In this document: piece by piece, positions 1-64,000 of the stretch | How the letters are laid out: each line of letters opens with the position of its first letter | How positions within the stretch are numbered: position 1 is the stretch's first letter | NCBI RefSeq assembly: GCF_009811555.1 | Contig: NZ_BLIN01000003.1 | Span: 124,001 to 188,000 of the forward strand | DNA: 64,000 bases | Origin: Streptomyces caniferus | GTDB taxonomy: Bacteria; Actinomycetota; Actinomycetes; Streptomycetales; Streptomycetaceae | Direction of reading: 5' to 3' | Notes under the pieces: generated by a model | The model's input: only the letters and a program-made list of their open reading frames with translations | Databases searched by the model: none | What the model was told of the DNA's origin: nothing | Translations under genes and position numbers: made by a program

Positions 1-80
1 GGGTGCACGACATCGCGGTGGCCGCGGCGGTGCACGCCGCGGCCGTGGAGCGGGGTCTCGGACTGGCGCTCCCGCGCTGA
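1..80 (+). CDS. 3' end of a gene that starts before the window
   Basis: Reading from base 3, 25 codons run in frame to TGA at 78-80. They give an Ala/Val-rich amphipathic tail with the pieces VHDIAVAAAV and GLGLALPR. A perfect hairpin follows 18 bp later, as expected for the end of a transcription unit. The tail vaguely resembles the C-terminal helix of bacterial malic enzymes, but the fragment is too short for a family call. Confidence 0.5.
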   Translation, partial: VHDIAVAAAVHAAAVERGLGLALPR

Positions 81-98
81 TCTTCGAGGCCGGCAACG

Positions 99-131
99 CC
101 GTAGGGCCCCGTCGTCGACGGGGCCCTACGG
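99..131. terminator. perfect 15-bp hairpin, bidirectional terminator
   Basis: CCGTAGGGCCCCGTC (99-113) pairs perfectly with 117-131 around a GTC loop. It lies between the stop of the truncated + strand gene (80) and the stop of the minus-strand CaiB-like gene (155), so it can serve both. There is no long T tract, which is usual for Streptomyces terminators. Confidence 0.85.
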
Positions 132-154
132 TTTCGGGGGAGGGAAATGGTCTG

Positions 155-1300
155 TCAGCCGTCCAGTGCGGCCAGGATCTCGGCGGTGTGTTCACCATGG
201 GCGGGGGCCGGCCGGCGCAGCGAGTCGACGTCGTCGCCGCACAGCACCGGGAACCGCACCTGCCGGCGGGGCGGGGCGTCCGCCGAGCCGGGCAGGGTGC
301 CCACCAGCTCCCGCGCGCGGATGTGTTCGTCCGTCAGCAGCTCCTCGGCCGACTCGTAGACGGGCGCCCACGGCAGGTCGAGGCCGGACAGGGTGGCCGT
401 CCACCACGCCAGGTCGCGCTGGGCGAACACCTCCGTCAGCAGCGCCCTGATCCTCTTCTTGGCGCGGGTGCGCTCGGCCCTGCGGTCGTACGCGTCGTCG
501 GCGAGCGCCGGGAACTCGTCGCACAGGGCGGTACGGAAGGTGCGCCAGAACTTGTCCTCGAACGTGGCCAGCGCGATCCGGCCGCCGTCCGCGGCGGTGA
601 ACACATCGTTGTCGCCGGTGACGAGCGGACTGTCGACGGGGTCCGCGCACTGCAGCAACGGCAGTGCGAGCGGGCCGCACCAGGCCGTGGCGGCCTCGTG
701 CAGGGACACGTCCAGGTGCCGTCCCGCGCCGGTGGCCCGGGCCGCGGAGACCGCGACGACCGTGGTGTAGGCGGCGTACATGGCGCCGGCCAGGTCCGCG
801 ACCCGTACCCCCACCCGGTCGACACTGCCCTCCGTACGGTGCGGCACCGCGAAGAACCCGGACAGCGCCAGGAAGTTGAGATCGTGTCCGGGGCGGGAGG
901 CGTACGGCCCGGTCTGGCCGAAACCGCTGATGGAGCAGAGCACGATCCGGGGGTTGGCGGCGCGCAACCGCTCGTAGCCCAGACCCATGCCGGCCAGCAC
1001 TCCCGGCCGGTAGCTCTCCACCACCACATCACTGCGCTCGACGAGCCGCAGCAGTGTCCGGCGCCCTTCGGCCTCGCGCAGATCGAGCACCAGCGAGCGC
1101 TTGTTGCGGTTCAGCGCGGCGAAGGCGTCGGGGTCGACGAGCCTGCCGTAGTCCCCGTCGCCCGGGCTCTCGACCTTGATGACATCGGCGCCGAGGTCGG
1201 CCATCAGCACGGTGGCGAAGCCACCGGGCAGCAGCCTCGACAGGTCCAGCACCCGCAGGTCGTGCAGGCCCGGCCGGCCGTCCGCCGGAATCTCCGTCAT
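155..1300 (-). CDS. CaiB/BaiF family protein, alpha-methylacyl-CoA racemase-like
   Basis: 381 aa, close to the usual size for class III CoA-transferases and alpha-methylacyl-CoA racemases. The N-terminus shows the family pattern (LDLSRLLPGGFATVLMADLG, then IKVESPGDGDY). The segment GHDLNFLALSG near residue 140 has the Asp in the arrangement typical of the racemase branch rather than the PGYDL of formyl-CoA transferases. Such enzymes act on CoA thioesters in the cytosol, either moving CoA or epimerising a 2-methyl centre. The ATG at 1300 follows a good ribosome site (GGGGAG). The gene is divergent from an acyl-CoA ligase across about 170 bp, so both probably serve one carboxylic-acid pathway. 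The substrate is unknown. Confidence 0.85.
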   Translation of the reverse strand: MTEIPADGRPGLHDLRVLDLSRLLPGGFATVLMADLGADVIKVESPGDGDYGRLVDPDAFAALNRNKRSLVLDLREAEGRRTLLRLVERSDVVVESYRPGVLAGMGLGYERLRAANPRIVLCSISGFGQTGPYASRPGHDLNFLALSGFFAVPHRTEGSVDRVGVRVADLAGAMYAAYTTVVAVSAARATGAGRHLDVSLHEAATAWCGPLALPLLQCADPVDSPLVTGDNDVFTAADGGRIALATFEDKFWRTFRTALCDEFPALADDAYDRRAERTRAKKRIRALLTEVFAQRDLAWWTATLSGLDLPWAPVYESAEELLTDEHIRARELVGTLPGSADAPPRRQVRFPVLCGDDVDSLRRPAPAHGEHTAEILAALDG

Positions 1301-1467
1301 AAGAACTCCCCAGGAATCAATGGACGCACATTAACGCCGCCGCGGAACCGGCATCTGGAACGGAACTGAATGAATTGCTGCCCCTTTCCGGAAAAGGGGC
1401 TCCGCCGGAATGATGCGCCCGCAAAATATCGTCCACACCTCGATTTCACTCATCGCAAGGAGCCCGT

Positions 1468-3123
1468 ATGCCCACCGGACTCGGCACCTCGTTGCGTCCA
1501 CCGGACGACTCGGTCCCGCTCTGCGAACTCACGGTCGGCGCCCTGCTGCGGGCCACCGCGGCGGCGCACGGCGAGGCGCTCGCGCTGGCCGGCGTCCCGG
1601 AGGACGGCGGCCCCCGGCGCCTGTGGACCTACGCCGCGCTCCTGGCCGAAGCGGAGCACGTGGCGGCCGGAATTCGCGACCGTGTACCCCTGGGAAGCCG
1701 GGTGGCCCTCTGGGCGCCCAACATTCCCGAGTGGCCGATATTCGAATACGCCGCGGCACTGGCCGGCGTGACCTTGGTGACGCTGAATCCGACCCTGCGC
1801 GCCGGGGAACTGGCACACGCACTGCGTGTTTCCGATCCGGCGATGCTGGTGTACGCGGACCGCAGCCGCGACTACGACATGGCCGCGGTGGTGCGCGAGG
1901 TCACGGCCGCGCTGCCGACGCTGCGTCATGTGGTGTCGCTCGGCGCGTGGGAGAGCCTCAAGGGGTCGGCCCCCCTGCCGTCCGACGACGAGATCACCGC
2001 GGCCGGTGTGCCCGCCCAGATGCAGTTCACCTCGGGCACGACCGGGGCGCCGAAGGCGGTACTGCTGTCGCACCGCGCCGTGGTGAACGTCTCCCGTTTC
2101 ACCTTCGCGGGGCTCGGCGTCCGGGAGGGGGCTAACGTCGTCTCGCCGCTGCCCATGTTCCACACCGCGGGCTGTGTGATCTCCTGCCTCGGACCGCTGT
2201 GGAGCGGCGGCACGTTCACCCTGCTGGAGCGGTTCAGCCCCAAGCTGCTGCTCGATGTGCTGCGGGAGACGCCCGGCAGTGTACTGACCAGCGTGCCCAC
2301 CGTGCTCACCGCCCTCAACGACGTGGCCGGGCAGGACTCCGACCGGCCGGTGCTCTCCGCCGTCCTCACCGGTGCCGCGCCGGTCCGCGCCCGGCTCATC
2401 GGCGAGACCGAGGAACTCTTCTCGACCACCGTCTTCAATCTCTACGGTCAGACCGAACTCGCTTCGGTGCTCACCCTCACCCGCCCCGACGACTCCGCGC
2501 GGTCCAAGACGAGCACGGTGGGCCGGCCACTGCCGCACGCCGAGGTCAAGATCGTCGACCCGCGCTCCGGAGCGGTCCGGCCGCTGGGCGTCCAGGGCGA
2601 GATCTGCGCCCGCGGCTATCAGCAGATGCTCGCCTACCACGGTGACCCCGAGGCCACCGGCCGCAAGGTCGACGCCGACGGCTGGCTGCACACCGGCGAC
2701 CTCGGCTCGATGGACGCGACCGGCGCCCTGCGCATCGACGGACGGCTCAACGAAATCATCATCCGCGGCGGGGAGAACATCTCGCCCGTCGCCGTCGAAG
2801 AGGTGCTCTGTACGGCCGCGACGGTGGCCGAGGCCGTGGTGGTCGGCGTTCCCGACGAACGGTGGGGCGAGGTCGTCGCCGCCGTGCTCCGGCCCGCCGC
2901 CGGCGCCCGGATCGACCTCGCGGAGCTCGTCGCGCTGTGCCGCGAGCGGATGTCGCCCCACAAGATCCCGGCCCGGTGGTTCCTGGCGGAGCAGTTCCCG
3001 CTCACCGCCTCGGGGAAGATCCAGAAGTTCCGGGTGCAGGAGCGGGTCGCCGAGGGCGGCTACGAGCGCCTCGATGCCGAACCGCCCGCCGTCGTCCACA
3101 CCACCTCGCCGGGAGCGTCATGA
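1468..3123 (+). CDS. AMP-dependent acyl-CoA synthetase
   Basis: 551 aa, full length for the ANL superfamily. It forms an acyl-adenylate from a carboxylic acid and ATP, then transfers the acyl group to CoA. Visible motifs in order are FTSGTTGAPK (about 187-196, phosphate loop), YGQTE (about 325), HTGDLG (about 407), the hinge region with IIRGGENISP, and GKIQK near 515 carrying the catalytic Lys. An AAGGAG ribosome site precedes the ATG. The 3' end overlaps the next gene by 4 bp (ATGA, 3120-3123), so the two are translationally coupled. With the divergent CaiB-like gene it suggests activation and remodelling of a branched or aromatic acid; the substrate cannot be read. Confidence 0.92.
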   Translation: MPTGLGTSLRPPDDSVPLCELTVGALLRATAAAHGEALALAGVPEDGGPRRLWTYAALLAEAEHVAAGIRDRVPLGSRVALWAPNIPEWPIFEYAAALAGVTLVTLNPTLRAGELAHALRVSDPAMLVYADRSRDYDMAAVVREVTAALPTLRHVVSLGAWESLKGSAPLPSDDEITAAGVPAQMQFTSGTTGAPKAVLLSHRAVVNVSRFTFAGLGVREGANVVSPLPMFHTAGCVISCLGPLWSGGTFTLLERFSPKLLLDVLRETPGSVLTSVPTVLTALNDVAGQDSDRPVLSAVLTGAAPVRARLIGETEELFSTTVFNLYGQTELASVLTLTRPDDSARSKTSTVGRPLPHAEVKIVDPRSGAVRPLGVQGEICARGYQQMLAYHGDPEATGRKVDADGWLHTGDLGSMDATGALRIDGRLNEIIIRGGENISPVAVEEVLCTAATVAEAVVVGVPDERWGEVVAAVLRPAAGARIDLAELVALCRERMSPHKIPARWFLAEQFPLTASGKIQKFRVQERVAEGGYERLDAEPPAVVHTTSPGAS

Positions 3124-4169
3124 AGATCTCGATGCAACTGCGCTACGACGGTGACATCGTCGCCGCCGCCCGGCAGGTGAGCGCACTCGAGGACGCCGGG
3201 CTCGACCTCGTCTGGGTACCGGAGGCGTACGGTTTCGACGCCCCCAGCTTCCTGGGGTACCTCGCGGCCCGCACCGGCCGGGTGGAGATCGGCTCCGGCA
3301 TCCTCTCGGTCTTCACCAGGACGCCCGCCCTGCTCGCCATGACCGCGGCCGGGGTCGACGCCCTGTCAGGAGGGCGCGCCCATCTGGGCATCGGCACCTC
3401 CGGCCCGCAGGTCGTCGAGGGCATGCACGGGGTGCCCTACCACGCTCCGGTGGCCCGCACCCGCGAGACCATCGAGGTGATGCGCGCCTTCTGGCGGCGG
3501 GACGAGCCGGTGACGTACGACGGCCGCACCGTCCGGCTTCCGCTGCCCGACGGCGACCGGGGCGGCAGCGGTCTCGGTGTTCCGATGCGCCTGCTGACCG
3601 CGCCGGTGCGGCCCGAGGTGCCGGTCTGGGTCGCGGCCCTGGGCCCGAAGAACGTGCGGATGGCCGCGGAGACCGCCGACGGGTGGCTGCCGATGTTCTT
3701 CGTTCCCGAGTGGTGCGACCAGGTCTGGGGACCGAGTCTGCGGGCCGGCGCCGCCGCCCGCGGCCCCGGTCGCGGACCGCTGAGCATCTCGGCCGGCGGA
3801 CTGCTCGCCATCGGCCCCGACGCCGCCCGCCACCGCGAGCGCGCCCGCGGTCAACTCGCCCTGTTCATCGGCGGGATGGGAGCGCCGGGCCACAACTACT
3901 ACTACGACCTGGTCTGCCGCTACGGCTATGCCCGCGAGGCCGAGGCGATCCAGCGGCTCTTCCTGGCGGGCGACCGCAAGGGGGCCGCGGCGGCGGTGCC
4001 CGCCGGGCTGCTGGAGGCCACCACCATCTGTGGCCCGGAGAGCTATGTGAAGGACCGGCTCGCCGCCTACCGGGAGGCCGGTGTCACCCACCTCCAGGTC
4101 GCTCCGGTGCCGGCGGAGGGCGAGACGGAGGCGGCCCTGCTGACCCGCTTGAAGGACCTGTGCGGTTGA
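3120..4169 (+). CDS. LLM-class F420-type flavin-dependent oxidoreductase
   Basis: 349 aa with the luciferase-like TIM-barrel pattern: KISMQLRYDGD at the first strand, then ALEDAGLDLVWVPEAYGFD, GSGILSVFTRTPALLAMTA, LGIGTSGPQV, and a long insertion before VPVWVAALGPKNVRMAAETADGWLP. These features are typical of the actinobacterial F420-dependent branch, which moves hydride between F420 and a small organic substrate. The start at 3120 overlaps the stop of the ligase gene (ATGA). I infer an oxidation or reduction step on the acyl-CoA or free acid handled by its neighbours. Whether the cofactor is F420 or FMN cannot be proved from sequence alone. Confidence 0.88.
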   Translation: MKISMQLRYDGDIVAAARQVSALEDAGLDLVWVPEAYGFDAPSFLGYLAARTGRVEIGSGILSVFTRTPALLAMTAAGVDALSGGRAHLGIGTSGPQVVEGMHGVPYHAPVARTRETIEVMRAFWRRDEPVTYDGRTVRLPLPDGDRGGSGLGVPMRLLTAPVRPEVPVWVAALGPKNVRMAAETADGWLPMFFVPEWCDQVWGPSLRAGAAARGPGRGPLSISAGGLLAIGPDAARHRERARGQLALFIGGMGAPGHNYYYDLVCRYGYAREAEAIQRLFLAGDRKGAAAAVPAGLLEATTICGPESYVKDRLAAYREAGVTHLQVAPVPAEGETEAALLTRLKDLCG

Positions 4170-4250
4170 TCGCGCTCACCGCCGGCCGGGACCGGTCCCC
4201 CGCCGCCCCGGCGCGGGGACGGGGCCCGGCCTCCCGCCGCCGGGAGTACG

Positions 4251-4297
4251 CCGGCCGGCCCGGTGCGCCCCTCCGGGGCGGTCACCGGGCCGGCCGG
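4251..4297. terminator. long GC-rich hairpin between convergent genes
   Basis: CCGGCCGGCCCGGTG (4251-4265) pairs perfectly with 4283-4297, and an inner CGCCCC/GGGGCG stem (4266-4280) extends it. It sits between the + strand oxidoreductase stop (4169) and the minus-strand regulator stop (4319). Confidence 0.85.
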
Positions 4298-4318
4298 CCG
4301 GTGTGCGGTGCGTACCGG

Positions 4319-6394
4319 TCAGACCGGCTCCCTGGCATGGATGCGGGTCAGGGGAAGGAAGGCGTACTCCCCTCCGGACCGGGCCGGACCTTCCAGCAAC
4401 TGCTGGTCGACCAGGGCCTCCAGGACGTCCTCGGCCTCCCTGGCCGGGCGTCCCAGCACCTCGGCGGCCGAGGCGATGGTGAACGCACCGGCGGCGTCCG
4501 CGAGCCTGCGCAACGCCTCCCGGACCACCGGTTCGAGGACCGGCCGACCACGCCCGAGCCGGTCGCGTACGTCGAGGTCCCCCATCGCCAGTTCGTCCAG
4601 CCGGTGCACCTCGTCCTCCAGCCGGTCGGCCAGCCGGGACAGCGTCCAGTGCGGCCGTGCCGCCAGCCGCATGCCCGCGACCCGTACCGCCAGCGGCAGC
4701 CCTCCGCACAGCCGGACGATCCGGGCGGCGGCGTCGCGCTCACCGCGCACCCGCGCCTGCCCCGCGAGATGCGCGAGCAGCGTGAGTGCCTGGTCGTCGC
4801 CGAACGGGGAGACCCGGAAGTGCCGCGCGCCTTCGAGACCGGACAACGGCACCCGGCTGTTGAGGAGCAGGGCGCTGGTCACCCCGCCCGGCACCAGCGG
4901 CCGTACGGCCTGCTCGTCCGCCGCGTCGTCGATGACGACCAGCACCTGCCGTTTGGCGAGCAGCCCGCGGTACAGGGCGCTCCGTCCCGGCAGCCCGTCG
5001 GGCACCGACTCGGCCGGCACCCCGAGCGCCCTCAGGAACCGCCCCAGCAGGGCACGGACCTCGTCCGGGGAGCCGGTGCGCAGTTCGCCGTGGAGGATGC
5101 CGTCACGGAAGGCCGGCCGGGAGGCGGTCGCCACCCGCGCGGTGAGGATGGACTTTCCGACACCGGCCGGGCCGTACAGCGCGGCGATCGGTGCCGCGCC
5201 GAACGACACCTGCGGCCCCCGTCCGGTCAAGTGGTGCAGGATCCGCTGCTGTTCGGGCCGGTCCACATAGTCACGGATGCCGGACGGGAGCTGGAACGGG
5301 CGGACCGGCTCACCCGCCGGCGCACGGAACACGGCACGGACGGGGACGCGCTCCTCGTCCGTCCGCAGGATGGCGAGTTGTGCGGTGCGCAGCTCCTCAC
5401 CCGCGCCGATGCCGCTGACATGCCGCAGGCGCCGGTCGATGGCGGCGAACATCTCCAGTGCGGCGGCCCGCTGTCCCGATCCGGCCAGGGCGGTGCCGAG
5501 CCGGGCGTGCACCCCCTCGTGCAGGGGGTGGCTCCGCGCGATCGGACCGAGATGGTCGATGACCGACTCGTACTGCCCCCGCGGCAGTACGAGGTCGGCC
5601 AGCCGCAGCGCCGACGCCACCCGCTGCTGAGCGGACTCGACGGCGACCGGGTGGCCCCGCAGGCTCTCGCCCATGCCCTCCAGCACCGGTCCCCACCACA
5701 GGGACAACGCCGTATCGAGCAGCCGCACTTCGGCCTCGGGGTCGTGCGCCGCGCGGGCCCGGCCCGTCTCGCGGACGAGCCGGCGGAACCGCAGCAGGTC
5801 GAGCCGTTCGTCGTCGGGCATCTGCAGCTCGTAGCCGGTGGCGCGGCGGACGAGCAGGGGCTGTGCGCCGTCGGGTCCTGCGTGCATCTCCAGCAGTTGG
5901 CGGATGCGGTAGACGTAGGTGTGGATCAACTGGCCGAAGGAGTCCGGGATGTCGTCGCCCCACAGGACGTCGATGATCTCGTCACGGTCGACCACCTGAT
6001 GGACCCGCAGGGCCAGCAGGCCGAGCAGGCTCTGCTGCTTCGGTGTCCCCGCGGTCAGCTCGACCGGGCCCCTGGAGACCGCGAGCCGGCCCAGGACGCG
6101 CAGGACCAGCGGATCGTCGTCGGTGTAGCCGGCCTCGCCCTGCGGTGAGGTGCCCGGCAGATAGGTGAACAGTTCCGGTTCGCTGAGGACTTCGGCGAGC
6201 CTCTGGAGCGAACTGGCCCGTGGGGACCTGACGCGGCCCTGCTCGATCTCCCGCAGGGTGCGCAGGCTGATGCCCGATCGTTCGGCGACCACCCGCTGGC
6301 TCACGCCGGTGCGGGCCCGGGCGCCGCGGATGAGCGTCCCGATGTCTCTGTGTCCATCTCTGTTCGCAACCAGCTTCATCTGCGAACCAAGCAC
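4319..6394 (-). CDS. XRE-SARP-NB-ARC transcriptional regulator (AfsR-like with N-terminal HTH)
   Basis: 691 aa from GTG 6394, chosen because GAGAGGAA lies 6 nt upstream; ATG 6379 is an alternative. Domains in order: an XRE-type helix-turn-helix (about 18-60, GVSQRVVAERSGISLRTLREIEQG), an OmpR-type SARP DNA-binding domain (about 95-170), a BTAD helical domain (about 180-320), and an NB-ARC ATPase with P-loop GPAGVGKS (about 407-414), Walker B LVVIDDAAD and GGLPLAVRVAG. It ends soon after the ATPase winged helix, with no TPR tail. AfsR-type proteins activate secondary-metabolite or stress genes after nucleotide- or phosphorylation-dependent switching. Joining two different DNA-binding domains is unusual. 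Two small genes, one encoding an exported peptide, lie just upstream on the same strand. Confidence 0.85.
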   Translation of the reverse strand: MLGSQMKLVANRDGHRDIGTLIRGARARTGVSQRVVAERSGISLRTLREIEQGRVRSPRASSLQRLAEVLSEPELFTYLPGTSPQGEAGYTDDDPLVLRVLGRLAVSRGPVELTAGTPKQQSLLGLLALRVHQVVDRDEIIDVLWGDDIPDSFGQLIHTYVYRIRQLLEMHAGPDGAQPLLVRRATGYELQMPDDERLDLLRFRRLVRETGRARAAHDPEAEVRLLDTALSLWWGPVLEGMGESLRGHPVAVESAQQRVASALRLADLVLPRGQYESVIDHLGPIARSHPLHEGVHARLGTALAGSGQRAAALEMFAAIDRRLRHVSGIGAGEELRTAQLAILRTDEERVPVRAVFRAPAGEPVRPFQLPSGIRDYVDRPEQQRILHHLTGRGPQVSFGAAPIAALYGPAGVGKSILTARVATASRPAFRDGILHGELRTGSPDEVRALLGRFLRALGVPAESVPDGLPGRSALYRGLLAKRQVLVVIDDAADEQAVRPLVPGGVTSALLLNSRVPLSGLEGARHFRVSPFGDDQALTLLAHLAGQARVRGERDAAARIVRLCGGLPLAVRVAGMRLAARPHWTLSRLADRLEDEVHRLDELAMGDLDVRDRLGRGRPVLEPVVREALRRLADAAGAFTIASAAEVLGRPAREAEDVLEALVDQQLLEGPARSGGEYAFLPLTRIHAREPV

Positions 6395-6482
6395 GTGCGG
6401 TTCCTCTCGGCGGACAAGGCTGCCGCCGGCAGCCGGACGAGGTCCGGCCACCGACGGACGATCGACTCGGATGCGGAGCGGC

Positions 6483-6683
6483 TCAGTCCCACACCAGGGA
6501 CTTGTCCGGCCCGCCGTCGGCGGAGGGCGCGTCCCACACGACGGAGCCGGGCAGCGCCGAGGCGGTGGTGCGGACGTGGGCCCGGCCGGGCCGGGCGGTG
6601 CTCTGGGCGCATGCGAAAGACAGCGCGACGGCGGCGGTGACCGCGGCGGTGCATGCGGCACGGCGGCAGGTACGACGGCTCAT
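6483..6683 (-). CDS. 66-aa exported peptide with duplicated VWD motif
   Basis: ATG 6683 is preceded by GGGGGAG. The product has a basic N-terminus (MSRRTCRR), a hydrophobic stretch (about 9-26) and a plausible signal-peptidase site at ACA-Q, leaving a mature part of about 40 residues. The mature part ends with SVVWD (47-51) and SLVWD (62-66), the second copy being the exact C-terminus. It lies between the XRE-SARP regulator and a 130-aa gene, all on the minus strand. Size, signal sequence and C-terminal repeat fit a pheromone precursor or a regulator-linked secreted peptide. That is inference; I do not recognise a named family. Confidence 0.65.
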   Translation of the reverse strand: MSRRTCRRAACTAAVTAAVALSFACAQSTARPGRAHVRTTASALPGSVVWDAPSADGGPDKSLVWD

Positions 6684-6707
6684 GGTTCTCCCCCTGAAGC
6701 TCACAGA

Positions 6708-6767
6708 TGCGTGATGCGCACCGCCGTCACGGCGGCTCGGGTGGTCGGCCGAAAGGCGCATCACGCA
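6708..6767. promoter_or_regulatory. 12-bp perfect inverted repeat upstream of the peptide gene
   Basis: TGCGTGATGCGC (6708-6719) and GCGCATCACGCA (6756-6767) are perfect reverse complements with 36 bp between them. The repeat starts 25 bp upstream of the peptide's ATG on the minus strand, in the 118-bp gap between two genes. The arms are too far apart for a compact terminator. They look like paired operators bound by a dimeric regulator, plausibly the neighbouring XRE-SARP protein (inference). Confidence 0.6.
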
Positions 6768-6801
6768 AAGGTTCTTCACCAGCGATGTGGTGTGTGTGCC
6801 G

Positions 6802-7194
6802 TCAGTCTTGCCGCGGACCCGAGGGATCCCAAGTGTTCGCCCCTGGCCGGAATCGGTCCTGTCCCGTTCCGTCCTCGCCCGTGTCGGGGGTCTCCGCGAG
6901 GAGCAGGTTGTGGTAGCAGGGCACCATGACGGAGCCGCAGGAGAGCAGCGTGTAGGCGCGCAGCGGTCCGTCGTCACAGGCACGCCGGGAGAGGCGCAGC
7001 GCGGCCCGTTCGGCATCGCGCAGCCGCGGCAGGGCGTGGAACAGCCCGAGGGTGAGCCGGCCGGGTCCGGTCGGGTGCACACTCACGTGCTCAAGGGCGT
7101 CGGCGGGGACAGCCGATGCCTTCAACCAGGCCCTCAGGCTGTCGGGGGTTTGCTGCTCAGGCAGAGCACGCCAGTGAGCATGGATCAGATGCAT
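6802..7194 (-). CDS. conserved-looking hypothetical protein, 130 aa
   Basis: ATG 7194 with GGGAGG 9-10 nt upstream. No signal peptide or membrane segment is evident. It begins MHLIHAHWRALPE and contains EHVSVHPTGPGRLTLGLF and CYHNLLLAETPDTGEDG, a soluble cytosolic composition. I do not recognise a domain. It is followed 118 bp later by the exported-peptide gene on the same strand, suggesting co-transcription; a role in processing or sensing the peptide would fit but is speculative. The gene is divergent from the TrmB/LuxR-type regulator at 7334. Confidence 0.65.
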   Translation of the reverse strand: MHLIHAHWRALPEQQTPDSLRAWLKASAVPADALEHVSVHPTGPGRLTLGLFHALPRLRDAERAALRLSRRACDDGPLRAYTLLSCGSVMVPCYHNLLLAETPDTGEDGTGQDRFRPGANTWDPSGPRQD

Positions 7195-7333
7195 ACCGTC
7201 AAGCCTCCCGAGTGGACAGGTGTGCCGACAAGCCCGCCCCCCATGGCCGGTTCCGGCCAGCCGATAATTGTTCGGCCCGCTGTTCGGGCCTTATGCCATG
7301 ATCTTCCCGAGTCCACAGTTCAGGAGGCACACA

Positions 7334-8464
7334 ATGCTGGAATTGCTGGGTCTGGACAGCCGTTCGGAGGCGGTATATAGGTGCATGCTCGCCCGTCCCG
7401 GCTCCGGGATATCTGCGATCGCCGAGGCGACCGGTCTATTGGAACAAGAGGTGTGTGAGACCCTCGATTCGCTCAGCGGGCTGGCCCTGGTGCACGCCCC
7501 GGAAGAAAGCGGAACGCACTTCAGAGCCGTGTCACCGGAGTTGGGCTTGGAATTTCTCCTGGCCCGACAACAAGCGGAATTGGCCGTTCAGCAATCGAAA
7601 GTCCAAGCCTCGCGCGCCGCCGCCGCGAAGCTCATTGCCCAGTACGCCGAACTCCACCCGTCGACGGCCGAGCCGAGCGGCACCTACCTCGTCGGCATCG
7701 ACGCGATCCGGGAGAAGCTCGCCGTACTGAGCCGGACGGTGCGGCGCAGCGTGATGTGCTTCGCACCGAACGGCGGGCACTCACCCGAGAGCCTGCTGGC
7801 CGCCAAGCCCCTGGACCAGCAACTACTGGCGCGCGGCGTCCAGTTGCGGACCATATATCTGGACAGTGTACGCAACAGTCCGCACACCACGGCGTACGCC
7901 GAGTGGCTTGCGAGCGAGGGCGGCGAGGTGCGGACCGCGCCGTCACTGCCGGTGCGAATGATCATCATGGACGAGGAATGCGCCGTCATCCCCACCAAGT
8001 CGGAGAACACCAAGGACGGTGCGGTCGTCCTGCGCGGCCAGGGCACTCTCGCCGCGCTGTGTGCACTGTTCGAGAGCGTCTGGTCGTCGGCCACCGTCCT
8101 GGGTGCGGCCCCGGCGCAGGACGCCTACGGGCTCACCACCCAGGAGCGGGAGGTGCTGGACCTCCTCTACCGGGGTCTGACCGACGAGGCCATAGCGAAG
8201 CGGCTGGGCGTCTCGGCCCGGACCGCGCGCCGGGTCGCCAACAACCTGATGGACCGCCTTGGTTCCCGCAGCCGCTTTCAGGCCGGCGCCATGGCCGTAC
8301 AGCGCCAGTGGCTGCCGCCGCAGCCTGCACCGACCCGGCGCCGACGCCCTGACTGCGGTCCCCACGCGGGGGGCGGATCCCAGTCGAGCTCCGGCGCACG
8401 CACACACCACACACCACACACCGTCTCGTCGTCCGCCGCACCTGCTGAGTGCCACTGCTCCTAG
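7334..8464 (+). CDS. TrmB/LuxR-type helix-turn-helix transcriptional regulator
   Basis: 376 aa from ATG 7334, which has GGAGG 7 nt upstream; an ORF extending further upstream lacks such a site. The N-terminus (about 1-60) is a TrmB-like winged helix, followed by a helical segment (LLARQQAELAVQQSKVQASRAAAAK) and a middle domain. The C-terminus holds a LuxR-type HTH (about 275-330, LTTQEREVLDLLYRGLTDEAIAKRLGVSARTARRVANNL). This architecture is common among Streptomyces regulators near specialised-metabolite genes. The last 45 residues are a low-complexity Arg/Ser/Thr/His tail after WLPPQP, which looks like read-through of a lost stop. Codon use in the first third is less GC-rich than in neighbouring genes. 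Confidence 0.82.
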   Translation: MLELLGLDSRSEAVYRCMLARPGSGISAIAEATGLLEQEVCETLDSLSGLALVHAPEESGTHFRAVSPELGLEFLLARQQAELAVQQSKVQASRAAAAKLIAQYAELHPSTAEPSGTYLVGIDAIREKLAVLSRTVRRSVMCFAPNGGHSPESLLAAKPLDQQLLARGVQLRTIYLDSVRNSPHTTAYAEWLASEGGEVRTAPSLPVRMIIMDEECAVIPTKSENTKDGAVVLRGQGTLAALCALFESVWSSATVLGAAPAQDAYGLTTQEREVLDLLYRGLTDEAIAKRLGVSARTARRVANNLMDRLGSRSRFQAGAMAVQRQWLPPQPAPTRRRRPDCGPHAGGGSQSSSGARTHHTPHTVSSSAAPAECHCS

Positions 8465-8999
8465 TGACCGCCCGATCGCACCGGGTCCGGGCAACCACCC
8501 GGCCCGGGTGCGGTTGTCCCTGCCGTCGCTGGCACATCGGGCAGGTCTCCTTTTCCGGCCCAGGCCCGCTCCGAGTCGGGCGCCGCTTCCGACCACGAGA
8601 AGCCGCTCGGTCAACTTCTACAACATTGTCGAAGACAAAACACCTCAACCACAAGAGAACCGCTGAGAGTGGCCGAAACGTGGATCCCGCTTCTCCCGCG
8701 GTCGAGCCGGGGAAGTCCACAACAACCCTTGCGCGACCTTGGCAGGCCCAGCCTTCCGTAAGCGCCCCCTCCCTGACCACTCATTTCTCGCGTGACGCAA
8801 TTTGATCCTTCCCCCAGGACCTCGTGGCTATTTTGCGTCGCCGAGGAAATACAGCGAGGGCGCGAAGGCGGCAGGCAAGCGAACTCGCCACCGCCGGCTC
8901 CGCCCCGCGTCGACGAAGTGAGAGTCACATCTTCCAGAACAGGAGGAAAAGCCGGCCCGAAACGGCCGCACCCGGCCGCCGGGGCCCCACCCCGGACCG
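8465..8999. other. intergenic stretch without a convincing gene
   Basis: The 535 bp between the LuxR-type regulator and a minus-strand membrane protein contain only shadow frames. A patch at about 8605-8665 is markedly AT-richer than its surroundings, and 8770-8830 is also relatively AT-rich. No clear hairpin, repeat or promoter could be assigned. Confidence 0.6.
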
Positions 9000-10037
9000 T
9001 TATGGGGGCCCGGACGGAGGCCCCGCGGCCCGATAGCGGTCCAGAGCCGACGCCCGCTCGTGGTAAGGAATCCGGGACAGCCGGGAAACCATCGTCCACA
9101 TGTCCCGCTCCTTGGCGAGTTGGTCCGGCAGCACCAGGCACATCGCGTCCGCGAGGGGTTTGCGGCCCACATTGACCATGGCCCGTACGGCGGCGGCCCA
9201 CTCGTCGGTACTGGTGACCGCGGACCGGTACCAGACCGGGACGAGCAGGAGCAGCAGCACGATCGTGCCCCACAGCATCGACGTGTCCGGGCGCGCCGTC
9301 GCCAGCGTCAGGACGGCCAGGAAGCAGACGACGACATGGCCGTAGAGAAGGGCGACGAAGAAGTCGACGCTGGTGCGGGCGAGTTCGACCTGTCGGCGCA
9401 CCTGGTCGGGCACGCATCCGGTCAGCTCGTTCCAGAGGACCTGGGTGTCGAGACGGTAGCGGTCGTATCCGTACTCCTCGAAGCGCCGGATGGCGTTGCC
9501 GAGCCTGGTGGGCGCGATCTGGTCGTCCGCCACGGGGTACCGGGCGAGGCGTTCGTGCACCAGCGCCCGTTGTGCGGCGGTGCGTCGCCGGTCCCTGCGC
9601 GCGGCACGCTCGGTGCGGGGCTGCCCCCGAAGGCGGGCCAGCAGTTCGCCGTCCTCCGGCGAGAGTTCGCCGTCCTCCCGCTCCCGGCGTTCGAGCCGCA
9701 GGAGGGACAGCCGGTCGGTGAGGTCGGCTTTCGCCCTGCGGCTGCGGCAGCACCCTGCTTCGTAGGCGGCGGCAGGCCAGAAGAGGTAGCCCTCCAGCAG
9801 GCGGTACAGCGGATTCTGAAAGGCGTTGGCGACGATCCCGAGCAGCAGCGAGCCGGTCAGGAACAGCAGCGCGGAACCGCCGCCGGTCGTGGGCCGCAGT
9901 CGATGCAGCAGCGTCAGGCCCTGGAGGCCGGGCGCGACGGTGACGAAGAACAGCGCCAGGTTCAGTGCCGTGGGCAGGATCCAGCCCACGAGCAGCGTCC
10001 AGGCTCCGCCGAGAACGCCTTTGGCGATGTCTCCCAT
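9000..10037 (-). CDS. multi-pass membrane protein of unknown function
   Basis: 345 aa, ATG 10037, with GGAG just upstream inside the end of the preceding gene. Two hydrophobic segments lie near the N-terminus (about 10-35 and 53-72, with FLTGSLLLGIVANAF). A charged cytosolic region (about 100-200, rich in Arg and Glu) follows, then two more membrane segments (about 228-270, LLYGHVVVCFLAVLTLA and GTIVLLLLLVPVWY). The C-terminal part is soluble. It lies 3 bp downstream of the gene at 10041-10499, so they form a translationally linked pair. I recognise no named domain. A membrane-anchored partner of the small motif protein upstream is a reasonable guess. Confidence 0.75.
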   Translation of the reverse strand: MGDIAKGVLGGAWTLLVGWILPTALNLALFFVTVAPGLQGLTLLHRLRPTTGGGSALLFLTGSLLLGIVANAFQNPLYRLLEGYLFWPAAAYEAGCCRSRRAKADLTDRLSLLRLERREREDGELSPEDGELLARLRGQPRTERAARRDRRRTAAQRALVHERLARYPVADDQIAPTRLGNAIRRFEEYGYDRYRLDTQVLWNELTGCVPDQVRRQVELARTSVDFFVALLYGHVVVCFLAVLTLATARPDTSMLWGTIVLLLLLVPVWYRSAVTSTDEWAAAVRAMVNVGRKPLADAMCLVLPDQLAKERDMWTMVSRLSRIPYHERASALDRYRAAGPPSGPP

Positions 10038-10040
10038 GGG

Positions 10041-10499
10041 TTACTCCGACTCCGGCCATTCGTCGTCGTCGGAACTGGTGCTCGGGCCAGGGGAGGTGTG
10101 GCGGGTGGGCGGCATCTGGGGTGAAGCACCGATCCGCCCCATCACCTGGGTGAGTGCGGCACCGGAAGCGAGGAATCCGACCACCGCCTGCGCCTGCGCG
10201 ATCACCTGGCGCAGCCGGGCAAGCCGACCCGGCGTGACCGAGCCGGTCTGCTCGATCTCGGCCTGCGCACCCTCCAACTCCGCTGCCAGAACGTCGACTT
10301 CCGCCGTCGGCCGGACCCTTGCGAGATCGGCACGGAGCTCTCGGACCACCGTGGCGAGCTCGTTCGTCACAGGGTCCAGAGACGAACCGGACACCGGCGA
10401 CACCACGGTGTTGTGGTCACCGATAGAGAACGCGCTGCCCTGCACATTCCCGATATGGATCTCCGGCTCCTCGTCCTCACGCCTGTCCTTCGATGCCAT
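10041..10499 (-). CDS. small protein with a Gly/Asn-rich amyloid-like N-terminal motif
   Basis: 152 aa from ATG 10499 (AGGGG upstream); a longer reading frame exists but lacks a better start. Residues 14-33 read IHIGNVQGSAFSIGDHNTVV. This alternates hydrophobic and small residues around Gly, Asn and Gln, resembling short motifs at the ends of actinobacterial NLR-type and effector proteins proposed to signal by amyloid templating. A coiled-coil-like stretch follows (about 50-95, with Leu/Ala/Glu repeats), then a short hydrophobic segment (AVVGFLASGAALTQVMG) and an acidic C-terminus (SSDDDEWPESE). It sits 3 bp before the membrane-protein gene. The function is unknown; the motif assignment is by eye. 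Confidence 0.75.
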   Translation of the reverse strand: MASKDRREDEEPEIHIGNVQGSAFSIGDHNTVVSPVSGSSLDPVTNELATVVRELRADLARVRPTAEVDVLAAELEGAQAEIEQTGSVTPGRLARLRQVIAQAQAVVGFLASGAALTQVMGRIGASPQMPPTRHTSPGPSTSSDDDEWPESE

Positions 10500-10651
10500 G
10501 GGTTCCCCTCTGTACCGCCGTTGGACGTCGACCACGGACCTGGAGCTGTTGTGCAACCGCTCGGACGAGGCCCAAACCAGTTCGCTGGTTCCCGGGTCAT
10601 ACGGCCCCGGCCGCTCTAAGGTGTCGGCCACCACCAACTCGGGAGCCGGAC

Positions 10652-11230
10652 ATGTCCACCGTCACCACTGCGTTCTTCACTTGCCCGCTGGGTGACGACG
10701 CCGCCCTGATACCGCGCACCGTCGCGATCGCGGACGCGTACCAGGCGCTGCTGGAGCTCAACTACGAGCACCTCGCCCGCTTCCCGGGATTCGACAGGCG
10801 CCCGACGCCGGAAGCCACTCGTGCGGCCTTGGAGCAAAGGGGGCAGGCGTGGCTGCGGGGGTCGGAGTTGCCGATGGCCATCGCGGTGAAGGCGGAAGGC
10901 GGGTGGCGCCTGGTAGGAGCGGTCAACCTGTTGATCGACGGCTCCGCACGCTCGGGCGAGGTGGGCTACTGGCTCGACGCCGACCACCAGGGCCGCGGAC
11001 TGGTCACCCGGGCCGTCACCGCCGTGCTCGACCACGCCTTCGGTCCGCTCGGCCTGCATCGCGTGGTGCTGGAGACCACCACCACCAACGCACGCAGCCA
11101 AGGCGTGGCCCGGCGCCTGGGGTTCACCCAGGAGGGCGTGCTGCGCGAAGGTGCCGCACACCCCGACGCACGCTACGACGCAGTCATCTTCGGTCTCCTG
11201 GCACGCGAGTGGCACAAGGCAGCGGCCTGA
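10652..11230 (+). CDS. GNAT N-acetyltransferase, RimJ/RimL type
   Basis: 192 aa; ATG 10652 with GGGAG upstream. The acetyl-CoA loop is visible (YWLDADHQGRGLVTRAV) with the typical RimL context GEVGYWLD before it, and LHRVVLETTTTNARSQGVARRLGFTQEGVLR after it. It would transfer an acetyl group from acetyl-CoA to an N-terminus or amine in the cytosol. A second GNAT gene begins 5 bp after its stop, so the two are probably co-transcribed. The substrate is unknown. It is divergent from the motif-protein gene at 10499. Confidence 0.88.
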   Translation: MSTVTTAFFTCPLGDDAALIPRTVAIADAYQALLELNYEHLARFPGFDRRPTPEATRAALEQRGQAWLRGSELPMAIAVKAEGGWRLVGAVNLLIDGSARSGEVGYWLDADHQGRGLVTRAVTAVLDHAFGPLGLHRVVLETTTTNARSQGVARRLGFTQEGVLREGAAHPDARYDAVIFGLLAREWHKAAA

Positions 11231-11235
11231 CCACC

Positions 11236-11751
11236 ATGGTTTCCGTACCCGTCCAGGCCATTCGGACCCGGCGGCTGGACCTCCTGCCGCTACGCGTCGA
11301 ACACGCCGAAGAGATGGCCACGGCGCTGTCCGACCCGGCCCTGCACACCTTCATCGGCGGCACCCCGGACACTCCGCAGGGGCTGCGTGCGCGCTGTCAA
11401 CGCATGGTCGCCGACTCCCCCGACCCGGACATCGCCTGGCGCAACTGGGTGATCCGGCTCCGCGACGCAGCATGTCTGACGGGCACGGTCCAGGCGACGA
11501 TCGACTGCTCCGGCCAAGCCCCCCTCGCCGAGATCGCCTGGGTAGTGGGAACCCCGTGGCAAGGGCGGGGCATCGCCACCGAGGCCGCCCAAGGACTCCT
11601 CACCTGGCTCGATACCCAGGGCGTCCGGACCGTCCTCGCCCACATCCACCCCGACCACCTGGCGTCCGCCGCCGTCGCCACGGCCTGCGGACTCACGCCC
11701 ACAGAGGACCGGCAGGACGGAGAGGTCCGATGGCGCCGGACGATCAGGTGA
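11236..11751 (+). CDS. GNAT N-acetyltransferase
   Basis: 171 aa, starting 5 bp after the previous GNAT gene. It opens with IRTRRLDLLPLRVEHAEEMATALSD, the typical first strand and helix of RimJ/RimL-like GNATs. The acetyl-CoA loop follows (AWVVGTPWQGRGIATEAAQ) and the C-terminal strand ends at VRWRRTIR. There is no clear separate ribosome site, so translation is probably coupled to the upstream gene. The acceptor substrate cannot be deduced. Confidence 0.85.
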   Translation: MVSVPVQAIRTRRLDLLPLRVEHAEEMATALSDPALHTFIGGTPDTPQGLRARCQRMVADSPDPDIAWRNWVIRLRDAACLTGTVQATIDCSGQAPLAEIAWVVGTPWQGRGIATEAAQGLLTWLDTQGVRTVLAHIHPDHLASAAVATACGLTPTEDRQDGEVRWRRTIR

Positions 11752-11926
11752 CCGCCACAGCACAAGGACGGGCACCGAGGATGATGCTGGAAGGGACGAC
11801 GGACGGTGTGGGTGGAACGTGTCGATCGCTGGCCGTGAGAGGGGCACGAATCATCGGTTGACCGGCATGCCGGCTCCCGCGCCGCGGCCCGGGCGTGCGA
11901 GGGCAACGAAAGCCCTCTGCTCTCCC

Positions 11927-12829
11927 TCACTGCTCATGGACGGCCTCCCGACGGGCCGGTCCGGCCGCCCGCAGTTGCCGGCCTTCCTCGTACGTCAGCG
12001 CCGCTGCCGGGAGCGCCGCCTCGCGGCCACTGAGGATCACCGTCAGGTTCCCCTGGGCAGGTGCCTCGGGGGCGGGCTGTTCGCCGATCCGGCGCAGTGC
12101 CTGGGCGGCGACCGCGTCGGCCGAACCGTAGAGCGCGAGTGGTGGCCGGCCGGGGCGCTGCACGGCTTCGCGGATGTGCCGCTCGACGAGTTCGTAGTGG
12201 GTGCAGCCCAGCACGACGGCCTTCACCTCGTCCGGGGTACGCGCCGCCGCGGCGGCGACCGCACGTCCGATGGCCGCCTCGTCCGCGCACTCGACGGCGT
12301 CGGAGAGCCCGGGGCACGGCACCTCGGTGACGCGTACGTCGGCCGCGAACTCCTCGATGAGACCGCGCTGATAGGGGCTGCCGGTGGTTGCGGGGGTGGC
12401 CCATACGGCGACCGGTCCGCTTCCCGCGGCGGCCGGCTTGATCGCCGGGACGGTGCCGATGACCGGCAGGTCAGCACCCAGGCGGGCGCGCAGGGCGGGT
12501 AGGGCATGCACAGAAGCCGTGTTGCAGGCGACGATCAGCGCGTCGGGGCGTCGGGCAGCAGCCGATTCGGCGACGGTGAGGGCGCGGGCCGTGACGTCCT
12601 GCGGGGTGCGCGGCCCCCAGGGCATGCCGTCGGGGTCGGAGGCGAGGACGAGATCGGCGTCGGGCCGCAGACGTCGTACCGCGGCGGCCGCCGCCAGCAG
12701 TCCGATCCCCGCGTCCATGAGCGCGATCTTCACCCGGCTCGCGCGGGGCGGTGCCGGTACGCCTGCCGCGTGGTTCTCTCGACGCCGCTGGAGTGTGCGC
12801 TCGTACCGCTCCGAAACCTTCTCGTCCAC
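11927..12829 (-). CDS. aspartate/glutamate racemase family protein
   Basis: 300 aa from GTG 12829, preceded by GAGAGG; an ATG at 12910 would add 27 unlikely residues. Both catalytic cysteines of the Asp/Glu racemase fold are present, in VACNTAS (Cys102) and LGCTHYE (Cys209). The usual DSGIGG near the start is replaced by DAGIGLLA, so the glycine-rich loop differs from true MurI. It would interconvert L and D forms of an acidic amino acid without a cofactor, possibly for peptidoglycan. The altered loop and the lack of cell-wall neighbours make an accessory racemase more likely than the housekeeping enzyme. It is convergent with the GNAT pair. Confidence 0.85.
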   Translation of the reverse strand: MDEKVSERYERTLQRRRENHAAGVPAPPRASRVKIALMDAGIGLLAAAAAVRRLRPDADLVLASDPDGMPWGPRTPQDVTARALTVAESAAARRPDALIVACNTASVHALPALRARLGADLPVIGTVPAIKPAAAGSGPVAVWATPATTGSPYQRGLIEEFAADVRVTEVPCPGLSDAVECADEAAIGRAVAAAAARTPDEVKAVVLGCTHYELVERHIREAVQRPGRPPLALYGSADAVAAQALRRIGEQPAPEAPAQGNLTVILSGREAALPAAALTYEEGRQLRAAGPARREAVHEQ

Positions 12830-12912
12830 GCCCGTTGCCTCTCGTGTGCCGTTCGTCCATGCCACTGGCGGAGAGTGTGCACCGGCCATCGGCCTCAACG
12901 GCATGGCCAATG

Positions 12913-13686
12913 TCAGGAGAGTGGTACGGCCTCCGGTCCCGGAGCCGCCGGAGCCGGTTCGAGCAGATTGCGCCGCAGGGCCGCGACCACCTCGTCGTCG
13001 ATGCCGAGCAGGTCGGCGGTGTACCCGGGCACGGATCCGTACCGTTGTGCCAGGTCCGTGAGGAACAACCGCATCACGTCCTCGGGCGCCCGTCCGTAAC
13101 CGGGCCAGGTCGGCTCCTGACCGGGGTGGTCGGCCCGCCAGTCGGCGAGGAGACGCTCCGTCGCGAGTTCGGTGCGCGCGAAGTCCTTGATGATGTCGGC
13201 CTCGGAAACCCCTACGAGACCCAGGACAAGGGCGGCCAACAGACCGGTGCGGTCCTTCCCCGAAGTGCAGTGGAACACGGTCGGGCGGTCCTGGGCGGCG
13301 GCGATCGCCCTGAGAGCCCGGCCCAGTTCCTCGACGCCGTCGTGTGCGACCTCCATGTACCGCTCGGCGAGGAAGGGTCCGGTCTCGACCTCCGGGCCGA
13401 GGCTCGGCTGGTCGTAGGGGCGGTGCTCGACGCTGAGATGGTGGTAGGCGAATGACGGGTGATCAGGGACCCGTCCCTTGGCCGCGATCTCCCAGTCGTA
13501 GCGCAGGTCGATCACGGTGCCGATGTCCAGGGCCAGGAACCGGTCCCAGTCCTCGCCCCGGAGTTTGGCCAGCGAGTCGGAGCGGAACAGCCGCCCCCTG
13601 CGCACCACACAGCCCTCGTCATTGGAGTAGCCGCCGAGGTCACGGAAGTTGTGCAGCCGATCGAACGATATGTGTCGGTTCACCAC
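12913..13686 (-). CDS. tyrosine/serine protein phosphatase (PTP-like)
   Basis: 257 aa with the signature HCTSGKDRTG near residues 139-148, where Cys is the nucleophile and Arg binds phosphate. The N-terminal region FRDLGGYSND and RLFRSDSLAKL matches the atypical phosphatases that remove phosphate from proteins or phosphoinositides. Two successive GTG codons (13686, 13683) could start it; the ribosome site is weak. It is 83 bp upstream of the racemase gene on the same strand, so a shared transcript is possible. The cellular target is unknown. Confidence 0.88.
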   Translation of the reverse strand: MVNRHISFDRLHNFRDLGGYSNDEGCVVRRGRLFRSDSLAKLRGEDWDRFLALDIGTVIDLRYDWEIAAKGRVPDHPSFAYHHLSVEHRPYDQPSLGPEVETGPFLAERYMEVAHDGVEELGRALRAIAAAQDRPTVFHCTSGKDRTGLLAALVLGLVGVSEADIIKDFARTELATERLLADWRADHPGQEPTWPGYGRAPEDVMRLFLTDLAQRYGSVPGYTADLLGIDDEVVAALRRNLLEPAPAAPGPEAVPLS

Positions 13687-13747
13687 GGCAGCCTATGTCC
13701 GAGCCTGCCGGGCAGCCCACGAGGAAGACAAACGAGTCCCCGGCACG

Positions 13748-14194
13748 TCAGGCCCCGGCGAGCCGCAGGTCGATCCAGGGAATGGTGTCCCCCGGCAGCA
13801 GGTATCGCTCGGTCTCGACGAACCCGTGCCTCCGTGCGAACCGCAGTCCCTCCTCATTGGAGGACAGGACGACGGTCTCGATCACCTCGGCGCCCAGCTC
13901 CCGGGACCGGTCGAGCCCTCGCGCATAGAGTTCCTCGCCCAGCCCCTGTCCACGATGAGCGGCGAGCACGCGGGCGATGACCGTGGCCGTCCGCGAGTCG
14001 TCCGTCGGCGGACGCACCGTGCTGCACCCCACGAGCACGTCACCGAGGTACGCGACCTCCAGGTGGTGGCGCTGACTGCGTTCCCGTACCTCGTCCAGAG
14101 ACAGGAGGTGGGTAGGGATGATCACGTTGTGCACGTGCTGCCAGTCTTTGAACGCGGCGTCGCCGTCCGGCTGCTGGATATGAAGGTGAGACAT
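13748..14194 (-). CDS. GNAT N-acetyltransferase
   Basis: 148 aa from ATG 14194; in-frame starts at 14242 and 14305 exist and none has a clear Shine-Dalgarno. Features seen are VAYLGDVLVGCSTV, the acetyl-CoA loop VLAAHRGQGLGEELYARGL, and a C-terminal ETVVLSSNEEGLRFARRHGFVETERYLL, as in small amine acetyltransferases. It lies 61 bp from the phosphatase start, same strand. The substrate is unknown. Confidence 0.8.
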   Translation of the reverse strand: MSHLHIQQPDGDAAFKDWQHVHNVIIPTHLLSLDEVRERSQRHHLEVAYLGDVLVGCSTVRPPTDDSRTATVIARVLAAHRGQGLGEELYARGLDRSRELGAEVIETVVLSSNEEGLRFARRHGFVETERYLLPGDTIPWIDLRLAGA

Positions 14195-14381
14195 CGCAGC
14201 AGGAGACCCGAGCACACCCCGGACGTCAAGTCTGTTTGTCATCCCGGCGCGCCGTCGCTGCCTCGGAAAGGGCACACCGTCACGAGCTGCAGCCGCTCCG
14301 GACACTGTCCAAACGCCCCGTCCACCTGCCGCGGGCGCTAAGTTGGGACGACCGAGCAGGCCTGCCCCGAAGGACGCACCG

Positions 14382-14939
14382 ATGACCGAAGCGCCGTCCG
14401 ACTACACCGCCGGTGTCGACCCCGAGCGAGCCCTCAAATTCGCCGTCCAGCACATCAAGGGCGATCGAGCCCAGATCGTCGAAGGGGTCATCGAGCCCGT
14501 GTCACCGACCTGGGACCACGAAGCGGCGGCGGAGGTCGTCCGCGACCAGATCCGCGCTCGCGCTCGTGAACTCGACTGCGTCACCGGCAGCGGCAACCTG
14601 GACCTGCCCGGCTCGTCCAACTGGTACGTCCCCGACATCGCCGTGGTGCCGACCGCGGCGGCGAAGGGCGCCGGGGCCCTGCTCCCGGCGGACACGCTGC
14701 TCGTCGTCGAGGTGACCTCGGAGTCGAACGGCGATACGGACCGTGTGGTCAAGCGGCGCCGGTACGCCGAGTACGGGGCGCCGCTCTACCTCCTGGTCGA
14801 CCGCCAGGAACGCTCCGTCATTCTCTACTCCGAGCCCGGCCGGCTCGGCTACACCCGTTCCGACGGACCTCATCCGTACGGCACCACCCTGCACATCCCC
14901 GCGCCGTTCGGCCTGGACCTCGACACCAGCGGCCTCTGA
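14382..14939 (+). CDS. Uma2-family (DUF820) restriction-endonuclease-fold protein
   Basis: 185 aa; ATG 14382 with AAGGA upstream. It shows the PD-(D/E)XK-like core of Uma2 proteins: IVEGVIEPVSPTWDHE, then WYVPDIAVVP (Asp), then TLLVVEVTSESNGDTDRVVKRRRYAEYGAPLYLLVD with the E-V-T and K positions. These proteins are very numerous in Streptomyces. A nuclease role is inferred from the fold but rarely shown. No partner gene is nearby, so it stands alone. Confidence 0.88.
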   Translation: MTEAPSDYTAGVDPERALKFAVQHIKGDRAQIVEGVIEPVSPTWDHEAAAEVVRDQIRARARELDCVTGSGNLDLPGSSNWYVPDIAVVPTAAAKGAGALLPADTLLVVEVTSESNGDTDRVVKRRRYAEYGAPLYLLVDRQERSVILYSEPGRLGYTRSDGPHPYGTTLHIPAPFGLDLDTSGL

Positions 14940-15039
14940 CTGCCCGCGCGCACAGTCTTCGACGGGCCGCATCCCCACCCAGCCGGGCACCGCATGCGCC
15001 CCCACCGGAGTCCGTATGCGGTGTCCCACAAAAGGCGGG

Positions 15040-15063
15040 GGCCCGCAGGAAAGCCTGCGGGCC
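15040..15063. terminator. 10-bp hairpin downstream of the CsbD-like gene
   Basis: GGCCCGCAGG (15040-15049) pairs with CCTGCGGGCC (15054-15063) around AAAG. On the minus strand it is followed by a short T tract (complement of CAAAAGG at about 15029), so it fits termination of the CsbD-like gene ending at 15120. It may also stop transcripts from the Uma2 gene. Confidence 0.75.
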
Positions 15064-15119
15064 ACCGCCTGAGTCTCTGATGGGCGGGCCACCTCTGTCC
15101 GAGGAACGAGGTGGCGTCG

Positions 15120-15293
15120 TCACCGGCGAAGTGCCTCGTCGGCCTTTGACGCGGCCTGGCGCAGATCGCTCGTCGCCCGCTCGACACGGCCTTCGGCGGT
15201 CATCCGCTCGTTGCCCACGGCACGGCCCAGGGTTTCCTTGGCGGCGCCCTTGGCCTGCTTGGTCTTGGCCGTCATCTTGTCGGTGGCGGTCAT
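15120..15293 (-). CDS. CsbD-like small stress protein
   Basis: 57 aa, ATG 15293 with a strong AAGGAG. It is rich in Ala, Lys, Glu and Arg and shows the CsbD pattern: TKQAKGAAKETLGRAVGN followed by AEGRVERATSDLRQAASKADEALRR. CsbD-like proteins are abundant soluble proteins made under general stress in Gram-positive bacteria; their molecular role is unknown. A weak sigma-B-like arrangement (GTTT, 15 nt, GGGCAG) lies about 60 bp upstream on the minus strand. Confidence 0.85.
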   Translation of the reverse strand: MTATDKMTAKTKQAKGAAKETLGRAVGNERMTAEGRVERATSDLRQAASKADEALRR

Positions 15294-15399
15294 GGTCGCA
15301 CTCCTTCTCGCGTTGGTGTGTTTCCCTGACGCAAGATCGCCTGCCCCTGCCGAAGCCCAACAAACGCCTGCCCCGGCAGCCCTCTTGTCCGGGCAGCGG

Positions 15400-15800
15400 G
15401 CTCGGCACGGCCGACCAGTTCGGCCGTAGAGTCCGGTTCTTCCAGGGCCAGTTGACGCATCCGCGGGTTGGGGTCCTCGACGTAGCGAAGGAGGTCACGT
15501 CGTGGAAAGTTGGGGTGGCCATGCGGCCGGTCGGGCGTGCTGAGGCTGCCGGTCCACCATTGCCACACCTCCAGGAACATGTCGGCGGGTGCGTCGTCGC
15601 AGGACTCGGCGAGGTCGGGCCGGTCCCTGCGCACGGTCACGGCCGGCTCGACCGCTGTCTCGCCTTCTCCTTCTGCCCCGCCCCCGCCCTCGTTCCCACC
15701 CGAACGGATCGTGCGCCAGGCGGCCCGCGGCGGGAGCACGTCCTCGGGCCGCCAGTCCCCCACGACTTCCAGCCCGGCTCGTTCCAGCAGCTGCGCGAGC
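15400..15800 (-). pseudogene. remnant of a leucine-rich-repeat-variant protein
   Basis: On the minus strand one frame carries LLRYVEDPNPRMRQLALEEPD (about 15405-15500), the DPNPR.R.LAL.DPD pattern of LRV-type helical repeats seen in large Streptomyces proteins. It is preceded by a related-looking stretch (MFLEVWQWWTGSL). Only one repeat is present, no plausible start or ribosome site precedes it, and the frame runs into nonsense-like residues after ELVGR. I read this as a decayed fragment; the limits are approximate. Confidence 0.45.
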
Positions 15801-16339
15801 TTGTCTCCCCCACATGTCGTGGGAGCCCACCCTGCCCGAGTCGGCCCTCTGCCTCTCCGGCGGCTGACGGGGCGGGCCGCGCGCTGTTCTCGGCGACTCG
15901 CCCTGGGCCTGCCGCCGATTCGGTGCCGAAGCGCGGGCGCGACGAGCAGTTCTCGAGTTCCTGCTGTCAGGCGCGCCAGAGCTGCGGAAACGCGCGAATT
16001 CCGATGGCGTTGCGCCTGTGAGCCCGGGCCGGAGGCAGGTGCAGGACTCAAGTCGTAGCTCGGCCACGGGAATGCGGAAGACGAAGTGCTGCGCGTGGGG
16101 GATACTTCCTCTGGAGGTCGTGACGTCGGACGGCTCTTCCCATGTCAGCACCGTTGCCCGAGACCGTGGCAAGCAGCCGCTGTTCATGTCGAAGCCGGAT
16201 TCGTCACCGCCCTCCCTACCCCCAAAAACGGCCGCTCCCGCGCCCGCGCGCCTCAGGGCAGATCCTGAGGTGGTCGGTAGCGGATGTGACGTTTTACCCC
16301 CCAGCATGGGCTGATCGCAGCCACGAACCCGGAGCCCGA
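15801..16339. other. intergenic or decayed DNA without a convincing gene
   Basis: About 540 bp in which all frames look like shadows: proline, serine and arginine rich, with no ribosome site or known motif. GC content drops slightly at 16060-16210. It adjoins the leucine-rich-repeat remnant and may be further debris of that gene. Confidence 0.5.
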
Positions 16340-16504
16340 ATGAACCCGCCTTTCCCCCGCCCGGCCAAGCCCGACTACACGAAGGTGTTCGTGGAGCCTG
16401 CCTACCCTGAGGGCGAGCCGTACGGGGGCACCGACCAGGACGACGACGATTCCGGCTTCCCTGCTTCGGGCCGGTCCCAGCCCGATCTCCCCGAGGGGCG
16501 ATAG
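16340..16504 (+). CDS. small acidic hypothetical protein, 54 aa
   Basis: ATG 16340 has GGAG 6 nt upstream. The product starts MNPPFPRPAKPDYTKVF and ends with an acidic and polar tail (GGTDQDDDDSGFPASG). It is hydrophilic and probably disordered, with no signal or membrane segment. Only the start context and a natural composition support it. No function can be suggested. Confidence 0.4.
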   Translation: MNPPFPRPAKPDYTKVFVEPAYPEGEPYGGTDQDDDDSGFPASGRSQPDLPEGR

Positions 16505-16859
16505 ACCGACAGACTTGGCTCGACACATCGGGGCAGTGGCATCGGTCCCCCGCCCCCTGTGTCGACGCGAACTCAACCGGAGAATCCAGCCAACGGTTCT
16601 TCCACCGGGATGCGCAGTGGCCGTCTTCGACGGCGGCCGGCTGCCCCGGTCGGCTCTGCCAGTGGGTGCGAAGGGGCGCCCGTGAGTGGTTCTCCGCAAT
16701 AGCCGGGAGGCAGTTCCCGCGCTGGCCGGGAGGCAATTCCCAGCACTGGCCCCCGCGATGGTTCAGGTCTCGCTCGGTCCATGAAATCCGCTGGTGCACG
16801 CCCCACCGTGCCTGGCAGGATCCCCTCATGACCTATGGAAGCGAGCCCCACCCCACCCG
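16505..16859. other. gap upstream of the 611-aa gene, with a possible leader ORF
   Basis: No full gene is seen. A 12-codon frame (ATG 16828 to TGA 16863, encoding MTYGSEPHPTR) has AGGA upstream. It overlaps the GTG start of the next gene in a GTGA arrangement, so it could be a coupled leader. GCGCTGGCCGGGAGGCAATTCC-type sequence recurs twice around 16690-16740 as a short imperfect direct repeat. Confidence 0.4.
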
Positions 16860-18695
16860 GTGAGCGCCCCGGCAGAGGGTGGCGCCACCACCCTTCGTCC
16901 CTCCCTGTACGAGTACGCCCTGCGCCTGCATCGCGCGGAGCCCGGGGGTAGCCGGCCCAAGGGTGGCTACCGGCTGCCCGACATGCCGGAACGCCGTGGC
17001 AACCCCGGCCGGAGAGAAACGCAAGCAGCCGTCACCGAGCTTCTCGCCCCCTTGTCGGCCGACCCGGACACCGCCCGTGCGGCCGATGAGATCCACCTCC
17101 GCCTCCAGGAACTGGGTGCAGCGGATCGTCACCTCCTGGCCGCGGTCGCCCAAGTGCCCCTGGCGGACGAGACGGCTGCCCGCGCTCTCGGCCGCCATCT
17201 GGTGGGCAAGGGCACCAGCACATCGGCCGTGGCCGTCGGCCTGGGTCTCCTGGCCCGCCTCGGTGAGCCGGAGGACGTTCCCCGTCTCGAAGTCCTCGGC
17301 CTGCTGCACGGTTTCGCCCGCCCGGTCGTCGAGACGCTCGACGCCCTGGACCGCCCGAGCGCCGCACTGGTGTGGCTGGGCCAATACGCCGAAGGCAGGG
17401 AACTGCGCCAGTTGGTCGACGCCCTCGCCGCGCGCGATGACCGATCCGCCCGTGCCCGGCTCCTGGCGATCCCCCTCGATCCCCGTACGGTGGGGCCCTC
17501 GGCCTCCCGCAGGATCGCCGAAGCCGTCCGGCTCGCCGACATCCTGCGCAAGGATCCCGTCGCCCCGGCCGTCCTCGCCCAGGCCGGCCGGCTGCTCTTC
17601 CGGATGACCAGTCAGCAGGACTACCAGGCGGAGATCCTCGCCTACCCTGAGGCCGTCCTCGCATACGAGGCCCTCGTCACGCGAGCCTCCCAACTGCCCC
17701 CGAGCCTCCCCCATTACGCGACTCTGCTCTCGCTCGCCCTCGATCTCTCCAGCGGACCCAGCGTGCTCCTCGATTGGCGGCCCGGGCAGCGCGAGGGGTT
17801 GCTGGACACTCTGGAGTCGGTGCTGACTTCGTCCGACTGGTCTGCTGTCCTGGCCGCTGAGCCCCCAGCCGACCCCGCCGAATGCCACCGGGCCCGCTGG
17901 CTGCAGCGCACGGCACGGCAGCCGTTCGCCCGCCGCCCCGCAGCGGCCCGGCTCCAGATCGAGGCCACCGTGCGCGACCCGACGGACCCGGCCACCGTGG
18001 AGACCCGACTGCTGCTCGACGGCCGCCCGTTGGTGCCGGAGGCTTTCGGCCTGGGCCCCGCCAACTCCCCCGAGGAACTTCTCCACACCGGCCGCCTACG
18101 GGCCACGGCCGAACCCCGCGAAGTGCAGCTTGCCGAGGCCTACTGCACCGAGGGGTGCTGCGGTGCGCTCTACGTCACCATCTGCCGCGAAGGGGAACAT
18201 GTCGTATGGCGCGACTGGCGCCGCCCGGCCGTGCCGCCTTCCCGGCGGCCCCTGCCCGAGCTCCCTGTATACCGCTTCGACGCGGCCGCCTACGATGCCG
18301 AAATCGCGCGCGCCGAGAACGACCACTCATGGGCATGGCCGGCACGCAACACCGCGCGGCTCATCTCCGCGGGCTTGCGCAAACGGCCGAGCCTCCTCAC
18401 CCAGTGGGACGCCCGGCGAGGCTGGATCGGCACCGACTTCACCGACCCGGACGTGACCGTGCTGTCCTTCACCTACTGGCCGGGCCTTGCCGCCGGGCAG
18501 AGGGACGAGGACGGCCCGTGGCTGCAGTTCCTCTGGCGCCTCCCTGACAACGGCTCTCCTCCGGAAGACCAGGCTGCCGCCGCCCTGCACCGCCTCGCCA
18601 CGGCGGACCCGAAGACCTACGCGGAGGTCAGGGGCGGCAGCCCCGCGTACGCCGAGGCGCTCGGCTTTCCCTGGCCCGAGCACAGGAGCCGGTAG
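16860..18695 (+). CDS. large hypothetical protein, 611 aa
   Basis: GTG 16860 was chosen because codon quality rises there; its own ribosome site is weak and it may be coupled to a short leader frame. The protein is soluble and begins in the region LYEYALRLHRAEPGG. Residues about 60-330 are alpha-helical and Ala/Leu-rich, like a helical-repeat scaffold. The C-terminal half is of mixed type, with two adjacent Cys in EGCCGALYVTI and W-rich segments (HSWAWPARNTARL, SFTYWPGLAAG). I do not recognise the family. The gene ends exactly where a truncated IS element begins; the TAG stop is probably supplied by IS sequence, so the native C-terminus may be altered. Confidence 0.75.
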   Translation: MSAPAEGGATTLRPSLYEYALRLHRAEPGGSRPKGGYRLPDMPERRGNPGRRETQAAVTELLAPLSADPDTARAADEIHLRLQELGAADRHLLAAVAQVPLADETAARALGRHLVGKGTSTSAVAVGLGLLARLGEPEDVPRLEVLGLLHGFARPVVETLDALDRPSAALVWLGQYAEGRELRQLVDALAARDDRSARARLLAIPLDPRTVGPSASRRIAEAVRLADILRKDPVAPAVLAQAGRLLFRMTSQQDYQAEILAYPEAVLAYEALVTRASQLPPSLPHYATLLSLALDLSSGPSVLLDWRPGQREGLLDTLESVLTSSDWSAVLAAEPPADPAECHRARWLQRTARQPFARRPAAARLQIEATVRDPTDPATVETRLLLDGRPLVPEAFGLGPANSPEELLHTGRLRATAEPREVQLAEAYCTEGCCGALYVTICREGEHVVWRDWRRPAVPPSRRPLPELPVYRFDAAAYDAEIARAENDHSWAWPARNTARLISAGLRKRPSLLTQWDARRGWIGTDFTDPDVTVLSFTYWPGLAAGQRDEDGPWLQFLWRLPDNGSPPEDQAAAALHRLATADPKTYAEVRGGSPAYAEALGFPWPEHRSR

Positions 18696-19590
18696 ACATA
18701 GCCGCGCTTGTCGAACCTGGTCGCAACCGCGCGGAAGGCCTTCAGCTTGTTGATCGCCCGTTCGACGGTGTTGCGCTTCTTGTAGCGGTCCTTGTCGAAG
18801 TCGGGCGGCCGACCGCCGGCCCTGCCGCGTCGGACCCGGTTGACGGCCTGGTCAGCTTTCTCCGGGATGACGTGCCGGATTCCTCGTCTGTGCAGGTAGC
18901 GGCGGGTTCGGCGGTTGCTGTAGCCCTTGTCGGCGCTGACACTGTCCGGCTTCGTGCGCGGCCTGCCGGCAGCCCGCCGCGGCACGCGGATCTTGTCCAT
19001 GACCGGCTCGAACTGGGTGCAGTCGGCGCACTGTCCGGGCGTGATGACCAGCGAGAGCACCCGGCAGTGACCGTCCGCACTCAGGTGGATCTTGGTGGTG
19101 AACCCGCCGCGTGAGCGGCCGAGCGCCTCCCCTCCCGCACCGCCTCCGCCAGCCGGTCGATCAGTCCCGCCCGGATCCGAGCGGCTTTGACCGCCCGGGC
19201 GAAGCCCCTTTTGACGGCGGGCGGCGGAGCGTGCCGGGCGCCGGCGGCGTGGTGGTGCGCGCGCACGGACGTCGAGTCGACCGAGGTGTCCCAGTCGATC
19301 TCGCCGGCCGCGTCCGCCTCGGCCTGAACCTGCTGGAGGAGCATCTCCCACGTTCCGTCCGCCGACCAGCGGCGATGCCGCTCGTGCACCGTCTTCCACG
19401 GTCCGTACCGCTCCGGCAGATCACGCCACTGCACGCCCGTACGTATCCGGTAGAGCACCCCGTTCACGACCTGGCGGTGGTCCCGCCACCTGCCGCAACG
19501 CCCGTTGCTCACTGGTAGAAGCGGCTCCAGCCGCGCCCACTGAGCATCCGCCAAGTCACCTCTGTCTCCCACAGTCCTATCAACGACTGG
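18694..19590 (-). mobile_element. truncated IS5-family insertion sequence
   Basis: The element encodes an IS5-type DDE transposase in two overlapping frames on the minus strand. Its 3' end is missing: coding identity stops at GYVY (18696-18707) and adjoins the 611-aa gene, so the transposase tail and one terminal inverted repeat are lost. The other end lies somewhere past 19572 but no repeat pair could be identified, so 19590 is approximate. It is probably immobile. Confidence 0.75.
18696..19572 (-). pseudogene. IS5-type transposase, frameshifted and 3'-truncated
   Basis: From GTG 19572 the first frame gives DAQWARLEPLLP, the helix-turn-helix region and WDTSVDSTSVRAHHHAAG with the first catalytic Asp. 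At 19129-19132 the coding strand has GGGG; slipping back one base there continues into EALGRSRGGFTTKIHLS in the second frame. That frame carries SADKGYSNRR (second Asp) and VERAINKLKAFRAVATRFDKRGYVY (Glu). The shift may be programmed, since -1 slippage makes transposase in several IS5 groups, or a mutation. The C-terminal 25-30 residues are replaced by unrelated sequence, so the enzyme is probably inactive. Confidence 0.75.
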
Positions 19591-19666
19591 ACTGATCGTC
19601 GGGACGTCGTCCAGCCCCTGGCGGTGCTCGGTGCTGACCGCTGAATACGGTGGAGGAGCCCGGTTG

Positions 19667-20350
19667 ATGAGAGGACGCGAAGACGTGGATGTGTATGAGG
19701 CCGTATACAGTCGCCGGGCCGTGCGGGCGTTCAGCGATGAGCCGGTGCCCAAGGAGGTACTCGGGCGAGTGCTGACCGCAGCGACGCGGGCTCCGTCCAG
19801 TGGGAACCTCCAGCCGTGGCATGTGTATGTCGTGACAGGCGAACCCTTGGCCGAACTGAAGAGGCGCGCGACCGCCAGGGCACTGGCGGGAGACCCGGGT
19901 GATGAGCGGGAGTATCCGATGTACCCGGACGAACTGACCTCGCCATATCTGGACCGCTTCTCCGCTGCGGCGGCTCAGCGCTACGAAGCGCTGGGGATTG
20001 AACGCGATGACCCCGACCGGCCCCAGAAGATCGCTACCTTGAACTCGGAGGCGTTCGGGGCGCCGGTCGTCTTGTTCTGCTACCTCGACCGGACGATGGG
20101 GCCCGGACAGTGGGGTGACGCGGGGATGTACTTGCAGACGGTCATGCTGTTGCTGCGGGCGGAAGGGTTGCACAGCTGCCCCCAGGTGATGTGGACCATG
20201 TACCGCAAGACCGTCAGCCGAACAGTCGGAGCCGATGACGGGCTCGTGCTGTTCTGCGGCATCTCAGTGGGATTTGAGAAGGAAGGCGTGCCAAGGCTGC
20301 GTACCGGGCGGGCGGGCATGACGGAAACGGTGAGCTTCATCGGAGTGTGA
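19667..20350 (+). CDS. nitroreductase-family oxidoreductase
   Basis: 227 aa from ATG 19667 with GGAGGAG upstream; GTG 19685 is a possible shorter start. The FMN-binding N-terminus is clear: YEAVYSRRAVRAFSDEPVPKEVL, then ATRAPSSGNLQPWHVYVVTG. Further on come FGAPVVLFCYLD, WGDAGMYLQTVMLLLRAEGLHSCPQ and the C-terminal FCGISVGFEKEG. The family forms FMN homodimers that reduce nitro groups, quinones or related substrates with NAD(P)H. A terminator hairpin follows 37 bp after the stop. It sits between the IS remnant and small accessory genes with no evident partner. Confidence 0.9.
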   Translation: MRGREDVDVYEAVYSRRAVRAFSDEPVPKEVLGRVLTAATRAPSSGNLQPWHVYVVTGEPLAELKRRATARALAGDPGDEREYPMYPDELTSPYLDRFSAAAAQRYEALGIERDDPDRPQKIATLNSEAFGAPVVLFCYLDRTMGPGQWGDAGMYLQTVMLLLRAEGLHSCPQVMWTMYRKTVSRTVGADDGLVLFCGISVGFEKEGVPRLRTGRAGMTETVSFIGV

Positions 20351-20387
20351 CCGCTGAAGGCCGAGATCGACAGGACAGCCCCTAGTA

Positions 20388-20411
20388 GGGCGCCCTGTCA
20401 GCAGGGCGCCC
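20388..20411. terminator. 10-bp hairpin between convergent genes
   Basis: GGGCGCCCTG (20388-20397) pairs perfectly with CAGGGCGCCC (20402-20411) around TCAG. It lies between the nitroreductase stop (20350, +) and the stop of the small minus-strand gene (20431), so it can serve both. Confidence 0.85.
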
Positions 20412-20430
20412 CCTCAGCGCTCGGTCGACG

Positions 20431-20673
20431 TCAGTCGACCGGCTCGTGCGGGACGGGCTGGTCGGAACGGACGCCCGGGGCCTTGGGAACCCCGGTCCGT
20501 CCGGTGCCTGCCTGATCGGTGTCGGGAACCGTCTCGTCCGGCCCCTCGCTCTCGTGCTCCGACAGTTCGGGGTCCCACGGGTCAGGGACCTGACTCGAAG
20601 CGTCGGCCTGGTGGCTCGGAAGGTCGTGGGGCACTGGGGTGCCGTCTTCGCTGGACGTGTCACGTCGGGACAT
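20431..20673 (-). CDS. small disordered hypothetical protein, 80 aa
   Basis: ATG 20673 with a strong AAGGAGG. The product (MSRRDTSSEDGTPVPHDLP, ending DQPVPHEPVD) is hydrophilic, acidic and rich in Pro, Asp, Glu and Ser, with no signal or membrane segment; it is probably intrinsically disordered. The ribosome site and following terminator argue that it is real. The function is unknown. Confidence 0.7.
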   Translation of the reverse strand: MSRRDTSSEDGTPVPHDLPSHQADASSQVPDPWDPELSEHESEGPDETVPDTDQAGTGRTGVPKAPGVRSDQPVPHEPVD

Positions 20674-20747
20674 CGGTGCGGTGCCTCCTTGGCGGGTATC
20701 GGCCGGCGGCGCCGGATGGTGTGTCCTGACCCGGTACCCGGGCTCCC

Positions 20748-21098
20748 CTACGCCATGCTCGACCCGGCTGAGACACACACCACCCGGCCTTCAGGTGGTC
20801 TTTCACCTTGCGGAAGCGGCAGGCAGTGCGCGGACGCGCGGGAGTCCAAATCCGACAACGCCTCCGCCGAGATGGTCGAGAAATCGAGCTGGGCCCGCTG
20901 CGGCCCGGTCGGGTCGGGTCGGCGGGGACGCTGGTGGTCATGGACCCACTGGAACCCGACGAAGAGCCGGTCCGGGCGGCCGAGTCCGGCAAAGTCGGCG
21001 TGGGATTCACCGTGGAGTTCGAGCCCGGTGGCCCGCTGGTGGAACGCCGCCACCGACTCGGGGTCGGGGCAGTCGGACGTCAGTGAGAGCAGCCGCAT
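20748..21098 (-). pseudogene. VOC/glyoxalase-family pseudogene
   Basis: The first 75 codons from ATG 21098 match the start of a Streptomyces VOC protein: MRLLSLTSDCPDPESVAAFHQRATGLELH, then FAGLGRPDRLFVGFQWV and QRAQLDFS. The expected second half, with the W.VL.DPAGHPFCL motif, is missing. A degraded version (GWCVSQPGRAW) appears in a different frame at about 20750-20790, so at least one frameshift or deletion has destroyed the gene. Confidence 0.65.
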
Positions 21099-21139
21099 GC
21101 GCCGCTATGCCGGGCCGTCGTCCCGTAGGGGGATGCTGA

Positions 21140-21535
21140 TCAGTCGCCGAGATCCTGTCCCACGGTGATGCCGCTCGCGGCAGAGGGGAGATTCTGTACC
21201 TGCGCTCCGGGGGTGATTTTCCCGAGCGTGGCGTACTGATAGCAGGGGAAGCGGACACAGGTCGCCTGCCGGGCGGGGCCGTAGCGAAGGGTGAAATGTG
21301 TGCCGTTGAAGAACGACCGCGCCGAAGCGGGCAGCTGCACACCATTGGTTCCCGCCCTCTCGATGTTCGAGGCGGGAACCATGGTGACGTCACCCGACAG
21401 GCCGGGCCCGCTGTAGGAGCAGAGGCTTTCCTGCGGGCAGCTCGGTGCCGCCTGAGCCGGGGCGGTGAATCCGACGGCGCCGAGTACGAGCGCGACAGCG
21501 ATGCTGGTCAGGGATTTTTCACGCTTGCGGATCAA
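21140..21535 (-). CDS. secreted peptidase-inhibitor I36-like protein
   Basis: 131 aa from TTG 21535, with GGAG 7 nt upstream; a longer frame from 21649 would bury the signal peptide. A basic start (IRKREKS) leads to a hydrophobic core ending APAQA, a classic Sec signal, giving a mature protein of about 100 residues. Cysteine pairs in CPQESLCSYS and CVRFPCYQ suggest two disulfides. The layout matches the I36 family (Streptomyces metalloproteinase inhibitor-like small secreted proteins). It would act outside the cell; inhibitor activity is not assured, since many relatives are uncharacterised. Confidence 0.8.
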   Translation of the reverse strand: MIRKREKSLTSIAVALVLGAVGFTAPAQAAPSCPQESLCSYSGPGLSGDVTMVPASNIERAGTNGVQLPASARSFFNGTHFTLRYGPARQATCVRFPCYQYATLGKITPGAQVQNLPSAASGITVGQDLGD

Positions 21536-21810
21536 TGGCCTGCTCCGAATCTTTGAGTGGGGAATGGCCGCGGGAAGCGCAGCATTCCCAGACAGGGAGA
21601 TACCCAATTTACCGAAGCGTGGATGCTTTGCATGAGCACTCATGAGCACTGGGGTGATACTTGGCCATGAGGCCTGGTCGGGGCGACGCCCCCATTGGCG
21701 TGATGACGTCTCGCGCTATCGCGTGATCAGGTGTTGCATGGGCGTCGGGGCGCGCACGCCATACGTATCGTTCTTCATGGCGTGATGCCCCGCCAAGCAA
21801 AGGCCCTTTT

Positions 21811-22584
21811 TCACCCTCTGACGATGCCGCCGGTGCGAGCGGCGGTCAGCCACAGCGGGAACTCCTGCAGCAGTTCGTCGTAGAGGACTGCGTCAGGGTG
21901 AGCCTTGGGTGACGGTCCGGCGGCGAAGAACCCTGCGTTGTCGACGACGCGTCGGCTCGGCACCGGCAGGTCGTCGAGCTTGTGCAGGAAGCGGAATTCG
22001 TCGTCGCCGAAGCCGATGAACTGCCAGAAGATCGGAAGCTTCGCGGCCGTACACAGGACATGTTCCGCAGCGGCCTTGGAAGTGGGAGATCCGTCGGTCT
22101 GAAAGACGACGAAGGCCGGATCGCCGGCTCCGCACGACTGGTAATGATCGATGACGGCCTGCATGGCGACGTGGTAATTCGTACGACCCATATGGCCCAT
22201 GGAATCGTGCAGAGGATTGATCACACCCTGGTAGGCGTCGAGGCTGATCTCGGCTGTCCCGTCGATCTCCGTGGAGAAGAAAAAGACCGGGACCACCCCG
22301 TCGTCGTCGAGGTTGGCCGCGAGGGCGAGCACCTGCTCCGCCAGATGCTGTACCGAGCCGTCCCGGTAGTAGGGCCGCATACTCCCGGAACGGTCCAGAA
22401 CCAGGTACACGGCGGCACGCCGGCCGCCGACCTGATGCTTGGCCAACGAGACCGCGGCCGTCTTATAGAGACTGACCAGCCCGGGGGCCCGGCCTGAAAC
22501 CTTTTCCAGGCTGATTGCCGCGGCCGGCGCCTTGACCGGCTTGCGGTAGTCGATCCGGGGGCGCTTGCGATAGTCGATGGCCAT
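21811..22584 (-). CDS. VWA-domain protein (TerF/YwnE-like group)
   Basis: 257 aa from ATG 22584. A repeated basic start (IDYRKRPRIDYRKP) precedes a von Willebrand A domain with the metal site DRSGSM (about residue 64), SMGHMGRTNYHVAM and VVFQTDGSPTSK. The family is often linked to tellurite-resistance-type clusters and binds divalent cations. No ter-type partner genes are visible here. No clear Shine-Dalgarno precedes the start; leaderless translation or a start slightly further upstream is possible. Cytosolic. Confidence 0.85.
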   Translation of the reverse strand: MAIDYRKRPRIDYRKPVKAPAAAISLEKVSGRAPGLVSLYKTAAVSLAKHQVGGRRAAVYLVLDRSGSMRPYYRDGSVQHLAEQVLALAANLDDDGVVPVFFFSTEIDGTAEISLDAYQGVINPLHDSMGHMGRTNYHVAMQAVIDHYQSCGAGDPAFVVFQTDGSPTSKAAAEHVLCTAAKLPIFWQFIGFGDDEFRFLHKLDDLPVPSRRVVDNAGFFAAGPSPKAHPDAVLYDELLQEFPLWLTAARTGGIVRG

Positions 22585-22958
22585 GCGCACAGATTGTCGT
22601 CGAGCCGACCGGCTCACACCTCCCCTTGACCAATAATTCCCTTTGCGATGACCACAGTTGCCTTTCGCTGTCTCTTCTTGAGTGAGTACGGGGGCACGGG
22701 ACGCAACCACATGCGAGCGAACCCGACGGGCTCCGCCCTCCGCATGTCCGTCACTCGCCGCAGGAGACACCCGCGAGGGCAACCGTCAGGCAGGTGCCTC
22801 CACTCCCCCAGGTCACTGACCGCTCCGGGTGGCCGCGCTGCCCGCTCGGGGTGTCGCGCAGGAGGGCAAGCGGGACGTGCTCGGACAATACGGCCGAGGA
22901 GGGACGCGTCCTCCATGAACCCCTGGCGTGCCCCGTCGCGCCGTGAAAGGTGACAGCC
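22585..22958. other. divergent intergenic region
   Basis: 374 bp between the VWA gene (minus) and the NmrA-like gene (plus). An AT-richer patch at about 22620-22690 probably holds promoters in both directions. No operator-like repeat stands out. Confidence 0.5.
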
Positions 22959-23699
22959 ATGAAGTTCACAGTGATCGGCGGTACCGGGCTGATCGGCTCG
23001 CAGGTGGTCCAGAAGCTCAACGCAGCGGGGCACCAGGCCTCCCCCGCGGCGCCGTCCACCGGTGTCGACCTGATCACGGGTCAGGGCCTGGACCAGGCCC
23101 TGGAAGGCGCCGAAGTCGTGATCAACCTGGCGAACTCGCCGACCTTCGACGACGCGTCCCTGGACTTCTTCCGTACCTCCATGACCAACCTCCTCGCCGC
23201 AGGGGAGCGCGCCGGTGTCCGGCATCAGGTCATCCTGTCGATCGTCGGCGTGGACCATGTGCCCCAGCTGGACTACTACCGGGCCAAGACCCTGCAGGAG
23301 GAGCTGCTCCGTCAGGGACCCACGCCGTACTCCATCGTGCGCGCCACCCAGTTCTTCGAGTTCATGGACGCGGTCTTGTCATGGACCTCCGACGACAAGA
23401 CCGTCCGTCTGCCCGCCACCCGCATCCAGCCGATGGCCTCCGCCGATGTCGTCGACGCGGTCGTCGAGGTGGCCACCGGCGACCCGCTCCAGGGCATCCA
23501 CGAGGTGGCCGGCCCGGACGTCTTCGCTCTCGACGAACTCGGCAGGGTCACCCTGGCAGCACAGAACGACGACCGGCCCGTGGTCACCGACGACCGGGCC
23601 GGCATGTTCGCGGTCGTCACCGGCGATGTACTCATCGCGGGACCGCACGCACACCTGGCGCCCACGCACTACCGGGACTGGGTCCAGAGGGCCCGATGA
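22959..23699 (+). CDS. NmrA-like NAD(P)-binding protein (atypical SDR)
   Basis: 246 aa; ATG 22959 with AAAGGTGA upstream. The Rossmann fingerprint GGTGLIGSQVV is at about 6-16. YYRAKTLQEELLRQGPTPYSIVRATQFFEF contains the YxxxK-like pair and the typical mid-region of NmrA/HSCARG-like proteins. Relatives act as NAD(P)-dependent isomerases or redox sensors. It is monocistronic, facing a minus-strand transporter. Confidence 0.88.
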   Translation: MKFTVIGGTGLIGSQVVQKLNAAGHQASPAAPSTGVDLITGQGLDQALEGAEVVINLANSPTFDDASLDFFRTSMTNLLAAGERAGVRHQVILSIVGVDHVPQLDYYRAKTLQEELLRQGPTPYSIVRATQFFEFMDAVLSWTSDDKTVRLPATRIQPMASADVVDAVVEVATGDPLQGIHEVAGPDVFALDELGRVTLAAQNDDRPVVTDDRAGMFAVVTGDVLIAGPHAHLAPTHYRDWVQRAR

Positions 23700-23886
23700 C
23701 CGGTGATCGCCGGTTGCCCGCCGCGGAGGACGCCGAGGCGCGTACCGGCGCAGGCGGCCAGGCGGAGCCTCCAGGCCGCGGTGCGGGGGGGCCGGGACGG
23801 TCGCCGTAGCCGTTGCCCTTGTCGCGGCAGTGGCGGTGGTGGCCCGCAGACGATGCCGCCACATGCCGCAAGCGGCACTCCGACGT

Positions 23887-25443
23887 TCACTCATCCGCCG
23901 TCCGGGAACTCGCTCCGGCGGGTTCCCGGCCGTTCCGGGCCGTGGCGGTGGTGGGCGGCCGCGATGCCCCGGTGTTCTTCGTACGGCGCGACAGGGCGGC
24001 CGCGGCCGACGCTCCGAGCGCGGCGAGGGATGCGAGGACCAGCAGTGTGGTGCCCATGGCCGAGGTGAAGGCCTCGGGGGTCCGGTGCGGTCCGCCGGCG
24101 GTCGGCTCTCCTCCGGCCGTGCCCGGTGCCGTGAAGGTCATGAGCATGGTGGCCACGGCGACGCCCAGCATCGGACCGATGTTCATGGCGGTCTGCTGCA
24201 GTCCGCCGGCCATCCCGGCGCGGTCCACCGACGCCTGGCGCACGATGACAGCTGTCGCCGTGACCATCACCGTGCCGAACCCTGCTCCCAGCAGGAGGAA
24301 CCCACCACAGATGACCGGCGTCGTCGCTGCCTGGCCGGGGTGGGACAGCACCAGGATGCCGAGGACGAGGAGGGCCATCGCCGCCATGGTCGTCCGGCGG
24401 GCACCGTACCGACGCTGGAGTACGGCCGCGACCGGCGCGCCCAGCACCATCATCGCGGCCAGGGGCAGGGCCCGAAAGGCGCTCTGCAACGGGTCCAGCC
24501 CCAGGACGTCCTGCAGGAAATAGGTGCTGACGAGCAGTGTGCCGAACATGGCGGCCGACGCGGAGAGCAGGACGACCAGGGCCGCGGCGACAGGCGGCGC
24601 ACCCAGGAAACCGAGCGGCACCAGAGGATGTGCGGTATGCCGTTCCTGCCGGAGGAACGCGCCGCAGGCTGCCGCGGCGGCGACCGCTCCCGTCACCGTG
24701 ACCACCGTCCAGCCCGTTTCCGGCAAGGTGACGAGGGTGTGTACCAGGCACAGCAGCGACAGCGCGAGCAGGCCGGCCCCGGGGAGGTCGAGGCGGGCGG
24801 CGAGGGAGGTGTCCGTCGCGCCGGCCGACGGAACCCGCGGGGGCACCGGGATCGTCGGGGCCACCGGTGCCGGTACGGTCGCCGCCGGGACGCGGACGGC
24901 CAGAGCCAGTACGCCGGTCGCGAGCGCGGGCAGCACCGTGAGGAAGAAGACGGCTCGCCAGCCCAGGTGGGCGACCAGCGCCCCGCCGATGACGGGGCCC
25001 GCGGCGGCCGACAGCCCGATCGCGCTGGTGCGCAGGGCGATCGGCATACCCAGTTGATCGCGCGGATAGGTGGCGCGCAGCATCCCCAGGGTGGCCGGTT
25101 GCAGGAGCGCGCCGCAGATCCCCTGGGCCACCCGCAGGCCGATGACCCAGCCGATGCCGGGCGCCAGTCCGATCCCCGCCGAGGCGAGGGCGAAGCCCAG
25201 GATCCCGAGGGCGAAGAGCCGTTGGTGGCCGTACCGGTCGCCGAGCCGGCCGGCGAAGACGAGCAGGCTCGCCACGGCGATGAGGTAGCCGGTGCTGGTC
25301 CACTGGACCTGCACGAACGAAGCATGCAGATCCCGTTCGAGGGTGGGCTGGGCAACGGTCAGCACGGTGCCGTCCAGGGCGACGAGCACGGCCCCGGTGA
25401 TACTGCCGGCGAGGGTGAGGCGCCGGTGGAGTAGCGCGGTCAC
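23887..25443 (-). CDS. MFS drug-efflux transporter, DHA2 (14-helix) type
   Basis: 518 aa from GTG 25443, which overlaps the TetR gene's stop in GTGA. The N-terminal motif AVLVALDGTVLTVAQPTLERDL, the loop GRLGDRYGHQRLF and the helix-5 motif SAAAGPVIGGALVAHLGWRAVFF are typical of proton-driven multidrug exporters with 14 membrane helices. The tail after ALSRRTKN is polar. It lies in the inner membrane and exports lipophilic drugs or metabolites. Overlap with the TetR gene shows it is the target of that repressor. Confidence 0.93.
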   Translation of the reverse strand: MTALLHRRLTLAGSITGAVLVALDGTVLTVAQPTLERDLHASFVQVQWTSTGYLIAVASLLVFAGRLGDRYGHQRLFALGILGFALASAGIGLAPGIGWVIGLRVAQGICGALLQPATLGMLRATYPRDQLGMPIALRTSAIGLSAAAGPVIGGALVAHLGWRAVFFLTVLPALATGVLALAVRVPAATVPAPVAPTIPVPPRVPSAGATDTSLAARLDLPGAGLLALSLLCLVHTLVTLPETGWTVVTVTGAVAAAAACGAFLRQERHTAHPLVPLGFLGAPPVAAALVVLLSASAAMFGTLLVSTYFLQDVLGLDPLQSAFRALPLAAMMVLGAPVAAVLQRRYGARRTTMAAMALLVLGILVLSHPGQAATTPVICGGFLLLGAGFGTVMVTATAVIVRQASVDRAGMAGGLQQTAMNIGPMLGVAVATMLMTFTAPGTAGGEPTAGGPHRTPEAFTSAMGTTLLVLASLAALGASAAAALSRRTKNTGASRPPTTATARNGREPAGASSRTADE

Positions 25444-26027
25444 CGGTCCGCCGGCCCGAGGTGGGCGTCCAGTGCGGCCTGGAGCAGCGGCTCGATGTCG
25501 GCGGAACCGGTGGCGAGTTGGAGGCTTCCCCAGCCCCATAGCTGTGCCATGCCGTGCAGGTTCGCCCACAGAGCGCCCGCGACGACCGCCGGCTCGGGGC
25601 CGGGCGGCTCGGGGAGCGCCCGGGCGACAAGATCGACGAGGAAGCGGAAGAGCGGCAGGCTGGTCTCCCGCAGGCCGAGCTGGTTGCTCTCCAACAGGTC
25701 ATGACGGAACATCAGCTCGAACATGCCGCGGTGGTTCCGTGCGAAGTCGAGGTAGCTGCGGCCGAGCGTCGTGAGCTGGGCACGGGGACCGGCCCGGCCG
25801 TCCCCCGCCTCCTCTGTGATCTTGCGGGCCAGGTCGGCGAAACCCTCCCGCGCGATGGCGGACAGCAACGCCAGATGGGTCGGGAAATGGCGCCGTGGCG
25901 CCCCGTGCGAGACCCCGGCCCGGCGGGCGATTTCCCGCAGCGTCAGCGCCTGCGTCCCTTCCTCGGCCACCAGGTCGACACCGACCTGGACCAACCGCGC
26001 CCGCAGGCCCGCGTCTTGATCGTTCAT
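25440..26027 (-). CDS. TetR-family repressor of the adjacent exporter
   Basis: 195 aa from ATG 26027 (GTG 26033 is also in frame). The N-terminal HTH is EEGTQALTLREIARRAGVSHGAPRRHFPTHLALL (about 20-55), and the C-terminal ligand domain resembles the WHG-type group (ARALPEPPG..VVAGALWANLHGMAQL). The operator-like repeats start at the ATG itself and no Shine-Dalgarno is present, so the transcript is probably leaderless. It should repress its own operon with the MFS gene and release on binding the exported compound. Confidence 0.9.
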   Translation of the reverse strand: MNDQDAGLRARLVQVGVDLVAEEGTQALTLREIARRAGVSHGAPRRHFPTHLALLSAIAREGFADLARKITEEAGDGRAGPRAQLTTLGRSYLDFARNHRGMFELMFRHDLLESNQLGLRETSLPLFRFLVDLVARALPEPPGPEPAVVAGALWANLHGMAQLWGWGSLQLATGSADIEPLLQAALDAHLGPADR

Positions 26028-26062
26028 AGACACTGTCTACCAGAGTACGTAGACAGTGTCTA
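26027..26062. promoter_or_regulatory. twin palindromic TetR operators
   Basis: TAGACACTGTCTA (26027-26039) and TAGACAGTGTCTA (26050-26062) are two copies of a 13-bp palindrome, TAGACA-N-TGTCTA. Together they also form a larger inverted repeat with an 8-bp spacer. They overlap the first base of the TetR start codon, so a bound repressor would block initiation of the leaderless tetR-MFS transcript. Confidence 0.85.
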
Positions 26063-26295
26063 CTCCGCCTCCCGCCACCTCAACTCCCCGCAGCTCGACG
26101 CCACATCCCCACGCCCCACACCCAAGACCGCACACCCATGCCCACCACGCAAGGCACAACGCGCAGCACGTCACGTGTGCGGAACCAATCGTTCCGGACA
26201 GATTTAGTGATCATTTGGCATGCGGCCCCTGTTCCTCGCCCCCGGCCTGCTCTACGTTCACTTCGTCTCACTCACCAGGCACTTCAGGGGGAACC

Positions 26296-27039
26296 ATGTC
26301 CGCTCAGGACACCACCGCGACGCAGAGCACTCCACCCGCCCCGGACACGCGGGCAGCTCCGGCCATTGAGCGCCCGGCGCCACCGGCCCGGTCCAAGGGC
26401 GCCGCCGCCCTCGGCTGGGTGCTCACCATCGGGCTCAACGTCGTGGCGCCGATCATCACCTACAACATGCTCCGCGATCACGGCTGGAGCGAGTTCGCCG
26501 CGCTCCTGGGAGGCAGCGCCTGGCCCGTGCTCGAGAGCGTCGTCCACCTCGCGTGGCGCCGCCGTCTCGACGAATTCGCCGTCGTGACCTTGACGTTCCT
26601 GGCGCTCACGGCCGTGGTGTCGCTCCTGGGCGCGCACTCGTCACGCGCCCTGCTGGTCAAGGACTCAGGGGTCACGGGGCTGTTCGGGCTGCTGTGCCTT
26701 GCGACGCTGCTGGCGCCGCGTCCGCTGATGTTCTATTTCGGCCGCAAGTTCGCGACCGACGGCACCGCGGAGAGCACCGCCTGGTGGAACGGCCTGTGGC
26801 AGTTCGAGGGCTTCCGCACGACCCTACGCACGATGACTGCGGTCTGGGGCGTGAGCTACTGCCTGGAGGCCGTGGCCCGGATCGCGCTGGCGTACACGCT
26901 GAGCACGGACACCATGGTGGTCCTGAGCCCGGTGCTGACCTACGTCGTCCTCGGTCTCCTCGCCGTGTGGACCGCCATGTACGGCAAGCGGTCGCGGCGC
27001 AAGGGTGAAGAGCGCGCTGCGGCCGCCGCGGCGGGCTGA
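26296..27039 (+). CDS. VC0807-family membrane protein
   Basis: 247 aa, ATG 26296 with AGGGGGAA upstream. After a polar N-terminal 35 residues come about six hydrophobic helices: GWVLTIGLNVVAPIITYNML, EFAVVTLTFLALTAVVSLL, GLFGLLCLATLLAPRPLMFYF, VSYCLEAVARIALAY, and VVLSPVLTYVVLGLLAVWTAMYG. The order and the LLAPRPLMFYFGRKF motif match the VC0807 family, whose function is unknown. Inner membrane. It is followed after about 130 bp by another membrane-protein gene on the same strand. Confidence 0.8.
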   Translation: MSAQDTTATQSTPPAPDTRAAPAIERPAPPARSKGAAALGWVLTIGLNVVAPIITYNMLRDHGWSEFAALLGGSAWPVLESVVHLAWRRRLDEFAVVTLTFLALTAVVSLLGAHSSRALLVKDSGVTGLFGLLCLATLLAPRPLMFYFGRKFATDGTAESTAWWNGLWQFEGFRTTLRTMTAVWGVSYCLEAVARIALAYTLSTDTMVVLSPVLTYVVLGLLAVWTAMYGKRSRRKGEERAAAAAAG

Positions 27040-27167
27040 CCCGCCGTTCGCTCCGGGGCCGGTGACGGCTCCGGAGCGTGCGTTCCACCGCCGGGTCGAC
27101 GAGATCCCGGGCACGGTGCCCCGTACGCTTCCCCCATCGAGGCGGGGTGCGGAAGGAGCGGACTGCG

Positions 27168-28253
27168 GTGCGCGTACTGCTGGGCATTGCCGGTGCCGTC
27201 GTCGTGCTCGGGGTCTTCTCCTCGATGCTGCACTCGCTGGTGATTCCCCGGCCGACGCGTTCCGGCCTCAGCCGGTTCGTCCAGTGGCTGGTCCGGTGGC
27301 CGTTCCGGCTGGTGGCCGACCGTCTGCCGAGTGCCGAAGCCAAGGACCGGGTGCTCGCGCCCATGGCGCCGCTGGCCATCGTCGTCACGCTGATCAGTTG
27401 GCTGGCGTGCTTCATGGTCGGCTACGCGCTGCTGGAGGCGGCGGTGAGCCGGCTCGGCATCAGGGAGGCGCTGACCGAGTCGGGTTCCTCGCTCTTCACA
27501 CTCGGATTCGCCAGCGGCAATCGCGTGACGCTCAATGCCATCGACTTCTGTGCCGCCGTCACCGGCCCGGTCGTGATCGGCCTGCAGGTCGGCTATCTGC
27601 CCGCGCTCTACGGCGCCTACCAGCGCAGGGAGACCGAGGTCACCCTGCTGCAGGCACGAGCGGGCAGTCCGCCCTGGGGGCCGGAGATCCTCGCCCGCTA
27701 TGCGCAGGTCGAAGTGATGGACAACCTCACCGAGCTCTTCCGCAACTGGGAGCGGTGGAGCGCCGGGGTGAGCGAGAGTCACACCACCTACCCGATCCTG
27801 ATCCACTTCCGGTCCCCGAAGGCGACCCGCAACTGGCTGATCGCCTTGCTGTCGGTGATGGACGCCGCGGCCCTGCGGCTGTCCTTCAACCCCTCCCAGC
27901 CGCAGGCCGAGGTGCGGATGGCGCTGCGGGCGGGCTTCATCTGCCTGCGCGACATCGCCGATATCCAGGGCATCCCCTACGACCCTGATCCCCGCCCGGA
28001 CGACACACTGCGGCTCGGCTACGAGGACTACCTGCGGGGCGTGGAGCGGATGCGCTCCCAGGGCTATCCCATGGAGCGCACCCCGGAGGAGGCATGGCTC
28101 CACTTCCGTGGCTGGCGGGTCAACTACGAGGCCCTCGCCTACCGGTTGGCGTACGACATCGAGGCGGTACCGGCCCCGTGGTCCGGCCCTCGTCGCAGGG
28201 CGGTGGTCATCCGCACCCCGCTCACCCCCGTCGACCGCCGGCCCGTCGGGTAG
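27168..28253 (+). CDS. ion-channel-like membrane protein
   Basis: 361 aa from GTG 27168 with GGAAGGAG upstream. Membrane helices are near 2-26 (LLGIAGAVVVLGVFSSMLHSL), 66-90 and 128-150. Between the last two lies ESGSSLFTLGFASG, which resembles the pore loop of two-helix potassium channels (selectivity TLGFA in place of TVGYG). The long C-terminal region (about 160-361) is soluble and helical, with conserved-looking stretches such as HTTYPILIHFRSP. A cation channel with a cytosolic regulatory domain is a reasonable reading; selectivity is not established. Confidence 0.72.
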   Translation: MRVLLGIAGAVVVLGVFSSMLHSLVIPRPTRSGLSRFVQWLVRWPFRLVADRLPSAEAKDRVLAPMAPLAIVVTLISWLACFMVGYALLEAAVSRLGIREALTESGSSLFTLGFASGNRVTLNAIDFCAAVTGPVVIGLQVGYLPALYGAYQRRETEVTLLQARAGSPPWGPEILARYAQVEVMDNLTELFRNWERWSAGVSESHTTYPILIHFRSPKATRNWLIALLSVMDAAALRLSFNPSQPQAEVRMALRAGFICLRDIADIQGIPYDPDPRPDDTLRLGYEDYLRGVERMRSQGYPMERTPEEAWLHFRGWRVNYEALAYRLAYDIEAVPAPWSGPRRRAVVIRTPLTPVDRRPVG

Positions 28254-28269
28254 GGCGACCGGGGAGCCA

Positions 28270-28719
28270 TCACCCGGGCGTGCGGTGGGGTGCCCATAGC
28301 TGGTCGGCATCGCCCGCGGCGAGCCGGCCCCGGTAGACGTCGATCTTGCGGTCGATGAGTCTCAGGTTCTCCTGGAGTTCGGCGAGGTCGGCGAGCACCT
28401 GGTCACGATGCGACTCGAGCACCTGCAAGCGCTCGACTTCGTTGCCCCCGCCCGCCGCGACGAGCTCGGCATAACGGCGGATGCCCTTGATGGGCATGCC
28501 GGTCGCCCGCAGTCTGGTGCAGACGGTGATCCACTTCAGGTCGAGCGCGCGGTAGCGGCGTCGGTTGCCGTGGGTGCGGTCGACGGGCGTGACGACCAGT
28601 CCTGCGCGTTCGTAGTAACGCAGGGTATGAGCGCTCACTCCGGTACGGCGAGCGGCCTCGGCGATGCTCAGCCCTGCCTCGGGCACGGGTTCGCGACATT
28701 GTCCGTTGACTTCGACCAC
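28270..28719 (-). CDS. MerR-family transcriptional regulator
   Basis: 149 aa from GTG 28719. The N-terminal winged helix is GLSIAEAARRTGVSAHTLRYYERAGLV (about 16-42), then NRRRYRALDLKWI. The coiled coil (about 85-135) ends in LIDRKIDVYRGRL. The effector part is short, as in small-molecule or redox-type MerR activators; no cysteine cluster is seen, so a metal sensor is unlikely. It is divergent from the MFS gene with only 24 bp between starts. It should activate the shared promoter by twisting its long spacer. No Shine-Dalgarno is evident. Confidence 0.9.
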   Translation of the reverse strand: MVEVNGQCREPVPEAGLSIAEAARRTGVSAHTLRYYERAGLVVTPVDRTHGNRRRYRALDLKWITVCTRLRATGMPIKGIRRYAELVAAGGGNEVERLQVLESHRDQVLADLAELQENLRLIDRKIDVYRGRLAAGDADQLWAPHRTPG

Positions 28720-28736
28720 GCTCTAAAACTTAGCGT
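28706..28736 (+). promoter_or_regulatory. MerR-type promoter of the MFS gene
   Basis: TTGACT (28706-28711) and TAGCGT (28731-28736) are separated by 19 bp, the stretched spacing typical of MerR-activated promoters. Initiation about 7 bp downstream would fall on or next to the ATG at 28744, giving a leaderless MFS mRNA. The element overlaps the start of merR, so the same protein could control both directions. Confidence 0.6.
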
Positions 28737-28743
28737 CCTGGAC

Positions 28744-30213
28744 ATGCCCGAACACATCCCTTTGCTCAGTCCTCGTCGTCGGCTCCTGGTGCTCGCGATC
28801 TGCTGCACCAGCATGGTCGTCGTAGTGATGGACATTTCCATCGTCAATGTCGCGCTGCCGTCGATCCGTCGCGACCTGCACACTTCGGAGTCCGGCCTGC
28901 AGTGGACGGTCGACGCGTACACCCTGGTGCTCGCCGGCTTCCTCGTGCTGGCCGGGTCCACCGCCGACCGATTCGGCCGTCGACGGATCTTCCAGACAGG
29001 CCTCGCCGCCTTCGGATGCGGCTCACTGCTGTGCGGTCTGGCACCGAGCATCGGCTGGCTGATCGCGGCGCGGGCGCTGCAGGCCCTCGGCGGCACGATG
29101 CTCAACCCGGTGGCGCTGGCGATCGTCGCCACCGCGTTCCCCGACCCGGCAGAGCGCGCCAGGGCCATCGGCGTGTTCGCCTCGGTGAGTGGCCTGTCGC
29201 TGGCGCTGGGGCCGATCCTGGGCGGCGCCCTGGTCGACGGCTTCGGCTGGCACGCCATCTTCTGGATCAATGTGCCGATCGTGGCCGCCGCGCTCGTGTG
29301 CACCGCGCTGTTCGTACCCGAGTCCCGTGCTCCCCGGGCACGCCGGTTCGACCTGGTGGGCCAGGCCCTGGTGATCCTGGTGCTGGGCAGCGTCGTTTTC
29401 GCGATCATCGAGTCCAGGGAGCTGGGCTGGACTTCACCGGTCATCCTGGGCCTGCTCGCCGTCGCGGTGCTCGGCGTGCTCGGCATCCTCGTCTACGAAC
29501 CGCGCCGCGTCGACCCGCTGTTGGAGCTGCGCCTGTTCCGCAGTGTGCCGTTCAGCTCGGCGCTCGTGATGGCGGTCTTCGCCCTGTGCGGGTTCGGCGC
29601 GTTCCTGTTCGTGACCGGCCAGTACCTGCAGGACGTGCGGGGCCTGTCGGCGTTCACGGCCGGGCTGTGTCTGCTCCCGGTCGGGGCGTTGGTCCTCGTG
29701 CTGTCTCCGTTCACCGGCCGGCTGATCGGCGCACACGGCCCCAGACTGCCGCTGGTGGTCGCCGGGGGTGCGCTGGCACTGGGCGGCGGCGCATCGCTCC
29801 GGCTCGGACCGGCCACGGCCCTACCGATCGTGCTCGCGGTCTACGTACTGTTCGGCGTCTTCCTGGGCACCGTCAATCCGCCCATCACCAACACAGCGGT
29901 CTCCGGGATGCCCCGCTCGATGGCGGGGGTGGCCACCTCATTGGCCTCCGCTGGCCGGCAGACCGGCACCACCCTGGGCGTCGCCGTCTCCGGCACGATC
30001 GTGGGATCCGCCTCGCCCCGCAACGGGACGGAGTTCATCGGCGCGGAGCACGGCGTCTGGTGGATGGTGCTCGGACTGGGCCTGGGAATCGTGGCCCTCG
30101 GGGTGCTCAGCACCGGACGCTGGGCCTCGGACACCGCGGCGCAGGCGGCGGAATGGTTCGAGGACGTGAACCATGGTGCGCCTCTTCGGACCGCGCCTGC
30201 CGGGCGCCGGTGA
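28744..30213 (+). CDS. MFS drug-efflux transporter, DHA2 (14-helix) type
   Basis: 489 aa, ATG 28744. It shows VVVVMDISIVNVALPSIRRDL (helix-1 motif), AGSTADRFGRRRIFQ (loop 2-3) and GLSLALGPILGGALVDGFGWHAIFWINVP (antiporter motif C), followed by a 14-helix pattern ending in a polar tail (EWFEDVNHGAPLR). It is an inner-membrane, proton-coupled exporter of drugs or metabolites. It is divergent from, and probably activated by, the MerR protein. No ribosome site is visible, consistent with a leaderless transcript. Confidence 0.92.
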   Translation: MPEHIPLLSPRRRLLVLAICCTSMVVVVMDISIVNVALPSIRRDLHTSESGLQWTVDAYTLVLAGFLVLAGSTADRFGRRRIFQTGLAAFGCGSLLCGLAPSIGWLIAARALQALGGTMLNPVALAIVATAFPDPAERARAIGVFASVSGLSLALGPILGGALVDGFGWHAIFWINVPIVAAALVCTALFVPESRAPRARRFDLVGQALVILVLGSVVFAIIESRELGWTSPVILGLLAVAVLGVLGILVYEPRRVDPLLELRLFRSVPFSSALVMAVFALCGFGAFLFVTGQYLQDVRGLSAFTAGLCLLPVGALVLVLSPFTGRLIGAHGPRLPLVVAGGALALGGGASLRLGPATALPIVLAVYVLFGVFLGTVNPPITNTAVSGMPRSMAGVATSLASAGRQTGTTLGVAVSGTIVGSASPRNGTEFIGAEHGVWWMVLGLGLGIVALGVLSTGRWASDTAAQAAEWFEDVNHGAPLRTAPAGRR

Positions 30214-30399
30214 CCGGCAGGGCGGGACGGGCCCCGCCATCGTGCCCGCCCCTGACCGGGGTGACAGGGAGTCGGGTCGGCATCGTCCGTCCTTTCCCTC
30301 CCACGCGTCGAACGTGTCAACGGCGCGGCACGAAGGGCAACTTGGCGCGGGCAGGGTGCGTCGCGCCGTGAGGTGTGGGACCGGCGACGCCGACGCGGG

Positions 30400-31323
30400 T
30401 CATCCGCGCATCGGCAGCTTCAGGAGGCCGGCGAGCTCGGTGTCGGTCGCCGGCCTGAGCGTCGACAGAATGTGCCGGGCCGCGGACAGATCCGCCGGCC
30501 TGCCCTGCACGGTGACGGTGTGGACCAGCCCGCTCCTGCGCAGGCGCAACTCCCGCCGTTCGTAGTCGCCTTCGTACGTCACGAGTTGGCGGCCACCGCC
30601 GTCGTCCGCGCAATGAACCACCTCACCGACCGGGACGGGACAGCCGCGCGCATCCACGCGTCGGGTGTCGCGGCCGATCCGCTCCACGGTGAGATGCAGT
30701 TCGGGCGCACCGGGCCGTAGGTAGCCGGCGCCGAAGCCCTCGGCGCTCGCTCCCCTGGCGTCCAGCGTGTAGCCGGCGGGCGGCTCGCCGACACGCAACA
30801 GGGCACGGTCCACGCCGTTGGCGCCGATCCATTCGTCGAGTGTGGGCGGCTGTGCGGCCTGCCAGGAGACGTAGGAGCCGCCGGCCGCGAGGGCGACCGC
30901 AAGGGCCGCTGCGGTCAGCCTCGTCCGCGTGCCCGGCACGAGAAGTGCGGCCGCGAGCGCGTAGCAGATCCCGCCCGCCGGGTAGAGCAGAAAGACGTTT
31001 CCTGAGCTGTTGACCTGCCGATTCAGCATGGTGGCCGCCAGTGCCCCGAGCGTGCCGAGCGCGTATACGGATGTCGCCCACCCCCACAGGCCGCGCGCCC
31101 TGCGGGTGAGCGGCACGACCGGGCGCGCGGATACGCCGAGGCCTGCGAGGAGGGCGACGGCGAGCGGCGGTCCGACGGCGAGGACGACCACGAGCGCTGT
31201 CGTTCCGTGGACGAAGAGCGCCGTCAGCACCGCTTGGAATTGAACGGCCGTCAGGGCACAGCCGACGAGCCCCACCGCCGCAAGGTGGGCGGCTGTCCGC
31301 CCGGCTTCCTTCTTCCCGACCAT
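30400..31323 (-). CDS. membrane protein of unknown function, 307 aa
   Basis: ATG 31323. About five hydrophobic helices fill the first 165 residues (HLAAVGLVGCALTAVQFQAVL, LVVVLAVGPPLAVALLAGL, WGWATSVYALGTLGALAATML, LLYPAGGICYALAAALLV, LTAAALAVALAAGG). The C-terminal 140 residues are a soluble domain (WIGANGVDRALLRVGEPPAGYTL, then RRLD-type and beta-rich stretches with CPVPVGEVVHCAD holding two Cys). That domain probably lies outside the membrane. I recognise no family. The gene stands alone and is divergent from a small secreted protein gene. Confidence 0.72.
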   Translation of the reverse strand: MVGKKEAGRTAAHLAAVGLVGCALTAVQFQAVLTALFVHGTTALVVVLAVGPPLAVALLAGLGVSARPVVPLTRRARGLWGWATSVYALGTLGALAATMLNRQVNSSGNVFLLYPAGGICYALAAALLVPGTRTRLTAAALAVALAAGGSYVSWQAAQPPTLDEWIGANGVDRALLRVGEPPAGYTLDARGASAEGFGAGYLRPGAPELHLTVERIGRDTRRVDARGCPVPVGEVVHCADDGGGRQLVTYEGDYERRELRLRRSGLVHTVTVQGRPADLSAARHILSTLRPATDTELAGLLKLPMRG

Positions 31324-31657
31324 GTTTGATGATCACGCAGCTATGTACGGCGCGGTTCCCAACCTGACGCGCTGGACGCCGGTCGGGCGCGGCCGGCGGC
31401 ACACCTCAGCGCGACCCTGCCTGCACTTTCTTGCACCATGCATGACATTCCGTCCCTATCGCGTTTTGAGCCGCTTCAGACGCAGGTGTAAGCTCCACGT
31501 AAGAGAACATATGCGGCGTATCCGACCTGCCTGTGGGGTGACCACCAGGAGGCGGCTCATCCAGGGGCAGCACCGGACCTCCAGTTCTCGCCCCGTGCGG
31601 GGACTCATCGTCGGGTGGCGGGCCGCCAGATCCCTAGCAATAAGAAGGTGTGGACCT
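31324..31657. other. divergent intergenic region with a long leader
   Basis: 334 bp between the membrane protein (minus) and the secreted protein (plus). It contains a promoter candidate (31466-31494) and about 155 bp of leader before ATG 31658. An in-frame ATG at 31511 would add 49 Arg-rich residues before the signal peptide and is judged non-functional. Confidence 0.5.
31466..31494 (+). promoter_or_regulatory. sigma-70-type promoter candidate
   Basis: TTGAGC (31466-31471), 17 bp, TAAGCT (31489-31494), in a locally AT-richer stretch. It points towards the small secreted protein gene and would give a leader of about 155 nt. Assigned by eye. Confidence 0.45.
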
Positions 31658-31924
31658 ATGTCCACCAATCGATTGACACGAGCCATCGCTCTGACCGCAG
31701 GAGGCCTCCTGCTGGCCGGTGGCGCCGCGGTAGCCACCGCCGGGACGGCGTCCGCCGTTGCCCCCACACATGTCCCGTCCGGCTACTCCAGCCACGACGA
31801 CGGCCATGACTGGGGCTACTACCACGACCATGGCCGTGGTTACGGCGACTACACCGTCGTCGTCATCTACGGCCTCGGTGGCTACGGCGACCTCTACGGC
31901 CTCGGTGGCTACTACGGCTACTGA
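31658..31924 (+). CDS. small secreted Gly/Tyr/His-rich protein
   Basis: 88 aa; ATG 31658 with AAGAAGG upstream. A Sec signal (TRAIALTAGGLLLAGGAAVATA) ends near ASA-VA, leaving about 55 residues. These start with a His/Asp/Tyr patch (SSHDDGHDWGYYHDHGRGYGDY) and end with YGLGGYGDLYGLGGYYGY, a duplicated YGLGGY unit. No Cys, so no disulfides. Such low-complexity aromatic and glycine-rich peptides can self-assemble or bind metals, but no function is known. A terminator hairpin follows. Confidence 0.75.
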   Translation: MSTNRLTRAIALTAGGLLLAGGAAVATAGTASAVAPTHVPSGYSSHDDGHDWGYYHDHGRGYGDYTVVVIYGLGGYGDLYGLGGYYGY

Positions 31925-31956
31925 TGAGCGTCGCCTCGTGACGACCCAAGCAAGCC

Positions 31957-31985
31957 GATGCCCGGGATTCCCCCTCCCGGGCATC
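31957..31985. terminator. 10-bp hairpin after the secreted protein gene
   Basis: GATGCCCGGG (31957-31966) pairs perfectly with CCCGGGCATC (31976-31985) around a 9-nt loop, followed by TT. It lies 32 bp after the stop at 31924. Confidence 0.8.
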
Positions 31986-32131
31986 TTGCATGCCGCATAC
32001 CGCACGGTTCCGGGGCGCCAGGGCAGGGCCGCTGCCCGTCGGCACGTTCGGTGGCAGGGGCGGCACAGCGAGTGCTGCCCAGGGCGGCATCGCGGCAGGT
32101 CGCGGATGTGCGCTACGACGTTCTCTTTGGC

Positions 32132-33250
32132 CTAGGTGTTCTGGCGCGCCCTCACCAGGCCGGCGATGAGGTTCGCGCGCGGGGCCATGGCATCGATCAC
32201 CAGGTACTCGTGGTCGGCGTGCGCGCCGCCCCCGACCGCCCCGAGGCCGTCAAGGGTGGGCACCCCCAGTGCGGCCGTGAAATTGCCGTCGCTTCCGCCC
32301 CCGACCGCCTTGCCCTCGATCCCGGGAAACAGCTTCTGTGCCAGCGCAAAGAGCTCGGTCGAGGCAGACTCGGGCATCGGGGGCCGGCTGACGGCTCCCG
32401 CAACCGCGACCTCCGCCTCATCGAGATGCGGGGCCAGCGCCGCGAAGGCGGATTCGATGCGTTCCTTCTCATCGGCCGACTCGACCCGGACGTCGACGAC
32501 GACGGTCGCCGCTGCGGGCACGACGTTGTCCAGGGTGCCCGCGGACGCGACGGTCGGGGTCACCGTGGTGCCCACGTCGGGTCGGCCCAGCGCGGCGATG
32601 TCCAGTACCTGGTGCGCGGCTTCGATCAGGGCATTGACCCCGGCGGCGGGCTCGAGACCCGCGTGCGACGCCCGGCCCGTGACAGAGACCTGGAACGTGC
32701 CGCAGCCTTTACGGCCGGTCTTCAGGGCTCCGCCCTCGGCGGCTCCCTCGACCACGAGTACGGCGCCGCAGGCCAGGGCGCGTTCTTCGAGGAGAGCACG
32801 GGAGGAGCGGGAGCCCACCTCCTCATCGGCGGTCACCAGGATCTCCACGCCCGACCAGTCGTCGAGAGTCGCCAGGCCATGGATGGCCTGCACCAGACCG
32901 CCCAGCATGTCGAAGACCCCGGGCCCGGTTGCCTGCCCGTCTTCGACCTTGAACGGGCGGCGTTCAAGGGTGCCGAGCGGAAACACCGTGTCATGGTGAC
33001 CGAGGATCAGAACTCGGGGATCGCCACCACCTGACCAGTGGACATGCGGCCCGGCTTCGCTCTCCACGAGGACCGCCCGGCCGCCCAGGCGGCTCTCGAT
33101 GACCGCGGCGACCGCTGTGGCCGACGCCCTCAAAGCATCGAGATCACGCGAGGGGGACTCGATTTCGACGAGTGTCCTGAGGTCCTCGATCATCGCGTCA
33201 ACGCTCGCCCGGGCGGCGTGGGTGGCCTGGGCGGTCTTGTGCATCGTCAT
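32132..33250 (-). CDS. M20-family metallopeptidase
   Basis: 372 aa, from ATG 33250 (MTMHK; ATG 33244 also possible). Metal-ligand motifs of the M20/CPG2 type are in order: GHHDTVFP (His, Asp), the bridging Asp in GPGVFDML, TADEEVGS (catalytic Glu and ligand Glu), and the late His in GGGAHADHEYL. The lid domain is recognisable by the G..SHAG pattern in VTGRASHAGLEP. It hydrolyses peptides or acyl-amino acids in the cytosol with two zinc ions; closest in style to glutamate carboxypeptidase. No Shine-Dalgarno. The upstream SRPBCC gene is separated by a terminator. Confidence 0.9.
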   Translation of the reverse strand: MTMHKTAQATHAARASVDAMIEDLRTLVEIESPSRDLDALRASATAVAAVIESRLGGRAVLVESEAGPHVHWSGGGDPRVLILGHHDTVFPLGTLERRPFKVEDGQATGPGVFDMLGGLVQAIHGLATLDDWSGVEILVTADEEVGSRSSRALLEERALACGAVLVVEGAAEGGALKTGRKGCGTFQVSVTGRASHAGLEPAAGVNALIEAAHQVLDIAALGRPDVGTTVTPTVASAGTLDNVVPAAATVVVDVRVESADEKERIESAFAALAPHLDEAEVAVAGAVSRPPMPESASTELFALAQKLFPGIEGKAVGGGSDGNFTAALGVPTLDGLGAVGGGAHADHEYLVIDAMAPRANLIAGLVRARQNT

Positions 33251-33428
33251 GCGGCAAAGGTAGACGCCCGCGGGACATACCGCCGCGGCTGATGAGGCAC
33301 GTCGGTTGAGGGTGGAGCACCTGCACGACATGAACAGCGCGTCCTCGCCGCTGCCGTGGCCTATGGATCGCCTTGCCATGGTGGTTCCCGCGGCGGGCCG
33401 TGCGACGACAGCCGTTGCGGCGGCTGCC

Positions 33429-33467
33429 GGTGGGGCGACTGCCGTTGATCGCGGCAGCCGCCCCACC
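33429..33467 (-). terminator. 16-bp hairpin after the SRPBCC gene
   Basis: GGTGGGGCGACTGCCG (33429-33444) pairs with 33452-33467 with one mismatch and a 7-nt loop. It starts 14 bp beyond the SRPBCC stop on the minus strand. Confidence 0.75.
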
Positions 33468-33480
33468 CGGAGCGGGCGGG

Positions 33481-33939
33481 TCAGCCGGGTGTGATGCGGC
33501 CGCGCCAGGCTCCGGTTTCGGCACCGCGGTGCTCGATGTAGTCCTTGAAGCGCCGCATATCGCCCTTGACGCGCCGGGCGATGGTTCCCGTCGCGTCCGC
33601 GGTCTTCTCCGCCGCGCCACTGGGTTCGACGTCCATCACGAGCTCGACCCGGGTGTGCGTCTCGTCCAGGCGCTGGAAGCTGACCAGTCCCTTCTGCCGG
33701 GTGTCGCCGCTGGTCGTACGCCAGGCGATCCGGCCGTCCGGGAGCTGGTCGACGATCTCGGTGTCGAACTCCCGTCGGACGCCGCCGATCTTGGTCGTCC
33801 AGCGGTTGTGGCGGTCGTCGAGCTGCGTGATCCTCTCGACGCCCTCCATGAACTTCGGGAACTCCTCGAACTGCGTCCACTGGTTGTAGGCGGTGTGGAC
33901 CGGGACCTCGACGTCCACCGTCTCCTTCACCGTGCTCAT
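33481..33939 (-). CDS. SRPBCC-family (polyketide cyclase/dehydrase-like) protein
   Basis: 152 aa; ATG 33939 with GAGGAGG upstream. It shows VDVEVPVHTAYNQWTQFEEFPKFMEGVE, the first strand and helix of the START/Bet v1-like fold, then TQLDDRHNRWTTKIGG and RVELVMDVEP. This is the common Streptomyces 'cyclase' type, usually a stand-alone lipid- or small-molecule-binding protein of general stress, not a polyketide enzyme. No biosynthetic partners are nearby. Cytosolic. Confidence 0.88.
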   Translation of the reverse strand: MSTVKETVDVEVPVHTAYNQWTQFEEFPKFMEGVERITQLDDRHNRWTTKIGGVRREFDTEIVDQLPDGRIAWRTTSGDTRQKGLVSFQRLDETHTRVELVMDVEPSGAAEKTADATGTIARRVKGDMRRFKDYIEHRGAETGAWRGRITPG

Positions 33940-34110
33940 TGCTACGCCTCCTCAGTGGTGACTTCCGCGGGCACAGGACCCGCGCGCGCATCTCGCGTGG
34001 TTCACCGGGTGCCCGACAGCCGGCTGCTCAGACAGCGCGCCCACGACTTTTTCCGACCGGGGTCGCTTCCGGCTCCGCCGGCGCACGGGGAGGTTCCCGT
34101 CTCCGACGGC

Positions 34111-34605
34111 TCAGCCCTGCAGGAACTGCTGGCACTGGTACGGGCCGACGCGGCCTTCGTCCCCGACAAGGGTCACCTGGACCTTGTCAGGGCGGGTGCC
34201 GTGGATCAGGACCTCGGCACGGGCGAGGGTGCAGACCAGTTGGCCGGTGCTCTGGTCCCCGGGAGACCCGACGAAGGAGCCCGTGGTGTGGATGGTGACG
34301 TTGCCGCGGTCGGCGGTGGCGTTGAGCCCCGCGTCTTCGGGAACGAGATTGGCCAGCCCGTTCGCCCGCTCCCCGGACGTGGGACCGGCGGCCAACAGCT
34401 TGAAGGCGTCGTCGAGTTGATCGACCGTGGTGGCAGGGCGGGAGACTCCGCGCGGGCCGCTGTCGGAAGCGAAGTAGACCCGCATGCCCTGTGAGATCCC
34501 GGAGGGAGCCGTGCCGCCGTTGGTGACGCCGGTGGGGCGGATGCCGCAGCCCGCGGCGGCAAGGGCGAGCAGAGCGCAGAGGAAGGCGGTGCGGGAGCGC
34601 GTCAT
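34111..34605 (-). CDS. GerMN-like lipoprotein of the two-component operon
   Basis: 164 aa, ATG 34605 overlapping the kinase stop (ATGA). The signal sequence ends in a lipobox, LAAAGC, so it is lipid-anchored outside the membrane. The mature part (GMRVYFASDSGPRGVSR, then DDAFKLLAAGPTSGERANGLANLVP and LVCTLARAEVLIHG) resembles the GerMN domain pattern of Streptomyces lipoproteins next to AfsQ-type kinases. It may tune the kinase sensor, by analogy with accessory lipoproteins in other actinobacterial systems. It is third in an operon after response regulator and kinase. Confidence 0.82.
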   Translation of the reverse strand: MTRSRTAFLCALLALAAAGCGIRPTGVTNGGTAPSGISQGMRVYFASDSGPRGVSRPATTVDQLDDAFKLLAAGPTSGERANGLANLVPEDAGLNATADRGNVTIHTTGSFVGSPGDQSTGQLVCTLARAEVLIHGTRPDKVQVTLVGDEGRVGPYQCQQFLQG

Positions 34606-36140
34606 GAGGCGGAGTCCGTACGGAGCGGGAGGCGGAGGGTGAAGACCGCGCCGGTGCCGGGTGCCTGGGGCTCGATCTCGATGGTGCCGCCGTGCAGGCG
34701 CGCGTTCTCCAGGGCGATGGCCATCCCCAGGCCGCTTCCCTCGGAGCGGGCGCGGGCCCTGTCGGCCTTGTAGAAGCGGTCGAACACATGGCGGGCGGCC
34801 TCGGGGGGCAGCCCGGGGCCGTGGTCGGCGACCGAGAGGGTCAGCCAGCCGTCCGCGGCCCGCACGGTGACGGTCACCGGCGGTGCGCCGTGCCGCAGGG
34901 CGTTGCCGACGAGGTTGGCGACGATGACGTCCAGGCGGCGGCGGTCGAGCCGGGCCCGTATGCCGGGGTGGAGATCGGCCTCGACCTGGTCGGTCCAGCC
35001 GCGGGCCGCGAGCGTGGCGCGTATCGCCTCGGCCAGGTCCAGTTCGTGCACGGTGAGCGACACTGCCCGGGCGTCGAAGCGGGATATCTCGATGAGGTCG
35101 TCGACGAGCCGGGCCAGCTTGGCGGTCTCGGCGCTGACCGTACGGGCCGCGTGTGCGGTGTCCGGGGTGAGTTGGTCGGCGTCCTCCTCCAGCACGCTGC
35201 TGACCATGGTCATGGCGGCGAGCGGGGTGCGCAGCTCGTGGGAGACATCGGCGACGAAGCGTCGGGCCAGGGCCTCCTGTTCGCGCAGCTCGCCGACGGT
35301 GTGCTCCAGCGTGCCGGCCGTCTCGTTGAAGGTGTGGGCCAGCTCGGCCAGTTCGTCGTGGCCCTTCTCCTCGACCCGGATGCTCAGCTCCCCGGTGGCC
35401 AGCCGGCGCGTGGCCCGCGCCAGACGGCGGACCGGCCGCAGCACCGTACGGGCGGCGAGCAGCGCCAGTACGGCGGCCAGCAGTAGCACCGGCACCAGGC
35501 CGCCCTGGACGCTGCGCACCAGCTCGGCGGTGTCGCGTTCCTCCTCCGCCAGGGAGACGACCGCGAATATCTCGACGCCGGAGGAATGCGCGGAGGCGCC
35601 CGGACCGGACGGTGAGCCGAGGCCGACCGGCGCGCCGAGGACGAGCCAGGGCTTCCCGGCGTACAGCACCCGTTGCAGGGACACCTGGGTGTGAGCGCGA
35701 ACGGCCACGCGGAGTTCGGGGGTGATCCGGGTCCGGTCGGCGGACGGGTCGGAGCCGACGGTGAAGTCGCGGTACTGGACGACGACGAGCGAGCCGCGCA
35801 TGCCGGACGAGACCTTGCTCGCGAAGCGGGCCATGGACCGGGGGTCGGTGGGGACGTCGAGTTCCGGCACCAGCTGCTCGACCCGGCTGCGGAAGTCGTC
35901 CACGGCGGCGTTCTGGGCGCGCTTGAGGACCGCCTCGCGCGATTCCCGGTACGCCAGTGCCGTGGCGGTGACCGCGCTGATCAGGGCGACCACCACGACG
36001 GTGACGAGGAGGCGGCCGCGCAGCCCGTCGACGCGCGGCAGCCGGCGCCGGGCCCGCCCGCCGTCCCCTGCCGTCTTCGGTGCGGTCTGCGCGTCCGTCC
36101 CCGGGGCGGTCTTCCCGGCCGGTTTCATCGCGGCCCTCAC
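34602..36140 (-). CDS. sensor histidine kinase, AfsQ2-like
   Basis: 512 aa from GTG 36140, overlapping the response-regulator stop (GTGA). Layout: cytosolic basic N-terminus, TM1 (about 43-66, LLVTVVVVALISAVTATALA), an extracellular sensor (about 67-208), TM2 (about 208-230, VPVLLLAAVLALLAARTVL), HAMP, H-box VSHELRTPLAAM (His about 300), and HATPase with NALRHGAPP and DHGPGLPPEA. It autophosphorylates and passes phosphate to the adjacent regulator in response to a cell-envelope or nutrient signal. Co-transcribed with the lipoprotein downstream. Confidence 0.93.
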   Translation of the reverse strand: MRAAMKPAGKTAPGTDAQTAPKTAGDGGRARRRLPRVDGLRGRLLVTVVVVALISAVTATALAYRESREAVLKRAQNAAVDDFRSRVEQLVPELDVPTDPRSMARFASKVSSGMRGSLVVVQYRDFTVGSDPSADRTRITPELRVAVRAHTQVSLQRVLYAGKPWLVLGAPVGLGSPSGPGASAHSSGVEIFAVVSLAEEERDTAELVRSVQGGLVPVLLLAAVLALLAARTVLRPVRRLARATRRLATGELSIRVEEKGHDELAELAHTFNETAGTLEHTVGELREQEALARRFVADVSHELRTPLAAMTMVSSVLEEDADQLTPDTAHAARTVSAETAKLARLVDDLIEISRFDARAVSLTVHELDLAEAIRATLAARGWTDQVEADLHPGIRARLDRRRLDVIVANLVGNALRHGAPPVTVTVRAADGWLTLSVADHGPGLPPEAARHVFDRFYKADRARARSEGSGLGMAIALENARLHGGTIEIEPQAPGTGAVFTLRLPLRTDSAS

Positions 36141-36823
36141 AGCGGCCCGAAGCGATAGCCGAAGCCGCGCACCGTCTGGATGTAGCGCGGTTTGGCGGGG
36201 ACGTCCTCCAGCTTGGCGCGCAACCGCCCGACCGCCGCGTCCACCAGCCGCGAGTCGCCCAGGAAGTCGTGTTCCCAGACGAGATCGAGGAGCTGTTCGC
36301 GGCTGAAGACCCGGCCCGGGGAGGCGGACAGCTCCAGCAGCAGCCGCAGCTCGGTGGGCGGGAGGGGGACGGGGGTGCCGTGTTTGGTGACGGTCAGGCC
36401 GGCCCGGTCGACGACGAGCCCGGCGAAGTCGTCGCTGTCCGTCTGCGTGACGGGACCGGCCCGGCGAAGGGCCGCCCGGATACGGGCCTCCAGCACCCGG
36501 CCGGTGATCGGTTTGACCACATAGTCGTCGGCGCCGGCCTCCAGACCGCTGACCACGTCCAGGTCGTCGCCTCGCGAGGTGAGCATGATGATCGGCAGCT
36601 GGCCGCGTCCGCGGATGCGGCGGCAGACCTCGAAGCCGTCGATACCGGGCAGCATCAGGTCGACCACCGCGATCTCGATGCCGCCGCCGCGCGGGCGGGA
36701 CAGCAATTGCAGGCCGTCCTCACCGGTGGCCACGGCATCGACCTCATGGCCGTGCCGGCGCAGCACCAGTTCCATTCCGTCCCGTACGGACATGTCGTCC
36801 TCGATCAGCAACACATGCGGCAT
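36137..36823 (-). CDS. OmpR-type response regulator, AfsQ1-like
   Basis: 228 aa, ATG 36823. The receiver domain has IEDD at the start, the phosphoacceptor Asp in AVVDLMLPGIDGFEV (about 55), TSRG and K in YVVKP. The DNA-binding winged helix (about 130-228) contains PTELRLLLELSASPG and DSRLVDAAVGRLRAKLED. Pattern and length resemble Streptomyces AfsQ1, a regulator of antibiotic production and nitrogen response. No sigQ-like gene lies next to it, so it may be a paralogue. It is divergent from an export operon (36956-40639) that is its likely target. Confidence 0.93.
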   Translation of the reverse strand: MPHVLLIEDDMSVRDGMELVLRRHGHEVDAVATGEDGLQLLSRPRGGGIEIAVVDLMLPGIDGFEVCRRIRGRGQLPIIMLTSRGDDLDVVSGLEAGADDYVVKPITGRVLEARIRAALRRAGPVTQTDSDDFAGLVVDRAGLTVTKHGTPVPLPPTELRLLLELSASPGRVFSREQLLDLVWEHDFLGDSRLVDAAVGRLRAKLEDVPAKPRYIQTVRGFGYRFGPL

Positions 36824-36955
36824 GCCGCCGATTATGGGCGAGGTTTCTGCAGCTCAGGAGTTATCCACAGGGCGACGGAGCGATCCGGCGGCATTGTTAC
36901 GTTCTCATCATGCGGCCATGGAACGACCACCAACTTCGGCTCGGAAATTAGCCAC

Positions 36956-37585
36956 ATGACCCAGCAGACATCCTCCCGCTCCCGGGCAGCGCGCCTTGCG
37001 CTGCTGATCGCCGTGCCCGCCCTCGTCCTGACCTCCGCCTGCGGCGGTGCCGAGTCCTCGGACGACGGCGTGGCCTCGGTCGGCGATGCGCCCTCCACCA
37101 GCGAGTCGAAGGACGGACCCGATACCGCGGGCGGTGCGGCCCAGGGAAAGAGCGCTTTCTACGACGCACAGATGAAGTACGTCCAGTGCATGCGCAAGAA
37201 CGTCGAGAAGGACTTCCCCGGCCCCAAGCTGAGCGGCTACCTCGACTGGTCCAAGATCGACCAGCTCCAGCAGAAGCCGGGCAACGAGGAGATCAGCAAG
37301 GGCGGCAAGGACGGCGTGTGCACCAAGGACATGCTCGACGCCGCGAAGCTGGAGCCGCGCCGCGACACCCAGAAGGAATACGAGTCGATGCTCGCGCACG
37401 CCAAGTGCATGCGCTCCCACGGCGTATCGAAGTTCACCAACCCGCAGCTGCGGGACGGCAATGTCCTTCCCGGAGGCGATGCGAACCCCGCCTCGCCCGA
37501 GGTGTCCCAGGACTCCCCCACGTACAAGCAGGCCCGCGAGGCGTGCAAGGGCAAGCTGCTCGACGGTCTGGACGGCATGCAGTGA
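36956..37585 (+). CDS. lipoprotein, first gene of the export operon
   Basis: 209 aa from ATG 36956. The signal peptide ends in a lipobox (LVLTSAC), followed by a Ser/Asp/Gly-rich linker. The folded part has two similar segments, MKYVQCMRKNVEKDFPGP and LAHAKCMRSHGVSKFTNP, each with the C-M-R-x-x-G/N-type pattern, plus CTKDM and AREACKGKLLDG. So it looks like an internally duplicated, four-Cys extracytoplasmic domain common near Streptomyces MacB-type exporters. It overlaps the next gene by GTGA, giving a coupled operon of four. Confidence 0.8.
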   Translation: MTQQTSSRSRAARLALLIAVPALVLTSACGGAESSDDGVASVGDAPSTSESKDGPDTAGGAAQGKSAFYDAQMKYVQCMRKNVEKDFPGPKLSGYLDWSKIDQLQQKPGNEEISKGGKDGVCTKDMLDAAKLEPRRDTQKEYESMLAHAKCMRSHGVSKFTNPQLRDGNVLPGGDANPASPEVSQDSPTYKQAREACKGKLLDGLDGMQ

Positions 37586-38694
37586 GCGCCGCAGCAAAGC
37601 GCCGTCGGCCGCTCGCCGCGCTGGCCGCGGCGGTCACCGCGACCGCCGCGACCGCCGGTGTCATGCTCCTCACCGACACCGGCAAGGACGACTCGGCCGA
37701 CGGCCGGCACGCTAAGGCACCGCCCTCGACGACCGAGATCACCCGAACCGACCTCGTCCAGAGCAAGACCGTGGACGGACACCTGGACTACGCGCAGCGC
37801 CGGGTCGTGAAGTCCGCTGTGGAGGGCACGATCACCAAGGCCGCGGAGCCGGGGCGGACCGTGTCGCTCGGGCAGCGCCTCTATGAGCGCGACGCCCGGC
37901 CGGTGGTCCTCCTCTACGGTCCGACACCGATGTTCCGCGCGATGAAGGCCGGCGACCGCGGCCCGGACGTCCTCCAGTTGGAGCGCAACCTCCGCGATCT
38001 GGGCTTCGGTTCCCGGCTGTATGTGGATGTCCGCTATGACGAGGCGACCAAGGCCGCCGTCAAGGAGTGGCAGAAGTCCCTCGGGGTGGACGATGCCGAT
38101 GGCCGGGTCGGCAAGGGGGACATCGTCTTCCAGCGTGGTCCCGTGCGTGTGGTGGCCGCCGGCGCCGCACTCGCCGATGCGGTCGGCCCGGAGAAGCCGG
38201 TGCTGACGGTCGCCTCCACCAAACCGGTCGTACGGGCCTCCCTCGACCAGGCCGACCGGGCGCTGGCCACCATGGGCACCAAGGTGGAGATCGCGCTGCC
38301 CAGTGGAGGCACGGCGCGCGGCAAGGTCAGCGGGACGGTCGCCCCCGAGGACGCCGGGTCCCCGGAGGGCGGGGCCGCCACCGGCTCCGGTGACTCCGCC
38401 GGGAACAACGGCGTCGAGGTCGAGATCACGCTCGACGGCGGTACCAAGCTCCAGCCGAAGGATCAACAGGGCACGCTGAGCGTGAAGTTCGTCAGCGAGA
38501 GCCGGAAGGACGTGCTGACGGTGCCGGTCGAAGCGGTCGTCGCGCTGCGCGAGGGCGGCTACGGACTGGAGGTGATCCGGGGCACCGGGACACACCTGGT
38601 GCGGGTCGAGACCGGACTGACGGCCGACGGCCGGATCGAGGTCAGCGGCGCCGGACTGGCCGAGGGCATGAAGGTCGGAGCGGCCGAACAATGA
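37582..38694 (+). CDS. peptidoglycan-binding/HlyD-like adaptor of an ABC exporter
   Basis: 370 aa from GTG 37582 (GTGA overlap with the lipoprotein). A single N-terminal membrane helix (AALAAAVTATAATAGVMLL) anchors it. The extracellular part has a peptidoglycan-binding domain (about 115-170, GPDVLQLERNLRDLGFGSRLY and AVKEWQKSLGV) set into an HlyD-like beta-barrel adaptor (ADRALATMGTKVEIALPSGG, then VPVEAVVALREGGYGLEVI). It links the MacB-type permease downstream to the cell wall. The arrangement is typical of actinobacterial export of peptides or macrolides. Confidence 0.87.
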   Translation: MSAAAKRRRPLAALAAAVTATAATAGVMLLTDTGKDDSADGRHAKAPPSTTEITRTDLVQSKTVDGHLDYAQRRVVKSAVEGTITKAAEPGRTVSLGQRLYERDARPVVLLYGPTPMFRAMKAGDRGPDVLQLERNLRDLGFGSRLYVDVRYDEATKAAVKEWQKSLGVDDADGRVGKGDIVFQRGPVRVVAAGAALADAVGPEKPVLTVASTKPVVRASLDQADRALATMGTKVEIALPSGGTARGKVSGTVAPEDAGSPEGGAATGSGDSAGNNGVEVEITLDGGTKLQPKDQQGTLSVKFVSESRKDVLTVPVEAVVALREGGYGLEVIRGTGTHLVRVETGLTADGRIEVSGAGLAEGMKVGAAEQ

Positions 38695-39446
38695 CCCAGG
38701 CCCCGACGGACCGGACCATGCCCCCGGACGTGATCGAGCTCCGGGCGGCCGCCAAGACGTACCCCGGTGGGGTCGCCGCCCTGCGAGGCGTCGACCTCCG
38801 GGTGGCACAGGGAGAACTTGCCGCCATCGTCGGCCCCTCAGGCTCCGGGAAATCCACCCTGCTCCACCTGCTCGGCACCCTCGACCGGGCCACCTCTGGC
38901 GAGGTCAGGGTGGCCGGATACGACGTGAGCCGGCTGTCCGACGCCCAGCTCTCCGCGCTGCGCGCCCGGCACATCGGCTTCGTCTTCCAGCACTTCCACC
39001 TCGCCCCCGGCCGCAGCGCCCGGGACAATGTCGCGGACGGTCTGCTCTACGGCGGAACGACGCTGCGCGAGCGCCGTGCCAGAGCCCTCACCGCCCTGGA
39101 AGAGGTGGGCCTCGGGCACCGTGTCGACCACCTCGCCCACCAGCTCTCGGGCGGTGAAAAGCAGCGGGTGGCCATTGCCCGCGCGCTGGTCGGCGAGCCG
39201 GACCTGCTGCTCGCAGACGAGCCGACCGGCGCCCTGGACACCGCCTCAGGAGAGCTGGTCATGCAGCTCATCCGCGGACTGCACGCGGCCGGTACGACCG
39301 TCTGCGTGATCACCCACGACAACGAGATCGCCGAGTCGCTGCCCCGCCGGATCCGTTTCCGCGACGGTGAGATCGTCGCCGACTCCGGTGCGGCCCCCGG
39401 CCCGGCCGACTCCCCTGCGGAGCACACCGAGGAGGTGTCCCGATGA
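38691..39446 (+). CDS. ABC transporter ATP-binding protein, MacB/LolD type
   Basis: 251 aa, overlapping both neighbours by ATGA. Walker A GPSGSGKSTLL (about 46-54), signature LSGGEKQRVAIAR, Walker B LLLADEPTGALD and the switch His in ITHD are all intact. It powers the permease encoded next. The family drives mechanotransmission-type export rather than uptake. Confidence 0.95.
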   Translation: MTQAPTDRTMPPDVIELRAAAKTYPGGVAALRGVDLRVAQGELAAIVGPSGSGKSTLLHLLGTLDRATSGEVRVAGYDVSRLSDAQLSALRARHIGFVFQHFHLAPGRSARDNVADGLLYGGTTLRERRARALTALEEVGLGHRVDHLAHQLSGGEKQRVAIARALVGEPDLLLADEPTGALDTASGELVMQLIRGLHAAGTTVCVITHDNEIAESLPRRIRFRDGEIVADSGAAPGPADSPAEHTEEVSR

Positions 39447-40639
39447 CCGGCCCCGCACTGCGGGCGGCCCGGCTCTCGCCGGCCGATGTACTGCGGACCG
39501 GCGCCGAGGGCCTGCGCAGCCGCCGCGCCCGCGTCGTCCTGTCCGCCCTGGGCATCGCGATCGGCATCGCCACGATGGTCGCGGTCGTCGGACTGTCCAC
39601 GTCCAGCCGCGCCGACCTGCTCGACCGGCTGGACCGGCTGGGTACCAATCTCCTCACCGCCGAGGCGGGCAAGAACGCGCTCGGCCAGGACGTGAAGCTC
39701 CCCAAGAGCGCGGTGGCGATGGTCGAGCGGATCGGCCCGATCCAGCACGCCACCGCCACCGGCTCCGTCAACGCCCGGGTGCGCCGCAGCGATGCCGTAC
39801 CGGAGGAGCTGGCCTCGGGTGTCACGGTCCAGGCCGCCCGGCCCGACCTGCTCGATGCCCTCAATGCCCGTACCAGTCAGGGGAGTTGGCTGAACCGCGC
39901 CAGCGAACGGCTGCCCACCGTCGTGCTGGGGTCCGTGGCCGCGGACCGTCTCGGCATCACCGAGCCCGGGGCCAAGATCCTGCTGAACGACCGGTGGTTC
40001 GTGGTGACCGGAATCCTCGCGCCCATCGAGCTCGTGCCGACCCTGGACCGTATCGCCCTGGTCGGATTCCCGTCCGCCGAGCGCTACTTGGGCTTCGACG
40101 GCCATCCGACCACCGTCTTCGAACGTTCCACGGACGCCTCGGTGGAGGCGGTCCAGGGGGTCCTGGCCCGTACGGTCAGTCCCGGCGACGAGACCTCGGT
40201 GAAGGTCTCCCGCCCCTCCGACGCCCTGGCGGCCAAGGCCGCCACCGACAAGGGGCTGACGACGCTGATGCTGGGGCTGGGCGCGGTGGCACTGCTCGTC
40301 GGCGGTGTGGGCGTGGCCAACACCATGGTCATCTCGGTACTGGAGCGCCGGTCGGAGATCGGGCTGCGGCGGGCCCTCGGTGCGACCAGAGGCGCGATCC
40401 GGATCCAGTTCCTCGCCGAATCCCTGCTGTTGTCGGCGCTCGGCGGCACCGCCGGCGCGGCGCTGGGCTCCGTCGCCACGTTCACCTTCGCCCGGACACA
40501 GGGGTGGATCGCCGTGGTGCCGCCCTGGTCGCTGGCCGGTGGTCTGGGCGCCACGCTCGTGATCGGCGTCGTCGCGGGCCTGTATCCGGCCGTACGGGCC
40601 TCCCGGCTGCACCCCACCGTCGCCCTCAGCGCGAGCTGA
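39443..40639 (+). CDS. ABC transporter permease, MacB/FtsX type
   Basis: 398 aa, overlapping the ATPase gene by ATGA. One N-terminal helix (RVVLSALGIAIGIATMVAVVGL) is followed by a large extracellular domain (about 55-270). Three C-terminal helices carry the FtsX signature (VANTMVISVLERRSEIGLRRALGATRGAIRIQFLAESLLLSALGG). Last gene of the four-gene export operon. Its 3' end overlaps the convergent zinc-ribbon gene by 14 bp. The substrate is unknown; control by the divergent AfsQ-like system is likely. Confidence 0.94.
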   Translation: MTGPALRAARLSPADVLRTGAEGLRSRRARVVLSALGIAIGIATMVAVVGLSTSSRADLLDRLDRLGTNLLTAEAGKNALGQDVKLPKSAVAMVERIGPIQHATATGSVNARVRRSDAVPEELASGVTVQAARPDLLDALNARTSQGSWLNRASERLPTVVLGSVAADRLGITEPGAKILLNDRWFVVTGILAPIELVPTLDRIALVGFPSAERYLGFDGHPTTVFERSTDASVEAVQGVLARTVSPGDETSVKVSRPSDALAAKAATDKGLTTLMLGLGAVALLVGGVGVANTMVISVLERRSEIGLRRALGATRGAIRIQFLAESLLLSALGGTAGAALGSVATFTFARTQGWIAVVPPWSLAGGLGATLVIGVVAGLYPAVRASRLHPTVALSAS

Positions 40640-41216
40640 ACATGTCCTCGATGGCCTGCTCGATGAGGCGGGCCCTCCCTTCCGGGGAGCTCCTCTTGAT
40701 CAGGGCACTCACCCGCTGGGCCGCTTCGGTGGTCGGCAGCAACCCCACCAGGACGACCGGCAGTATCAGCCGCCGGACGAGGACCTCGTTCTCCGAAATG
40801 CCCTGCGGCCTCCGCACGACCGAGACATTGACCCGGACGGCGTGCTCGTTACCCGGCGGGACCCCGGGCCGGTCCGTCTCGATCGCGGCGTAGCGGAAAC
40901 CGTGCGCGAGGCTGCAGGCGGCGCAGTCGACGGGGCCGCGGCCGAGCCGGCCACCACAGTCGGAACAGACCAGCCGGTCGAGCGCGGCGTCCACCACCCG
41001 CCAGTCATGACGGTCGGGTTCGGCCGTCACCATCTCGGCGAGCACGGCCTCCTGGTCACCGCCGGCGTCCCACTGGAGCAGAAAGGCGGACCAAGCGTCC
41101 TCCACGATGCTGTCCACCAGCTCACGGCAGACAGAACAGGCAGGCGCGCCGCTGTACTCGTATCCGCCGCACTCCGCACAGCGGCGTAACGCCGCCCCGA
41201 CCGCCGGTCGCGCCAT
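40626..41216 (-). CDS. zinc-ribbon hypothetical protein
   Basis: 196 aa from ATG 41216, which has GGGGGAGAAGG upstream; an upstream ATG at 41330 is rejected. Two candidate zinc knuckles are seen: RCAECGGYEYSGAPACSVC (about 12-30) and VCSDCGGRLGRGPVDCAAC (about 82-100). The C-terminus contains RRPQGISENEVLVRRLILPVVLVGLLPTTEAAQRV. The protein is cytosolic and I do not recognise a family. The gene overlaps the end of the convergent permease gene. Confidence 0.75.
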   Translation of the reverse strand: MARPAVGAALRRCAECGGYEYSGAPACSVCRELVDSIVEDAWSAFLLQWDAGGDQEAVLAEMVTAEPDRHDWRVVDAALDRLVCSDCGGRLGRGPVDCAACSLAHGFRYAAIETDRPGVPPGNEHAVRVNVSVVRRPQGISENEVLVRRLILPVVLVGLLPTTEAAQRVSALIKRSSPEGRARLIEQAIEDMFSSR

Positions 41217-41399
41217 GGCCTTCTCCCCCTCCAGGCGCCGGCGCGGCATGTGAGACGACCGGCGATCCCCTTCCCCACTGTTCCGACGAGTTTCTCCCGC
41301 GGCGGCGGGCGGGGGAAACGAATTTCCCACCGGCCGCTCACCGCGGGCAGCTCACGGCGCCGGCAGGCGGTGCGGGCGCTCTCGGGCCCGCACCGCTGG

Positions 41400-42401
41400 T
41401 CAGCCTCCGGCCGGTACGACGTTGGTGGCCGCCACGGCGGGACGCAGGGCCCGCGCGAGCCGGACGCCGTCGCCGACGGCCCAGAAGTGGACGAAGAACA
41501 GGCGGGGTTCGTCCGTCAGGCCGTGGTTGTGCAGCTCGACGAGCTCGGCCCCGGCGCGCCGCAGGGCCACCAGGACGTCCTGGACCTCCCCGGCGATCAT
41601 GGCGCAGTCCCCGCTGATCGCGGCCCGGCCGCGGCCCAGCGGCTGGAAGTTGAAGGCGCTGGTCGATCCCAGGCCCGGGGGCAGTACCAGGTGTCCGTCG
41701 GTGATGGTCTCGCGGCGGACGAAGATGCACTTGTAGATCCCGTCGTCGACGGAGCCCTTGGTGCCCAGGGCGGCATCGATGCCGGCGGTGTCCAGGTCGA
41801 CGGGCCGCGGCGGGGCGGCCGGTCGCGGGCGCGGCGTACCGGTGCGGTCGAACGCCGCGCGCAGGCCGCGGGCGATGCCTCCCGGGTCGTGGCCGTGAGC
41901 GTGGACGTGGATCCACCAGAGGTCGGGAGCCTGGGAGAGCAGATGCTTGTGGATCGCGGTCTGCTGAATCCGGTGCTCGTGCAGGACATCGGTGAACGGC
42001 TGCAGTTCGTCCTCGGTGACCACCACATCGCCCATGGCCAGCGTGCTGCCGTCGGCGTAACGGACGAAGGACACATGCGAGCCCAGGGCGAGTGCCGGTT
42101 TGACGTCGACCTTGCGGGAGCGCACCCGGAGGTCCCGGCGCGGGAGGCCCGTATGGAACATCACCTTGCGCTTCATATCGCCTGTGCCGCCGAGCTTGTC
42201 GGACACGCTCGTCCAGTCCGGCAGGGCGGTGTTCACCGGCTTGAGCAGCCCGCGGTTCCTGGGGTCGGGCTCGTCGGCGGGCAGGGCACGAGCGGGAGTC
42301 GGCGCCCCCGCCAGCACCGGCGCCAGGGCGGCCGCGGCCAGCACGCGTCGTCGTGGTGCACCCGCCTGCAGGTAGGTGTCCTGCTGTCGGTCTCCAGCCA
42401 T
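41400..42401 (-). CDS. DUF1259-containing exported protein
   Basis: 333 aa from ATG 42401; GTG 42404, immediately upstream, is better spaced from GGAGG. The N-terminus has a twin-arginine-like start (GAPRRRVLAAAALAPVLAGAPTPARA), suggesting Tat export. Two related halves of the DUF1259 type follow: VMFHTGLPRRDLRVRSRKVDVKPALALGSHVSF, then DVVVTEDELQPFTDVLHEHRIQQTAIHKHLL, and later GEVQDVLVALRRAGAELVELHNHGLTDEPRLFFVHFWAVGDG. The function of the family is unknown. The His-rich sites (HVHAHGHDP) suggest metal binding. It lies downstream of tyrosinase but beyond a terminator. Confidence 0.85.
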   Translation of the reverse strand: MAGDRQQDTYLQAGAPRRRVLAAAALAPVLAGAPTPARALPADEPDPRNRGLLKPVNTALPDWTSVSDKLGGTGDMKRKVMFHTGLPRRDLRVRSRKVDVKPALALGSHVSFVRYADGSTLAMGDVVVTEDELQPFTDVLHEHRIQQTAIHKHLLSQAPDLWWIHVHAHGHDPGGIARGLRAAFDRTGTPRPRPAAPPRPVDLDTAGIDAALGTKGSVDDGIYKCIFVRRETITDGHLVLPPGLGSTSAFNFQPLGRGRAAISGDCAMIAGEVQDVLVALRRAGAELVELHNHGLTDEPRLFFVHFWAVGDGVRLARALRPAVAATNVVPAGG

Positions 42402-42404
42402 CAC

Positions 42405-42838
42405 GTGAGTACCTCCATGACGAGATGGAAGCATGGCGGGCTCGCGACACCGTGATCACCGTCACCGCTTGCGGCCAGCTGGGCTAAGCAGTCGTCATCA
42501 CGGGTGAGAGGGTCCGGTGCAGGGCGGCGGGAAGTGGGCCCGGGTGGGTAGCGCGGTGTCGGGTGCAGAACGGCCGGGAGCGTCGTCCCCGGTTCGTACG
42601 AGGGCGCCGAGGTGCCCGCCCGGCATCCGGAGGGGGCCGGATGCCGGGCGCACCGGCCTCGCGCCGCGCCACGGCGCGAGGCCGTGCGGGGTCCACGCCC
42701 GCCACCCGCGCGAACCGGTGGACCGGCGAACCGGCACGGTCAGAAAGGCTCCCGGCGACGCAGCACGGGGAACCGTTCCAGCGCCTCGAACTCTGCTGCC
42801 GTGCCCGTGCAGTTCACGAGGCGGATGTCATGCACCTG
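42405..42838. other. intergenic region between melC2 and the DUF1259 gene
   Basis: 434 bp with a strong hairpin (42618-42649) and no convincing gene. The part next to 42401 should carry the DUF1259 promoter on the minus strand. Confidence 0.5.
42618..42649. terminator. 13-bp perfect hairpin downstream of melC2
   Basis: GCCCGGCATCCGG (42618-42630) pairs perfectly with CCGGATGCCGGGC (42637-42649) around AGGGGG. It lies about 190 bp beyond the melC2 stop on the minus strand, before the DUF1259 gene. Confidence 0.75.
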
Positions 42839-43657
42839 TCATGCATAGGTGTAGAACTTGGTGTGATCCAGCAGGTCCGCCGGGGTGACGTCGTTCCACG
42901 GCTTCATCGTGTCGTGGAGGTCGACGACGTCCGGTGTGTCGCCCGTCGGGACATACCCCGACTTGGGGTGCATGCGCTGCCAGTCGGCCCAGAGCTTGTC
43001 GATGAAGCAGTGGTGCAGCCAGAAGACGGGGTCGTTGGGCGAGGCGCCGGTGGTCATCTGCCCGCCGACCCAGACGTGCACCCGGTTGTGCAGATTCGGG
43101 CCGCGCCAGCCCTCGATGTTGTTGCGGAAGCCGTCGGAGGAGCTGTTCCAGGGGGCGGCGTCGTAGACGCTCATGGCGAGCACCCGGTCGACCTCGGCCC
43201 GGGTCGGCAGTTCACGGACCCCGGCACCGAGCGAGCGGCGCAGGAAGGTCCGGCCGTCAACGCGTATGTTCATCGGCCACTTGCCGTTGCTGAACGCGAA
43301 CGGCCCCGAGGGCACCCGGCCGTCACCGCTGCGCCCGTCGCCGCCGAGGAAGTCGTCGGCCCACAGGGAGCTGCGCGGCGAGCGGTCCACGGTCCAGTCC
43401 CAGTAGGGCAACATCACCGACGGGGTGACGCTCTGCAGGGCTTCTTCGAACTGCAGCAGGAACCTGCGGTGCCAGGGGAGGAACGACGGGGACCGGTGAC
43501 CGGTTCGCTCGCCGTCGTCGGTGTCGCCGATGATGAAGGCGTTGTGGGTGCTGATGAACTCGTCGTAGCGGCCGCTGCGCTTGAGCTCCAGCACCGCGTC
43601 GATGAAGTTCCGCTTTTCGGTGGCGGTGAGGTCCGCCTGATTCTTCCGGACTGCCAT
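42839..43657 (-). CDS. melC2: tyrosinase
   Basis: 272 aa, the usual length of Streptomyces MelC2. The binuclear copper site is clear: CuA ligands in STHNAFI, GHRSPSFLPWHRRFLLQFE, and CuB ligands in NLHNRVHVWVGG and DPVFWLHHCFIDKLW. The enzyme oxidises monophenols and o-diphenols with O2 to quinones, leading to melanin. It has no signal peptide of its own and is exported bound to MelC1, whose gene lies 41 bp upstream. The start MAVRKNQADLT is the standard one. Confidence 0.97.
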   Translation of the reverse strand: MAVRKNQADLTATEKRNFIDAVLELKRSGRYDEFISTHNAFIIGDTDDGERTGHRSPSFLPWHRRFLLQFEEALQSVTPSVMLPYWDWTVDRSPRSSLWADDFLGGDGRSGDGRVPSGPFAFSNGKWPMNIRVDGRTFLRRSLGAGVRELPTRAEVDRVLAMSVYDAAPWNSSSDGFRNNIEGWRGPNLHNRVHVWVGGQMTTGASPNDPVFWLHHCFIDKLWADWQRMHPKSGYVPTGDTPDVVDLHDTMKPWNDVTPADLLDHTKFYTYA

Positions 43658-43698
43658 GTCGAGGACTCCTCGGTGGGGGGACGGTCGGGGTGCAGGCC

Positions 43699-44184
43699 TC
43701 AGCCGGTGACGACGGGGACCAGATCGGCGCCCTGGAGTTCACGAACGGCGGCGCGCGCCAGGGCGCGTGGCGTGGTGAACGTCTCGTAGTGGTTCACCAG
43801 GCTGATCCAGGTGCCGTCCGCGTTCCGCATCACATGGAGGTCGTCGTTGTCGATGCGGACGACGAAGTCCATGCCGTCGTGCGGTCCGGCCTGGCCGGCC
43901 CGGGGGCGGGCCTGGCCTCCGTGGTGGGCGTTACTGCCATGGCCTCCGTGCTCCGGCGCTCCCTCGTCCATGGGCCAGCCCTCGATATGACGGCCCTGGT
44001 ACATCTCGTCGAAGGGCTCCGGCATCTCGTGGTCCCCGGGGGCCTTGTGGCCGTCGGAGTGTCCGTGGCCGGCGGCGGGACGGGCGACGGCGGTGTCCGC
44101 GAAGGCGACCGGTGCGGCGAGCGCCGCTCCGGCCAGGGCCGCGGCGCTGCCGTGCAGCACCTGGCGTCGGGTGGGACGCGACAT
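43699..44184 (-). CDS. melC1: tyrosinase cofactor (copper chaperone)
   Basis: 161 aa from ATG 44184, with GAGGAGTGG upstream. The start [19 protein letters not shown] is a Tat signal, which carries the MelC1-MelC2 complex out of the cell. A His-rich segment ([17 protein letters not shown], and later [12 protein letters not shown]) probably delivers copper. The C-terminal part ([45 protein letters not shown]) is the conserved chaperone fold that enters the tyrosinase active site. First gene of the operon. Confidence 0.95.
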
Positions 44185-44635
44185 GTTCCACTCCTCTGTT
44201 CGTCTCGGCACCTCCTCCGCGTCAGAACCGCAGAGGAGGGTTCTTCGAGCCGGCGAGCCGAAGGCCGGCCCGCGCCGCCACATGCTGGCAGGGACGAACG
44301 GATCATCAAGTTGCACCGGCGGAACGGACAACGAACGAGACAACACCTGTGAGAAGGTGCAGAGTTCAACGGCGGTGATCGTGCTTGCGTCCCGCCGCAC
44401 CTGCGCGCGGACCCGGATATTCCGCGAAGTTGAGCGCTCTCCACCGCAGATCCTTTCCCCCGGCGAGCGAAACCGTGATTCACCCCACGGCCGGAACTCG
44501 GCGCGAATGCACGGGACGTGAGACGCAGGGTGTTTGGAGCGCAGGCTTCCGCATCGTGTCGTACGGGGAGCGGTCTTCGGCCGACGGGCAAGGCCCGCCC
44601 GCAGTCAGCCGGCGCCGAAGCTCCGGCGCCGGACT
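44185..44635. other. melC promoter region
   Basis: 451 bp upstream of melC1 and downstream of the MFS gene's stop. AT-richer stretches around 44300-44380 probably hold the minus-strand melC promoter. No gene with a plausible start and composition is visible. Confidence 0.5.
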
Positions 44636-45895
44636 TCAGACGCGGTCGATGAGCTCCTGGCCTCCGGCATCAGCAAGCTTGTCCCGAGACGCGGTCTCGC
44701 GGCGCGGGAGCAGGAAGGGGGTGGCCAGGAGGAGGACTCCGGCGGCGGCGATCGCGGTGCGGGGGCTGGTGAGGGCCGCCAGCAGGCCCCATAGGGCTGT
44801 CATGGCCGCGATGGCGGCGCTGCTGCTGATCGACCACGCGGCCAGGGTGCGCGCGACCCGGTCGGGGGCGGTGTGGTCGAGCCGGTAGGTCGCCAGCACC
44901 GGGTTGAACACGCCGCAGCAGGTCACCAGGCCGAATTGGACGACGATGACCAGGACGATCCCGGGGACGCCGGGCTGGACGAACGCCAGCCCCAGAGGCC
45001 AGATCGCGCGCAGCATGCCGGCGGTGAGCAGAACCTTGTGCCGGCCGAACCGCGCCGTGAGCCGATGCGCGAGGCGTGAGCCGACCAGACCGCCGACGCA
45101 AGGGACCGCGAACACGAGACCGTACTGCCAGGGCGCGAACCCGAGGCGGCCCAGCAGGAGTACGGCGAGCAGCGGCTGGGAGACCATGATCAGACCGTTG
45201 ACCGTGATCGCGTTGAAGAGCAGCGGACGCAGCGTGGGGTGGGCGAGGATGTGGCGCCAGCCTTCGAGCAGGTCGCCTGCGCGCAGCCGTGGTGCGCCGG
45301 TCCTCGCGGGGTGCGGTTCCGTCCCGTCGATGGCGCGGAGGCTCAGCGCCGAGAGCAGGTAGCTGACCGCGTCGGCCACCACGGTCGTCACCGGGCCGAA
45401 CAGTCCGATCGCGGCTCCGCCGAGCGGCGGTCCGACGGTGGTCGCGGTCCAGGTCGTGGACTCGAACCGGCTGTTCGCGACGAGCAGGTCCTCCGGCGGC
45501 ACGAGCGCTTTCAGGTACGCGCCGCCGGCCGCCTTGAAGGCGATGTCGGCCGCGGCGGTGACCACGGAGACGAGGAGGAGTTGGGCGAAGCTGAGCAGGC
45601 CGCACGCGAACGCGGCGGGAACGCTCAGCAGCGCCGCGCACCGGGTCAGGTCCATCGCCACCATGACCGACCGCTTGCGGCGGAACTCCACCCAGGGACC
45701 GAGCGGCACCGCGATCAGGGCTCCCACCGCCCGCCCCACGGCAGCCAGCGCCGCCACCTGGGCCGACCCGCAGTGCAGCACCAGCACCGCGATCAAGGGC
45801 AATGCGCCGAAGCCGAACCCCGTCCCGTACGCGCTGACCGCATACGCCGCCCACAACCACCCGAACCGACGCCCCAGCGCCCGCCTGCCCGCCAT
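44636..45895 (-). CDS. MFS transporter, 12-helix
   Basis: 419 aa from ATG 45895 (GTG 45901 also possible; GGGGAGGGGG upstream). The pattern is 12 hydrophobic helices with a central loop at about 205-225. LGPWVEFRRKRSVMVAMDLTRCAAL takes the place of the loop 2-3 motif, and SRLAHRLTARFGRHKVLLTAGM is its repeat in the second half. It resembles the group of Streptomyces permeases related to the enterobactin exporter EntS. It is divergent from a LysR gene (136 bp), its probable regulator. The substrate is unknown. Confidence 0.9.
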   Translation of the reverse strand: MAGRRALGRRFGWLWAAYAVSAYGTGFGFGALPLIAVLVLHCGSAQVAALAAVGRAVGALIAVPLGPWVEFRRKRSVMVAMDLTRCAALLSVPAAFACGLLSFAQLLLVSVVTAAADIAFKAAGGAYLKALVPPEDLLVANSRFESTTWTATTVGPPLGGAAIGLFGPVTTVVADAVSYLLSALSLRAIDGTEPHPARTGAPRLRAGDLLEGWRHILAHPTLRPLLFNAITVNGLIMVSQPLLAVLLLGRLGFAPWQYGLVFAVPCVGGLVGSRLAHRLTARFGRHKVLLTAGMLRAIWPLGLAFVQPGVPGIVLVIVVQFGLVTCCGVFNPVLATYRLDHTAPDRVARTLAAWSISSSAAIAAMTALWGLLAALTSPRTAIAAAGVLLLATPFLLPRRETASRDKLADAGGQELIDRV

Positions 45896-46030
45896 GCCCA
45901 CCGCCCCCTCCCCGAACCGAACAACCAGCGCTGACCACCGGCACCGCATCTAAGCGGGGAGGAGATGGCGGGATCAAACAACCGGCCGGCCAGGAAGCAC
46001 AACCATGGGTTGTGCCGATAGCGTGGTCGG

Positions 46031-46957
46031 GTGGATACCGATGCTGTGCGCACCTTCGTGACCGCCGCGGACACGGAACGGTTCCAGGACGCCGCCGCGG
46101 AACTGTCGGTCACCCAGCAGGCCGTCTCCAAGCGCATCGCCACGCTGGAGAAGTTCCTCGGCGTGCGGCTGTTCACCCGCACCGGGCGGGGCGCGGAGCT
46201 CACCATCGACGGTCAGGCGTTCCTGCCCCACGCCCGCGAACTCCTGCGGGCCGAAGAGCGGGCCGTCGCTTCGGTGCGTCCCGGCCGCCGCGCCCTGCGC
46301 GTCGATGTGATCGGCCGACGGCTCGGCCCGGCTGCCCTGCTGGGCGACTTCCATCGCGCGAACCCTGAGGCCGAGCTGGACGTCGTGACCCTCTTCGACG
46401 CCGAGGCGGCCGTCGACGCCATCCGGTCCGGCACGGTCGACGCGTCCTTCCGCGCCGTCGCCATGCCCGGCCGGGAGCTCCCCGACGACATCGGGGTCGC
46501 CCGGGCCTTCGACGAGCCCATCCAGCTTCTCACCGGACCGGCCCACGAGCTCGCCGCCGCCCGCGCGGTCACGCCCGCCGAGCTCGTGGGGCACCGGATC
46601 TGGATGCCCGGCCTCGTTCCCGGAACCGAGTGGGCCGCGTTCTACGATGACCTCGCCGCGGCGTTCGGACTCACCATCGAGATCACCGGCCCCGACTTCG
46701 GCACCGAGCCACTGCTCGACACCATCGCGGATTCCCGGTCGCTGGCGACCTTCGTCGGCGAGCACACCCGCCTCTTCTGGCCCCCCGACCACGACCTGCG
46801 GCGCATCGCCCTGCGGGATCCGACACCGGTCTACCCGCACTCGCTGCTCTGGCACCGCGACAACCCGCACCCGACACTCGCCGCACTCCGCGACCACCTG
46901 CGCGCCGGGCGGGTTCGGCGCGCCGACGCCGAGACCTGGACACCGGCCTGGGCGTAG
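46031..46957 (+). CDS. LysR-family transcriptional regulator
   Basis: 308 aa from GTG 46031. The HTH is VRTFVTAADTERFQDAAAELSVTQQAVSKRIATLEKFLGVRLFTRTGRG (about 6-55). The effector-binding domain starts near 85 (RVDVIGRRLGPAALLGDFHRANPEAELDVVTLFD). No Shine-Dalgarno precedes the GTG. It is divergent from the MFS gene at 45895, so it probably controls that exporter. Confidence 0.93.
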   Translation: MDTDAVRTFVTAADTERFQDAAAELSVTQQAVSKRIATLEKFLGVRLFTRTGRGAELTIDGQAFLPHARELLRAEERAVASVRPGRRALRVDVIGRRLGPAALLGDFHRANPEAELDVVTLFDAEAAVDAIRSGTVDASFRAVAMPGRELPDDIGVARAFDEPIQLLTGPAHELAAARAVTPAELVGHRIWMPGLVPGTEWAAFYDDLAAAFGLTIEITGPDFGTEPLLDTIADSRSLATFVGEHTRLFWPPDHDLRRIALRDPTPVYPHSLLWHRDNPHPTLAALRDHLRAGRVRRADAETWTPAWA

Positions 46958-47130
46958 TGGTCAGGGCCGCTGCGCTGCCCGGCGCCACCACCACGGCGAC
47001 GAGCCGAGCGGACGTCCGGCCTCCGGCTACGGGAGCGGTACGTACCACTCGGATTCCCGGGCCAGGCCCCACGGCACGGTTTCGTGACTACGGTGCGTGC
47101 GACGCCTTCGGGCCGCCGTGGCCGTGCACG

Positions 47131-47667
47131 TCACGAGGCCTCGGTGGGTGAGGGCTGCCAGTTCCCCGAGTGGCCGGGCGGGAGCGCCAGGTCGCGCCGG
47201 ACCGCCGCGTAGTACCTCTCGCGCGCGGCGCGCTGCTTCTCGAGCAGGGTCGACCACATCTCCGGGTCCTGGATCCGGTCGCGCAGGAACTGCTCCATGT
47301 CCATGACCGTGACGACCCATGCGCGGGCCTCGGCCACCACAACCGGGGTACCGAGCATCAACAGCGCCTCCCCGGCCGGATCCCGGGCATCGGTGGCTTC
47401 GGCCACGTGCGGCGCCGCTTCCTCGGGGGACAAGGGATGCGGATGCGGGTCGTTGCCGAGGTGCGACGCAATGCGGTACGTCAGGGTGACGGACTTCTTC
47501 AACGATCGCGCGAAGTCCGTGTAGGCGGCGAGTCTCCGCTCGTCCCAGCGGGCCGCACGCTCGCGGCGGAAGCGGGCCTGGTCGCCCCGCGTGGTCGCGA
47601 AGTACGAGCCGAGGGCTCCGACCATCACGCCTATCAGCGCGGGAAGTTGTTGCAGGAATGCGGACAT
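47131..47667 (-). CDS. hypothetical protein with an N-terminal membrane anchor
   Basis: 178 aa; ATG 47667. One hydrophobic helix (LPALIGVMVGALGSYFATT, about 8-26) precedes a charged helix (GDQARFRRERAARWDERRLAAYTDFARSLKKSV), typical of a family of Streptomyces proteins with a membrane anchor and cytosolic helical bundle. The rest is soluble, with VVVAEARAWVVTVMDMEQFLRDRI. The function is unknown. The gene is unlinked to neighbours. Confidence 0.78.
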   Translation of the reverse strand: MSAFLQQLPALIGVMVGALGSYFATTRGDQARFRRERAARWDERRLAAYTDFARSLKKSVTLTYRIASHLGNDPHPHPLSPEEAAPHVAEATDARDPAGEALLMLGTPVVVAEARAWVVTVMDMEQFLRDRIQDPEMWSTLLEKQRAARERYYAAVRRDLALPPGHSGNWQPSPTEAS

Positions 47668-47772
47668 GGCCGCACGGTATCCCGCACGGACAGTGGCGGC
47701 CTCGTGACATCGTCACGCCTGGTGCGCCGGCTGGAGCCGATGAGGTGGTGCATGCCCGGACCACCGATGCGG

Positions 47773-48393
47773 TCACGGCTGACTGGTGGCGACCTTGACC
47801 CCGAACCCGATCAGGACGACTCCGGTGACCCGGTCCATGGCCCTGCGGACGGCGGGCCTCTCGAAGAACGCGCGGGCCTTGGCCAGCAGCATGACGTAGC
47901 TGCCGAGCCAGAGGAAGGTGAGCACCGCGTGCAAGAGGACCAGCAGCGCCATTCCGGTCTGCGAGGAGAGGCCGGACGGGGCGAGGGTGGGCAGCAGGCC
48001 GGTGTAGAAGACGGCGATCTTCGGGTTGAAGACATTGCTGACCAGTCCGGTCCGCCACGGACTGCCGGCCGCGGAGGGCACGCTGGGCTGCGCGGCTCGG
48101 GAGCCGTTGCGGCGGCTGTGCCACAGTGCCTGGACACCGAGGAAGACCAGGTAGACCGCTCCAGCCAGCTTGACGACGGTGTAGGCCGTGGCGGATGCGG
48201 CGAGGACCGCCGCCAGGCCCACCACCGTGAGTACGCCCCATATCAGCAGCCCCGCCGTGATGCCGCCGACGGTCCGCAGGCCGTCCTGCCAGCCGGAGGT
48301 GAGGGCCCGCTTGGTCGTCACGGCCATGTCAGGGCCGGGCACCATGGTCAGTACGGCGAGCACACCAGCAGCGGCAAGGAACTGTACGAGCAT
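47773..48393 (-). CDS. LysE-family amino-acid exporter
   Basis: 206 aa, six hydrophobic helices. The start LVQFLAAAGVLAVLTMVPGPDMAVTTKRALTSG shows the LysE/RhtB pattern with the P-G-P-D motif, followed by GITAGLLIWGVLTVVGLAAVL and NVFNPKIAVFYTGLLP. It exports amino acids or derivatives. ATG 48393 lacks a Shine-Dalgarno, and GTG 48423 is an alternative start. Confidence 0.92.
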   Translation of the reverse strand: MLVQFLAAAGVLAVLTMVPGPDMAVTTKRALTSGWQDGLRTVGGITAGLLIWGVLTVVGLAAVLAASATAYTVVKLAGAVYLVFLGVQALWHSRRNGSRAAQPSVPSAAGSPWRTGLVSNVFNPKIAVFYTGLLPTLAPSGLSSQTGMALLVLLHAVLTFLWLGSYVMLLAKARAFFERPAVRRAMDRVTGVVLIGFGVKVATSQP

Positions 48394-48524
48394 GGAGTCA
48401 GTGTCGCACCCGGGGACCGGCACTCCGGGCGGTGCCCCGTTGCACGTCCGGAGGGGCGGTGCGCGTCACCAATCCGGGATGCCCGCGGCCTCCCTGCGCC
48501 TGCCGCCGCTGGCGGGATCGAGCC

Positions 48525-50186
48525 TCAGGGTCGCCCTGCACCCGGTCCGGCCCCGTCGTCACCCCCTTCACCAGGAGACCGGGAGGCGTCGGGCCCCACC
48601 GACGGCAGGTAACGCGGCGCCCGCCGGGCGTCGAGTCGGCGCTCCACCCCGGCCCCCAGCGACAGCAGCTCGGCGTCATGGTGATCGCCGGCCATCAGGA
48701 GCAGGCCGACGGGGAGCTTGTTCACGAACCCGGCGGGCACGGACAACGACGGGTAACCGGCCACCGCCGCGGGCGTCGAGGACGGGATCACGTCGTTGTC
48801 GCCCCGGGCACAGTCGGTGGTCCAGGCAGGCGGGTTCGTCGGTGCGGCAATGGCGTCCAGATGGTGGGCGCGCAGGGTCTCGTCGAGGGAGCGCCGGGAG
48901 AGGTGCTTCAGCTCCGCGCGCATGGCCCGGTAGGCGGGGTCGGTGGTGGGAGGTGCGGCGAGGGCCTTCTCGAACAGTTGCTGACCGGCGAAGCAGGTTC
49001 GCTCCGCCGGGTGGGTGCGGTTGAAGTCGATCAGTTCGGTGAGGTTCCGAGGACCGTGGCGAGTGGCGAGGTAGGCGTTGATCTCCCGGTGGAACTCGCT
49101 GAGCAGCGCAGGGAATTCGAGTTCCGCGAGTCGCGCCTGGTACGGAGGCGTCACCTCGACGACCTCGGCCCCCGCCGCACGGAGCTTCTCCGCCGTACGG
49201 GTCATCACGGCGTCCACCTCCGGCCCGAGCGAGGGCAGCCGCCACAGGCCGATCCGCTTACCGCGCAGACTGCCGGGTCGCGTCAGCTCCTTCAGGGGGC
49301 CGGGAGAGCTGCCGGGCCGCGAGGCATCGCCGCCGCCGAGCACCGAAAGGGTGAGCGCGGCATCGGTCACATTGCGCGCCATGGGCCCCGCGGTGTCCTG
49401 CTCGGCCGAGATGGGCACCACTCCGGAGGGGCTGACCAGTCCGAGGCTGGGCTTGTGGCCGACCACCCCGTTCATCCCGGCCGGGCACACGATGGAGCCG
49501 TCCGTCTCGGTGCCGATCGCCACCTGCGACAACGACGCGGCGAGCGCGGCGGCCGAACCGGAGGACGACCCGCACGGATTCCGGTCGAGTACATAGGGGT
49601 TGGCGGTCTGTCCGCCCACCGCCGACCATCCCGATGTCGGCTTCTCCGCACGGAAGTTCGCCCACTCGGACAGGTTGGTCTTGCCGAGGATCACCGCACC
49701 CGCGTCCCGCAGCCGGGTCACCAGGACGGCATCGGTGTCCGGCGGCGCCCCGGCCAGCGCCAGCGATCCGGCCGTCGTCGGCATATCGCGGGTGTTCACG
49801 TTGTCCTTGAGCAGGACGGGGATGCCGTCGAGCGGGCCACGGGTTTGGCCGTGCCGGTGTCTGGCGTCGCTGGCCGCCGCCTGGCGCAGGGCCGTCGGAT
49901 CGGTGCGCAGCACCGCGTTGATCTTGGGGTTGATGTCCTTGATCCGCTGCAGGTAGGCGCGGGTCAGCGCCGACGAGGTCAGTGAACCCTCCGCCATATG
50001 AGCCTGTAACTCCGGAATCGTCACCGTGTCGAGATCGACTCCCGGCGCCAGGGACGCACCGGCCGAACCCGGCGACGGACCGCCGGCGCCGGGCTCGGCG
50101 GCTTCCGCCCGCGGATTCGGTGCGCCCGTCACGAGGGACCCCGCCGCCAGCGCGGCGATCAGTGTGGCAATGCTCTTCTTCCCCAT
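48525..50186 (-). CDS. secreted amidase (amidase signature family)
   Basis: 553 aa from ATG 50186 (MGKKSIATLIAALAAGSLVTG), a Sec signal. The Ser-cisSer-Lys triad of the amidase signature family is visible: Lys in VLLKDNVNT, cis-Ser in the GSSSGSAAALAA loop, and nucleophilic Ser in GTETDGSIVCPAGMNG. The C-terminal half holds VPAGFVNKLPVGLLLMA. A Gly/Asp-rich tail ends it. It hydrolyses an amide outside the cell; the substrate is unknown. Start context lacks a clear ribosome site. Confidence 0.92.
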   Translation of the reverse strand: MGKKSIATLIAALAAGSLVTGAPNPRAEAAEPGAGGPSPGSAGASLAPGVDLDTVTIPELQAHMAEGSLTSSALTRAYLQRIKDINPKINAVLRTDPTALRQAAASDARHRHGQTRGPLDGIPVLLKDNVNTRDMPTTAGSLALAGAPPDTDAVLVTRLRDAGAVILGKTNLSEWANFRAEKPTSGWSAVGGQTANPYVLDRNPCGSSSGSAAALAASLSQVAIGTETDGSIVCPAGMNGVVGHKPSLGLVSPSGVVPISAEQDTAGPMARNVTDAALTLSVLGGGDASRPGSSPGPLKELTRPGSLRGKRIGLWRLPSLGPEVDAVMTRTAEKLRAAGAEVVEVTPPYQARLAELEFPALLSEFHREINAYLATRHGPRNLTELIDFNRTHPAERTCFAGQQLFEKALAAPPTTDPAYRAMRAELKHLSRRSLDETLRAHHLDAIAAPTNPPAWTTDCARGDNDVIPSSTPAAVAGYPSLSVPAGFVNKLPVGLLLMAGDHHDAELLSLGAGVERRLDARRAPRYLPSVGPDASRSPGEGGDDGAGPGAGRP

Positions 50187-50306
50187 GAGGATCAGCGGAC
50201 TACATCCGGGCATCCGGCACAAGGGTGCCTCCCGTCCACATGCGCCGGGCGGGCCGGGCCGCCGGTACGCGCACCCGGCCGTCCCTCCCCGTACGCCTGC
50301 CTCCGC

Positions 50307-51473
50307 TCAGCCGTCGAGGCCCCCGCGCTTGACGAGCTGGCTCGCGATCACGTTCCGCTGGATCTCGTTGGTGCCCTCGCCGATGATCATCAGCGGTGCG
50401 TCGCGGAAATACCGTTCGACATCGAACTCGGTGGAGTATCCGTAACCGCCGTGGATGCGCACCGCGTTGAGGGCGATCTGCATCGCCGTCTCCGAGGCGA
50501 AGAGCTTGGCCATGCCCGCTTCCATGTCGACCCGGCGGCCGGCGTCGGCCTCGCGCGCGGCATGGAGGGTGAGGTGGCGTGCCGCGGAGAGCGATGTGGC
50601 CATGTCCGCAAGGTAGTTGCCGACGGACTGGTGCTGCCAGATCGGCTTGCCGAAGGACTCACGCTCCTGTGCGTACGCCAAGGAGTCCTCGAACGCCGCA
50701 CGGCCCACCCCGAGCGCGCGGGCGGCGACCTGCAGCCGGCCGGTCTCCAGGCCCTTCATCGTCTGCGCGAACCCCCTGCCCGCGACGCCGCCCAGTACGG
50801 CGTCGGCGGGCGCCCGATAGCCCTCGAAGGACAGCTCGCAGCTCTCGACGCCCTTGTAGCCGAGCTTGGGCAGGTCCCGGGAGACCGTGAGGCCGGGGCC
50901 GTGCTCGACGAGGAGGATCGACATGCCCTGGTGCGCGGGCGTGGCGTGCGGGTCCGTCTTGCACAGCAGGGCGATCAGTTGGGACCGTCGGGAGTTCGTG
51001 ATCCAGGTCTTCACACCGTCGACGACGTACCCGTCCTCGGCCCGGCGGGCGACGGTGTGCATGGCCTGGAGGTCGGAGCCGCCGTCCGGCTCGGTGAGGG
51101 CCATGGTCGCCCGGATCTCGCCGGTCGCCATCCGCGGGAGGTAGCGGCGCCTCTGCTCCTCGGTGCCGAAGTGCAGGAGCATCTTGGCGACCACGGTGTG
51201 GCCGCCCATCGCACCGGCCAGGCTCATCCAGCCCCGGGCGAGTTCCTCGGTGATCAGGACGTAACAGGGGGTGGAGACCGGGTTGCCGCCGTACTCCTCC
51301 GGAACGGCGAGCCCGAAGATGCCGAGCTGCTTCATGCGGTCGATCTGAGCCTCGGGACAGGTGTCGGCGTGTTCGAGCTTCCGGACGACCGGCCGGACGT
51401 CCTTGTCGACGAAGTCGTGCACCGTGCTCACGATGAACTGCTCGTCCTCGGAGAGGATGTCGAGGGTGCTCAT
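50307..51473 (-). CDS. acyl-CoA dehydrogenase
   Basis: 388 aa, ATG 51473. The family signature AMGGHTVVAKMLLHFGTEEQRRRYLPRMATGEIRATMALTEPDGGSD leads to the FAD-binding middle domain (WITNSRR). The C-terminal helices carry HGGYGYSTEFDVERYFRDAPLMIIGEGTNEIQRNVIASQL, with the catalytic Glu of GEGTNEIQR near 370. It makes the 2,3-enoyl-CoA from a saturated acyl-CoA using FAD. It follows the CoA-transferase gene by 40 bp on the same strand, so the two form an operon. Confidence 0.95.
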   Translation of the reverse strand: MSTLDILSEDEQFIVSTVHDFVDKDVRPVVRKLEHADTCPEAQIDRMKQLGIFGLAVPEEYGGNPVSTPCYVLITEELARGWMSLAGAMGGHTVVAKMLLHFGTEEQRRRYLPRMATGEIRATMALTEPDGGSDLQAMHTVARRAEDGYVVDGVKTWITNSRRSQLIALLCKTDPHATPAHQGMSILLVEHGPGLTVSRDLPKLGYKGVESCELSFEGYRAPADAVLGGVAGRGFAQTMKGLETGRLQVAARALGVGRAAFEDSLAYAQERESFGKPIWQHQSVGNYLADMATSLSAARHLTLHAAREADAGRRVDMEAGMAKLFASETAMQIALNAVRIHGGYGYSTEFDVERYFRDAPLMIIGEGTNEIQRNVIASQLVKRGGLDG

Positions 51474-51513
51474 GCTCTGGCGCTCCTTGCTGGGGGCTCG
51501 GACGGGCGGGCCG

Positions 51514-52713
51514 TCACCTCGCGTGGTCGGTCCTCATGGCGTCGATCTCGGTTGCGTGGTAACCCAGTTCGGCGAGGATCGCCTCGGTGTGCTCGCCGGC
51601 TGCGGGGACGGCGCCCATACGCGGGGTGGTACCGGCCAGATCCACCGGCGGCAGGAGCGCGGACACCACGTCTCCCCCGGGAATCCGTACGTCCCGCCAG
51701 CGGTCCCGGGCGCTGAGCACGGGATGCGCCAGGAACTCCTCGATGTCGTTGACGCCGGCGTTGGCGATGCGTGCCCGGTCCAGCAGCTTCATCGCTTCCG
51801 TGCTGTCCGACCTCCGGAACCGCTCGGCCACGATCGCGTTCAGCTCTTCGCGGTGGGCCACGCGGTCGGATCCCGTGACGAAGCGCGGGTCCTCGACGAG
51901 GTCGGGGCGCTCCAGGAACTGTGTGCACAGCGCGGCCCATTCGCGCTCGTTCTGGATGGAGAACAGGACGTCCTTGCCGTCGGCCGCGGTGTAGGCGCCG
52001 TACGGGGCGATGGTGGCGTGCTGGGTGCCGATCCGCGGGGGCTGGGTTCCGCCGTAGGAGGTGTAGTAGGCGGGCTGGCTCATCCACTCGGCCAGCGCCT
52101 CGAAGAGCGAGACCTCCACGGCGCGCGCGACGCCCCGGGTCGCGCGCGTGAACAGAGCGGTGAGGACGCCCGAGTAGGCGTACATACCGGCGGCGATGTC
52201 GGCGACCGACACCCCCACCCGGGCGGGCTCCTGTGCGCTCCCGGTCAGTGAGACCAGGCCCGTCTGGCACTGCACGAGCAGGTCGTACGCCTTGCGGTCG
52301 GCCCACGGCCCGGTGGATCCGTAGCCGGAAATGGAGCACGGGATCAGCGACGGGAAGCGCTCCGCCAGCGCCTCGGCGTCCAGGCCCATCCTGGCGGCCG
52401 CGCCCGGAGCCAGGTTCTGCACGAAGACGTCCGCGCGGGCGAGCAGGCGTTCCAGGGCGTCCCGTCCCCGGTCCGACTTGAGGTCGAGCGTCAAGGACTC
52501 CTTGGACCGGTTGAGCCACACGAAGTAGCTCGACTCGCCCTTCACCGTCGTGTCGTACCGACGCGCGAAGTCACCCCCTCCCGGGCGCTCCACCTTGATG
52601 ACCCGCGCACCGAGGTCGGCCAGCTGGCGCGTGGCGAAGGGGGCCGCCACCGCCTGCTCGATACTGACGACGGTGACGCCGGAAAGCGGCAGCTCTTCGG
52701 TGCGTTCGGTCAT
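51514..52713 (-). CDS. class III CoA-transferase (CaiB/BaiF)
   Basis: 399 aa, ATG 52713. It starts LSGVTVVSIEQAVAAPFATRQLADLGARVIKVERPGGGDFARRYD, then ISGYGSTGPWADRKAYDLLVQCQTG with the catalytic Asp in the YDLLVQ arrangement of true CoA-transferases. That differs from the racemase-like CaiB gene near 155. It moves CoA between carboxylates, giving a thioester for the acyl-CoA dehydrogenase downstream. A LysR remnant faces it, suggesting that its ancestral regulator was lost. Confidence 0.93.
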   Translation of the reverse strand: MTERTEELPLSGVTVVSIEQAVAAPFATRQLADLGARVIKVERPGGGDFARRYDTTVKGESSYFVWLNRSKESLTLDLKSDRGRDALERLLARADVFVQNLAPGAAARMGLDAEALAERFPSLIPCSISGYGSTGPWADRKAYDLLVQCQTGLVSLTGSAQEPARVGVSVADIAAGMYAYSGVLTALFTRATRGVARAVEVSLFEALAEWMSQPAYYTSYGGTQPPRIGTQHATIAPYGAYTAADGKDVLFSIQNEREWAALCTQFLERPDLVEDPRFVTGSDRVAHREELNAIVAERFRRSDSTEAMKLLDRARIANAGVNDIEEFLAHPVLSARDRWRDVRIPGGDVVSALLPPVDLAGTTPRMGAVPAAGEHTEAILAELGYHATEIDAMRTDHAR

Positions 52714-53020
52714 GCGGTGATCTCCAGGGCTCGACGGGCGTGGGGGGCGACGACATCTCGGTGTGCTGCGCGGGTGTGGTGGTGCAGGCGGGACGCAGCG
52801 GTGGCGCAGTCGGTGATGCGGGGCAGTGCGGGCACCGGCCCACCCGGCGCGCTCGACTCTCCGTTCCGGCTCGGCGCCTCAGCAGCGTCCCGGTCCGCCC
52901 ACGTACTTCGGTCCGTACATGTCTTGCACGGCGCTGCCCTCATGAAAACTCTTTGCCGCGTGAGGGAAACAGCACATGGCGATGGCCCTGCGCCTGGCAC
53001 GGATGGTGGTGGGGGTGGCC
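52714..53020. other. divergent region between the CoA-transferase gene and a LysR remnant
   Basis: 307 bp with no gene. It should hold the CoA-transferase promoter (minus strand) and the former LysR promoter. No operator-like repeat could be singled out. Confidence 0.45.
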
Positions 53021-53196
53021 ATGGACATCGAGCAGCTCACCGCACTCATCACGGTCGCCGAGGGGGGCAGTGTCTGCCACGCACCGCACGATCACCATGG
53101 ACCACCGCGGCACCGGCGGGAACGGCAAGCCCGAAGGGCCCTGCTCCACCTGGCAGTTCGCGACGATGTCATCGCCGTTCTGCCGGCAGTCGAGGG
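53021..53196 (+). pseudogene. LysR-family regulator remnant
   Basis: ATG 53021 begins MDIEQLTALITVAEGGSV, the standard first helix of a LysR regulator. The helix-turn-helix that should follow is replaced by low-quality sequence (CHAPHDHHGPPRHRRE). A later stretch (HLAVRDDVIAVLPA) might derive from the effector domain. It is divergent from the CoA-transferase operon, where such a regulator is expected. The end point is approximate. Confidence 0.5.
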
Positions 53197-53215
53197 CTGG
53201 TCTGCATGCGACTCA

Positions 53216-54103
53216 TCAAGCGCCGTTCGACACACCGGCGTTGAGGAGGATCTCGCGCGCGGGCAGGGCGGTGCTCTGCGCGGCGGTCAGACCGGAGGCC
53301 GCCAGATGGGCGTCCACGAGGCGCAGCCCCACCGCGTATCCGGCGAAGTCCGGGAGTCCCACGGGCTGGAGGCCCATGTTCCGCGCGGTGGCGTCGCCGA
53401 AGACGTATGCGGGCAGGTTCTGCATCCCGGCCACGTCGATCCCGGCCGTGATCTTTTCGTGGGCGCGGTCCAGCGCGGTGCCGGTCAGGCCCGTCGACCA
53501 CGGGCCCATGGCCTCCTCGCCGGCCAGCTCCCGCACGAACGCCTCGGCCAGCCCCTCGGCGACCACCTGTTCCCCCACCGTGACGGCCTTCGGGTCCCAG
53601 GCCACGTTGGCGTAGCGCACGTTGTGGTGGAGCTCGTGCGCGGCGGCGTGGCCGATCTTCTGCAGGCTCGTGTCCGTGGGCCACATCATCAGTTGGATCG
53701 CGCCGGGGATTCCGCCCATGCCCAGGTAGCCGGCGCTGCGGACCATGAGCTGGTCGTCGTCGGGATCACCGAGCGCCAGGACGATGTGCACGGTCTCGGC
53801 GTGCCTGATACCGGGCACGGCACCGTTGAGCCGCTCCCACGCGGTGGCGAGGGAGTCCTCGATCCGAGTCCACACCCCCGCGTCCTGCATCCGGCGCAGG
53901 GCGGGCAGGTACCGCGGGTCCTCACGGTCGATACGGAAACCACAGCCCAGCTGGTGCATCCGGACCAGGTCCATATCACCCGCCACGGACATCACATTCT
54001 GGAGCGGCTCATACATCTCTCGCAGGGCGTCGGGCCGTTCGTCCCGCGGCCGCCGCAGGAGATCGAGCATGGCGGACGCCGTGTCGTGAACCATCATCTT
54101 CAT
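53216..54103 (-). CDS. DUF2268 putative zinc-dependent protease
   Basis: 295 aa from ATG 54103. The segment AAHELHHN gives an HExxH zinc site (His156, Glu157, His160), followed by VVAEGLAEAFVRELAGEEAMGPW, where the third ligand Glu is expected; this is the DUF2268 layout. There is no signal peptide; it is probably cytosolic. The start has no Shine-Dalgarno and lies just downstream of a MerR-type promoter, so the mRNA is probably leaderless. The substrate is unknown. Confidence 0.85.
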   Translation of the reverse strand: MKMMVHDTASAMLDLLRRPRDERPDALREMYEPLQNVMSVAGDMDLVRMHQLGCGFRIDREDPRYLPALRRMQDAGVWTRIEDSLATAWERLNGAVPGIRHAETVHIVLALGDPDDDQLMVRSAGYLGMGGIPGAIQLMMWPTDTSLQKIGHAAAHELHHNVRYANVAWDPKAVTVGEQVVAEGLAEAFVRELAGEEAMGPWSTGLTGTALDRAHEKITAGIDVAGMQNLPAYVFGDATARNMGLQPVGLPDFAGYAVGLRLVDAHLAASGLTAAQSTALPAREILLNAGVSNGA

Positions 54104-54110
54104 GGCTCGG

Positions 54111-54141
54111 ACCGTAGGTCTTGACGTTGCGTAAAGGGCAA
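54111..54141 (-). promoter_or_regulatory. MerR-type promoter of the DUF2268 gene
   Basis: On the minus strand TTGCCC (54136-54141) and TACGGT (54111-54116) are 19 bp apart, the long spacing bent by MerR activators. CTTG...CAAG ends (54120-54142) form a partial dyad between them. Initiation would fall at or beside the start codon at 54103. No merR gene lies nearby, so the activator would act from elsewhere. Confidence 0.55.
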
Positions 54142-54213
54142 GCCGAGCCGGTCCGGTCGCCGTGGCCGCGTGCCACCGGAGGCACGCGGCGGGCTCCGTG
54201 CCGACCCTGCCCT

Positions 54214-54618
54214 TCACCCGTTGTCCACCGGTCCGGTGGGTTGGACCTCGGTGTGTGCCATCAGCTGTACGGGGTCGTGGTCACCGTCCTGGCATTCGGC
54301 CCACTCCCAGTAGTGGGAGCCAGGGCCGGTCTGGGCGTAACCCAAGCGGGCGAGCGCCTTGCCGCGTGCGGTGAGAGTCGGTACCTGCGGACCGGGCAGT
54401 TCCGTGGACGGCCACTCGTCGGCGGGGACGCCGTAGAGGACCACAGCGATCTCCCAGCGTGCGTCGTCGGCCACCCAGGTCAGTTGTGCGCGGGTGAGGT
54501 GACCACGTGCCGTCGGCTCCGGTTGCGGGCCGGGCAGTTCGGCCTGGGGCTCGGTGACCTCGGCCTCGATCTCCGGGCCGAGGGGGTCGGTCTGGGGTGT
54601 GGGAAATTCGGCAGTCAC
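54214..54618 (-). CDS. hypothetical protein, DUF6303-like
   Basis: 134 aa from GTG 54618, with GAGGAG upstream. A proline/glutamate-rich N-terminus (about 1-38) leads to a small folded part with RAQLTWVADDARWEIAVVLYGVPADEWPSTELPGPQVPTLTARGKALARLGYAQ and HYWEWAECQDGDHDPVQLMA. This pattern resembles the DUF6303 proteins of Streptomyces; that name is given from memory. It is 9 bp downstream of a 40-aa gene, whose stop overlaps its ribosome-site region. The function is unknown. Confidence 0.75.
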   Translation of the reverse strand: MTAEFPTPQTDPLGPEIEAEVTEPQAELPGPQPEPTARGHLTRAQLTWVADDARWEIAVVLYGVPADEWPSTELPGPQVPTLTARGKALARLGYAQTGPGSHYWEWAECQDGDHDPVQLMAHTEVQPTGPVDNG

Positions 54619-54627
54619 GCGTTCTCC

Positions 54628-54750
54628 TCACTTCGGGCGGCGCTGTGGGGAAGCCGCTCGCCGTGTGGCGGGCGCCGGCTGCGTTCCGTGGCCGGCGAAC
54701 GCCCTGGTCCGGGCGGGGCCGCGCTCCTCGATCGTGCGCCGCTGCTGCAT
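54628..54750 (-). CDS. small basic protein, 40 aa
   Basis: ATG 54750 with GGAGAAG 5-6 nt upstream. The product begins MQQRRTIEERGPARTRAFAG and ends RRAASPQRRPK: strongly basic and probably unstructured. It lies 9 bp upstream of the 134-aa gene and would be co-translated. The strong ribosome site and tight spacing are the only support. Confidence 0.5.
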   Translation of the reverse strand: MQQRRTIEERGPARTRAFAGHGTQPAPATRRAASPQRRPK

Positions 54751-55093
54751 GGACTTCTCCACCTCCGCGGAACCGTGGGGTTGGGCGGTGTTCCCTCCGC
54801 TTACCCAGCGCATGGCCCCCGAAAGGGGCTCACTCCCGCCAATCCTTGCGGTCCTCGTCGTCCATGTTCGGGGAGCAGGAGCGAATCCGCAGGTAGAAGT
54901 CCTTGGCACGGTGCGGCCGAGCGCCCCGCACCGAATCGCTGCCGTCCCTGGTTCGGCCCCTCTCTGGGTGCTTGCGTGTGTGACGTTCTGTTACCTGGGT
55001 AGGGCAGGTAGCGAGCCGGGGCGGCACCGCGGCGGCGGTCAACCTCGCGGACCGCCCCGGCCCGATCATGCAGAGAGAAAGGAACCGACCGTC
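54751..55093. other. divergent intergenic region
   Basis: 343 bp between the small basic protein gene (minus) and the PRC-barrel gene (plus). It holds a small hairpin (GCCCC-cgaaa-GGGGC, 54815-54829) and a sigma-B-like promoter (54978-55002). No gene. Confidence 0.5.
54978..55002 (+). promoter_or_regulatory. sigma-B-type stress promoter candidate
   Basis: GTGT (54978-54981), 15 nt, GGGTAG (54997-55002) matches the GTTT-N14-16-GGGTAY pattern of Streptomyces sigma-B-like promoters with one departure in each box. It points to the PRC-barrel gene at 55094, a typical stress gene. Confidence 0.5.
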
Positions 55094-55453
55094 ATGAAGA
55101 ACATCTGGGCGTACCCGGCAGACGTGGGCTACCAGGGGCACGAGGCGTTGACGGGGTTCACCGTGGAGACCCCTGACGGGACGTTGGGGCAAGTGGAACG
55201 TCAGATGCACGAACCGGGCAGGCAGCACCTCATCGTCGACACCAGCGTGTGGGTCTTCGGCAAGAGCCTCCTGGTTCCCGCCGGCATCGTGCGCGCCGTC
55301 GACACGGCCGCCAGGACGGTGACGGTGACGCGTACCAGGGACGAGATCAAGGCCGCGCCCCACTTCAGCTTCGACAGCCAGACCACCGAGGTCGCCTACC
55401 TCACCGAGGTCGGCACGTACTACGCCACCCTCGGACAGCCCGCCGCCGTGTGA
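55094..55453 (+). CDS. PRC-barrel-domain protein
   Basis: 119 aa; ATG 55094 with AAAGGAA upstream. The region LTGFTVETPDGTLGQVERQMHEPGRQHLIVDTS fits a PRC-barrel, with VFGKSLLVPAGIVRAVDTAARTVTVTRTRDEIKAAPHF following, as in the short soluble stress-associated members. The role is unknown. A sigma-B-like promoter and a strong terminator frame the gene as one unit. Confidence 0.87.
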   Translation: MKNIWAYPADVGYQGHEALTGFTVETPDGTLGQVERQMHEPGRQHLIVDTSVWVFGKSLLVPAGIVRAVDTAARTVTVTRTRDEIKAAPHFSFDSQTTEVAYLTEVGTYYATLGQPAAV

Positions 55454-55598
55454 GGCACGGGGCAGGGCGGGGGGGGCACTCCTCCGGCGTCCCGCCGGGC
55501 GAGCATGAGGTGCGCGTAGGCACATGTGCCGCCCCGGAACCCGACTACGGCCGACGCCACCGGGCCATGAGAGCCACCGGGCCATGGGATAGGCCCCC

Positions 55599-55657
55599 GG
55601 GCCGGGTGTTGTGGTGTGACCGCGGTGAAGCCGCGAGCACACCACAACACCCGGCCC
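55599..55657. terminator. exceptionally long 20-bp perfect hairpin
   Basis: GGGCCGGGTGTTGTGGTGTG (55599-55618) and its exact complement (55638-55657) enclose an inner CGCGG-TGAAG-CCGCG stem (55621-55635). It lies between the convergent PRC-barrel and GNAT genes and probably ends both transcripts. The length and perfection are unusual even for a bidirectional terminator. Confidence 0.85.
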
Positions 55658-55682
55658 TTGTACCGCCCCTTCCGGTCGCGGT

Positions 55683-56174
55683 CTACTGCTGGAGTACCAG
55701 ATCGCGCTCGTACCAGGTGCCCGGCTTACCGCCGAGTTCGGCCGGGCCGACCGGGACGAACCCGGCCTTGACCAGCACCTTCTGGGACGCGACGTTCCCG
55801 TGGGCGGTACCCGCCCGCAGTGTGCGCAGCCTGTACCGCGCTGCCGCCAGACGGCACAGCTCCCGAACGGTCGCGGTCGCCAGACCACGGCCGGCCACGT
55901 GCTGTGCGACCCGGTAACCAAGTTCGGCAGTACCGTCCTCGAGGTCGTACAGGTTGAACCGGCCCAGAACCGAGCCGTCCTCGGCGACGAGCACGTGGAA
56001 AGCGCAGCTGCCGGCCTCCTGCTCAGCCAGCAAGGCGTTGTACCGGTCGGTGAACCGGTCGAAGTAGTCGTCGCCACGGTCGGAGACCGACGCGGCGAAG
56101 TAGGTGCGGTTCGCCAGCTCGAAAGCCAGGACCGCCGGGGCATGACCAGCATGCAAGCGCTTCAGCTCGGGCAC
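55683..56174 (-). CDS. GNAT N-acetyltransferase
   Basis: 163 aa from GTG 56174. RimJ/RimL-like layout: VLAFELANRTYFAASVSDRGDDYFDRF, then VLVAEDGSVLGRFNLYDLEDGTAELGYRVAQHVAGRGLATATVRELCRLA (acetyl-CoA loop), LRTLRAGTAHGNVASQKVLVKAGFVPVG. The acceptor is unknown. It is the last gene before the long gap upstream of the NRPS cluster and points away from it. Confidence 0.9.
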   Translation of the reverse strand: MPELKRLHAGHAPAVLAFELANRTYFAASVSDRGDDYFDRFTDRYNALLAEQEAGSCAFHVLVAEDGSVLGRFNLYDLEDGTAELGYRVAQHVAGRGLATATVRELCRLAAARYRLRTLRAGTAHGNVASQKVLVKAGFVPVGPAELGGKPGTWYERDLVLQQ

Positions 56175-57008
56175 CGCCCGACTCTAACCGGACGGTGCGC
56201 TGAGGCCACCTGAGTTTCCGCCGGCGGTTGTCGGCCTCAAAACCAGGGCCCGTCACGCTCTACGGCTGGAGTACCAGTCGTGGTGGCAGTCGTGGCGTCT
56301 CCCGTGAGAACTTTCGGCACACCGGGCCCGGGGGGTCGTCCACCGGCTAACGGCCACCGGCCGCTCGCCGCGCAGGCTTTTACGGAGGCTGCCTCTTTTT
56401 CTGTGTATGCCCGGGTGGAATCCTGCTGCCCGGGGCGGTTTTACCGGTGGCACCACCCGGCCGCAAACGCAACTTGAACCCTGAACCACTCAGCGCCGAT
56501 TAACACCTGAGAGCGCATCGGAACGGGGTTTCATGAAGCGTCACGGACGCCATTTCCCCTTCGGGATATCGCCCGCAATTCACCGCATCGCACCCGAGAA
56601 GCCGCAGGTCAGGCCCCTCCCCAAGACTCGTGACTCTACGTACGAGGCAAAGGCACCGCGCCCATATACCCCCATTCGGGTGAATCGCGCGAGCCGGCGA
56701 TGAACAAATTCCCGGCCGGGAATGCTCGCGTATCCAGATGCTGAATGGGTGACTGCAATGAGAAAAGTTTTCCAAAATGTATCCATCCGAGTCCCACGCT
56801 AGCATCGAACAAAGGTTGTGATCTCTGACCGTCTCTCGTGTCGGGCGCAGACGACATCGGGACTGGACCTCCCGCCGACGGCCTCGCCGTCCGTGCCGAC
56901 ACCCCACCCACCGCTCGGTTCGCCCCCTCGGGCTGGCGCCGGAACAGGCAACGGCGCTCGGTGCCAGGCACTGGACGACGGCGGCCGGAACTTCCCGAGG
57001 GAGCACAC
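56175..57008. other. long non-coding region upstream of the NRPS cluster
   Basis: 834 bp without a convincing gene. It has several AT-rich patches (about 56375-56405, 56565-56640 and 56700-56820) that contrast with the surrounding GC-rich DNA. A perfect 16-bp palindrome lies at 56708-56723, and a possible -10 box TAGCAT at about 56801-56806, about 200 bp before the cluster's first ATG. It probably holds the main cluster promoter and regulator sites. Confidence 0.55.
56708..56723. promoter_or_regulatory. perfect 16-bp palindrome, candidate operator
   Basis: ATTCCCGGCCGGGAAT is its own reverse complement. It lies in the AT-rich upstream region of the NRPS cluster, about 300 bp before the first gene. 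A perfect palindrome of this length suits a dimeric repressor or activator. The protein that binds it is not known. Confidence 0.55.
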
Positions 57009-59558
57009 ATGACGGGAAAGTCGTTTGAAGCGTTGCCCCCCGAGCTGGGGGACTCCCCCACGGCCCGGGGCGGCATCGCCGTCCCGACGGCCGGGGCCGA
57101 GGAGCTTCTCGCCGCGGTGCTGGCGGATGTCGTGCGCGTCGGTCAGGTATCGGTCGACAGCCACTTCTTCGACGAGCTGGGCGCCGACTCGATGGTGATG
57201 GCGCAGTTCTGCGCGCGGGTCAGGAAGCACGCGGATCTGCCGTCGATATCGATGAAGGACGTCTACCGGCATCCGACGATCAGAAGCCTGGCGACGGCGC
57301 TCGCGGCCTCCGTACCCGCCGCCTCCGCGCAGTCGCCGGGAGCCGTACCCACCGCCCCCGCCGCATCGCCGGCCGCCGCGTCGGCGGCTCCGACGGGCAC
57401 GCCGCACTACGTCCTGTGCGGAGTGCTGCAGGTCCTGACGTTCCTCGGTTACTCCTACCTCGTCGCACTCGTCGCCGCCAGGGGCTACACCTGGATATCC
57501 GCCGGTTCCGGCGTGTTCGGCGTGTACCTGCGCGCGGTGCTGTTCAGCGCGGCGAGCTTCGTGGGTCTGGCCGTCTTCCCGGTCCTGGTGAAGTGGATAC
57601 TCATCGGCCGGTGGAAGCCCCGGCAGATCCGTATCTGGAGCCTCACGTACGTCCGCTTCTGGGTCGTCAAGACGCTGATCCGTTCCGATCCCCTGGTCCT
57701 GTTCGTGGGTTCGCCGCTCTATGCGCTCTACCTCAGGGCGCTGGGCGCGAGGATCGGGCGCGGTGTGCTGATCCTCTCCAGGAACGTCCCCGTGTGCACC
57801 GACCTGCTCGCCGTAGGCGACGGCGCGCTCGTCCGCAAGGACGCGTACTTCAACGGCTATCGGGCCGAGGCCGGCCTGATCCAGACCGGCACGGTGACCC
57901 TGGGGAAGGACGCGGTCGTCTGCGAGGCCACCGTGCTCGACATCGACACCTCACTGGGCGACGCGTCCCAGCTCGGCCACGCCTCCTCGTTGCACAGCGG
58001 ACAGGCGGTGCCCGACGGTGAGCGCTGGCACGGGTCGCCGGCGCAGCGCACCGATGTGGACTACCAGGCGGTGGACCCCGTTCCGTGCGGTGCCACGAGG
58101 CGGGTGCTGCACAGCGTCCTGCAACTGCTGACCGTGCTCCTGGTGTACGTACCGCTGGCGATCGGCGCCGTGGGCCTGCTGCTCGCCGCGGCCCCGCAGC
58201 TCGCCGCCGCCCTGGAACCGGGGCCCGCGGCCCTCACGAGCTGGACGTTCTACGCCGACGCCCTGGCGTTCTCGGTCGTCGTGTTCTTCGGTGTGCTCCC
58301 CCTCGGTCTCCTGCTCCTGGTCACGGTCCCCCGCCTGCTGAACCGGACCATCACACCGGGCACGGTCTATCCCCTGTACGGCTTCCACTACGGCGTGCAC
58401 CGGGCGATCACGTTCATGACCAACAGGCGCTCCCTGATGCGGCTGTTCGGCGACAGCTCCTGCATCGTCCACTACCTGCGGTGCCTCGGGTACGACCTCT
58501 CGCGGATCGAGCAGACCGGGTCGAACTTCGGCACGGAGGTCAAGCACGAGACCCCGTACCTGAGTTCCGTGGGGAGCGGAACGATGGTCGCGGACGGGCT
58601 GTCGATCAACAACGCCGACTACTCCAGCACCTCGTTCCGTGTCTCGCGGACGGCGATCGGGCCACGCAACTTCCTCGGGAACCGGATCGCCTACCCCTCG
58701 CGGGGCAGGACGGGCGACAACTGCCTGCTCGCGACGAAGGTCATGGTCCCCGTCGACGGCGAGGTCCGGGAGGGCGTGGGGCTGCTGGGCTCGCCCAGCT
58801 TCGAGATTCCGCGGTCGGTCCAGCGCGACAGCAGCTTCGACGGGCTGAAGAGCGAGGAGCAGTTGCGCCATCGCCTCCCCGCCAAGAACCGGCACAACGC
58901 AACCACCATGGGGTGGTACCTGCTGGTCCGGTGGGTCTACTTCTTCCTGGTCACCCTGCTCGTCTCGGCCGCCGCCGACCTCTACGCCCCGTTCGGCGCG
59001 GCGGCGATCGCGCTGGCCAACGTCCTCGTCTTCCTGTTCACCGCCGGGTACTACGTGCTGATCGAACGTGCTGTCACGGCCTGCCACCCCACGGACCCGC
59101 TGTTCTGCTCGATCTACGACCTCCGCTTCTGGCGGCGTGAACGCTACTGGAAGGTGCCGTCGGAGACGTACCTGCGGATATTCGACGGTACGCCGTTCAA
59201 GAGCGTGATCTGGCGGATGCTGGGTGTCCGGATCGGCAGCCGGGTCTTCGACGACGGCTGCTATCTGACCGAGCGGACGATGGTCACCATCGGGGACGGC
59301 TGCACCCTCAACATGGGGAGCGTCGTCCAGTGCCACTCGCAGGAGGACGGCACCTTCAAGTCCGACCGCAGCACGATCGGTTCCGGATCCACGATCGGTG
59401 TCGGCGCCTTCGTGCACTACGGCGTGGCGATCGGCGACGGCGCCGTGCTCGCCCCCGACTCCTTCCTCATGAAGGGCGAGGTCCTCCCGCAGCGTGCGCG
59501 GTGGGGAGGAAATCCGGCCCGGCAGATCCGCCGGGGCGACGGCGGGGAGTGGAGGTAG
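57009..59558 (+). CDS. carrier domain fused to Pls/PosA-type membrane peptide polymerase
   Basis: 849 aa from ATG 57009 with GAGGGAG upstream. Residues about 30-100 are a peptidyl-carrier domain with phosphopantetheine Ser61 in ELGADSMVM. After an Ala/Pro linker come six membrane helices in three pairs (first near 136-200, second near 370-450, third near 640-700). Each pair is followed by a left-handed beta-helix or acyltransferase-like domain with hexapeptide features (IGRGVLILSRNVPVC; YDLSRIEQTGSNFG; VRIGSRVFDDGCYLTER and GSGSTIGVGAFVHYG). This is the C-terminal two-thirds of epsilon-poly-lysine synthetase (Pls), where the tandem domains form isopeptide bonds at the membrane. The adenylation domain normally at the N-terminus is missing; the next gene, 5 bp downstream, supplies one. 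Confidence 0.88.
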   Translation: MTGKSFEALPPELGDSPTARGGIAVPTAGAEELLAAVLADVVRVGQVSVDSHFFDELGADSMVMAQFCARVRKHADLPSISMKDVYRHPTIRSLATALAASVPAASAQSPGAVPTAPAASPAAASAAPTGTPHYVLCGVLQVLTFLGYSYLVALVAARGYTWISAGSGVFGVYLRAVLFSAASFVGLAVFPVLVKWILIGRWKPRQIRIWSLTYVRFWVVKTLIRSDPLVLFVGSPLYALYLRALGARIGRGVLILSRNVPVCTDLLAVGDGALVRKDAYFNGYRAEAGLIQTGTVTLGKDAVVCEATVLDIDTSLGDASQLGHASSLHSGQAVPDGERWHGSPAQRTDVDYQAVDPVPCGATRRVLHSVLQLLTVLLVYVPLAIGAVGLLLAAAPQLAAALEPGPAALTSWTFYADALAFSVVVFFGVLPLGLLLLVTVPRLLNRTITPGTVYPLYGFHYGVHRAITFMTNRRSLMRLFGDSSCIVHYLRCLGYDLSRIEQTGSNFGTEVKHETPYLSSVGSGTMVADGLSINNADYSSTSFRVSRTAIGPRNFLGNRIAYPSRGRTGDNCLLATKVMVPVDGEVREGVGLLGSPSFEIPRSVQRDSSFDGLKSEEQLRHRLPAKNRHNATTMGWYLLVRWVYFFLVTLLVSAAADLYAPFGAAAIALANVLVFLFTAGYYVLIERAVTACHPTDPLFCSIYDLRFWRRERYWKVPSETYLRIFDGTPFKSVIWRMLGVRIGSRVFDDGCYLTERTMVTIGDGCTLNMGSVVQCHSQEDGTFKSDRSTIGSGSTIGVGAFVHYGVAIGDGAVLAPDSFLMKGEVLPQRARWGGNPARQIRRGDGGEWR

Positions 59559-59563
59559 CAGCC

Positions 59564-62500
59564 ATGACGACGCCTCTGAAGCGCAACGGGGAAGTCCGGC
59601 AGGAGGTGCCCGCCGCCGGCGGGTTCGCCACCGTGCCGCGATGGACCCGCACCCCGGTTCCGGGCGCCGCCGCATACGAGACGGTGCTGCCCGAGGGCCT
59701 CCTGCCGGCACTGGACCACTGGGCGCAGGAGTGGGGCGTCACGCTCGACTCGGTGCTGCTGGCCGCGCACGCCAAGGTGCTCGGCGCGCTGACCGGTGAA
59801 CAGACGGTCGCGACCGGCTACACGGCCGTGGCGGGCGGCAGTCCGGTGACCTGCCGGCTGACGACCGCGGCGGAGACGTGGCGGACGCTGGTGTGCGACA
59901 CGCATCAGGTCACGTCTCAGCTGCCGGAGCCGCAGGGCTTCCCGGGCGATGGCCTCGGGAGGCCGCCGGACCCCGCCGCGCCGTTGCCCGAGACGGTGTT
60001 CGATCCGACCGGTGCCGATACCGAAGGTGTCACAGGTGCCGGCGAGGGCACCGTGCTGCGGGTGGCGGTGGTGCGCCGAGACGGCGGACACCTGCTGCGG
60101 CTGCAGTACCGGACCGAGGTGCTCGACGAGGACTGTGCCGCGAGGATCGCCGGCTACCACCTCACCGCGCTCACGCTGCTCGCCGCCGATCCGGAAGCGG
60201 CGCACGGGCAGCAGAGCCTGTTGTCCCCCGAGGAACTCCACCTCCAGCTCGAAGGACTCGCCGGCCCGCAACGGACGCTGCCGGAACAGCGGTTCCACGA
60301 GCTGTTCGAGCAGCGCGTGCGGGCGCACCCGGACGCCGTCGCGGCCGTGCACGGCGACCGGCAGTGGACGTACCGGGAACTCAATGCCCGCGCCAACCGG
60401 CTGGCCCACGCGCTGCCGGCCGCCGGACTGCACCGGCAGGACGTGGTCGCGGTGGTGACCGAACGCAACCTGGACTGGCTGGCCGCCGTCCTCGCGGTCT
60501 TCAAGGCCGGGGGCACGTACCTGCCCATCGAGCCGCACTTCCCCGCCGACCGGATCGCCGCCATGCTCTCCCGCGCCTCGTGCGGGCTGGTGCTGACCGA
60601 ACCCGGCAGCACCGCCACCCTCGACCGGGCCCTGGAGTCGCTGCCCGGGGTCCACAGGCTCTTCCTCGACGCGGCGTACGAGGGCAGCCGCGACGAGAGC
60701 GACCCCGGTGTCCCCGTCGCCCCGGACGACCTCGCCTACATCTTCTTCACCTCCGGCTCCACTGGGGAGCCCAAGGGCGCGATGTGCGAGCACGAGGGCA
60801 TGCTCAACCACCTCTACGCCAAGATCGACGACTTGGGGATCGCCGAGGGGCAGGTCGTCGCCCAGACCGCGCCCCAGTGCTTCGACATCTCCCTGTGGCA
60901 ACTGCTCTCCGCGCTGCTGACCGGCGGACGGACCCTGTTGGTGGAGCAGGAGGCCGTTCTGGACGTCGGGCGGTTCCTCGACACGATCGTCGACGGCGGG
61001 GCCGGCGTGCTCCAGGTGGTGCCGTCCTACCTGGATGTCGTCCTGTCCTTCCTGGAGCAGCACCCCCGCCAACTGCCCGCCCTGCGCTGTGTGTCGGTGA
61101 CGGGCGAGGCGCTGAAGAAGGAGCTCGTCGAGCGCTGGTTCGCGACCGCACCCCGGATCAGACTGGCCAACGCCTACGGGTTGACCGAGACCTCCGACGA
61201 CACCAACCACGAGGTCATGGACCGGGTGCCGGCCGGCGACCGGATCCCGCTCGGCCGGCCCGTCAACAACGTGCACGTCTACCTCGTCGATGCGCACCTG
61301 TCGCCGGTGCCGCTCGGCGCGCCCGGTGAGATCGTCTTCTCCGGGGTCTGCGTCGGCCGCGGGTACGTCAACGACCCGGAGCGCACCCGGCTGGTCTTCA
61401 TGGCGGATCCGTACCGTCCGGGCCGCAGGCTCTACCGGTCCGGCGACTACGGCCGGTGGCTGCCGGACGGAAAACTGGAGTTCCTCGGCCGCCAGGACAC
61501 CCAGGTCAAGATCCGTGGTTTCCGGATCGAGACGGGCGAGATCGAGAACACCCTGCTGCGGGTGCCCGGCATCCGCGACGGTGCCGTGGTGGTCTCCCCA
61601 CGGTCCGGCCACAGTCAGCGGCTGGTGGCCTTCTACTCCGGTCCGCGTCCGCTGGAGACAGGTGCTCTGCAGGACCTGCTGAGCCGGTCGCTGCCCGCGT
61701 ACATGGTCCCGTCGGCCTTCCACTGGCGGGAGAGCCTCCCGCTGACGGCCAACGGAAAGATCGACAAGAAGGCGCTGGCCGCCCTCGCCGAAGGAGGCGA
61801 AACCGCCGAGGACGGCCACCATGCGCTCGGCACACCGACCGAGCAGCGGCTCGCCGCCGCATGGGCCGAGGCGCTCGGTATTCCGGAGAACCGGATCGGA
61901 GGCCAGGACGACTTCTTCGACCTCGGCGGCACCTCGCTCTCGGCCGTACGGGTCGCGATCCGCCTGGACCGCGTGGTCTCCCCCAAGGACCTCCTGCAGC
62001 ATCCGGTCCTCGCCGACCTGGCCCGCCTGGTCGACAGCCGTTCCACGGACGGCTCCGCGCAGCCGCGGACGCTGCCGCGGCCCGAGCACAGCAACCCGGT
62101 GCACAGCACCGGTCGGCTGCCCGCCGACGCAGACCGAAAGGACACCACGATGGCCCCCTCACTCCCGACCTCACTGCCCGACCTGGAGTCCCCGGCCGGT
62201 CGGACGCCGATGCTACGGCTCCACACCACCGTCGACGCGGCGAGCTGGGTGGCCGAGCACCGCGACGCGCTGCGCGCCGCCGTTCTCGAACACGGGGCAC
62301 TCCTCGTCCGCGGCCTCGGGCTCCAGCACGCGGCCGAGGTCGGGGCGGTCCGTGAGCAGCTGGACCTCCTTCCGGTGGCGGACAAGGAATCCTTCGCCCC
62401 CCGGGAGACCTACTCCGAGGGGGTCTACTCCTCGTCCAAGTGGCCGCCGAACCAGCCGATGTGCATGCACCACGAACTGAGCTACCGGCTCGAGTTCCCC

Positions 62501-63154
62501 GGCCTGATGCTGTTCGCCTGCCTCGGCGCACCCACCGAGGGAGGAGCGACCGGGGTCGCGGACTCCACGGCGGTGCTCGACGCGCTGCCGCCCGAGCTCA
62601 CCGAGCGGTTCGAGCGGGAGGGCTGGCTGCTCACCCGCAGCTACCACGACGAGATCGGTGCCTCCTTGTCGGAGGCGTTCGGCACCGACGACCGGAGCGC
62701 CATCGAGGACTACTGCCGCGCCCACGCCATCGAGTTCGCGTGGCAGCCCGACGGCGGACTGCGCACGCGACAGCGCCGCAGTGCCGTGGTGCGCCATCCG
62801 GTCAGCGGGCGACGCTGCTGGTTCAACCAGATCGCGTTCCTCAACGAGTGGACGATGGCGCCCGAGGTCCGGGAGTACCTGATCGACGAATACGGCGCCG
62901 ACGGGCTGCCGTTCAACACCCGCTACGGCAACGGCGACCCCCTCACGGAGGACACCGTCCAGCTCCTCAACAAGGTCTACGAGGCGCACACCCTGCGTCG
63001 GCCCTGGCAGGCCGGTGACCTGCTGCTCGTCGACAACGTCCGCAGCGCGCACAGCAGGGAGCCCTTCGAAGGGCCGCGGGAGGTGGTGGTGGCGATGGCC
63101 GAGCCGCTGCGCCTGGCCGACTGCTCGCCGACCTTCGAGGTGACCGTCCCGTGA
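59564..63154 (+). CDS. NRPS (partial C, A, PCP) fused to Fe(II)/2-oxoglutarate dioxygenase
   Basis: 1196 aa from ATG 59564 (GGAGG upstream). Residues about 20-225 resemble only the C-terminal lobe of a condensation domain; no HHxxxDG is present. The adenylation domain (about 244-735) has FTSGSTGEPKG (about 394), AYGLTETSDD (about 536) and GKIDKK (about 731). Reading the pocket by eye gives D-I-W-Q-S-T-A-D-D-K; the two acidic residues fit a basic substrate such as diaminopropionate. The carrier domain has LGGTSL with Ser791. From about 863 a TauD/SyrP-like oxygenase follows, with HHE iron ligands (His969, Glu971) and distal His1163. ATG 62150 with AAAGGA upstream could also start the oxygenase separately. 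It likely activates, holds and hydroxylates the monomer for the membrane polymerase. Confidence 0.9.
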   Translation: MTTPLKRNGEVRQEVPAAGGFATVPRWTRTPVPGAAAYETVLPEGLLPALDHWAQEWGVTLDSVLLAAHAKVLGALTGEQTVATGYTAVAGGSPVTCRLTTAAETWRTLVCDTHQVTSQLPEPQGFPGDGLGRPPDPAAPLPETVFDPTGADTEGVTGAGEGTVLRVAVVRRDGGHLLRLQYRTEVLDEDCAARIAGYHLTALTLLAADPEAAHGQQSLLSPEELHLQLEGLAGPQRTLPEQRFHELFEQRVRAHPDAVAAVHGDRQWTYRELNARANRLAHALPAAGLHRQDVVAVVTERNLDWLAAVLAVFKAGGTYLPIEPHFPADRIAAMLSRASCGLVLTEPGSTATLDRALESLPGVHRLFLDAAYEGSRDESDPGVPVAPDDLAYIFFTSGSTGEPKGAMCEHEGMLNHLYAKIDDLGIAEGQVVAQTAPQCFDISLWQLLSALLTGGRTLLVEQEAVLDVGRFLDTIVDGGAGVLQVVPSYLDVVLSFLEQHPRQLPALRCVSVTGEALKKELVERWFATAPRIRLANAYGLTETSDDTNHEVMDRVPAGDRIPLGRPVNNVHVYLVDAHLSPVPLGAPGEIVFSGVCVGRGYVNDPERTRLVFMADPYRPGRRLYRSGDYGRWLPDGKLEFLGRQDTQVKIRGFRIETGEIENTLLRVPGIRDGAVVVSPRSGHSQRLVAFYSGPRPLETGALQDLLSRSLPAYMVPSAFHWRESLPLTANGKIDKKALAALAEGGETAEDGHHALGTPTEQRLAAAWAEALGIPENRIGGQDDFFDLGGTSLSAVRVAIRLDRVVSPKDLLQHPVLADLARLVDSRSTDGSAQPRTLPRPEHSNPVHSTGRLPADADRKDTTMAPSLPTSLPDLESPAGRTPMLRLHTTVDAASWVAEHRDALRAAVLEHGALLVRGLGLQHAAEVGAVREQLDLLPVADKESFAPRETYSEGVYSSSKWPPNQPMCMHHELSYRLEFPGLMLFACLGAPTEGGATGVADSTAVLDALPPELTERFEREGWLLTRSYHDEIGASLSEAFGTDDRSAIEDYCRAHAIEFAWQPDGGLRTRQRRSAVVRHPVSGRRCWFNQIAFLNEWTMAPEVREYLIDEYGADGLPFNTRYGNGDPLTEDTVQLLNKVYEAHTLRRPWQAGDLLLVDNVRSAHSREPFEGPREVVVAMAEPLRLADCSPTFEVTVP

Positions 63155-63186
63155 ACACCATCCGCTCCACCGCAACGGAGTCCGCC

Positions 63187-64000
63187 ATGACCGCATCGCC
63201 CCTCACCGTGCCCCCGTTCGCGGTGATCTCAGGAGTTCAGGTCCGCACCGCGCTGCAAGGCCGCGAGAAACACATCGTGGCGGTGGTCGAGGAGACCTAC
63301 CGGCTGCACGGTGCCGGTGAATCGGTGAACCCGCCGTCCTCGTTCCTCCGGTTCCCCGACCGCACGACGTCGCGGATGATCGCGCTGCCCGCCTCGATCG
63401 GCGGCCGGGCGCGGGTGGACGGGCTGAAGTGGATCTCCAGCTTCCCGGAGAACGTGGCGGCCGGCATCCCCCGGGCCTCCGCGGTCCTGATCCTCAACGA
63501 CCATGTCACCGGCTACCCGTTCGCCTGCCTGGAGAGCTCGATCATCAGCGCCACCAGAACCGCCGCGTCGGCGGCGTCGGCGGCCGACTGGCTCAGCCGC
63601 GGCCGCCCGCGCCCGGTGCGCGTCGGGTTCTTCGGGGCGGGCCTGATCGCCCGCTACATCCACACGTTCCTGGAAGGCACCGGCTGGTCGTTCGACGAGA
63701 TCGGCGTGCACGACCTGTCCGCCGACAGCGCGGCCGGCTTCCGCCTGCACCTGGAGCAGTCCGGCACCGCGGGCCGGATCACCGTGCACGAGAGCGCCGA
63801 GGAGCTGATCCGCTTCAGCGACCTCGTGGTCTTCGCCACCGTGGCCGGTGAGCCACATGTCGACGACCCCGCGTGGTTCGCCCACAACCCGGTGGTCCTG
63901 CACGTGTCGCTGCGCGACCTCGCGCCGCAGGTCCTGCTGGCCTCGACCAACATCGTCGATGACGTGGAGCACTGTCTCCACGCCGGCACTTCGCCGCATC
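63187..64000 (+). CDS. sbnB: SbnB-like N-(2-amino-2-carboxyethyl)-L-glutamate dehydrogenase, partial
   Basis: 271 codons to the window edge from ATG 63187 (GGAG upstream). GTG 63151, overlapping the NRPS stop, is an alternative start. It has the ornithine cyclodeaminase/mu-crystallin fold with NAD-binding FFGAGLIARYIHTFL. SbnB-type features include SVNPPSSFLRFPDR, GLKWISSFPENVAAGIPRASAVLILND, LESSIISATRTAASAASAADWL and HVSLRDLAPQVLLASTNIVDDVEHCLHAGTSPH. Known SbnB enzymes cleave N-(1-amino-1-carboxyl-2-ethyl)-glutamate, made by the SbnA synthase, to give L-2,3-diaminopropionate. That predicts an sbnA-like gene just outside the window and diaminopropionate as building block. Confidence 0.9.
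   Translation, partial: MTASPLTVPPFAVISGVQVRTALQGREKHIVAVVEETYRLHGAGESVNPPSSFLRFPDRTTSRMIALPASIGGRARVDGLKWISSFPENVAAGIPRASAVLILNDHVTGYPFACLESSIISATRTAASAASAADWLSRGRPRPVRVGFFGAGLIARYIHTFLEGTGWSFDEIGVHDLSADSAAGFRLHLEQSGTAGRITVHESAEELIRFSDLVVFATVAGEPHVDDPAWFAHNPVVLHVSLRDLAPQVLLASTNIVDDVEHCLHAGTSPH

Follow-up and report, generated by a model that had tools for sequence, protein, structure and literature searches.

The Streptomyces caniferus window, a stretch of 64,000 nucleotides, ends in a set of forward-strand genes that raises the question of whether a Pls-type polymer synthetase can be divided between two proteins, and of what such a pair would make. The first-pass annotation took the set for a split synthetase that probably makes a diaminopropionate polymer or oligomer. 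With a probability of roughly 0.5, we read the locus from its genes and domains as the possible two-protein descendant of a single-chain poly-diaminopropionate or poly-diaminobutyrate type synthetase (A-T-Pls, for adenylation, carrier and polymerising domains), with the adenylation domain now on the second protein.

Gene 1 (57009..59558, + strand, 849 amino acids, ATG at 57009 and stop at 59556-59558) encodes a carrier domain and a polymerising domain. The carrier domain, T1 (57105..57302, PF00550, PP-binding, residues 33-98), contains a GADSM motif that holds the phosphopantetheine serine. This serine is kept in 96 of 101 aligned split proteins, and the other five have alignment gaps at the position. 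The Pls/PosA polymerising domain (57417..59519, residues 137-837) matches TIGR02353, "Pls/PosA family", with 765.7 bits against a cut-off of 423.1, and gene 1 is 52% identical to two complete A-T-Pls proteins. Like Pls/PosA proteins, it has three pairs of strongly hydrophobic segments (139-157/176-194, 376-394/420-438 and 638-656/667-685; mean 1.89 or more by simple hydropathy), besides two weaker peaks (229-247 and 796-814) that also exceed the threshold of 1.4. There is a Hexapep match in the Pfam search but no AMP-binding match, so the adenylation domain that Pls/PosA proteins carry is absent from this chain. Judged on its sequence, gene 1 is a true Pls/PosA polymerising domain behind a carrier domain.

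Gene 2 (59564..63154, + strand, 1196 amino acids, ATG at 59564) begins after a gap of 5 bp and encodes, as previously annotated, an adenylation-carrier-dioxygenase protein, to which we add an N-terminal region overlooked before. This region of about 235 residues (59564..60268, + strand) looks like the C-terminal lobe of a condensation domain, probably a half-domain with the N-terminal lobe missing. It matches only positions 231-277 of PF00668 and scores 27.2, under the curated cut-off of 30.6; a relative in locus L027 scores 34.8, above the cut-off, and one of five proteins tested has no match. The best structural matches to a model of the half-condensation, adenylation and carrier part (mean pLDDT 73.2) are multi-domain synthetases, many of them containing condensation and adenylation domains; as aligned ranges are missing from the output, this adds little on the N-terminus. 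The adenylation domain follows (60305..61783; PF00501, residues 248-601, and PF13193, AMP-binding_C, residues 659-732), then a second carrier domain, T2, with a GGTSL motif (61844..62032; PF00550, residues 761-823), and a TauD/TfdA-type domain (62234..63094; PF02668, residues 891-1177), all on the + strand.

The TauD domain has the HxE motif, distal His and Arg of Fe(II)/2-oxoglutarate TauD/TfdA dioxygenases, as do all 107 aligned proteins; we take these residues to be the iron triad and the 2-oxoglutarate Arg. The HxE and distal His align with clavaminate synthase, the best solved relatives are 1y0z (At3g21360) and 9yut, and the branch presumably resembles SyrP-type hydroxylases. The domain is fused behind T2 here and is a separate gene in most relatives examined; in P0151 it is fused to a domain 78% identical to the SbnB of the window. 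A structure model of the TauD domain (mean pLDDT 55.2) was too poor and was set aside.

The genes that follow are assigned to the sbnB/sbnA pair by TIGR03944 and TIGR03945. The sbnB-like gene, gene 3 (63187..64000, + strand), starts at GTG 63151 or ATG 63187 and is truncated by the window edge, its true end lying at 64224 in window numbering. Its complete form in L009 scores 407.6 against a cut-off of 326.9, which bears out the earlier assignment. Extending the sequence past 64000, as the first-pass annotation advised, revealed an sbnA-like gene next, outside the window (64309-65415 in window numbering, 12309-13415 in L009; 381.9 against 349.95). Both genes are thus above the NCBI curated equivalog cut-offs and consecutive, as expected of the SbnA and SbnB pathway. 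There are three SbnB genes above the cut-off in this genome, so diaminopropionate may serve other pathways, a point against our reading. An amidase encoded after SbnA was left out of the set, since its family recurs in only one other of the 80 loci (L043).

We compared 27 hand-chosen loci of the same genus that have a Pls without adenylation domain with 12 loci that have a complete Pls. In the former, A-T and SbnA genes adjoin in 27 of 27, and TauD and SbnB in 26 of 27 each; in the latter, each of the four adjoins in 0 of 12. The carrier-TauD part of gene 2 was also used to fetch 80 named loci, of which 66 contain the full set of five parts. The arrangement is not a one-off, and similar sets occur in other bacteria. 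Some loci speak against our reading. L111 is without TauD and SbnB. In four others (L031, L039, L078 and L085), Pls and TauD are accompanied by an unrelated free adenylation protein, and no SbnA or SbnB match passes thresholds in the stretch examined, with a 50-residue SbnA match at the stretch end of L078; two Acidobacteria stretches are also without an SbnA or SbnB match. Export and immunity genes, which the first-pass annotation suggested looking for, did not emerge: among the neighbour families scanned, a part of all those present, no family is shared by the loci in general (8 of 80 stretches contain ABC-transporter ATPases, and 7 of 80 a GNAT acetyltransferase family). Families of ECF sigma and anti-sigma factors recur near relatives, in 16 and 10 of the 80 stretches respectively, with one member of each tested; none was seen beside the window genes.

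Traces of the missing adenylation domain remain in four relatives, whose Pls protein still has an adenylation core that lacks the A10 lysine and has a damaged A3 motif. Pocket codes were extracted with the PheA positions as we assume them to be. The decayed codes are DFECLFVVT-, DFECLCVVT-, DPECLSVLS- and DCQCLSVVT-, and the two complete Pls proteins that are 52% identical to gene 1 carry DFECLSVVTK. The adenylation domain of the partner protein reads DIWQSTADDK here, the code of 92 of 102 A-T proteins, with DIWQSTTDDK in seven. Literature searches with DIWQSTADDK and with diaminobutyrate-like codes, in the form we presume these to have, gave no matches. In excerpts of PMC10522769, Glu at code position 3 is conserved in polymer synthetases and Phe at position 2 is found in PDAP and PDAB synthetases. 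The active domain has Trp at position 3 and so departs from this published rule. Of the four decayed codes, only two have both Phe and Glu, and one has neither. The decayed domains point to an ancestor of the diaminopropionate or diaminobutyrate type and, with the adjacency in relatives, uphold the proposal that adenylation was split off to a second protein. Holding the split proteins as one clade was not rejected (p-AU 0.954); in the free tree of 114 sequences, the two complete DFECLSVVTK proteins fall inside the split ones.

On this basis SbnA and SbnB would supply L-2,3-diaminopropionate, with 2-oxoglutarate set free in the process. Gene 2 would use its adenylation domain to activate the amino acid, putatively diaminopropionate, and to load it onto T2 in the same protein and probably also, in trans, onto T1 of gene 1. 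TauD may then oxidise the tethered residue with the 2-oxoglutarate set free by SbnB, and the membrane-bound Pls domain would link residues into an oligomer or polymer. Chemical reasoning raises an objection: if diaminopropionate is oxidised at its beta-carbon, the amine on which an isopeptide bond depends would be at risk.

A second reading, which we hold to be a possible but distinctly less likely one, has the adenylation domain activate another amino acid, X, and TauD hydroxylate X on T2, with free diaminopropionate as acceptor; instead of a homopolymer, the product would be X(OH)-diaminopropionate or an oligomer of mixed composition. The departure of the pocket code from the published rule fits this, as does the single TauD family that serves both the sbn-linked loci and the four loci with another adenylation protein. 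Known Pls enzymes, too, probably work on a free acceptor, to which they attach the tethered residue. The ancestry suggested by the decayed domains speaks for diaminopropionate or diaminobutyrate instead, and the two Asp in the pocket besides the first may suit a basic residue.

We consider it unlikely that no polymer is made, the residue being modified on T2 and then released as a small molecule or moved once by gene 1 to another acceptor. The Pls domain does contain beta-helices of the hexapeptide acyltransferase type, in line with the Hexapep match and with the beta-helix model of the PosA polymerising domain in excerpts of PMC10522769. A thioesterase is present in 45 of 102 A-T relatives (42 of the 45 with a GHSSG motif; one of the 45 tested against Pfam), and such an enzyme could equally serve to set one residue free. 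An A-T protein with an oxygenase and a thioesterase is a known route to free modified amino acids. However, the Pfam search found no thioesterase match in gene 2. Moreover, 12 complete Pls proteins share 116 invariant columns, of which 82 are retained by at least 90% of 101 split proteins and 17 by under half. A plain acyltransferase-like identity for gene 1, with no relation to Pls, was a concern of the first-pass annotation and is prompted here by weak matches to hexapeptide acyltransferases; it is already contradicted by its TIGR02353 score over the whole domain and its identity to complete A-T-Pls proteins, and is wholly improbable.

The first-pass annotation held that poly-diaminopropionate producers are few and that the split, oxygenase-linked form may be undescribed. 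We found no description of it in the open-access papers searched, but it is common rather than rare. Among the 150 TIGR02353 matches listed for 199 genomes of the genus, 78 lie in open frames under 1200 amino acids, a length that cannot accommodate a complete Pls (the 78 include two cut matches and the gene in the window). Only matches above the cut-off were counted, because matches under it occur in 13 of 14 control genomes. A bolder reading, to which we give clearly less than even odds, is that about half of the Pls-family genes in the genus form a branch not described so far, whose product would be a polymer of oxidised diaminopropionate and hence a natural polymer of a new class; a second protein would do the loading, and SbnA and SbnB would both make the monomer and feed the oxygenase with 2-oxoglutarate. 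Because the branch is so common, brings its own monomer supply and oxidising step, and has no product in the papers searched, it is a direct starting point for finding a new class of polymer or peptide. The decayed adenylation domains also hint at the way in which a single chain gave rise to a two-protein synthetase, knowledge that would help to engineer Pls enzymes for other monomers.

The two papers retrieved on TIGR02353-type proteins both concern complete synthetases. Excerpts of PMC10522769 put the number of diamino-acid homopolymers known, apart from the one described there, at six and cite a diaminopropionate polymer with a comb-like structure. The poly-L-diaminopropionate synthetase of Streptomyces albulus PD-1 with NjxA/NjxB shares the Pls-type polymerising domain, the carrier and the SbnA/SbnB-type supply. 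According to the excerpted text of PMC4668381, one 4,338-bp gene there holds the adenylation, carrier and polymerising domains, whereas here adenylation is on a second protein with TauD; that text mentions no oxygenase, and its statement, incomplete as excerpted, is that the supply genes "are not located", while here all genes adjoin. The epsilon-poly-lysine Pls and poly-ornithine PosA have the same TIGR02353-type domain with three membrane-segment pairs but, in the portions of PMC10522769 available, are single chains with their own adenylation domain and Glu at code position 3, unlike the window proteins; in nine complete-type loci with the code DAESIGTVVK, the partner genes are absent. Clavaminate-synthase-like TauD/TfdA dioxygenases have HxE, distal His and Arg aligned with those of gene 2. 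Diaminopropionate is a substrate taken by CmnA-A1 and by SulM module 3. The closest parallel for cross-protein loading of diaminopropionate, shown for capreomycin, is CmnI: as described in excerpts of PMC12400406, it lacks an adenylation domain, has a carrier and is loaded by CmnA-A1 of another protein, as we propose for gene 1, but it has an ordinary condensation domain where gene 1 has a Pls domain.

The gene at 57009-59558 (+ strand; gene 1) encodes a carrier domain (T1) and a full Pls/PosA polymerising domain (TIGR02353, 765.7 bits against a cut-off of 423.1) with six strong hydrophobic segments arranged as three pairs; no adenylation domain was found in it. Five bp separate its stop from the start of gene 2, which encodes, in order, half-condensation, adenylation (A), carrier (T2) and TauD domains. 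The SbnB gene (gene 3) is cut by the window end. The first-pass annotation had suggested seeking an sbnA-like gene past that edge, and SbnA is indeed encoded there as gene 4; both proteins score above their NCBI curated cut-offs. The window (G000:C3:124001-188000) belongs to a 9.15 Mb genome that is probably a Streptomyces, the genus of its named close protein relatives. Within this genome, gene 1 matches only itself, carrier domains and, weakly, one sequence resembling its last 100 residues. A GNAT acetyltransferase gene lies divergently upstream (55683-56174, - strand). A weaker SbnB-family match (193.9 bits, below cut-off) spans the left edge of the window (G000:C3:123076-124074; window 1-74). 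The genome also contains a further sbnA/sbnB pair (stretch L011, 8113-15941) adjoining a two-module synthetase; read by eye, the second A domain of this synthetase agrees at position 3 (Trp) and position 6 (Thr) with DIWQSTADDK, the ten-residue pocket code of gene 2.

The five-part gene set is conserved. A search with the gene 2 segment spanning carrier and TauD found a relative in 384 stretches of a collection in which each species is represented by a single genome; presence of the five parts was scored by tblastn with fixed thresholds in the best 80. All five occur in 66 of these (Pls 77, A-T 74, SbnB 72, SbnA 70, and TauD, the bait, 80). Streptomyces is in the majority among the best 80; the others are Amycolatopsis, Lentzea, Kibdelosporangium, Kutzneria, Actinoplanes, Actinacidiphila, Pseudonocardia, Blastococcus, Nakamurella, Actinomadura, Acidobacteria, and Pseudogulbenkiania. 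Several of the 14 incomplete stretches terminate close to the absent gene and four differ in layout (L031, L039, L078, L085). Both Acidobacteria stretches (L023, L029) are without SbnA and SbnB, and the Pseudogulbenkiania stretch (L025) has an SbnA-like match at 38% only. TauD is fused to A-T in three of 107 TauD genes (the window, L021, and L113), and the proteins listed by a protein search include more such fusions, mostly of ~1050-1240 aa.

In the four stretches of differing layout, the Pls has between one and three carrier domains and TauD is 69-72% identical; the A domain forms a separate 531 aa protein, and there is a stand-alone carrier of ~90 aa. The aligned code of the free A protein is DASVATMRSK, read across 26-27% identity, and no SbnA or SbnB was found above thresholds in these stretches.

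The association is also seen without the TauD bait. TIGR02353 matches above cut-off occur in 110 of 199 same-genus genomes; among the 150 matches listed, the open frame is shorter than 1200 aa in 78 (including two cut matches and the window's own gene) and at least 1200 aa in 72. In a hand-picked, non-random sample, mostly from few-contig assemblies, none of 27 short Pls proteins (from 25 genomes) has an A match. An A-T protein adjoins in all 27 loci, as does SbnA, which in a few lies upstream in divergent orientation, and TauD and SbnB are each present in 26. In the locus lacking these last two (L111), genes for acetate kinase and pyruvate kinase follow. With identical thresholds, none of the four partners was found in the 12 long-Pls loci of the sample (18.5 kb each).

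Export and immunity genes, which had also been proposed as worth seeking, did not emerge: the neighbour families scanned in the 80 stretches include no transporter or immunity gene shared by the loci. ABC ATPases occur in eight of the 80, mostly distant from the gene set, and a GNAT acetyltransferase family in seven. A second PLP enzyme family adjoins the set in seven non-Streptomyces loci (L015, L016, L017, L018, L020, L022, L026); the one member tested, from L017, is closest to threonine synthases. A phosphopantetheinyl transferase family (L049 member tested) adjoins SbnA in L049, L069, L075, L076, L117, and L119, followed by ECF sigma/anti-sigma families. In 10 of 12 loci with a complete, single-chain A-T-Pls gene (L120-L129), that gene is followed by a member of an M1-peptidase family (two members tested), which also precedes the split set in L032, L050, L055, and L093.

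The 102 A-T codes comprise 92 DIWQSTADDK, seven DIWQSTTDDK, two single variants, and one incomplete code; the table behind them lists the window's own domain twice. With Trp in position 3 and Asp in both positions 8 and 9, DIWQSTADDK predicts an acidic pocket, which would suit a basic residue. The code is readable in 11 of 12 complete Pls: nine have DAESIGTVVK and two DFECLSVVTK, the latter with intact A3, A8, and A10 motifs. According to one study, position 2 is Ala in poly-lysine and Phe in poly-diaminopropionate/-diaminobutyrate synthetases, and position 3 is Glu in all of them (PMC10522769). Ahead of the Pls protein, four split-type relatives keep an A core. The codes are DFECLFVVT-, DFECLCVVT-, DPECLSVLS-, and DCQCLSVVT-; all four cores lack the A10 lysine and have a damaged A3 motif. 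Protein P0040, a near-copy of the DFECLFVVT- relative, presents a similar picture by eye. We read these cores as remnants of a lost A domain.

In an unconstrained tree of 114 rows, the two DFECLSVVTK proteins nest inside the split rows (support 94-95). In a topology comparison on 50 rows, thinned by hand, the tree uniting all split rows scored 51 log units higher and was not rejected (p-AU 0.954), so a single origin of the split form is allowed, short of proof.

The split polymerising domain seems to be under the same constraint as that of complete Pls: the 12 complete Pls share 116 invariant columns, of which 82 are retained by 90% or more of 101 split rows and 17 by fewer than half. T1 is probably loaded, because its serine is present in 96 of 101 split rows and the remaining five are gaps. 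Because its own chain has no working A domain, T1 would have to be charged by another protein, for which the neighbouring A-T, acting in trans, is the obvious candidate. TauD requires 2-oxoglutarate, and all 107 rows retain its arginine and iron ligands. One 687 aa protein (P0151) combines TauD with a domain that shares 78% identity with SbnB of the window. PMC4668381 gives diaminopropionate and 2-oxoglutarate as the products of Staphylococcus aureus SbnA and SbnB, and reports other substrates for the S. albulus pair. We infer a coupling in which 2-oxoglutarate from SbnA/SbnB would feed TauD. A thioesterase lies behind T2 in 45 of 102 A-T relatives (GHSSG in 42 of the 45), and none was found in the window's gene 2 protein. 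The product may be a homopolymer, a mixed oligomer or a small molecule.

In the titles and abstract openings retrieved by our searches of open-access PMC papers, we found no description of the split form, and the word TauD is absent from the open-access PMC papers checked for it. Pls-family enzymes are single-chain in the published descriptions available to us (PMC10522769, PMC4668381). A parallel is CmnI, for which trans loading of diaminopropionate is established: the residue is loaded by another protein, as proposed here for T1 of gene 1 (PMC12400406).
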